From a virus: 23,582 bases of DNA. The notes under the pieces were generated by a model. It did no database searches, was not told where the DNA came from, and saw only the letters and a list, made by a program, of their open reading frames with translations. The DNA is taken from positions 1 to 23,582 of the IMG/VR virus record IMGVR_UViG_3300027852_000169; one strand, 5' to 3'. The position numbers and the translations under genes were made by a program. Below are positions 1 to 23,582 of the stretch, piece after piece. The first letter of the stretch is position 1. Each line of letters opens with the position of its first letter.

Positions 1-801
1 GCGGCGGTCCCCCTTGGCCTTCTTGCCCTCGGGGGTGTTGGGGTAGTAGTGGGGAACCCAGACGCACCAGACCTCGAGCATGGTGTCGTTGGTGTCCTCG
101 TTGAAGCTCTCGCCGGTGGCGGCCTCATAGACAGCCGTGGCGCCGCGGTCGATGCTCTCCTTGTTCCAGCCCTTCTCCATCCTGGCCAGAGCGAGCAGCT
201 CCTGGCGGCCCTTGTAGTAGCGGTGCCCCATGCGGCGGAGGGTCTTCTCACCCTTGCCGGATCCGTCCTGGACGAAGTCCTTGGGGTCGATGCGGGAGAT
301 GACGGGGACGCGGGCGCGCTTCCCAGGCCTCGACGTGGTGAGGGCCTCGCCCTCGTCCAAGCTCACCTCGCCCGGCCGCATGGATCCGTCCTCGTTGTGG
401 GTGAAGCCCACGCAGTAGGAGTCATCCGAGAAGGTGCGCGCGTGGTCGAGCTCCACGCTGACCATCGTGACCCCGCGCCAGAAGAAGGACTCGATGCAGA
501 CCTGTTCGAGCACGGAGGAGGTCTCTTGGTCCTGCTGCACGACCTCGAGGGAGTAGCGGATCCCGACCTGGTACTGGGACCAGAGGCCGGGCACGCGGCT
601 CTTGACGTTCACCTTGGCGTTCTGGAAGGCGATCTGGGGCGCCGTCAGGGTGGAGAACTCATAGGTGTGGTTGGTCGGCGCCATGTCCTGGCCCAGGTAG
701 GCCTCGATCAGGCGCTCGTAGGTGGCGAGCTCGTCCTCCTGCTTCTCCAGGTCGGACTCGATGGCGGCCCAAAGGCTCGCGGTGCTAGTCGTAAAGGTCA
801 T
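1..801 (-). CDS. Portal-like protein, N-terminal 267 residues (runs off window)
   Basis: Reading leftward from an ATG at 801, the frame stays open to base 1, so only the N-terminal 267 codons are present. The start overlaps the end of the large terminase gene by 17 nt. The sequence opens with a helical, charged segment (roughly residues 10-40), then a mixed region, and at about residues 165-200 the phrase VISRIDPKDFVQD followed by a conserved-looking RRMGHRYYKGR. Several podovirus- and siphovirus-type portal proteins have such an 'I-D-P-x-D/E-F' stretch in the clip/stem-proximal region. The role would be the dodecameric ring at the capsid vertex through which DNA is pumped. The call rests mainly on position immediately after the large terminase and on overall style; no single diagnostic motif is visible. 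A different head protein is possible. Confidence 0.65.
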   Translation of the reverse strand, partial: MTFTTSTASLWAAIESDLEKQEDELATYERLIEAYLGQDMAPTNHTYEFSTLTAPQIAFQNAKVNVKSRVPGLWSQYQVGIRYSLEVVQQDQETSSVLEQVCIESFFWRGVTMVSVELDHARTFSDDSYCVGFTHNEDGSMRPGEVSLDEGEALTTSRPGKRARVPVISRIDPKDFVQDGSGKGEKTLRRMGHRYYKGRQELLALARMEKGWNKESIDRGATAVYEAATGESFNEDTNDTMLEVWCVWVPHYYPNTPEGKKAKGDRR

Positions 802-2398
802 GGCTGTCCTCGGGGAATGCGGCCTCGACGGCCTCTTTGAAAACGCGGTCGTGGTCGAACTTGTGCCCGAGCTGCCCGGGCTTGAGGGTCTTCTGGACGA
901 TGATCGGCTCCTGGGGGCTGTCCCATGCGTCCATGAGCATGTAGCGGGCGGCGTCGCACGCGTGGTCCTCGCAGAGCGGGTCCGGGATCTCCTTGTTGGG
1001 CTTGCCGTCCACCTGGGCCTTGTAGACGTAGCTGCCGAGCTCCTGGACCCAGGAGGTGGGGCGCTTGGCCTGCTTGCGGATGGTGCACGTGACCTCGGGC
1101 GAGTTGGCCAGGATGCGGATGCGCGGCTCCCCGGTCTCGTCGTTGTCGAAGCCCCACCGAACCTGGTCCAGGCCGGCGCGGATCCCGTTGTTGGCCTTGG
1201 TGGCGTAGGCCACACCCTCGCGGCCCCGCTTCTCCCCGATCCGCTCGTTGAGCTTGTCGATGGCCTCGGGGTCGGAGGGGTCGCATACGATGGTCCGAAC
1301 GTCGTACTCGGCCTGCCACTCCGCGGCCAGGTTCGCCCACTCGTCCAGCTGAGTCTTGCATTGGTAGCGCTCCTTCACGAGGAAGGCGCGGCCAGCCTTG
1401 TCGAAGGCCCAGAGCTGCATGACGCCGGGGTCCGGGTGCCAGCCCCAGTCCACGCTGATCCCGAACCACGCCACCGGGCGCTCCTTGAAGTCCTCGCGCA
1501 GGAGGTAGCCCGAGCTGGTCTCGCCCGACACCGGCTTGAGGCGCCAGACGCCGTCCTGGAGATGGAGGTGCCCCTGGACCACGTGCTTCTGGCGGCGGTA
1601 GTTCTCCCAGATTTGCCCCTCGGCGGAGACCCAGAGGCCGGAGACCAGGCGCTGGTAGTTCACCCCGGTCAACTGCTCGAGGTCCATCCGGTACTGGAGG
1701 CCCTCCCAAGTCCATTCCCGCTTGAAGGGGTTGTAGTATTTGGGGTTGTCGGAGAGCGAGGTGAGTACCCGCTCCATGACCTTCATGCCCTCGGCTGGGA
1801 AGGGCACCTTCCCGATCAGGTCCGCCGGGATCTTGTAGGCGTCCTCGGCTCGCTGGTTCAGCCAATGGAACTCGTTCGATGGGTTGCAGTCGGCCACCAT
1901 CTGCCCGTAGGGCGTGTGGAAGCGTCGCATCCGCGTCTTGACCAGCTCCCATTGGTGGAGCGTCCCCTCGGTGGCCTCGAAGTAGTAGGCCCGGTCGTAC
2001 TGCGAGGACATGATCCGCTCTGGGGAGTCCATCCCCACCAGGGCGTACCAACTCTGGCCCTCGTAGACCTTCCCATCCACCACGGTCCTCCGCCTGGGGA
2101 AGACGTACTGAGAGCGCTGGCCGCGCTGCGCTCCGCCGGCCACGGCCGGATGGTCCAGGCCGAGGATCTCCTCCTCCCAGAGCTGGAGAACGGACTCGTT
2201 CATGCTCTTCCGGGTGGCCCGGATGAACAGGGTGCGGATCCCAGGGTAGATCATCCCCTCGAGCGCCGCGGCCTCGAGCAGGCCATAGGTCTTCCCGGTG
2301 CCCGCCGGTCCCTCGACCAGGAGCTCGGGGTGCCTGGAACGAATCACGCGCTGGATGCCCGGCGCGATGATGCGTGGTCGCTGCTCGGCCTCGATCAA
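785..2398 (-). CDS. terL: Terminase large subunit (ATPase plus nuclease)
   Basis: This is the 537-residue DNA-packaging motor. Walker A is GPAGTGKT at residues 30-37. A Walker B-like stretch, DRAYYFEATE, lies near 135-144, and a coupling-type segment (ADCNPSNEF) follows. The C-terminal RNase H-fold nuclease shows its three acidic clusters: SVDWGWHPDP, then TIVCDPSDPEA, and near the C terminus DPLCEDHACDAARY, which matches the usual 'D-H-A-x-D-A-x-R-Y' ending. Length is typical for the family. The frame begins with a TTG at 2398 that overlaps the stop of the small subunit in the form TTGA, with a G-rich run just upstream; the nearby ATG at 2402 is in the wrong frame. The portal gene follows with a 17-nt overlap. 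Function is secure; the TTG start is an inference from the overlap and the position of Walker A. Confidence 0.95.
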   Translation of the reverse strand: MIEAEQRPRIIAPGIQRVIRSRHPELLVEGPAGTGKTYGLLEAAALEGMIYPGIRTLFIRATRKSMNESVLQLWEEEILGLDHPAVAGGAQRGQRSQYVFPRRRTVVDGKVYEGQSWYALVGMDSPERIMSSQYDRAYYFEATEGTLHQWELVKTRMRRFHTPYGQMVADCNPSNEFHWLNQRAEDAYKIPADLIGKVPFPAEGMKVMERVLTSLSDNPKYYNPFKREWTWEGLQYRMDLEQLTGVNYQRLVSGLWVSAEGQIWENYRRQKHVVQGHLHLQDGVWRLKPVSGETSSGYLLREDFKERPVAWFGISVDWGWHPDPGVMQLWAFDKAGRAFLVKERYQCKTQLDEWANLAAEWQAEYDVRTIVCDPSDPEAIDKLNERIGEKRGREGVAYATKANNGIRAGLDQVRWGFDNDETGEPRIRILANSPEVTCTIRKQAKRPTSWVQELGSYVYKAQVDGKPNKEIPDPLCEDHACDAARYMLMDAWDSPQEPIIVQKTLKPGQLGHKFDHDRVFKEAVEAAFPEDSHDLYD

Positions 2399-2874
2399 TC
2401 ATCCCCCCCCGCCTGGCCGTTGCCGTTCAGCTCCGCCAGGACATCGTCCACGGTCTCGCCTTCCTCGGGTGCCGCCACGACCTGGCGGAGGATCGCGGTG
2501 CCGTCCTCTGCCACGTCCTCGATCTCGATGAAGCGGGCGCCGTGCAGGGCGACCATGTCGGGATCAAGCAGGAAGCTCTGGGGCTTCTTGTGACTGACCT
2601 CGACCTTGGTGGCCGGCTTCCCGTAGTAGCGGTCCAGGAGGTCCCGGCGCGCCTGCTGTGAGTCCGGGTGCCAGGCGTTCTTGTTGAAGACCAGCTGGCG
2701 GTTCCCATCCTCGTCCAGGACCAGGTTCCCGCCCTCGTCCAGGAGGAGCTGCATGCCGTCCGTGATCGCAACGCGCACGGCCGACTCGACCAGGGCCTTG
2801 GCTGCCCGGCCGTTGTCCGCCTCGAGGCACTCCTTGATGAAGGCCTCGAGGCCCTTCTGTCCGCGTCTGGGCAT
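2395..2874 (-). CDS. terS: Probable terminase small subunit
   Basis: The 159-residue product starts MPRRGQKGLEAFIKE at an ATG one base after the stop of the upstream gene. It is directly followed by the large terminase, sharing the TTGA junction. The N-terminal third is predicted helical (KGLEAFIKECLEADNGRAAKALVESAVRVAI). The middle has two acidic G/D-N hairpin-like repeats (LLDEGGNLVLDEDGNRQLVF), and the C-terminal tail is acidic and Gly-rich. Small terminases diverge strongly and have no universal motif, so the call comes from size, position and a basic/helical N terminus suitable for DNA recognition. A longer start 39 nt upstream is possible but would overlap the preceding gene. An 8-G run lies just before the stop codon. 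Confidence 0.7.
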   Translation of the reverse strand: MPRRGQKGLEAFIKECLEADNGRAAKALVESAVRVAITDGMQLLLDEGGNLVLDEDGNRQLVFNKNAWHPDSQQARRDLLDRYYGKPATKVEVSHKKPQSFLLDPDMVALHGARFIEIEDVAEDGTAILRQVVAAPEEGETVDDVLAELNGNGQAGGDD

Positions 2875-2875
2875 G

Positions 2876-3313
2876 CTACCCGCGACTTGAGGCCAGGGAC
2901 ACGCGCCACTCAACCACCTGGGGGCCGTAGTCGTCGAGCTCGGGCCAGGAGGTCACCCCGCCCTCGGTCTGCAGCACGGCGCGCACGTCGTAGAACTGGC
3001 CACCCTGCAGGTCCAGGGCGCTCGCGTTGTCGTCCAGGTCCCCAGGGGTGAGCGCATACCAGAAGGTGTAGCCCCCCGAGTCCTTCTTCCACCAGGGGTC
3101 GTTGGTGTGGTCGGTGGTCACGCTGTTGAAGAAACACCCCACCGGCGGGTCCAAGGACACGTTGAGCCCCTTGGTCCAGACCAGGGTGCCCGCCTTGTCG
3201 TAGACCTCGAGCGTGCACTCGGTGACCAGGTCCTGGTTCAGGACCACGTTGTTGGGGAGCGTGGGGCGCGCCATCAGGTAGATGGTGCTGTCCTTCTGGT
3301 GGTGCTGCTTCAT
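2876..3313 (-). CDS. Small beta-rich virion protein (unknown)
   Basis: A 145-residue product starting MKQHHQKDSTIYLMARPTL. The start was chosen because the ATG at 3313 forms an ATGA overlap with the stop of the upstream gene; the open frame extends farther upstream, but that part reads as an Arg/Pro-rich shadow of the neighbour. From residue 20 onward the sequence alternates hydrophobic and polar residues with many Trp, Tyr and Gly (VECTLEVYDKAG-like strands, GGYTFWYALTPGDLDD, QFYDVRAVLQTEGG), as expected of an Ig-like or jelly-roll beta sandwich. No signal peptide or membrane segment is seen. Its place in the late operon, between other small beta proteins and the terminase genes, suggests a capsid- or tail-decorating protein. 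No family is recognised, and no ribosome-binding site is visible, so it may rely on coupling to the previous gene. Confidence 0.7.
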   Translation of the reverse strand: MKQHHQKDSTIYLMARPTLPNNVVLNQDLVTECTLEVYDKAGTLVWTKGLNVSLDPPVGCFFNSVTTDHTNDPWWKKDSGGYTFWYALTPGDLDDNASALDLQGGQFYDVRAVLQTEGGVTSWPELDDYGPQVVEWRVSLASSRG

Positions 3314-3585
3314 GTCGCGGTTCGGCTGGTGCTGTAGGCCCGCAAGCTGGGGGCCTCGGTGGCAGGTTCGAGCGAGGTCTCGTCGGTGTGCACGCGCAGG
3401 GAGCTCGCGTCGGTGATCGAGCGCATGGAGGCCTGGCAGGTCATGGGGGTCATGGAGACCGCATCGGCCGCGAAGAAGCCGTACTCGACCGCGGGGGCGT
3501 TCGGGCCAGATCGACCCAGCCCCCACGTGACGGCGAGCAGGCTTCGGAGGCGGGCCAGGCCGCGGGTGACGAGTGAGATGGCCAT
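3310..3585 (-). CDS. Small late-operon protein, unknown function
   Basis: A 91-residue product starting MAISLVTRGLARLRSLLAV at an ATG three bases after the stop of the upstream gene and ending in an ATGA overlap with the next. The N-terminal 25 residues form an amphipathic, basic helix. The rest is rich in Ser, Thr and Ala with short hydrophobic strands (VEYGFFAADAVSMTPMTCQASMRSI). It is not recognised. The tight packing on both sides argues that it is translated and belongs to the virion-assembly set. The N-terminal helix is too short and charged to be called a membrane anchor or signal peptide with confidence. Confidence 0.6.
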   Translation of the reverse strand: MAISLVTRGLARLRSLLAVTWGLGRSGPNAPAVEYGFFAADAVSMTPMTCQASMRSITDASSLRVHTDETSLEPATEAPSLRAYSTSRTAT

Positions 3586-3588
3586 GGG

Positions 3589-4026
3589 CTAGGGCGTCTG
3601 CAGTCGGTCCCGTCGGTCGGCGCCGGTGCTGGTCCCGGAGTATGGGGTGCCGCCGGCCACGTCCTCGTAAAGGTCGCCCTCGAGGAGCACGGTCACGTCG
3701 TCGTCATCGAACAGCTGCTCCTTCCCCGTGGTGGGGTCGGTCTGCCGGCGGTTGCCGATGAGCCTGCCCAGGTGGTGCTCGGTGACCTCGCGCGCCCCGT
3801 CCCACATGAGGTCGGCCCCACCCATCCGGGTCGTGCCGTTCAGGATCTGGGCGAAGTAGGCGCCGGCATCGGCCGTCGGCATGTCGCAGTAGTAGACGGA
3901 CGTGGCCCCGATCTCGGTCATGGCGATGCCCGAGGTGTGCACGGCGCCCTGGTCGTCGTAGACCGTGGCCGTGAGGGTCAGGCCGGTCTGTGACGCGCGC
4001 CCGTGGTAGCGGATCTCCCTAGCCAT
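3589..4026 (-). CDS. Beta-sandwich virion protein (unknown)
   Basis: A 145-residue product. The ATG at 4026 has a well-placed GGAGG six bases upstream and overlaps the end of the preceding gene by 8 nt. The first 80 residues look like an Ig-like or fibre-type beta sandwich (TGLTLTATVYDDQGAVHTSG, SVYYCDMPTADAGAYFAQIL). This pattern is seen in small phage baseplate, tail-fibre-adaptor or neck proteins that report 'x-V-Y-D-x-x-G' strands. The C-terminal half turns acidic (FDDDDVTVLLEGDLYEDV) and ends in a Gly/Ser/Thr-rich, disordered-looking tail. Position in the late operon supports a structural role. No precise family can be named from the sequence alone. Confidence 0.7.
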   Translation of the reverse strand: MAREIRYHGRASQTGLTLTATVYDDQGAVHTSGIAMTEIGATSVYYCDMPTADAGAYFAQILNGTTRMGGADLMWDGAREVTEHHLGRLIGNRRQTDPTTGKEQLFDDDDVTVLLEGDLYEDVAGGTPYSGTSTGADRRDRLQTP

Positions 4027-4396
4027 GGTCGGCCTCCGGCTCTAGGTCTACCCACTCGCCCAGGATTAGGCGGCGGAAGGTCGGGTCTGGCTTGATGTAG
4101 TGGCGCCAGTCGGAACTCCGCAAGCGCTCAGGGTTGGAGTGCTCCAGTTCGGCTCCGGGAGGGACGTACCACTCGCCAACGTCAGCCGCGGGCAGGTACT
4201 CGACCTCGCCGCGGTCGGCCCAGCTGTCCAGGGGCTTCCCGTTGATGAGGACCTCGGCCTCCCTGGCGGGCCAGGTGGCCGGAAGTGGCGGTAGGGCGGC
4301 GCGTCGCGCGAGGCCCTCACGAAGCCGGTCGGGCGTCGGAGAGTGCGTCAGGTCCTGGGCGTCCATGAGCTCCATGAAGTCCTCGAGCGATCCCAT
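4019..4396 (-). CDS. Hypothetical late-operon protein
   Basis: A 125-residue product starting MGSLEDFMELMDAQDLTHS, one base after the upstream stop (TAG, C, ATG). A GGAG lies about ten bases before the start. The N terminus is an acidic helix, and the rest is mixed, with Trp- and Pro-containing loops (PATWPAREAEVLINGKPLD, GEWYVPPGAELEHS). It overlaps the next gene by 8 nt. No known family is recognised. The gene is retained because start, ribosome-binding site and overlaps fit the neighbours on both sides. A head-completion or adaptor protein would be a reasonable guess from position only. Confidence 0.65.
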   Translation of the reverse strand: MGSLEDFMELMDAQDLTHSPTPDRLREGLARRAALPPLPATWPAREAEVLINGKPLDSWADRGEVEYLPAADVGEWYVPPGAELEHSNPERLRSSDWRHYIKPDPTFRRLILGEWVDLEPEADHG

Positions 4397-4397
4397 G

Positions 4398-4700
4398 CTA
4401 GGCGAGCTCCATGGACATGAGCACGCGGCCCTCCGAGGTGTCCACGCCGTTGGCGCAAACGATGGTGACGCCAGGAACGAAGGTCAGGGCCTCCGCCACA
4501 CGGCCACCCTGCTGCGTCGTGACCTGGACCACGCACCCCACGCCGGGGATCTCCATGGCCTTGGTGCTCTTCATCCAGCCTTCGGCCTTGCTCGAGGCCT
4601 TACAGAGGAGGAGGAAGGTGTCGCCGTCGCCGTAGACGGTGAGGTCGGGGACGTTGTCGCGCGCCGCGTCCACGGTGCTGTTGTGCAGGGTCTTTTCCAT
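4398..4700 (-). CDS. Small late-operon protein, 'TKAM…VQVTTQQG' type
   Basis: A 100-residue product starting MEKTLHNSTVDAARDNVPD at an ATG one base after the upstream stop, with GGGAGG six bases before it. The centre reads KSTKAMEIPGVGCVVQVTTQQGG followed by VAEALTFVPGV. I have seen this phrase as a recurring small hypothetical protein in tailed-phage structural operons, but I cannot name a characterised member. The predicted structure is a compact beta-rich domain with a helix at the front, and no membrane segment. It probably contributes to the virion. The TAG-C-ATG junction is identical to the one that follows it at 4396. Confidence 0.7.
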   Translation of the reverse strand: MEKTLHNSTVDAARDNVPDLTVYGDGDTFLLLCKASSKAEGWMKSTKAMEIPGVGCVVQVTTQQGGRVAEALTFVPGVTIVCANGVDTSEGRVLMSMELA

Positions 4701-4701
4701 G

Positions 4702-5001
4702 CTAGGCCTCCCGCGCGGCGTCTTGGCCCAGCCAGTAGAGGGCCTGGCCGATCTTGTCGATGGCCTTGGCCACGTTGCGCTGGGGGTCCTCGGCTTGCAT
4801 GGCCTCGAGCTGGGCCTGGGCCTGGGCGAGATGCTGGTCCGGGCCGGCCAGGACATCGGCCACGAGCTCGCCGCTGGCAACCTCCTCGGGGGTGGGCGCG
4901 TCGGGGCACTCGTGAGCGGTCTCACCCGTGACGGGCTCGGGCATGTAGCTCCCCGGGAGGTCAGGGTCGGGCGTGAGGGACAGGGTCGGATCGGTAGTCA
5001 T
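4702..5001 (-). CDS. Small acidic/helical protein (possible Acb2-like C terminus)
   Basis: A 99-residue product starting MTTDPTLSLTPDPDLPG. The ATG at 5001 lies 20 bases after the upstream stop and lacks a visible Shine-Dalgarno sequence. The first 50 residues are acidic, Pro-rich and likely disordered. The last 45 are helical, ending NVAKAIDKIGQALYWLGQDAAREA. That ending resembles in style the 'R-x-x-S-x-A-x-x-K-L-E-x-A-x-x-W' C-terminal helix of Acb2/DUF7681 anti-CBASS proteins, which are small helical cyclic-oligonucleotide sponges often carried by phages. The similarity is short, and a scaffolding or structural role is just as possible from its place in the late operon. Confidence 0.65.
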   Translation of the reverse strand: MTTDPTLSLTPDPDLPGSYMPEPVTGETAHECPDAPTPEEVASGELVADVLAGPDQHLAQAQAQLEAMQAEDPQRNVAKAIDKIGQALYWLGQDAAREA

Positions 5002-5021
5002 GGGGTCTGCTGGGTTGGAGG

Positions 5022-6098
5022 TCAAAAGGAACGGCCGGCAGCGTGTGGCTGTCGGTGGAAGCGCCAGTCTCCGAGGTCCATCACGTCCGCGGCAGCCTCG
5101 GCCGCCTGGCCGCTGTACCAACGCTCGAGGGCCAGGGATGTCGTGCTGTCAAGGTAGGCCTGCCATCGGTCGCGGGGGTGGGCCGTCCCGGTGCCGTTGC
5201 AGCTGAATGAGACCTCGGTGAGCATGGTTCGCTCGAGCTCCATGGCGGAGAAGGCCAGGGACGCGGTGGCCGCCCCGCTGATGATTGAGCTGAGGCGCAC
5301 GTGCTGGCCTGCAGCTCCGCCGGTGGGGAAGGCGACCACCCACCATCGGCCGTAGCTCTGGTAGCTCGTATTCTGGTCGTACCGCTCCCACCAGATCGTG
5401 GTGCCCGCTGGCAGATAGGAGGCGATGCTGGTCTGCTCCAGGCCGGCGACCTCATGCCGGAAGCTCTGGAAGAGCGCCAGGCGGGAGGCGTCGCTCACGC
5501 TTGACCCGTGGACCGTGGTTACCCCGCTCTGGATCGTGCCGCTTAGGTCGCGCTCGCCGGTGACCACCTCCACCCCGGTCTCGGCGCGCCAGTAGACCGC
5601 CCAGCCGGAGAACTCGATAGCCCCGCCCGATGCGCCGCGGATGACCTCCACCGCCTGGCCGCCGTTGAACTCCGCCGTGGCGTAGACCTGGTTCGACGTG
5701 AGCGCCGAGAGGGCCTCCACGTCACAGGTGAGCATGCGCCTCGAGGCGTCCGCGAAGTCGAAGGTGAGCGCCGGGTCGCTGGCCGGCGTGGTCTCGCCAG
5801 CCGTCATGCTGCCCGAGTAATGCTCGGAGTAGAACTCGTCCTCGGTGCACCAGACCACGCAGTAGCCCACCCTGGTCCTGGGGGTGCCGGTCGAGCCGGT
5901 GACCTCGATGAAGAGGCTGGACGGGCCGGTGAGCGAGCACTTGGCCGTGTAGTAGTTGGCCGTGGAGGTCGCTGTGTTCTTGTCGGTGGGCCAGATGAGC
6001 ACGAAGGCCCGGTTGACCCAGTCGGGGATCGAGGCCGTGAGCGTGGCCGTGGTGTTGCCCACGCACTCCTGGAAACCGTGCTCGGCGAAGACAGCCAC
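5022..6098 (-). CDS. Large beta-rich virion protein, probable tail or fibre component
   Basis: A 358-residue product read from a GTG that directly abuts the tailspike stop codon (TAG then GTG). It is almost wholly beta-type and rich in Thr, Ser, Gly and Trp, without membrane segments. Three stretches look like repeats of one domain: around residues 30-120 (VGYCVVWCTEDEFYSEHYSGSM), 140-215 (FSGWAVYWRAETGVEVVTGE) and 225-320 (YGRWWVVAFPTGG followed by VRLSSII). Each has a hydrophobic strand pair, then a Gly/Thr loop and a 'SDPALTFDF/SDASRLALFQSF' type segment. This suggests a modular receptor-binding or baseplate protein made of repeated beta-sandwich or lectin-like units. No exact family is recognised. 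Being directly downstream of the tailspike supports a role in host contact. Confidence 0.75.
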   Translation of the reverse strand: MAVFAEHGFQECVGNTTATLTASIPDWVNRAFVLIWPTDKNTATSTANYYTAKCSLTGPSSLFIEVTGSTGTPRTRVGYCVVWCTEDEFYSEHYSGSMTAGETTPASDPALTFDFADASRRMLTCDVEALSALTSNQVYATAEFNGGQAVEVIRGASGGAIEFSGWAVYWRAETGVEVVTGERDLSGTIQSGVTTVHGSSVSDASRLALFQSFRHEVAGLEQTSIASYLPAGTTIWWERYDQNTSYQSYGRWWVVAFPTGGAAGQHVRLSSIISGAATASLAFSAMELERTMLTEVSFSCNGTGTAHPRDRWQAYLDSTTSLALERWYSGQAAEAAADVMDLGDWRFHRQPHAAGRSF

Positions 6099-8192
6099 CT
6101 AGGTCTGCTCGCTGTTGACCATGGCCGAGGCGTGGTAGCTCGTGCCGTCGAAGAAGAGGAAGAGGAGGTCCACGTCGTTGGCCCCCGTGCTCCATCGAGG
6201 GGTGATCCCATCGCCCCAGCCCAGGGTGGGGAGCGTGGCCGCCCAGCCCCCGGTGGCGTCCTGGGTCATCTTGAGGGTCAAGTGAGCCGCGGCCGTGGGG
6301 GCCGTGAAGGTGAAGGTCGTTGCCTCGGTGAGGGTGATCTCGTGGTAGTTCCCCGTGGTCCAGTCGATGGTGACCGTCCCCGTGGAGCTCGTGTCGCTCT
6401 GGGTGTCCTGGACGGCCGGGCCCTTGAAGCGGGTGCTCGCCACCTGCACCTGGTCCAGGCCGGCGTCCACGTTCAGGAGGTGAGTCTCGTTGGCGCCCTC
6501 GACCCGGAAGTCGTGGTCGGCGCCGCCCTCGTTGAAGACCACGTTGCCGGTGGCCTCGAGGAAGCGGGCGATCTCCCCGGCGGTGGCGCTCTCGATCAGC
6601 ACCCCGTTCCCGCCGGCGTCCGCCTGGATCGACAGGTAGCTCGAGCCCGTGTCGATGCGGCCGATGCTCGCGCCGTTGCGCTGCAGGATCAGGCCGTAGG
6701 TCACGGCCGCAGTGCTGGTGAGGACGATGTTGCCGTCCCCCACGTCCAGCTGCTCGTCGGGGCTCGAGGTGTTCATGCCCACCTTGCCCGTGCTGCCGCG
6801 CACGAACAGCGCATGGGTGAGGGTGTCCGACTCGATGCGGGTGTCCACGGCCGCCCCGTCCTCGTTGACCACCAGGCCGCCCTCGATGCCGGAGGTGATC
6901 TTGAGGCCGCCGGTGAGCTGCAGGATGGCCGCGGCGGTCCCCTTGGCGATCTGCTGGAGGGTGACGCTGTCCTGGTCGCCCGAGCTCGAGAAGTCCCCCT
7001 CGAACTTGATGCGGGGGCCGGCTCCGATGGCCTCGGTGCTCAGGGTGCGGAGAAGGACCTGGTCCTCGTCCAGCTCGAGAGGGGCCACGTCCCCGCCGTC
7101 CGGGTCTCCGAAGAAGGCCCGAGTGCCTGCCGGCAAGCGCACCGCGCCCGAACCGTCCTCGGCCTGGAAGGTGAGCTCGCGCGCCGAGCTGTTGGTGAGC
7201 ACCGCGATCTCGTAGCCGTCTGCACCGCCCAGGCCGGCGTGGCCCAGCCGGATGTAGGGGTCGTTGAGGCTGCCACGGTTGCCCATGACCAGGGAGCTCC
7301 CCGAGGCGTCCGTGGGGGCCTCCCCGTCGAAGGTGACGCCCAGGAAGATGTTGGCGGGGCTGTCGGCGTCGATGACCAGGGTGTTGGTGCCCGGGCTCCC
7401 GGCCGTCCCGTCCAGGCGCAGGCCGTTGAAGACGTTGGCCTGGACCAAGCCCGTGGAGCCGCCCCCCGAGTTGTCGCCCTCGAGGCTCAGGAGGGTGTCC
7501 GTGGTCGTGAGGCTCTCCACCGCGATCCGGTTGAACTGGTTCTCGTTCACCCCATCGGACCCGGCCCCGCCGACCAGGCGCATGTGGAGGAGCGAGCCCT
7601 CGGCGTTGTCGTGGGAGCGGACCACCTCGAGCTGGTTGTCGTTGCAGTACCCGCCGGCCGCTCGAGCTCGAAGGACGATGTAGCTGCCCCCGTGGTTGCT
7701 CTCCAGGTCCACGTTGCGGACCACGTTGTACTGGGTGCCGCGGCCGTAGGCGTCGATCAGGAGGGCCGCGCCACCGCACTCCTCCACCCGGAGCCCCTGG
7801 ACCGAGCAGTAGGAGGCGTTTCGGATGACCAGGCCGGAGTTCGAGGTGGCCAGGGCGCCGGCGCCCGAGAGGGTGAGCTGGCCCTTGACGTGGCTGCGCT
7901 TGTAGGTGGCCGCGCTCGAGAGGTCCGGGCCGCCCAGCCGGAGCATCTCCACGTCCGCGGTCGTCGTGATCGTGGCGTGGTCACTCAGGATCGTCACGTC
8001 GTCGAAGTCCACCGTGAGGCCCGCCCCGATCAGGTAGGTGGCTCGAGGGAGGCGGACCACCCCACCACTCACCCCCGCCGCGTCGATGGCGGCCTGGATC
8101 GCCGCGGAGTCATCGGTGGAGCCGTCGCCGCGGGCTCCGTAGTCGCGCACGTCGAAGACGTACTGGGGGGCGAGGGGGGTGATTCCAGGCAT
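6099..8192 (-). CDS. Tailspike with N-terminal pectate-lyase-3-like beta-helix
   Basis: A 697-residue product and the first gene of the late operon. Residues 12-40 (VFDVRDYGARGDGSTDDSAA, then IQAAIDAA) are the signature opening of the pectate_lyase_3 / right-handed beta-helix family used by phage tailspikes and depolymerases. The next 350 residues continue as short repeating strands with Asn, Gly and Ser turns. The last 200 residues become repetitive fibre-like beta sheet (NVVFNEGGADHDFRVEGANE, TSSTGTVTIDWTTGNYHEIT). The likely role is host recognition and cleavage of surface polysaccharide; catalytic residues cannot be assigned by eye. The beta-helix begins almost at residue 12, so the usual longer head-binding domain is missing and attachment may use another protein. 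The leader carries two dyad repeats and a CACCCTTC-CGCCC-ATG context rather than a Shine-Dalgarno sequence. Confidence 0.85.
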   Translation of the reverse strand: MPGITPLAPQYVFDVRDYGARGDGSTDDSAAIQAAIDAAGVSGGVVRLPRATYLIGAGLTVDFDDVTILSDHATITTTADVEMLRLGGPDLSSAATYKRSHVKGQLTLSGAGALATSNSGLVIRNASYCSVQGLRVEECGGAALLIDAYGRGTQYNVVRNVDLESNHGGSYIVLRARAAGGYCNDNQLEVVRSHDNAEGSLLHMRLVGGAGSDGVNENQFNRIAVESLTTTDTLLSLEGDNSGGGSTGLVQANVFNGLRLDGTAGSPGTNTLVIDADSPANIFLGVTFDGEAPTDASGSSLVMGNRGSLNDPYIRLGHAGLGGADGYEIAVLTNSSARELTFQAEDGSGAVRLPAGTRAFFGDPDGGDVAPLELDEDQVLLRTLSTEAIGAGPRIKFEGDFSSSGDQDSVTLQQIAKGTAAAILQLTGGLKITSGIEGGLVVNEDGAAVDTRIESDTLTHALFVRGSTGKVGMNTSSPDEQLDVGDGNIVLTSTAAVTYGLILQRNGASIGRIDTGSSYLSIQADAGGNGVLIESATAGEIARFLEATGNVVFNEGGADHDFRVEGANETHLLNVDAGLDQVQVASTRFKGPAVQDTQSDTSSTGTVTIDWTTGNYHEITLTEATTFTFTAPTAAAHLTLKMTQDATGGWAATLPTLGWGDGITPRWSTGANDVDLLFLFFDGTSYHASAMVNSEQT

Positions 8193-8394
8193 GGGCGGAA
8201 GGGTGTAGCAAATCGCTACAGGTGTAGGGTTTCGCTACAGGAGTAGGGCCCCGAGATCCGAACGTCAAGGGCGGGGACGGATCGGGAGTTCCCGGCCGAG
8301 AGAGACTAGACGAATAAATCCCTGACATCGGTAGACCTCCGCGGGCCGGAAGCCGATGATCTAGGTGAACCCCCATTCCCTGTCAGGAGTGAAT
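8193..8394. promoter_or_regulatory. Divergent control region between late and early arms
   Basis: This 202-bp gap separates the minus-strand late operon from the plus-strand early operon and must hold promoters for both. It contains two 17-bp dyads at 8204-8239, a further palindrome CGGGA-GT-TCCCG at 8283-8294, a locally AT-rich AATAAATC at 8313-8320, and a 6-bp inverted repeat CATCGG/CCGATG at 8326-8331 and 8353-8358. A CTGACA at 8322 resembles a -35 box, but no -10 lies at the right distance, so I do not call a sigma-70 promoter. Confidence 0.7.
8204..8239. repeat. Two tandem 17-bp dyads, candidate operator
   Basis: The first copy, at 8204-8220, is TGTAGC-AAATC-GCTACA, a perfect 6-bp inverted repeat. 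The second, at 8223-8239, is TGTAG…CTACA with the same right half (TCGCTACA). Their centres are exactly 19 bp apart, about two helical turns, and a degenerate third left half (AGTAGGG) follows at 8242-8248. The arrangement suits cooperative binding of a dimeric repressor or activator. Because it lies 12 bp upstream of the tailspike start codon, the copies could also act as small hairpins in the late mRNA leader. Confidence 0.65.
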
Positions 8395-8652
8395 ATGAAT
8401 CCCCAAATGAAGCGCGAAGTCGAGTACCTCGACCGCCACCTCCAACCTCTCGCCGGCCACGCCTGCATCCGCATCGAGCTCGGCATGGACGAAGCCATGG
8501 GCCAGGTCTGGCCCGTCCTCGTGCTCACCAAGCCCAACGGCGTGGAGATCCGCGTCGAGGTCTCCATGGACCCCGAGGGCAACGGCCCCGGCCACCTCAT
8601 GGTCGAGCAGACCAGGGCGGCGCGGCCTGGCCAGGAGAGCCTCTTCGCATGA
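8395..8652 (+). CDS. First early gene, small unknown protein
   Basis: An 85-residue product starting MNPQMKREVEYLDRHLQPL. The ATG at 8395 was chosen because AGGAG (8385-8389) sits five bases upstream; a GTG at 8365 in the same frame lacks such a site. The sequence has an N-terminal helix, then a beta-type core (HACIRIELGMDEAMGQVWPV followed by LVLTKPNGVEIRVEVSMDPE) and a short tail ending GQESLFA. It is not recognised. As the first gene after the divergent region it is likely transcribed immediately after infection, where small takeover proteins often sit. It overlaps the next gene through ATGA. Confidence 0.75.
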   Translation: MNPQMKREVEYLDRHLQPLAGHACIRIELGMDEAMGQVWPVLVLTKPNGVEIRVEVSMDPEGNGPGHLMVEQTRAARPGQESLFA

Positions 8653-8765
8653 AGCCGAAGCGTCGAGACCCCAAGACCTTCCTCAAGGACCCCGTGGACT
8701 GGATCCTCCTCGCCGCCATCCTGGGGTGCCTGATCGGCGCCTACCGCAACCAGCCCCCAACATGA
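8649..8765 (+). CDS. 38-residue single-span membrane peptide
   Basis: A short gene beginning with the ATGA overlap at 8649. The product is MKPKRRDPKTFLKDPVDW followed by ILLAAILGCLIGAYRNQPPT. A positively charged N terminus and one hydrophobic segment (about residues 18-32) predict a single transmembrane helix with a cytoplasmic basic end. It ends in another ATGA overlap with the next gene. Both junctions support translation. The role is unknown; small early membrane peptides of phages can act in exclusion, in membrane docking or as minor lysis factors, but nothing here decides. Confidence 0.65.
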   Translation: MKPKRRDPKTFLKDPVDWILLAAILGCLIGAYRNQPPT

Positions 8766-9061
8766 TCCACCGAATCCTCGTTGGCGTGGAGGTCGAAATC
8801 GCCCCCCACGTCAACGCCGAAGCCATCAAGCGCACGGCCGAGGACGCGGGAGTGAACCTCACTAGGGGGTTCCTCGCGGGTCTCAGCGACGGCACATGCG
8901 CCGGCGCCGTGTCCTTGGCCGAAGAGTACCTGGCCGAAGTACAGGCGCGCACCGAGGACCTACGACAACTCCAGGGTGCGGCTTACGTCGCGGCCTACAT
9001 GGCCGGCTTCGAGGCTGGCCAAACCCTGCTCCGAGCCGAGAACGCCGCCAGCCGGCGATAA
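8762..9061 (+). CDS. Small helical early protein, unknown
   Basis: A 99-residue product starting MIHRILVGVEVEIAPHVNAE at the ATGA overlap with the 38-residue membrane peptide gene. After a short beta-like N terminus it is mostly helical (AEAIKRTAEDAGVNLTRGFL, VSLAEEYLAEVQARTEDLRQ, then AYVAAYMAGFEAGQTLL). No transmembrane helix or known motif is seen. No Shine-Dalgarno sequence precedes it, so translation is probably coupled to the upstream gene. Confidence 0.65.
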   Translation: MIHRILVGVEVEIAPHVNAEAIKRTAEDAGVNLTRGFLAGLSDGTCAGAVSLAEEYLAEVQARTEDLRQLQGAAYVAAYMAGFEAGQTLLRAENAASRR

Positions 9062-9075
9062 CCACCTACGAACCC

Positions 9076-9501
9076 ATGCAAGTACCCGACAAGCTCGCCC
9101 AGGCAATCTCCGACCGTCGCGCCAAGCGCTGGCTCAAGAAGCATCCTGCGGCCGACATGGCCCTCCGCACTCACGCCGAGGCCCACGCCGAGTTCCACAA
9201 CGAGAGCCACACCCTGCCCCCTGGAGCCAGCCTGGCGCTACAGCTGGGCATGAACCTAACCCCGCCGGGTGTCCGCGCCAAGGCCTGCAAGCAGTTCCTC
9301 AAGATGCACAGCTTCCCCGGCCTCAACACCGTGCACCTGATCGCGGCGGCACACCAATGCGACGAGTCCGCGGCCCTGCTCACCCGCGAGTTCACCGGCC
9401 TGCAGCTCTCCGACAAGCGAGCCAAGGACGTGGCCACCTACGTGAGGCGGACCTACCTGGACCCGCTGCTCAAGTGCGGGGAGTGCCGACATGACCAGTA
9501 G
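9076..9501 (+). CDS. Hypothetical early protein
   Basis: A 141-residue product starting MQVPDKLAQAISDRRAKRWL. The ATG lies 14 nt after the previous stop, in the context AACCCATGCA and without a Shine-Dalgarno site. This context recurs at several other starts in this arm. The protein is basic at the N terminus and helical (HAEAHAEFHNESHTLPPG, VRAKACKQFLKMHSFPGLNT), ending YLDPLLKCGECRHDQ with a CxxC pair. No known family is recognised. Its last codons lie in a 30-bp repeat that recurs at 9801-9830, and it overlaps a possible start at 9491 by 11 nt. Confidence 0.65.
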   Translation: MQVPDKLAQAISDRRAKRWLKKHPAADMALRTHAEAHAEFHNESHTLPPGASLALQLGMNLTPPGVRAKACKQFLKMHSFPGLNTVHLIAAAHQCDESAALLTREFTGLQLSDKRAKDVATYVRRTYLDPLLKCGECRHDQ

Positions 9502-9517
9502 CCCCGCCCCCCTCTAC
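9488..9517 (+). repeat. Gene-junction direct repeat, copy 1
   Basis: A 30-bp segment that matches 9801-9830 at 28 of 30 positions (CC here, TT there). It contains the end of the upstream gene (…H-D-Q-stop) overlapped by ATGACCAGTAG, which begins the phrase MTSSPA-x-LY in another frame. Confidence 0.85.
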
Positions 9518-9583
9518 AAGGTGCCACGATCCGCCGCCAACTCGTGTCCCACGATGACAACCCCTACCCCCTGGAGAGCAAAG

Positions 9584-9814
9584 ATGAAGAAGCCCGCTGA
9601 TCTCACCCGCGAAGACTACATCGCCATCCTCAAGCAGAAGGATGACAGCGCCTACCGCGCCCGCCTGGACGCCATGGTCGGGAGCCTCGTCGAACCCGAA
9701 ACTGTGAACCTCACGGGGGCCGACCTGGAACGCTGCGCCACCGCTCTTGAGCAAACCGCCAATGCCATCCTCGCCGCCATCGACCGAGCCGTGGAGGCCC
9801 GACATGACCAGTAG
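9584..9814 (+). CDS. Small helical protein in a repeat-flanked cassette
   Basis: A 76-residue product starting MKKPADLTREDYIAILKQKD and ending with a helix and …EARHDQ. The ATG at 9584 has GGAG seven bases upstream and is preferred over an in-frame ATG at 9491. The 31 extra codons between them use A- and T-ending codons (CCA, CGA, TGT, ACA, AGA, GCA) unlike the rest, and read as Pro/Ser/Thr filler. The long start nevertheless has its own GGGGAG, so it is not excluded. No family is recognised. The gene lies between the two copies of a 30-bp junction repeat and seems to have been inserted between two older neighbours. Confidence 0.6.
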   Translation: MKKPADLTREDYIAILKQKDDSAYRARLDAMVGSLVEPETVNLTGADLERCATALEQTANAILAAIDRAVEARHDQ

Positions 9815-9830
9815 CCCCGCTTCCCTCTAC
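9801..9830 (+). repeat. Gene-junction direct repeat, copy 2
   Basis: The second copy of the 30-bp repeat also at 9488-9517. It again holds an 11-nt overlap in which one gene ends H-D-Q-stop and the next begins MTSSPASLY. Confidence 0.85.
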
Positions 9831-10064
9831 CCTGACCTTGACGCCCTAGAAGGGGTGGAGCCGTACCCCTGGCCGCACACCGCCCTGGATTCCGCCGCCC
9901 CCGGACTGCTGGCCTACGCCCTCAAAGCGAGGGAGGTCCTGCGGCGGGTGAAGGGTTGCCAGGACAGGTATGGGCTCTACGACCCGAACCTGCTCGATGA
10001 CGGCAACGAGGTCGCTGACGCCCTTGCCAACCTCGTCCAGGAGGGGGGGCCCGATGCTGGTTGA
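9804..10064 (+). CDS. Small early protein, unknown
   Basis: An 86-residue product starting MTSSPASLYPDLDALEGVEP, with GGAGG six bases before the ATG. It overlaps the previous gene by 11 nt inside the 30-bp repeat. The sequence is acidic at the front and helical afterwards (LLAYALKAREVLRRVKGCQD, DDGNEVADALANLVQE). It overlaps the following membrane-peptide gene by 11 nt. No domain is recognised. Confidence 0.65.
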   Translation: MTSSPASLYPDLDALEGVEPYPWPHTALDSAAPGLLAYALKAREVLRRVKGCQDRYGLYDPNLLDDGNEVADALANLVQEGGPDAG

Positions 10065-10185
10065 CCTGCTGTGCCTGCTTGGCTGCGTGGTCCTGGCCCT
10101 CCTGGGCTACGCGACCTGTCGCGCCACCGAACGCATCCCTAGCGTCGTAGAACCCCGGGGGGGGAAGGACGACGCCGAGGGCTAG
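10054..10185 (+). CDS. 43-residue membrane peptide
   Basis: The product starts MLVDLLCLLGCVVLALLGYA followed by a soluble, charged tail ending GGKDDAEG. AGGAGG at 10039-10044 lies nine bases upstream of the ATG. Residues 3-19 form one strong transmembrane helix right at the N terminus, giving an N-out/C-in anchor or an uncleaved signal. There is no lipobox (the Cys residues lack the L-A/S-G/A-C context). It is the second single-span peptide in the early arm. Function is unknown. Confidence 0.65.
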   Translation: MLVDLLCLLGCVVLALLGYATCRATERIPSVVEPRGGKDDAEG

Positions 10186-10380
10186 GGGCAGGGCTCCGCG
10201 AGCGCCCGTTATCCAGCGCCGGGAGGCCGCTGGGCCCCGAAGCCTCCCACCTTCCACGTAACGAGCGTCGCCGCCGGGCGGCATGAGCCCGCGGGCCCCG
10301 CAAGGGGAACGAAGGAGGCACCCGGCACCCTTCACCCTCGAGGCGCGTCGCCGCGGGGGCCGCACCCCTTTCCCAACCCC
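10186..10380 (+). promoter_or_regulatory. Structured 195-nt leader before the GroES-like gene
   Basis: A gene-free stretch with several strong inverted repeats. GGGAGGC (10221-10227) pairs with GCCTCCC (10242-10248). GCCGCCGGGCGGC lies at 10270-10282 and the palindrome GCCCGCGGGC at 10287-10296. CCCC-GCAA-GGGG at 10296-10307 is a perfect stem capped by a GNRA-type tetraloop. GCGTCGCCGC occurs twice (10265-10274 and 10345-10354). No Shine-Dalgarno sequence precedes the next ATG. A 33-codon frame from the ATG at 10283 ends in an ATGA overlap with that start and could be a leader peptide. A structured RNA or regulatory leader is likely; no known riboswitch is recognised. Confidence 0.5.
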
Positions 10381-10384
10381 ATGA
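10283..10384 (+). CDS. Possible 33-residue leader peptide overlapping the GroES-like start
   Basis: The frame reads MSPRAPQGERRRHPAPFTLE and continues Arg/Pro-rich to a TGA that overlaps the next ATG as ATGA. The coupling geometry is the one used throughout this genome, and the following gene lacks its own ribosome-binding site. Against it, the composition is what random GC-rich sequence would give, and no Shine-Dalgarno site precedes its own ATG. Confidence 0.25.
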   Translation: MSPRAPQGERRRHPAPFTLEARRRGGRTPFPTP

Positions 10385-10725
10385 ACTACAAACCCAAGCA
10401 CAGCTACGTGCTCGTCCAGCCCTACGAGAAGACCACCCTGATCGAGGGCCTGGACGGGAAGAGCCTGAATGACCCCGGCTCGATCACCCCCTGCAAAGTG
10501 GTCGCCGTCGGCCCGGGCATGATCCAGGACGGCGCGCTGATCCCGGCGTGCTGCGAGGTGGGCGAGGTCGTGATGGCCAACCTGCACTCCGGCATTCCCA
10601 TCGAGGACCCCGACCGTGGGCTCTTGTTCCAGCTGATCGACATGCACGTCACCGTCGAGCTCGAGGGCTTCGACCTCCGGGCCTGGAAGCCGGTGATGAA
10701 ACTCCCCTCTGACCCCCGCGAATAG
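10381..10725 (+). CDS. GroES-like (Cpn10) co-chaperonin
   Basis: A 114-residue product with the GroES order of elements. There is an N-terminal strand (HSYVLVQPYEKT), a loop of about 20 residues where the mobile loop would be (residues 17-34, containing TTLIEGL), PCKVVAVGPG at 37-46, EVGEVVMAN at 59-67 and a closing strand LIDMHVTVEL at 85-94. Compare the E. coli GroES pattern 'RGEVLAVGNG…VKVGDIVIFN…ILAIVE'. About 20 extra C-terminal residues follow. Phage co-chaperonins such as T4 gp31 cap the host GroEL ring to help fold phage proteins, typically the capsid protein. Sequence similarity is modest, so the family call is probable rather than certain. No chaperonin large subunit is in the window. 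The start has the context CCAACCCC-ATG with no Shine-Dalgarno. Confidence 0.6.
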   Translation: MNYKPKHSYVLVQPYEKTTLIEGLDGKSLNDPGSITPCKVVAVGPGMIQDGALIPACCEVGEVVMANLHSGIPIEDPDRGLLFQLIDMHVTVELEGFDLRAWKPVMKLPSDPRE

Positions 10726-10727
10726 CC

Positions 10728-11042
10728 ATGACCACCTACATCCGGGCCGACTGGCCCTCCGGTTCCCCCGTCAAGCTCACCCTCACCAAGAAGCAGGAGG
10801 CCCAGCTCGCCAACGGCGTGAACGCGAACGACGGCCAGGGCCTCGGCCGCGTCACGCTCTCCTTCTACCAGCCGCCGGAGGTGCCCAAGTTCCTCACCGA
10901 CACCACCCCCGAGTACAAGGCCGAGCTCGCGGCCCGCGGCGACGACCCTGAGCCTGAGCCTGATCCCGAGGACGAGGACGATTTGCCGGAGGAGCCGTTG
11001 CTCCCCGACGACTCCGACGACTCCGCCCTCTACGACGACTAG
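10728..11042 (+). CDS. Acidic-tailed early protein, unknown
   Basis: A 104-residue product starting MTTYIRADWPSGSPVKLTLT two bases after the GroES-like stop (TAG-CC-ATG). The first 65 residues are a mixed alpha/beta domain. From about residue 72 the chain becomes a strongly acidic, Pro-containing tail (DDPEPEPDPEDEDD…DDSDDSALYDD). Such tails occur in DNA mimics, in proteins that bind basic partners, and in chaperone clients, but no family can be assigned. No Shine-Dalgarno sequence is seen. The structured leader of the next gene begins directly after its stop. Confidence 0.65.
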   Translation: MTTYIRADWPSGSPVKLTLTKKQEAQLANGVNANDGQGLGRVTLSFYQPPEVPKFLTDTTPEYKAELAARGDDPEPEPDPEDEDDLPEEPLLPDDSDDSALYDD

Positions 11043-11049
11043 CCGACCG

Positions 11050-11120
11050 CGCGCCGGGCGCTCCTGACAACGCCCCTCCCCCTGCCCGGCGCGAGCGGAT
11101 TCCCTTCCGGGGGGAGGGGC
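11050..11120 (+). ncRNA. Candidate H-type pseudoknot leader
   Basis: Two perfect long stems interleave. Stem A pairs CGCGCCGGGC (11050-11059) with GCCCGGCGCG (11084-11093). Stem B pairs GCCCCTCCCCC (11072-11082) with GGGGGAGGGGC (11110-11120). The order A5'-B5'-A3'-B3' is that of an H-type pseudoknot with loops of 12, 1 and 16 nt. These lengths can span stems of 11 and 10 bp. The element fills the 93-nt gap before the ATG at 11136, which has no close ribosome-binding site. If the stems are mutually exclusive it could instead be a two-state switch. Confidence 0.5.
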
Positions 11121-11135
11121 ACCCTTCAACCACCC

Positions 11136-11777
11136 ATGCCCAAGACCATGAAGAAGCGCTTCCACGTCATCGCCACCCACGACCTCACCCACGACCTCAC
11201 CGTCGAGGGCCGCAACGGACCCAACACGTACAGATCGGTCACAGTCCCCAGCGGAACCCATGGGTTCGTTGACGCCACCATCCATGACCTCGACCCCCAG
11301 GGGGAGTTGGAAGAGTTGGACGTGACCTGGGACCTGGTCGTCATGGGGCCCCGCCGAGACCCGGGCCTCGACAGGCGGGGCGACCGCCGGCGCGTCAGCC
11401 TGAGCACCAAGCTGCCCTTCGACCCCTGGGGGATCCATCTCCAGCACGTCGAGACCGACACCGAGTACAGCGAGCGCGCCCAAGTGGGGCGCCTGGCCAA
11501 CGCGGTCGCCGCCGTCCTGGGCTGGATGCCCGGCCACGATGGCGTCATGGTCACCAAGGACGACGAGCCCGAGATCGAGGAGCTACGCCAGGCCGCGCTC
11601 CCCTGGTTCCCCAACATGGAGGACAGCTTCCCCACGGTGGACGAGGACGGCAACACCATCCCCGGGACCGGCGGGGTGCCGCTGGACGACGTAGCGGCCG
11701 AGCCCGGCGGGCACCTGGCCGCCGCCTGCGACGAGGAGACCGAGCGCCTGGCGCGGGAGGCCGGCTCCGATGAGTGA
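11136..11777 (+). CDS. Hypothetical protein upstream of the recombination genes
   Basis: A 213-residue product starting MPKTMKKRFHVIATHDLTHD. Its beta-type N-terminal 110 residues (RSVTVPSGTHGFVDATIHDL, DVTWDLVVMG) are followed by a helical stretch (ERAQVGRLANAVAAVLGWMP) and a long acidic C terminus. No family is recognised. The start has the context CACCCTTCAACCACCC-ATG directly after the candidate pseudoknot. It overlaps the YqaJ exonuclease gene by 8 nt, so it is probably co-expressed with recombination and may be an accessory protein of that system. That is inference from position only. Confidence 0.65.
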   Translation: MPKTMKKRFHVIATHDLTHDLTVEGRNGPNTYRSVTVPSGTHGFVDATIHDLDPQGELEELDVTWDLVVMGPRRDPGLDRRGDRRRVSLSTKLPFDPWGIHLQHVETDTEYSERAQVGRLANAVAAVLGWMPGHDGVMVTKDDEPEIEELRQAALPWFPNMEDSFPTVDEDGNTIPGTGGVPLDDVAAEPGGHLAAACDEETERLAREAGSDE

Positions 11778-12738
11778 GTGGCTCGCGCGCCGCCGGAGCG
11801 GAATCACCGGCACCGACATGGCCGCCATCCTGGGGGTCCACCCCTTCAAGTCCGCCCTCGAGGTTTGGGGGGTGAAGACCGGTCGGCTTGACGAGAAGGA
11901 CCTGGGCCACCGCGAGGAGGTCTACTGGGGCAACGTGCTCGAGCCCGTCGTCCTGGGCGAGTACCACCGCCGCACCGGTCGGGTGCCCCTGATGCGCCAG
12001 CGCTGGGCCATGGAGGGCCGGACCCTCCTGCAACTCCAGCACGACGACGGGCCCAAGGTCATGCTCACGCTTACCGACCAGCCGCACCTCCTGATGACCC
12101 CGGACGACATGGACGAGGCCTGGACCCCGGTGAGTTGGCTGGAGGAGCAAGTGGCCCATGATGGGCCCGGCGTGGTCGAGGCCAAGACCACCAACTACTT
12201 CGGGCTCAAGGAGTGGCAGGACCAGGCTCCCCTCTACCACCAGGTCCAGGGCGCCTACAACGCGGCCGTGGCCGGCGTGGAATGGTTCGCGGTCACGGGC
12301 CTGATCGGAGGCCAGCGCCAACTGACCTACGACTACGGGCTCGAGGCCGACAAGGCCAACTGGCTCCTGGACCGCGCCTCCCGCTTCTGGCGCGACAACG
12401 TCGTAGGCGGGAAGGAGCCCGAGATCCAGCGCCCTTGGGAGTTGGACATCTGGACCAAGCTCCACCCCAACGACAACGGGGAGTGCCTCACGCTCTCGAC
12501 CGACGAGGACGACGAGCTCACCTCGAGGATGCTCCGCACCGACGCCGACCTGGTCGCGGCCAAGTCCCTGCTCAAGGAGACCGAGGCCAGGGTGGCCGTG
12601 CTCCAGCTGGGCATCAAGAAGACGATCCGGGACTCGACCTTCCTCGAAATGCCGGGCCACTTCCGCTACTCGTTCAAGACCCAGGAGGGGCCACACGGGC
12701 CCTTCCGCATGCTGCGCCGCAAAGGCCTGGAGAAGTGA
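11770..12738 (+). CDS. YqaJ-type viral recombinase exonuclease (PD-(D/E)XK)
   Basis: A 322-residue product. The opening WLARRRSGITGTDMAAILGV (residues 4-23) is the standard start of the YqaJ/lambda-exonuclease domain ('R…GIGGSDAAAILG'). Predicted catalytic residues follow in order: E58 in WGNVLEPVV, D103 in TLTDQPHLLM and the E137-x-K139 of GVVEAKTTN. The Gln/Tyr motif after the core is PLYHQVQGAY (residues 154-163). This 5'-3' exonuclease class resects double-strand ends to make single strands for an annealing protein. The C-terminal 80 residues are helical and may mediate partner binding. The next gene, three bases downstream, is a candidate for that partner. The ATG is preceded by GGGAGG nine bases upstream and overlaps the previous gene. 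Confidence 0.88.
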   Translation: MSEWLARRRSGITGTDMAAILGVHPFKSALEVWGVKTGRLDEKDLGHREEVYWGNVLEPVVLGEYHRRTGRVPLMRQRWAMEGRTLLQLQHDDGPKVMLTLTDQPHLLMTPDDMDEAWTPVSWLEEQVAHDGPGVVEAKTTNYFGLKEWQDQAPLYHQVQGAYNAAVAGVEWFAVTGLIGGQRQLTYDYGLEADKANWLLDRASRFWRDNVVGGKEPEIQRPWELDIWTKLHPNDNGECLTLSTDEDDELTSRMLRTDADLVAAKSLLKETEARVAVLQLGIKKTIRDSTFLEMPGHFRYSFKTQEGPHGPFRMLRRKGLEK

Positions 12739-12740
12739 CC

Positions 12741-13604
12741 ATGGGAAGCCAACAGTTCAGAGGCGGGGGCGGCCTTGTCCCTCAACCACAAGCCGCGGCC
12801 GTTCAGGCCGTGCACGATGAGTCGAGGTCTGCCGAGGCCGTCGCCCTGGCCCGCGCACGTTGCGAGCTGGCGATCATGCAGCCCCGGGACGAGGATCGGG
12901 CGGAGAAGCGAGCCTTGAAGGCCATGCAGGACCCCCTGCAGGCCGAGCGCGCGACGTGGCGCTTCCCCAGAGGGAACGAGGAGTTGACCGGGCCCAGCGT
13001 CCGCCTGGCGCGGGAGATCGCCCGGGTCTGGGGGCACATCGACAGCGGCACCAAGGTCCTCTCCCAGGATGATCGAGAGGTGCACATCGAGGGCTTCGCC
13101 TGGGACCTGGAAAGCGGCCGGCGCGTGACCAAGCAGGCCCGATTCAACAAGAAGATCCCCCGCAAGGACGGCCAGGGGAACACCTACTGGAAGGAGCCGA
13201 ACGAGCGGGACTTGGACGAGCTGATCGCGCGCCGCGGAGCCAAGCTCGAGCGGAACGCCATCCTCGAGCTCATACCCGACGGCATCATCGACAGGTGCCT
13301 CCATGAGGCCGAGCGGACGCGGCGGGAGGGGGCCCGGGAGCTGGACCCCATGGTGGCCTTCACCAAGGCCGCGGGCGCCTTCGAACGCTTCGGGGTCACC
13401 AAGGACCAGCTGCTCGAGTACGTGGGCGAGGTCTCCACGGAGAGCGTCATGCGCCTGCGCGAGGTCTTCCAGTCGATCCTCCAGGGCAACGCCGAGCCCA
13501 GCGAGTTCTTCGCCAAGGGCGACGGTCCGAAGGAAGAGAAGGCCTCCGAGCCCACCCAGGAGCGCCCGGAGACCCTGGACGACCTCTGGGGCAAGTCCGA
13601 GTAG
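12741..13604 (+). CDS. Putative single-strand annealing protein, partner of the exonuclease
   Basis: A 287-residue product with GGAG eight bases before its ATG. The N terminus is flexible (QQFRGGGGLVPQPQAAA). The core reads NEELTGPSVRLAREIARVWG (79-98), HIDSGTKVLSQDDREVHIEG followed by FAWDLESGRRVTKQARF (99-135) and ELIARRGAKLERNAILELIP (160-179). I recognise the phrase 'TGPSxRLAExxAxxWGxxxxGxxEL…EAYAWDLETxxR' as a widespread phage family found beside YqaJ or other exonucleases. Its position supports a RecT/Erf-like annealing role in two-component recombination. The family is usually annotated hypothetical, so function is inferred. The C-terminal 45 residues are acidic and disordered, ending TLDDLWGKSE, a possible SSB- or exonuclease-contact peptide. 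Confidence 0.65.
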   Translation: MGSQQFRGGGGLVPQPQAAAVQAVHDESRSAEAVALARARCELAIMQPRDEDRAEKRALKAMQDPLQAERATWRFPRGNEELTGPSVRLAREIARVWGHIDSGTKVLSQDDREVHIEGFAWDLESGRRVTKQARFNKKIPRKDGQGNTYWKEPNERDLDELIARRGAKLERNAILELIPDGIIDRCLHEAERTRREGARELDPMVAFTKAAGAFERFGVTKDQLLEYVGEVSTESVMRLREVFQSILQGNAEPSEFFAKGDGPKEEKASEPTQERPETLDDLWGKSE

Positions 13605-13610
13605 AAGAGC

Positions 13611-13645
13611 GGCCGGCTCCCGGAGCTCGCCTCCCGGGGCCGGCC
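13611..13645 (+). promoter_or_regulatory. Strong hairpin in the 77-bp gap before the replication gene
   Basis: GGCCGGC (13611-13617), one bulged T, then CCCGG (13619-13623) pair with CCGGG (13634-13638) and GCCGGCC (13639-13645). This gives a 12-bp stem with a 10-nt loop. No T-tract follows, so it is not a classical intrinsic terminator. It lies nine bases before an ACCCATGCA element and may separate recombination from replication expression or protect mRNA ends. Confidence 0.5.
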
Positions 13646-13681
13646 TGCCACCCATGCAGAGCGACAAACGAACACTAGCAC

Positions 13682-14617
13682 ATGACCACTTCCTGGACCC
13701 CAGAGAACTACCCTTGGTTCAAGCTCTTCCCCAAGGACGTGCTCTCCAGCGCGCGCTTCGCCGGCATGAGCGCCGCCCAGCGAGGGATCTACTGCACCCT
13801 CCTCTTCCGGTCCTGGGTCGAGGACGGCCTCCCCGATGACCCGGACGAGCTGGCCCTCCTGGCCATGGTCTCCCCCGACGAGCTTGCGGAGGCCTGGCGC
13901 TGGCCGCTCATGGGCGCGTTCTCGATGAAGGAGGACGGCCGCATGCGGAACCGGCGCCTCGAGGTCGAGCGCTCCCGCGCCACCGAAGAGCGGGATGCCA
14001 GGTCACGCGGAGGCAAAAAGTCCCCTCCCAAGCCCACCAAGCCACCTAATCCCACTCGGAAGAGTCTTCCAAGTCACTCGGAAGACTCTTCCAAGTCAGC
14101 CGGCGGAGACCCATGTAAGGAGAAGGAGAAGGAGAAGGAGAATTACCCCCCAACCCCCCTTGCCAGGGGGGCTTCCTCTTTGGATTTGGCGGGGGAGCTC
14201 GCGGCCCTGGCTAGCTCGCGCTTCACCGGCGGGCGCCTGGTGCGCGCTGGGGAAGCCGCACAGCGCACGTGGGCCACTCAGGTCCTGGGAGTCAGCGGAG
14301 GGGCCGATGTTCCCTTGGCGGTCTGGCGGAGGACCGTGGCGCGCCTGCTCGCGGCCGGGTCTACCCGGTGGCCATCGGTGAACGAGATGGCCGCCGAGTT
14401 GATCCGGGTCCTGGAGTCCGCGGCTACGGGTGCCCCGCCCCTCTCCAGGGTGATCGAGTCCGCCCGCGCCGGCGAGGGGTCCTGCTCCCAAGCCTTAGAC
14501 CAGGCCGGCATCCCCTGGAAAGAGCCGAGCTTCCTAGAGAGCGACCCCAGGCACGTGGCTGCCTGGAGGGCCCACCAAGCCATCGCCCGGATCATCCGGG
14601 AGGACACAGACCGATGA
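13682..14617 (+). CDS. DUF1376 replication protein (candidate initiator, origin in linker)
   Basis: A 311-residue product. Residues 8-105 match the DUF1376 pattern: ENYPWFKLFPKDVLSSARFA, then MSAAQRGIYCTLLFRSWVED, GLPDDPDELALLAMVSPDEL, and a Trp-containing helix. DUF1376 is a winged-helix-type domain at the N terminus of phage replication proteins. A low-complexity linker (about 106-166) contains RKSLPSHSEDSSKSAGG and a KEKEKEKE run. The C-terminal 145 residues are helical, as in helicase-loader or initiator partners. The linker DNA carries tandem palindromes and a purine tract, as in lambda O. The ATG at 13682 begins the recognisable domain; an earlier ATG at 13654 is out of frame. No Shine-Dalgarno is visible. 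It overlaps the next gene by ATGA. Confidence 0.8.
   Translation: MTTSWTPENYPWFKLFPKDVLSSARFAGMSAAQRGIYCTLLFRSWVEDGLPDDPDELALLAMVSPDELAEAWRWPLMGAFSMKEDGRMRNRRLEVERSRATEERDARSRGGKKSPPKPTKPPNPTRKSLPSHSEDSSKSAGGDPCKEKEKEKENYPPTPLARGASSLDLAGELAALASSRFTGGRLVRAGEAAQRTWATQVLGVSGGADVPLAVWRRTVARLLAAGSTRWPSVNEMAAELIRVLESAATGAPPLSRVIESARAGEGSCSQALDQAGIPWKEPSFLESDPRHVAAWRAHQAIARIIREDTDR
14054..14097. repeat. Tandem 22-bp repeats with nested palindromes (candidate origin iterons)
   Basis: Copies at 14054-14075 and 14076-14097 differ at a single base. Each contains a 13-bp palindrome, GGAAGAGTCTTCC at 14058-14070 and GGAAGACTCTTCC at 14080-14092. The second is the exact reverse complement of the first, so the pair also forms a perfect 13-bp inverted repeat around AAGTCACTC. 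Because 22 is not a multiple of three, the copies are read in different frames of the gene. Selection for DNA sequence rather than protein repetition is therefore likely. Confidence 0.85.
14117..14142 (+). repeat. (AAGGAG)x4 purine tract
   Basis: Four perfect copies of AAGGAG plus AA give a 26-nt all-purine run, encoding the KEKEKEKE part of the replication-protein linker. It starts 20 bp after the palindromic repeats. Strand-asymmetric purine tracts beside iterons occur in lambdoid origins. The run could also simply be microsatellite expansion. Confidence 0.9.
14154..14171. repeat. C6/G6 hairpin next to the purine tract
   Basis: CCCCCCT (14154-14160), loop TGCC, AGGGGGG (14165-14171) is a perfect 7-bp stem with a 4-nt loop, within the same linker-coding DNA. 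Confidence 0.8.
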
Positions 14618-14988
14618 GGACCATCAAGACCCGCACCGCGATCAAACTGCTCCGCCTAGCCATGGATCGGGGGCTCTTCCCCGAGGCAGAGATCCAGGTG
14701 GCCCTGGCCGAGCTGCAGGGCCTGGATGCACCGGGCCAGCTCCCCCCGACCAAGCGGGGCCTCGAGGTCCTGCGCGGAGTGCACGAGCACCGCCGCCAGG
14801 CCGGGCTCTCCCCCACCATGGCCGAGCTCGCCGCGAAGCTGGGCGTGAGCCGGCCGACCGTGCACGAGCACCTTCGGATCCTTGTTGAGCGCGGTCACCT
14901 CCATCGCACCGGCCCAAACCGGTCTCGGAACTACCTACTGACCCAGCGAGGCCTCCTGGCCCTGCATAGCACGAAGAGGACAAGATGA
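14614..14988 (+). CDS. LexA-like winged-helix regulator without protease domain
   Basis: A 124-residue product beginning at an ATGA overlap with the DUF1376 gene. Residues 46-109 follow the LexA DNA-binding pattern: TKRGLEVLRGVHEHRRQAGL, then SPTMAELAAKLGVSRPTVHE, HLRILVERGHLHRTG and a basic wing NRSRNYLLT. The helix-turn-helix is at about 68-88. LexA itself continues into an S24 autoprotease; here the chain stops about 15 residues after the wing. It therefore cannot respond to DNA damage by self-cleavage. An extra N-terminal 45-residue helical segment is present and may dimerise. It is a plausible regulator of the divergent region or of the host SOS regulon. Its target is unknown; the dyads at 8204-8239 do not match the classical CTGT-N8-ACAG LexA box. 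Confidence 0.8.
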   Translation: MRTIKTRTAIKLLRLAMDRGLFPEAEIQVALAELQGLDAPGQLPPTKRGLEVLRGVHEHRRQAGLSPTMAELAAKLGVSRPTVHEHLRILVERGHLHRTGPNRSRNYLLTQRGLLALHSTKRTR

Positions 14989-15341
14989 GCCTGTACGACC
15001 TGCACCTCGTTTCGCACACCCCCGGCGATGGTCGTCGGGGTGTTACCCCGGAGGCCAACGATGGCCAACAAGAAGACGCTGGGAGTGATCCTGGCCGCAC
15101 TCGTCCTGGTAGCCCTCTCGAGCTGCCGCCCGAAGCCGACGATGGCCCAGGGCCTGGACAACGGCACCGTGGGCGCGCAGTTCTAGCTGCCGTCCCACCC
15201 GGCCCGGACGGCTCATCCGTCCGGGCCACCAGGCGCGACTCCTACTGCCGCTGGTGCGGCCGAACCGATCTCCCCAGTCGGGTGGGCCTTACCTGTCAAT
15301 GGCCGGCGACCCGCGGCCGCTGCGGAGGGCCACTCCGATGA
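14985..15341 (+). CDS. 118-residue ORF with zinc-ribbon-like tail, containing a nested lipoprotein gene
   Basis: The frame starts MSLYDLHLVSHTPGDGRRGV in an ATGA overlap with the regulator and ends in an ATGA overlap with the next membrane peptide, the same geometry as its neighbours. The last 35 residues (SYCRWCGRTDLPSRVGLTCQ…RCGGPLR) look like a four-Cys zinc ribbon, and codons there are GC3-rich like real genes. The middle is low-complexity Pro/Gly/Asp and overlaps, out of frame, a convincing lipoprotein gene. Either the whole frame is real and the two genes are nested, or only the tail is coding and its true start is unclear. Confidence is therefore moderate to low. Confidence 0.4.
   Translation: MSLYDLHLVSHTPGDGRRGVTPEANDGQQEDAGSDPGRTRPGSPLELPPEADDGPGPGQRHRGRAVLAAVPPGPDGSSVRATRRDSYCRWCGRTDLPSRVGLTCQWPATRGRCGGPLR
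15016..15050 (+). promoter_or_regulatory. Two mutually exclusive hairpins before the lipoprotein ribosome-binding site
   Basis: Hairpin 1 pairs 15016-15028 (ACACCCC, one bulged C, GGCGA) with 15032-15043 (TCGTCGGGGTGT) around a TGG loop. Hairpin 2 pairs CGGGGT (15036-15041) with ACCCCG (15045-15050) and so takes both the 3' arm of hairpin 1 and the first G of the GGAGG at 15050-15054. The two cannot coexist, which suggests translational control of the lipoprotein gene. Confidence 0.45.
15061..15186 (+). CDS. Small lipoprotein (41 residues)
   Basis: A textbook lipoprotein signal: MANKKTLGVILAALVLVALS followed by SC. There is a Lys-Lys N region, a hydrophobic core at residues 7-18 and the lipobox L-S-S-C with the lipidated Cys at position 22. 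The mature peptide would be only 20 residues (CRPKPTMAQGLDNGTVGAQF). GGAGG at 15050-15054 lies six bases before the ATG, one of the best ribosome-binding sites in the window. Arg at +2 would favour outer-membrane sorting in a diderm host. Phage lipoproteins of this size serve as outer-membrane spanins or superinfection-exclusion proteins. No inner-membrane spanin partner is evident, so exclusion is somewhat favoured by inference. The gene is nested out of frame within the 14985-15341 frame. Confidence 0.75.
   Translation: MANKKTLGVILAALVLVALSSCRPKPTMAQGLDNGTVGAQF
15201..15227 (+). terminator. Perfect 11-bp hairpin after the lipoprotein gene
   Basis: GGCCCGGACGG (15201-15211), loop CTCAT, CCGTCCGGGCC (15217-15227), beginning 14 bases after the lipoprotein stop codon. 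The stem is terminator-grade but there is no T-run after it. It may be a non-canonical terminator, an mRNA-stabilising hairpin or a site within the larger 118-codon frame. Confidence 0.45.
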
Positions 15342-15475
15342 AGCCTAGCCGCCCAGCCACCCCGAAGGAGATCGCGCTGATGCTTGGCATCATCGCAATC
15401 GTGTTCGCGTCTTTCACCATTTCCAACTGCGGGGCAGAGGAGTGCCCCCAACACCTGGAGCAAGCCCATGAGTAA
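15338..15475 (+). CDS. 45-residue membrane peptide with Cys pair
   Basis: The product starts MKPSRPATPKEIALMLGIIA followed by IVFASFTISNCGAEECPQHL. The ATG is in an ATGA overlap and has GGAGG nine bases upstream. Residues 12-29 form one transmembrane helix after a basic N terminus. The C-terminal part would be outside and has two Cys residues (C31, C36). The segment before the first Cys (TISNC) does not fit a standard lipobox because position -1 is Asn. It is immediately downstream of the lipoprotein, and together they could form an envelope pair, but the periplasmic part is too short for a typical inner-membrane spanin. Confidence 0.6.
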   Translation: MKPSRPATPKEIALMLGIIAIVFASFTISNCGAEECPQHLEQAHE

Positions 15476-16526
15476 CCCGACACCGAGCCGCGAGGAGTGC
15501 GCCGACTTCCTTTGGGGTGACCCTGAGGCCGCACTCGACATGACGAACCAGGAGGCTGTGGCCCTAATCCGTGCGTCAGCCCAGCACCTCCGCGAGTCCG
15601 CCGAGCGCGAGCGGGCAAACCAGTTCGACTACTGCGCCCTTATGGAGAGGTACGACGCCCTGGCCGAGCGCGATCGGGGGCTGGTCGAGGCGCTGCGCTC
15701 CTTGAAGCCCCTGCGCGACGCACTCGAAGCGGACTTCGGCGGGGACACCATGAAGGCGTGGCCCGACGGCGACGCGGTTGCCGCCGGGGTGAAGGGCGAC
15801 TGCGCCCTGACCTTCGGGATGATCCGCGCCCTCGACGCCGCCCTGGCCCGCCTGGACGCCGACACCCCGAAGCCCGTGGACCCTCACCTCCAATGGCACG
15901 TCGATGCGCTTCAGCGGGCACTGATCGAACTTGCCGACCTTGAGGCAACCGAGGACTTCGCGGTGGCGATGGCTGACGTGACAGCGCGAATCATGCCTGA
16001 GCCGTATCGCCCCGTGGACGCCGACGAGCCCGAGGGGCGCAAGTGCGCCTGCTGCGACTGCCCCGCCACGCGGCCACACCCCGGCTTCACCATCAGCGAG
16101 CAGCGCGAACGGAAGACCCAGGTATGGCTGTGCGACATCTGCGGACCCGTGGACGCCGGGGGCGAGCAGCCCACGGTCTGCTCCGAGTCCAAAACCCTCC
16201 CCGAGCGGCGCTGTACCGTCTGCCGGATGCGTGACGACAACCACGTAGGCCCCTGCCATGACGGTGACTGTGACGGGGTGATGGAGGTCGTGGAGCCGTG
16301 CGGTTCGTGCGACCCCAACCAGCCGGGGACAGCCTGGGAGTGCCCGTTTACAGGGCAGCGCCACCGGAGCCGGGGCGAGTCAGGCTCGCGGATGCCCATT
16401 CCGTGTCCACGGTGCCGACCTGGGGGCGAGCAGCCCGAGCCTCCGGTCCAATGCGCCGACTGCGACCGACTGGCGCACCTGTGCCCGGTCCACGGCAAGC
16501 CCGCCGCCCCGGAGGAGCAGGCATGA
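15468..16526 (+). CDS. Multi-zinc-ribbon protein, unknown
   Basis: A 352-residue product starting MSNPTPSREECADFLWGDPE in an 8-nt overlap with the previous gene. Residues 1-185 are helical and Glu/Arg/Ala-rich, probably coiled (ALIRASAQHLRESAERERAN). From residue 193 there is a dense Cys/His region: CACCDC, CDIC, CTVCRMRDDNHVGPCHDGDC, CGSC, CPFTGQRH, CPRC, then CADC…CPVH. This is about 19 Cys in 150 residues, enough for four or more zinc sites. Such arrays bind nucleic acid or protein. No named family is recognised. The unit CxxC-x6-H-x3-C also occurs, with small spacing changes, in the genes at 17358 and 18070. It ends in ATGA overlap with the HAD-type gene. Confidence 0.7.
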   Translation: MSNPTPSREECADFLWGDPEAALDMTNQEAVALIRASAQHLRESAERERANQFDYCALMERYDALAERDRGLVEALRSLKPLRDALEADFGGDTMKAWPDGDAVAAGVKGDCALTFGMIRALDAALARLDADTPKPVDPHLQWHVDALQRALIELADLEATEDFAVAMADVTARIMPEPYRPVDADEPEGRKCACCDCPATRPHPGFTISEQRERKTQVWLCDICGPVDAGGEQPTVCSESKTLPERRCTVCRMRDDNHVGPCHDGDCDGVMEVVEPCGSCDPNQPGTAWECPFTGQRHRSRGESGSRMPIPCPRCRPGGEQPEPPVQCADCDRLAHLCPVHGKPAAPEEQA

Positions 16527-17251
16527 GTTACCAAAACCACGCCTACGGCATCGACTTTGACGGCACCGTGGTCCGCCACGCCTACCCAGCCGTCGGGGAG
16601 GACGTGCCCCACGCGGTCAACACGCTGCGAGCGCTCGTGGCCCGGGGGGATGCCCTGATCCTCTGGACGATGCGCTCCGGCGACAAGCTCCAGGACGCGG
16701 TGGATTGGTTCAAGGGTCACGGGATCGACCTGTACGGCGTCCAGCGGAACCCAGACCAAGACTCCTGGACCACGAGCCCGAAGGCCTACTGCCACGTCTA
16801 CATCGACGACGCTGCGCTGGGGTGCCCGCTGATCGAAGTCGAGGGGGAGCGCCCCTACGTTGACTGGGCAGAGGTCGCCCGACGCCTGGGGCTGCCCGCC
16901 CCGGAGGAGCCGAAGCCCCGCCACACCGTCGAGCGCATCAAGGCGCTACGGCGGGACCATGACCACCACGACAGCCAGGACCCAGATGGCTCTCACCCGT
17001 GGCCGATCTACTGCACCGATTGTGGGTGGCACAACATCAGCGAGCGCGAGGGTTCCCCCTGTGACTTCCAGCGTATCCGGGGCCGCTGCCCCGGCACCTT
17101 CCGCGCCCCCGAGCCCAGCGCCCCGTGCGGGGAGTGCGGGGGTAGCGGGGAGGTTCCTATCAAGGGGCGCGTGTGCTTCGATGAGCCCGGCGGCGAAGTA
17201 TTCCCGCTGGTCGATGACTGCCCCAGTTGCTCCCTGGAGGCCCCCCGATGA
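16523..17251 (+). CDS. HAD-fold hydrolase fused to C-terminal zinc ribbons
   Basis: A 242-residue product with GGAGGAG five bases before its ATGA-overlap start. Residues 7-50 show HAD motif I (YGIDFDGTVV, Asp11 and Asp13) and motif II (LILWTMRSG, Thr49). Motif III/IV elements follow: SPKAYCHVYIDDAALGCPL with Lys87 and Asp95-Asp96. This layout matches the small cap-less HAD proteins of phages and bacteria related to BT0820-type phosphatases, usually about 125-150 residues. Here a second half adds CTDC…C…C (164-189) and CGECGGSG…C…CPSC (202-236), the latter resembling a DnaJ-type zinc finger. The fusion is unusual. The substrate is unknown; a nucleotide or nucleic-acid phosphate would suit the zinc ribbons. 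Confidence 0.75.
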   Translation: MSYQNHAYGIDFDGTVVRHAYPAVGEDVPHAVNTLRALVARGDALILWTMRSGDKLQDAVDWFKGHGIDLYGVQRNPDQDSWTTSPKAYCHVYIDDAALGCPLIEVEGERPYVDWAEVARRLGLPAPEEPKPRHTVERIKALRRDHDHHDSQDPDGSHPWPIYCTDCGWHNISEREGSPCDFQRIRGRCPGTFRAPEPSAPCGECGGSGEVPIKGRVCFDEPGGEVFPLVDDCPSCSLEAPR

Positions 17252-17361
17252 AGTGCTGGACCTGCGGCGGGACCACGTTCGCTCCACTACCGTACGACAC
17301 GACCACCAACGAGTACTGCACGGCCTGCGGTACGCCGAAACCCCAGGAGGACCCCCGATGA
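17248..17361 (+). CDS. 37-residue two-CxxC zinc-ribbon peptide
   Basis: The product starts MKCWTCGGTTFAPLPYDTTT and ends NEYCTACGTPKPQEDPR. Two CxxCG knuckles 18 residues apart make a minimal rubredoxin/zinc-ribbon fold. Start and stop are both in ATGA overlaps, and GGAGG lies nine bases upstream of the ATG, so translation is very likely despite the size. Function is unknown; it resembles the isolated zinc-binding half of the ribbons in the neighbouring genes. Confidence 0.7.
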   Translation: MKCWTCGGTTFAPLPYDTTTNEYCTACGTPKPQEDPR

Positions 17362-17933
17362 GCCAGTCCTTCGAGGAGAGGGTGCGGGAGCTGTTGCCAA
17401 TGCGCGCGGGAACCGACAAGTGCGACCGTTGCGGTCTACGCGGCCGCCATATTCCAGGGTGCATCCAGGAGTCGATTCCCGCCATCGCCGCCGAGGCCGA
17501 CGCCACCGAGGCCGAGCTACGCGCAGAGCTGGCCCGCTTCAAGGGCTACCTCAAGGGCAAGGACGAAGCCTACGACAACCTGATCGTGGAGAACGACCAG
17601 CTACGCGCAGAGGTCGAGCGGCTTGGGAATCTGGTCATGGCCTCCGAGCGCGAAGCCGAGCCCCTGCGGGCCAAGGTCGCGGCGGGGGATGAGGTCCTGC
17701 AGGGACTTGACCGAAAGGTCCCCAGCCATGAGACCCTCGACGCGCTTGTCGAGTCGTCGGAATGCGCCTACGAGAACGACGAGGGGTTCGAGTGCTGCGA
17801 TGACGACACCGAGTACGACGGGCCGCCCTGCGCCCGGTGCAGCGTCATCAACAACACATCCGTCGCTCGCCAGCGCCTAGACGATGCGCTCGCTGCCGCT
17901 GCGCGGGCCGCTGGCCTGGGAGGGGACCGATGA
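17358..17933 (+). CDS. Coiled-coil protein with zinc knuckle
   Basis: A 191-residue product starting MSQSFEERVRELLPMRAGTD with AGGAGG eight bases upstream. Residues 22-35 (CDRCGLRGRHIPGC) form a CxxC-x5-H-x3-C knuckle. Residues 45-125 are a clear coiled coil (ATEAELRAELARFKGYLKGK, ENDQLRAEVERLGNLVM). A second Cys cluster (CAYENDEGFECC…CARC) lies at about 137-160, and an Ala-rich helix closes the chain. It looks like a zinc-binding scaffold or adaptor. It is joined by ATGA overlaps on both sides. No named family is recognised. Confidence 0.7.
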   Translation: MSQSFEERVRELLPMRAGTDKCDRCGLRGRHIPGCIQESIPAIAAEADATEAELRAELARFKGYLKGKDEAYDNLIVENDQLRAEVERLGNLVMASEREAEPLRAKVAAGDEVLQGLDRKVPSHETLDALVESSECAYENDEGFECCDDDTEYDGPPCARCSVINNTSVARQRLDDALAAAARAAGLGGDR

Positions 17934-18073
17934 TCGAGCGACTGATCCGAGGTGGGTGCCACTTGCTGATGCGCTGTCATTGGCCCCGTTGGCGGGTCTA
18001 TCTTGGAGGTGGGCTCTGGTCGTGCGACAAGTGCGGTCACGGCCAGATGCGAGACGGATGGTGGTGGCGATGA
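17930..18073 (+). CDS. 47-residue Trp/Cys-rich zinc-ribbon peptide
   Basis: The product starts MIERLIRGGCHLLMRCHWPR followed by WRVYLGGGLWSCDKCGHGQM and ends in a Trp run. C10, C16 and the CDKC pair could form one zinc site. The ATGA overlap at both ends and a G-rich ribosome-binding site (GGGAGGGG) support expression. It is very short, basic and aromatic. Function is unknown. Confidence 0.6.
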   Translation: MIERLIRGGCHLLMRCHWPRWRVYLGGGLWSCDKCGHGQMRDGWWWR

Positions 18074-18615
18074 GCCGCACCGACGAGGCGCGGGCGCTGC
18101 TGGAGTGGGCCACATCATGCGGAACGCGGGTATGCCATCTATGCGGTCGCTCGATTGACGTGGACGGGCACACTAAGGACTGCAACGCCGACGCCCTCCT
18201 GGCCATCGTGGAGGACCTGGAGCGCCACAACGGCCACCTACAAGGTGTGATCGACGGGGACGTGAACGTGCTGGGATTGAAGGACGGCGCTCTGATGGTC
18301 GAGCATCCCCTGTTCGCGCTGATGGGCTCGATCTACGCTCGCATCCTCGACGAGCATGCAGCCGAGAACTACGTCGAGACTCGGATGCTGCACAAGGACA
18401 CCGCCGCCGAGTACATCGTGACCGTGCGGCGGCACGATGGGCGCACCCCGCATGAACTACGCATGGGCGCCGAGCGCGAGCGCGACGAGGCCCGCCGCCA
18501 GCTTGCCGAGGCCACCGAGGCGCTTGCTGCGGAGCGTGCGCCCCTGGTTGAGCCGTTCACGCTGGACCCGAACATCATCCCCCCCGCCCCCACCGACACA
18601 GAAGCCGCGCCATGA
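18070..18615 (+). CDS. Zinc-knuckle protein with helical body, unknown
   Basis: A 181-residue product starting MSRTDEARALLEWATSCGTR. Residues 22-38 (CHLCGRSIDVDGHTKDC) form a CxxC-x8-H-x3-C knuckle like those in the genes at 15468 and 17358. It is followed by ALLAIVEDLERHNGHLQGVI, a mixed central part and a charged coiled coil (GAERERDEARRQLAEATEAL), then a Pro-rich tail. The architecture of knuckle plus coiled coil repeats that of the gene at 17358, so the two may be distant paralogues. It is joined by ATGA overlaps on both sides. Confidence 0.65.
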   Translation: MSRTDEARALLEWATSCGTRVCHLCGRSIDVDGHTKDCNADALLAIVEDLERHNGHLQGVIDGDVNVLGLKDGALMVEHPLFALMGSIYARILDEHAAENYVETRMLHKDTAAEYIVTVRRHDGRTPHELRMGAERERDEARRQLAEATEALAAERAPLVEPFTLDPNIIPPAPTDTEAAP

Positions 18616-19286
18616 ACATCATCTGGAGCCCCGAGCTCATCGCTACTTCCGCCAGCATCGCCATCGGCCTGGTCGGCATCGCCGTGCGCCTGGCCCAACC
18701 GCGCGAGAAGGATGGTGAAAGACCCCGGAACGCCGAGGTCCGCACCGAGCCCCTCCGACGGGTGGCCGTCGCACCGGACAAGCCCAAACCCAAGCCGACC
18801 GTAGCCGGCGTGATCGACCGCGCCGGCTGCGCGCTCGCCCTCGAGGACGCCAAGAAGGGCGCCTTGGTCAAGGTGCGGTTCCAGGGTCTGTGCACCGTGC
18901 CCGGCGTCACCGAAAGGCTCAGGAGCCGGAGCGAGGTGGAGTTCTCTGGCTACGAGTACAAGCCCTTGCGCGAGGTCACGCTCACCGAGAGCCCCTCCCC
19001 CCTGCCCCATAGCGAGGAAGGCTACCGGAATGCGCTGGCGGCTTGGAATGCGCTCCAGACCCAAGGCCGCCGGGAGCCCGCGCCCCTCTTCGAGAGCGAG
19101 GTCTCCCGGCCGGGAGACCAGCGCATGGCTGCAGCTAAGAGCGGCAACTTGGTCGAAGTCCCGAACGTGGGGAGAGTGCGCCTGCTTCGGTTCAACAGGC
19201 AAAATGGCCGGTGGGACGTGAGGATCGAAGAACCGGACCGCGCGCCCTTTTGCATGACTCTATCGGATCAGGAACTCGGCCTGTGA
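18612..19286 (+). CDS. Membrane-anchored protein, unknown
   Basis: A 224-residue product starting MNIIWSPELIATSASIAIGL. Residues 9-27 make one hydrophobic helix (IATSASIAIGLVGIAVRLA), after which the chain is soluble, basic and Pro-rich, then folded. Two short beta-type regions stand out: ALVKVRFQGLCTVPGVTERL at about 84-103 and NLVEVPNVGRVRLLRFNRQN at about 178-197. The latter has a small SH3/OB-like strand pattern. No Cys clusters are present, unlike the preceding block. It overlaps its neighbours by ATGA and GTGA. Function is unknown; tethering something to the inner membrane is the only hint. Confidence 0.65.
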   Translation: MNIIWSPELIATSASIAIGLVGIAVRLAQPREKDGERPRNAEVRTEPLRRVAVAPDKPKPKPTVAGVIDRAGCALALEDAKKGALVKVRFQGLCTVPGVTERLRSRSEVEFSGYEYKPLREVTLTESPSPLPHSEEGYRNALAAWNALQTQGRREPAPLFESEVSRPGDQRMAAAKSGNLVEVPNVGRVRLLRFNRQNGRWDVRIEEPDRAPFCMTLSDQELGL

Positions 19287-19642
19287 AGCGCTCCCCCATC
19301 CAACGCGGCATCAAACGTCTGCGCCGGATCACCCGCCTAAAGTCTGTCGGCGCGCGCAAGCTGCGCGAGGTCGGCGCCTCCCGCCGGTTCCGCGAGCTCG
19401 TCCTGGCCGCTGCCAACCACCGATGCGAGTATTGCCGCCAGGCCAAGGCCGACGACCCGCACCACATCTGTCCGCGAGGCCGCGGCGTCGGCCACCCCAT
19501 GCTCCACGATCCACGCAACGGCTTCGCTGTCTGTCGCGCCTGCCATGAAGAGATCCACTCGACACCAGGCCACCCCTGGATCGAGACCCGCGCCTACCTC
19601 GACCTACTCGAGGGGGCTTCCCGAGACCCCAGACCCAAGTAA
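19283..19642 (+). CDS. HNH endonuclease
   Basis: A 119-residue product read from a GTG in a GTGA overlap. The N terminus is strongly basic (KRSPIQRGIKRLRRITRLKS). The nuclease core shows CEYC (48-51), the catalytic-type His pair DPHHICPRG (His60-61), a central Asn in DPRNGFAVC (Asn79), CRAC (84-87) and the final His88/His92 of CHEEIH. Together this is a complete zinc-stabilised beta-beta-alpha-metal HNH motif. In phages such small free-standing HNH proteins act in packaging, in recombination (NinG-like) or as homing enzymes. The position at the end of the early operon does not choose between them. No split or interrupted gene is nearby to suggest homing. Confidence 0.88.
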   Translation: MKRSPIQRGIKRLRRITRLKSVGARKLREVGASRRFRELVLAAANHRCEYCRQAKADDPHHICPRGRGVGHPMLHDPRNGFAVCRACHEEIHSTPGHPWIETRAYLDLLEGASRDPRPK

Positions 19643-19652
19643 CCCATGCAGA
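19635..19652 (+). repeat. Stop/start junction repeat, copy 1
   Basis: CCAAGTAACCCATGCAGA, identical to 20396-20413. It spans the stop codon of the HNH gene, three Cs and the first codons of the next gene. Confidence 0.9.
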
Positions 19653-20080
19653 TCACCGAGAGCTACAAGAGCCGCGTGCTCTTCGCCGTCCGCAAGGACG
19701 ACCCCAGCCCCCCAAGCCCCAAGACACCCCAGGGCATCAAGATCGTCCCTGAGGTCCAGAGCGCCTACGCTAACGGGTGGAGGCTCTACGACAAGAGGCG
19801 GCCCTGGGCCCCGAAGTTCGCGCCCAGCCACCGCCGGTTCCGCGGCGCCCCCCAGGTCTACAGCGACCTCACGATCCTCGTGCTCGAGCCCGGCGGGTCC
19901 ATCACCCAGGTCCGTAAGCCCTGGCGCGCCATGCGCCGGTGGCTCCGGCACTCCAACATCCGCCACGTGACCGAGGCCCGGCCTGGCCGCAAGGCCCACG
20001 CGGTCCCCGCGACCCTGGACGAGCTGCTCCGCTGGGTCAGCGACCAAGTGCGCGAAGAGCCCGAGGAGGCCAAGTCGTGA
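19646..20080 (+). CDS. Hypothetical protein of the repeat-flanked cassette
   Basis: A 144-residue product starting MQITESYKSRVLFAVRKDDP three bases after the HNH stop, without a Shine-Dalgarno site and with the start context TAACCC-ATG-CAGA. It is basic and Trp/Arg-rich (WRLYDKRRPWAPKFAPSHRR, KPWRAMRRWLRHSN), with beta strands around VYSDLTILVLEPGGSIT and an acidic helical end. No known family is recognised. It overlaps the next gene by GTGA. Together the two genes are flanked by an 18-bp direct repeat. Confidence 0.65.
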   Translation: MQITESYKSRVLFAVRKDDPSPPSPKTPQGIKIVPEVQSAYANGWRLYDKRRPWAPKFAPSHRRFRGAPQVYSDLTILVLEPGGSITQVRKPWRAMRRWLRHSNIRHVTEARPGRKAHAVPATLDELLRWVSDQVREEPEEAKS

Positions 20081-20403
20081 GCGGCCATGGCACCCACCAG
20101 GCCGACCTCTTCGCCGGCAAGACCTACGATCCCAGCCTCGACAAGGAGCGCCTGGCCAAGTTGGCCCGGGCGGTCTACGAGGTGATGATCGACGGCAAGT
20201 GGCGGACCTACCGCCAGATCCAGACCGAGTGCGTCATCGACCACCAGGTCCAAGGTAGCGAAGGCGGGATCGGCGCTCGCCTGCGCGACTTCCGCAAGGA
20301 CGCCTTTGGCAACCACCACGTGGAACGTCGGAGGCGCGAGCCAGCCTCTTCCGGCATCTTCGAGTATCAGCTCACCGACCCCAAGAACCCCAACACCAAG
20401 TAA
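20077..20403 (+). CDS. Phage winged-helix protein, 'RARLRDFRK' type
   Basis: A 108-residue product from a GTG in a GTGA overlap, with GAGGAGG eight bases upstream. The order of segments is ADLFAGKTYDPSLDKERLAK, VYEVMIDGKWRTYRQIQTE, GGIGARLRDFRKDAFGNHHV and ERRRREPASSGIFEYQLTDP. I recognise this as a common phage hypothetical family: a winged helix in which 'W-R-T-L-x-E-I' is the first helix and 'S-A-R-L-R-D-F-R-K' the recognition helix. It probably binds DNA; its target and role have not been settled to my knowledge. It is found among replication and recombination genes, as here. Confidence 0.75.
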   Translation: MSGHGTHQADLFAGKTYDPSLDKERLAKLARAVYEVMIDGKWRTYRQIQTECVIDHQVQGSEGGIGARLRDFRKDAFGNHHVERRRREPASSGIFEYQLTDPKNPNTK

Positions 20404-20413
20404 CCCATGCAGA
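20396..20413 (+). repeat. Stop/start junction repeat, copy 2
   Basis: The second identical 18-nt copy of CCAAGTAACCCATGCAGA, again spanning one gene's stop and the next gene's start. Confidence 0.9.
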
Positions 20414-21501
20414 CCGAGACACAGAACCAAGCCGAGTCCCCCGAGGAATCCAACTTCAACCAGATGGTCACCGAGGCCCTGGCCCAGTACGACGTGGCAG
20501 ACGCGAAGATCGCGGAGCTTGGCGAGCTCTACTTCCCCCTCGAGGCCGACGGACCCGAGGACAAGGAGGGCCTGGCCGTCGTGAAGAAGGCGCGCCTCCA
20601 CATGCGCAACCTCCGCACCACCGTCGAGAAGAAGCGCAAGCAGCTCAAGGCTGAGTCCCTCGAATACGGCAAGCGCGTGGACAACGAGGCCAAGCGCATC
20701 ATTGGCCTGATGCTACCCATCGAGGAGCACCTCCTGGCCGAGGAGGAGAAGGTGGCCGAGGAGCTCGAGCGCCGCGCGGCCGAGGAGGCCCGCAAGCTCA
20801 AGAGGAAGATCGGCGCCCGCTACAGGGCGCTCCAGGAGATGGGCCTTCACTACAACACCGACGAGGTCGGCGCCCTGGACGATGAGGAGTGGGAGGAGTA
20901 CCTCGAAGGTGCTCTGGCCGAGGCCGCGGAGCTGAAACGCCGAGAGGAGGCCAAGGAGGCCGCGCGCAAGGAGGCCGCTGAGGCCGCCGCCAAGGCCAAG
21001 GCCGAGGCCCAGAGGGCGAGAGCCGAGGCGCGCGCACAGATCGAGAAGGCCCAGGCTGAGGCTGATGAGGCCAAGCGTGAGGCCGACGAGGCCAGGGCCG
21101 AGCTGGCCGCCATGAAGAAGAAGGAGCAGGACCAGGAGGACGCGAAGCTCGAGGCCCAGCGCGCCCAGGAGCGCGCTGAGGCCGACGCCGATGCCGCCAA
21201 GGCCGAGGCCGCGGCCGCCAAGGCCCGCGCCGCCAGGGAGAAGGCCGAAGCCGAAGCCGCGGAGGCAAACCGGAAGCTGGAGGAGTCCCGGAAGAAGTCG
21301 GCCGAGGACCGCAAGGACAACGAGCGCGACGGAGAGACCCTTGAGCGCCTGGTGTCCGCCATGCGGTTCAGCGGCGCCGACACCGTGCACCTCCGCCAGC
21401 TGGTCCGCGTGGGCGACGCCCTCGAGAAGGGCCGCAACGGCTGGACCAAGGGCTTCTGGGAAACGCCGCTCGTGGCCGTGAAGGATCAGGAGGAAGCCTG
21501 A
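20407..21501 (+). CDS. Long coiled-coil protein, DUF1351-like
   Basis: A 364-residue product starting MQTETQNQAESPEESNFNQM. Residues 30-125 (KARLHMRNLRTTVEKKRKQL, YGKRVDNEAKRIIGLMLPIE) resemble the core of phage DUF1351-type proteins, which often accompany RecT/SSB functions. From about 125 to 310 the chain is an extended Ala/Glu/Lys coiled coil (AEEARKLKRKIGARYRALQE, AEAQRARAEARAQIEKAQAE), long enough to reach roughly 25 nm. A small globular end (RLVSAMRFSGADTVHLRQLV) closes it. The coding DNA is a repetitive GCCGAGGCC-type tract, a place where length may vary between relatives. It could be a scaffold for the replication or recombination proteins. It lacks a Shine-Dalgarno and uses the TAACCC-ATG-CAGA start. 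Confidence 0.7.
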   Translation: MQTETQNQAESPEESNFNQMVTEALAQYDVADAKIAELGELYFPLEADGPEDKEGLAVVKKARLHMRNLRTTVEKKRKQLKAESLEYGKRVDNEAKRIIGLMLPIEEHLLAEEEKVAEELERRAAEEARKLKRKIGARYRALQEMGLHYNTDEVGALDDEEWEEYLEGALAEAAELKRREEAKEAARKEAAEAAAKAKAEAQRARAEARAQIEKAQAEADEAKREADEARAELAAMKKKEQDQEDAKLEAQRAQERAEADADAAKAEAAAAKARAAREKAEAEAAEANRKLEESRKKSAEDRKDNERDGETLERLVSAMRFSGADTVHLRQLVRVGDALEKGRNGWTKGFWETPLVAVKDQEEA

Positions 21502-21779
21502 TGGCCAGCGACTACGGCCCGAAGTCCTACGTCGAGCAGAGCAAGCGGTCCTGGTGGCGCGACGGCGCGTTGCTGAACCCCGACCTGCAGGTGGGGTGCC
21601 TGCAGCGGATCGCGGACGCGCTCGAGAAGGACCGTGGATCGTGGGACCGGATGGTCTCGCAGCGTGACTACCAGAGGGGTCGCGCCGAGCGCCTCGCCGA
21701 CGACCTCGAGACCGAGCGTCGCCGGGTGGCGTACTGGAAGGGTCGCGCGCGCAAGCTGGCGCGGGAGGCCCAAGCATGA
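21501..21779 (+). CDS. Small basic helical protein upstream of SSB
   Basis: A 92-residue product starting MASDYGPKSYVEQSKRSWWR, with AGGAGG seven bases upstream and a one-base overlap with the previous stop (TGATG). It is Arg/Trp-rich and mostly helical (VGCLQRIADALEKDRGSWDR, YQRGRAERLADDLETERRRV, then AYWKGRARKLAREAQA). No motif is recognised. It overlaps SSB by ATGA, so it may act on single-stranded DNA or with SSB; that is inferred from position. Confidence 0.65.
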   Translation: MASDYGPKSYVEQSKRSWWRDGALLNPDLQVGCLQRIADALEKDRGSWDRMVSQRDYQRGRAERLADDLETERRRVAYWKGRARKLAREAQA

Positions 21780-22186
21780 GCTCCTTCAACAAGGTGATCG
21801 TCATGGGCAACCTGGGCCGCGACCCCGAGGTCCGCTTCACGCAATCCGGCACCGCCGTCTGTTCGTTCTCCCTGGCGGTCAACGAGTCCTTCAAGGACGG
21901 CCAGGGAGAGAAGCAGGAGCGCACGACCTGGGTGGATGTCACCGTCTGGGGCAAGCGCGGCGAGGCCTTCGCCAAGTTCCACCGCAAGGGCGACACGGCC
22001 TTCATCGAGGGCCGGCTCCGCCTGGACGAGTGGGAAGACAAGCAGGGCGGGGGCAAGCGCTCCAAGCTCTTCGTGGTGGCCGACAACTGGGAGTTCATCG
22101 GCGGCGAGAAGCGAGAACCGCGAACCCCCAACGCCGAGCCTGACCGCACACCCGACCCCAACTCCTTCGACGAGACCCCCTTCTAG
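21776..22186 (+). CDS. ssb: Single-stranded DNA-binding protein (SSB)
   Basis: A 136-residue product with GGGAGG seven bases upstream. It has the canonical OB-fold order: FNKVIVMGNLGRDPEVRFTQ (4-23), SGTAVCSFSLAVNESF, TTWVDVTVWGKRGEAFAKFH (50-69), RKGDTAFIEGRLRLDEWEDK, then the strand KLFVVADNWEFI. After a short disordered spacer it ends FDETPF, a variant of the D-D-x-P-F tip by which bacterial SSBs recruit replication and repair proteins. The spacer is short, giving a product somewhat smaller than E. coli SSB. It probably coats single strands produced by the phage exonuclease and at replication forks. Confidence 0.95.
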   Translation: MSSFNKVIVMGNLGRDPEVRFTQSGTAVCSFSLAVNESFKDGQGEKQERTTWVDVTVWGKRGEAFAKFHRKGDTAFIEGRLRLDEWEDKQGGGKRSKLFVVADNWEFIGGEKREPRTPNAEPDRTPDPNSFDETPF

Positions 22187-22188
22187 CC

Positions 22189-23328
22189 ATGAGCAAATTC
22201 AGAAGCTACGACACCCTCGAGCTGCTCTCCGCCCTCGACACCACGCGCATCCAGCTCGCCGGGGTGCTCGAGGAGTGCGGACGAGACCCCATCGACACGC
22301 CCCTCTTCGATGCCACTCTGGCAACGATGGAGATGCACCGCCGCCTGGTCCAGCATGAGGCCCTCCGCCTCCCCCTGCGCGCCGAGCGGATCCGGGTGGC
22401 CGACAACTACCAGGACACCTTCGGGCACACCATCGACCTGAAAGGCCCTGGCCGGCACGCGCTTGAGCGCCAGCTGATCGTCTGCGACCGGCGCGCCGGG
22501 ATCATGGGCTACTCCAACGACCCGGACCCCACCCAGTTCGACTTCAACGACCTGGTCCTGGTCCAGGGGTCAAGGCCGGCCTGCTGGGGGGCGGTCCTCC
22601 CGCACTTCTACGGGTCAATCCTGAGGTGCCTCTTCACGGGCATCGGGGCCCGGCGCGATGACGACGAGCCGGTGGACGGCCATGCGGTCTACTGGAAGCT
22701 CTTCGGCGGGGTCGCCCTGATCATGGACTCGACCTTCCTGGGTTGCTCCGGCCAGGCCCTGCAGATCGTCGCCCGACCCCACGAGGGTCCGGTGGACGAC
22801 AAGGCCCACGTCGAGATCCGCGGTTGCCTGGTCCAGGACTGCTCCTGGACGCACGTGGGGCATGGCGGTGGCGGGGGGTCCAACTTCACGGTCTCGGCCG
22901 CGACCCAGCACGGCACGAGCGTCAGGATCGACGACTGCACCTTCGTCGGGACCATCGGGGGCAGGGCCACGGCCAAGCACCAGGCGGCCACCCGCGGCGC
23001 GGTGACGGTCTATGGGGAGAAGGCCACCAAGGCCAACGGCTTCCACTTCTCCGACGTGCGGATCTCCGGCAACACCATCGTCTGGACCGAGGCCGACCGG
23101 CACCCCTACCAGGTGACCCACGCCAAGCGGATCCTGGTGGACGGCATCGAGGGAGACATCGGTGAGGCCTTCCAGCGCATCGACGGCGTCCCCGTGCTCC
23201 TCGAGGTGAAGACCCACGAGCTCCTCGAAGAGCTGGTCGTCAACGGCGTCACCTTCGATTGCATGGTGAAGGTCGATGGGGAACCGCACTTGGTGAAGAA
23301 CGGCGAGAGCTTCAAGCTGTCCTACTGA
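22189..23328 (+). CDS. Beta-helix-like protein in the early region, unknown
   Basis: A 379-residue product starting MSKFRSYDTLELLSALDTTR two bases after the SSB stop (TAG-CC-ATG), without a Shine-Dalgarno site. Residues 1-75 are helical. From about residue 90 to 330 there are repeated short strands with buried hydrophobics and Gly/Asn/Asp turns (HVEIRGCLVQDCSWTHVGHG, TSVRIDDCTFVGTIGGRA, FHFSDVRISGNTIVWTEADR, HAKRILVDGIEGDIGEAF). This 'V-x-I-x-x-C-x-F/V-x-x' rhythm is that of a right-handed parallel beta-helix as in pectate lyases. No catalytic residues can be assigned. Beta-helix proteins are normally virion tailspikes, so a position after SSB on the early strand is unexpected. It may act inside the cell or be a displaced receptor-binding protein. 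Confidence 0.7.
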   Translation: MSKFRSYDTLELLSALDTTRIQLAGVLEECGRDPIDTPLFDATLATMEMHRRLVQHEALRLPLRAERIRVADNYQDTFGHTIDLKGPGRHALERQLIVCDRRAGIMGYSNDPDPTQFDFNDLVLVQGSRPACWGAVLPHFYGSILRCLFTGIGARRDDDEPVDGHAVYWKLFGGVALIMDSTFLGCSGQALQIVARPHEGPVDDKAHVEIRGCLVQDCSWTHVGHGGGGGSNFTVSAATQHGTSVRIDDCTFVGTIGGRATAKHQAATRGAVTVYGEKATKANGFHFSDVRISGNTIVWTEADRHPYQVTHAKRILVDGIEGDIGEAFQRIDGVPVLLEVKTHELLEELVVNGVTFDCMVKVDGEPHLVKNGESFKLSY

Positions 23329-23582
23329 TGCGAGAGGCGCTCTACCCCATCCAGTACTGCGTCCAATGCGATGCAGCCATGCGGCCTCGACGGTTCCCCT
23401 CTGGGGAGCTGGAGGGGCCGCTGGCCTTTCAGCGAAGGTTGACGTGCCCTCGGCCGAAGACCTGCGGCCGGGACGCCTGGAGGCGCGGCGGAGCGCTCTA
23501 CATGCTCAAGCGCTTCGGGGTCGAGAGGTCGAGCCACGACGGAGCTGGGCGCCAGGCCTGGCAGGCTCGTCGCTCACGCGAG
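23328..23582 (+). CDS. Zinc-ribbon-type protein, 5' part (runs off window)
   Basis: The start is in a one-base TGATG overlap with the beta-helix gene, and the frame is open to the last base, giving 85 residues so far. It begins MREALYPIQYCVQCDAAMRP and continues with LTCPRPKTCGRDAWRR. CVQC and C…C within 37 residues suggest a treble-clef or zinc-ribbon site. The region after it is basic (MLKRFGVERSS…). It may be a further member of the Cys-rich early proteins. Function is unknown and the C terminus is missing. Confidence 0.6.
   Translation, partial: MREALYPIQYCVQCDAAMRPRRFPSGELEGPLAFQRRLTCPRPKTCGRDAWRRGGALYMLKRFGVERSSHDGAGRQAWQARRSRE

Follow-up and report, generated by a model that had tools for sequence, protein, structure and literature searches.

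We infer that positions 14053-14171 of the window (the whole stretch of DNA analysed here, IMG/VR virus record IMGVR_UViG_3300027852_000169, a linear fragment of 23,582 bases) are very likely the replication origin of this phage, embedded in its own initiator gene in a lambda-like manner, with an initiator from an unrelated family. The gene concerned, the ORF at 13682-14617, was assigned to DUF1376 based on a match to Pfam PF07120 of 33.1 bits over residues 11-95, against a cut-off of 30.1, and it also matched the PHROG "primosomal protein" families 9327 and 3992. AlphaFold predicted a winged-helix-like domain at about residues 14-115, with helices and wing strands and a pLDDT of about 90, then disorder and a helical C-terminal part of poor prediction quality; pLDDT was mostly <50 at residues 131-189. 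It counts against our reading that the predicted winged helix rests on weak structural matches: those of the DUF1376 family model had Z scores up to 6.1, and Foldseek returned no match at E <0.001 for either model. The features are as follows:

11770-12735: YqaJ/RecE-like exonuclease, upstream of the DUF1376 gene (Pfam/PHROG).
13682-14617, + strand: DUF1376-family replication initiator gene, 311 aa, with the candidate origin within its coding sequence (Pfam, PHROG).
13712-13966, + strand: DUF1376 domain, predicted winged helix and presumed iteron binder (Pfam residues 11-95; AlphaFold).
14027-14176, + strand: disordered-linker codons, for residues about 116-165, which hold all origin elements (AlphaFold pLDDT).
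14053-14074, + strand: iteron unit 1, CACTCGGAAGAGTCTTCCAAGT, with dyad GGAAGAGTCTTCC (14058-14070) centred at 14064 (sequence, shuffles).
14069-14081, + strand: third dyad, CCAAGTCACTCGG, with 5/6 arm matches, centred at 14075 between both units (dyad scan).
14075-14096, + strand: iteron unit 2, CACTCGGAAGACTCTTCCAAGT, with dyad GGAAGACTCTTCC (14080-14092) centred at 14086 (sequence, shuffles).
14117-14140, + strand: (AAGGAG)4 tandem 6-mer, T-free on the top strand, a candidate strand-opening or helicase-entry tract (sequence; relatives).
14154-14171, + strand: 7-bp C/G hairpin, CCCCCCT-TGCC-AGGGGGG (sequence; modest hairpin enrichment in relatives).
14614-14988, + strand: next gene, an IclR/LexA-like winged-helix protein, not a helicase or loader (Pfam, PHROG).

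Pfam and PHROG scans also identified a phrog_3657 protein encoded upstream of the DUF1376 gene and an SSB gene at 21776. The gene at 14614-14988 overlaps the initiator gene by ATGA, and no DnaB, DnaC, P or other helicase or loader was recognised among the window ORFs scanned with Pfam, PHROG and further scans. A small gene at 10381-10722 has weak similarity to the co-chaperonin GroES/Cpn10.

Elements in the linker of the initiator gene

A first-pass annotation of this DNA had described two tandem 22-bp repeats with one mismatch, each containing a 13-bp palindrome, followed by a purine tract and a 7-bp C/G hairpin, and had placed them in the linker of a replication protein. Each of these elements was found again, at 14053-14096, 14117-14140 and 14154-14171, and all of them lie within codons 124-163 of the ORF, where disorder is predicted in a protein matched by primosomal families. 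The two units are identical at 21 of 22 positions, and GGAAGAGTCTTCC and GGAAGACTCTTCC, each made of two 6-bp arms and one central base, are exact reverse complements. The annotation had overlooked the third dyad, and with it the centres at 14064, 14075 and 14086 stand at an exact 11-bp pitch with 17/18 arm matches. As a control, synonymous codons were permuted within the gene, preserving protein and codon usage. None of 5000 such shuffles reached 17/18 for the 11-bp dyad triple. With steps set to 8-10 or 12-15 bp the score was at most 12, and non-overlapping sites in the rest of the window reached 13 at best. Likewise, the 21/22 direct repeat was reproduced in none of 2000 shuffles and no second repeat of its kind (lag 13-59) occurs in the window, in agreement with the earlier argument that repetition in the protein cannot explain a repeat whose length of 22 bp is not a multiple of three. 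The palindrome count alone is unremarkable, as 132 of 2000 shuffles have three or more.

The (AAGGAG)4 array lies directly 3' of the iterons and has 50% G+C in a 68% G+C genome, being purine-rich and T-free rather than AT-rich. The hairpin starts no more than about 45 bp past this array and folds as DNA at -9.1 kcal/mol with a z of -1.45, which is weak by itself. The order of parts is therefore iterons, tandem 6-mer, hairpin. We compared the window with a criterion for the DUF1376 protein family (a DUF1376 match), three for DUF1376 in-gene origins (linker dyads at 11-bp pitch, a T-poor tandem 5-7-mer 3' of them, a hairpin shortly after that array), one for the GTTSAAC iteron class (a GTTSAAC iteron), and one for lambda-type in-gene origins (a helicase-loader gene as neighbour). 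The first four were met. The GTTSAAC criterion was not, the iteron core being GGAAGASTCTTCC with no GTTSAAC array in the window gene, nor was the neighbour criterion, the next gene being a winged-helix protein; many relatives meet the latter.

The annotation had suggested that an origin here should show repeats that persist in relatives while the linker drifts, and that a skew minimum elsewhere would speak against it. No close kin of the window phage were found when viral contigs were searched with the DUF1376, YqaJ and phrog_3657 proteins, or when genome contigs and phage records were searched with the DUF1376 protein. No other viral contig scanned has the palindrome pair in its exact form. 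As such, conservation of the window iteron was not directly testable, and the DUF1376 family was tested instead. Cumulative GC skew turned near 8 kb with no signal at 14 kb; since coding changes strand at this same turning point and only a fragment is on record, the skew gives no support.

In-gene iterons across DUF1376 genes

The E. coli Rac gene ydaU served as a bridge to the family, from which two family alignments pulled 160 viral loci. Together with named phage genes these gave 99 non-redundant DUF1376 genes, 98 of them long enough to test; the genes are mutually related, and each was measured against its own shuffles. Across the 98 genes, self-similarity of the DNA in and around the linker peaked at lags 11 and 22 and at lags 7 and 14, well above synonymous shuffles, and part of the genes had peaks at lags 6 and 12. 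The commonest iteron was the dyad GTTSAAC, found 2.44 times per gene versus 0.49 in shuffles and at 3.28 per kb in the gene versus 0.17 in the flanks. Spacings of 11 bp (68 pairs), 22 bp (27) and 33 bp (7) accounted for 102 of the 112 close pairs, where about 2 would be expected. The sites concentrate in the linker, with further clusters within the N-domain coding region. GTTSAAC-like 11-bp arrays of the latter kind were seen at codons about 55-70 in L015-L094 and about 36-48 in L095-L174; extra sites or autoregulation are suggested as options for their role.

The dyad occurs in all three reading frames (84/79/76), and where it encodes the peptide NxRSTxV, the serine codon is TCA in 59/59 cases and the arginine codon CGT in 58/59, whereas both are minority codons in the remainder of these genes (background 0.19 and 0.17). 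This three-frame use and the near-invariant codons indicate that the DNA, not the peptide, is under constraint, so that the expected persistence of repeats in a drifting linker was borne out at the level of the family. An exchange of iteron type accompanies certain changes in the N-domain. In a subgroup of viral DUF1376 genes whose N-domain ends in AGKRGAAKRW instead of AGKASA (L154, L155, L158, L163, L168), GTTSAAC is replaced by CCCCTAAT-type repeats spaced about 12 bp apart. In E. coli, ydaU alleles with about 93-100% identical C-terminal DNA have either a DUF1376 N-domain with TGTTCAAACA-type iterons or an unrelated N-domain (MASNWIKLEV...) with GTTAC/GTAAC iterons. Recognition of the iterons by the N-domain would predict such co-swaps. 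We considered and rejected the idea that all DUF1376 genes keep a strict 11-bp pitch, in view of the spacing of about 12 bp in the CCCCTAAT-type class, and a clear array is lacking in some DUF1376 genes, such as that of a Rhizobium phage. Two ydaU genes with a broken linker were also observed: in E. coli 95-3192 (L181:610-1478) the gene is frameshifted and its C-run tract altered, and in E. coli M6 (L179) additional coding sequence separates the two halves.

Downstream of the iterons, the DUF1376 genes carry tandem 5-7-mers (AACCAAT, GATACA, AGAAG, AAGCCAG, AAGGAG) above the level of synonymous shuffles, and these arrays are T-poor on the coding strand (0.12 versus 0.21). The hairpin varies in sequence, being GCTACGC-TTAGCA-GCGTAGC in phiLM21 and CCTTAGAGGC-TGAA-GCCTCTAAGG in Azospirillum phage Cd. 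Within 0-45 bp downstream of the tandem array, hairpins were stronger than in shuffles (p 5e-6); the control stretch 120-165 bp downstream itself gave p 0.02, and we therefore regard the hairpin effect as real but modest, a weaker enrichment than that of the iterons or tandem repeats. Only the position of some hairpin, and not its sequence, is a general family trait. The C-run/C-run/G-run form of the hairpin as a family-wide element was rejected: it follows the tandem array in only 5/99 genes (the window, ydaU, a Bordetella phage, L067 and L064), and 9/99 genes have a C4..G4 hairpin at any position, versus about 6 expected.

Independently of the family alignments, viral contigs were scanned without any protein reference for three GTTSAAC at 11-bp steps, which gave at least 120 loci. 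Among the 120 matches listed, 96 arrays were inside DUF1376 genes, 90 of these after the N-domain, in the linker; 14 were in linkers of Lin1244_N-type genes and 10 in neither family. The commonest iteron array is thus observed to be confined to these genes. The assignment of the second family to Lin1244_N (PF14297) comes from the one representative scanned (56.7 bits). Like the window, the GTTSAAC-type viral genes of both families have a linker with an 11-bp iteron array, tandem 5-7-mers poor in T and a hairpin; they differ in their iteron core, GTTSAAC instead of GGAAGASTCTTCC. In L186, L209, L222, L227, L236, L239, L243, L252 and L255, all of the second family, GTTCAAC iterons at 11 bp in the linker are followed by AAAGTAAAGT-type repeats, and the Lin1244_N-type N-domain had no match to the DUF1376 HMM built in this analysis. 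GTTSAAC 11-bp arrays were also seen outside any recognised initiator gene at L182:9138-9166, across which no long ORF runs, and at L242:4196-4246, which has five copies.

Comparison with lambda, Rac and Bartonella

The lambda origin lies inside gene O, where dyad-symmetric iterons and then an asymmetric tract stand between the DNA-binding and partner-binding domains (PMC6022878). The likeness to lambda proposed in the first-pass annotation holds in part: the window also has dyad iterons followed by an asymmetric tract, at an inter-domain position within the initiator coding sequence. The parts themselves differ: in place of four 18-bp inverted repeats the window has dyads at an 11-bp pitch, its tandem 6-mer stands where lambda has an AT-rich region of 39 bp, and the next gene is not P. 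Homology to lambda O was not met either, since Pfam and PHROG scans gave DUF1376 and primosomal families. The candidate would therefore work like the lambda origin without being a member of the gene O family.

Rac ydaU of E. coli K-12 resembles the window in being a DUF1376 gene with linker iterons, an A-rich tract and a C/G hairpin; it differs in its TGTTCAAACA-like iterons. It is followed by the dnaC-like ydaV, a dnaC paralogue. The next gene is DnaB-like or DnaC-like in several phages with a DUF1376 gene, as in Rac, and one relative is a DUF1376-DnaT fusion with a C-terminal DnaT domain. For Rac, an origin named oriJ is reported to be active (PMC3945230); a placement of oriJ in ydaU would be conjecture.

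A stronger replication anchor than Rac for origins of the DUF1376 type is Bartonella, where the replication and amplification peak of run-off replication (ROR) was mapped to one gene cluster (PMC2697382, PMC3610622) and "gene 4" of the region has palindromes inside the gene (PMC3610622). The corresponding cluster of B. koehlerae has the order YqaJ exonuclease, 129-aa protein, HTH-like gene, DUF1376 gene (51.3 bits) and Toprim/DnaB-like helicase, which matches that of the mapped peak; the DUF1376 gene stands directly upstream of the run-off-replication primase-helicase (L306:6203-10269), and a published B. australis table places a 390-bp gene at the position of the 129-aa protein. Based on this order and size in B. 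koehlerae, we infer that the published gene 4 is the DUF1376 gene. The statement in the first-pass annotation that no mapped origin was known for a DUF1376-type initiator consequently has to be withdrawn, insofar as the run-off origin was in effect located and the inferred identity of gene 4 is correct. The B. koehlerae linker has an 11-bp repeat, TTCAACGACTG-CTCAACGAGAG, matched by 19 of 1000 shuffles, which counts against our reading. It also contains a purine tract, as well as GAAACACC-TCAC-GGTGTTTC, a hairpin. Bartonella thus shares with the window a DUF1376 gene, in-gene palindromes, an 11-bp repeat (TCAACGA), a purine tract and a hairpin; it differs in iteron sequence, in its co-option by a bacterial chromosome and in an imperfect tandem array, and it has a phage-type primase-helicase downstream of its DUF1376 gene. 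A second, weaker DUF1376 match was identified elsewhere in the B. koehlerae genome (L304).

Alternative readings and a proposed role for DUF1376

Could the pattern be a by-product at the protein level, arising from codon bias or slippage in a low-complexity linker (KEKEKEKE, S/P-rich) with no DNA function? Linkers tolerate tandem duplication, (AAGGAG)4 reads in frame as KEKEKEKE, the number of palindromes is ordinary given the protein, and a single 22-bp tandem duplication alone could give much of the window pattern, which counts against an origin. We nonetheless consider this very unlikely, based on the logic that neither 22 nor 11 bp is a multiple of three, so that successive copies are read in different frames, and that protein-preserving shuffles did not reproduce the window repeat or the dyad spacing. 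At the family level, nearly invariant codons and three-frame use largely refute it.

Equally, dyads have the typical shape of operators and a winged-helix gene directly follows, raising the possibility that either this neighbour (14614-14988) or the DUF1376 protein itself binds them to control how the replication operon is transcribed, instead of initiating replication. To this we give little credence: some 370 bp of the gene precede the array, 13600-14700 yielded no promoter-like site, and in E. coli ydaU the array changes together with the N-domain; for a tandem 5-7-mer and a hairpin, moreover, an operator has no use. Were the initiator to act in addition as a repressor of its operon, this would be compatible with an origin. 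Nor does the hairpin, although CCCCCCTTGCCAGGGGGG followed by CTTCCTCTTT scores as terminator-like, make a convincing intragenic terminator or attenuator in place of an origin element, as its tail is not a T run, the gene runs on for about 150 codons to an ATGA overlap with the next, and relatives preserve a hairpin at this place behind the tandem array with a different sequence; we regard this explanation as very improbable.

We therefore retain the reading as an origin, which has its support in the family evidence and not in the window alone. The family claim is stronger than that for this single phage because for the window the iteron differs from GTTSAAC, relatives are not known, neither a helicase nor a loader was recognised in the fragment, and the skew is uninformative; the window is best described as a divergent member, with a different iteron and no helicase gene found, of the DUF1376 in-gene origins. 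In the absence of binding or replication data, the mechanism is inferred. We consider it most likely that the winged-helix DUF1376 domain would bind the dyad array with one site per helical turn (11 bp), that the bound dyads would form an initiator complex like the lambda O-some, and that this complex would strain the adjacent T-poor tandem 6-mer tract until it opens. The C-terminal domain would then recruit the replicative helicase or its loader, and the hairpin may delimit the opened region or serve as a loading or priming site. On balance, we lean towards DUF1376 and Lin1244_N being one large class of phage initiators that share an in-gene origin grammar (11-bp dyads, T-poor 5-7-mers, hairpin), with GTTSAAC kept across both Pfam families and in many phages, and the grammar surviving a complete change of iteron in the window.

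Proteins of the DUF1376 family, which includes YdaU of E. coli K-12, occur commonly in prophages under the label "protein of unknown function". No origin is described under the name DUF1376 in the papers searched, which did not cover subscription papers, and one paper that mentions it gives it as a protein of unknown function. Our results give the family a concrete, testable role as an origin-binding initiator, make the exact origin predictable from sequence alone in hundreds of phages, and point to a candidate site for the run-off origin feeding the gene transfer agent of Bartonella. In addition, GTTSAAC at 11-bp steps is a DNA signature by which initiator genes may be found without protein similarity, and the natural swaps of N-domain and iteron are material for working out recognition.
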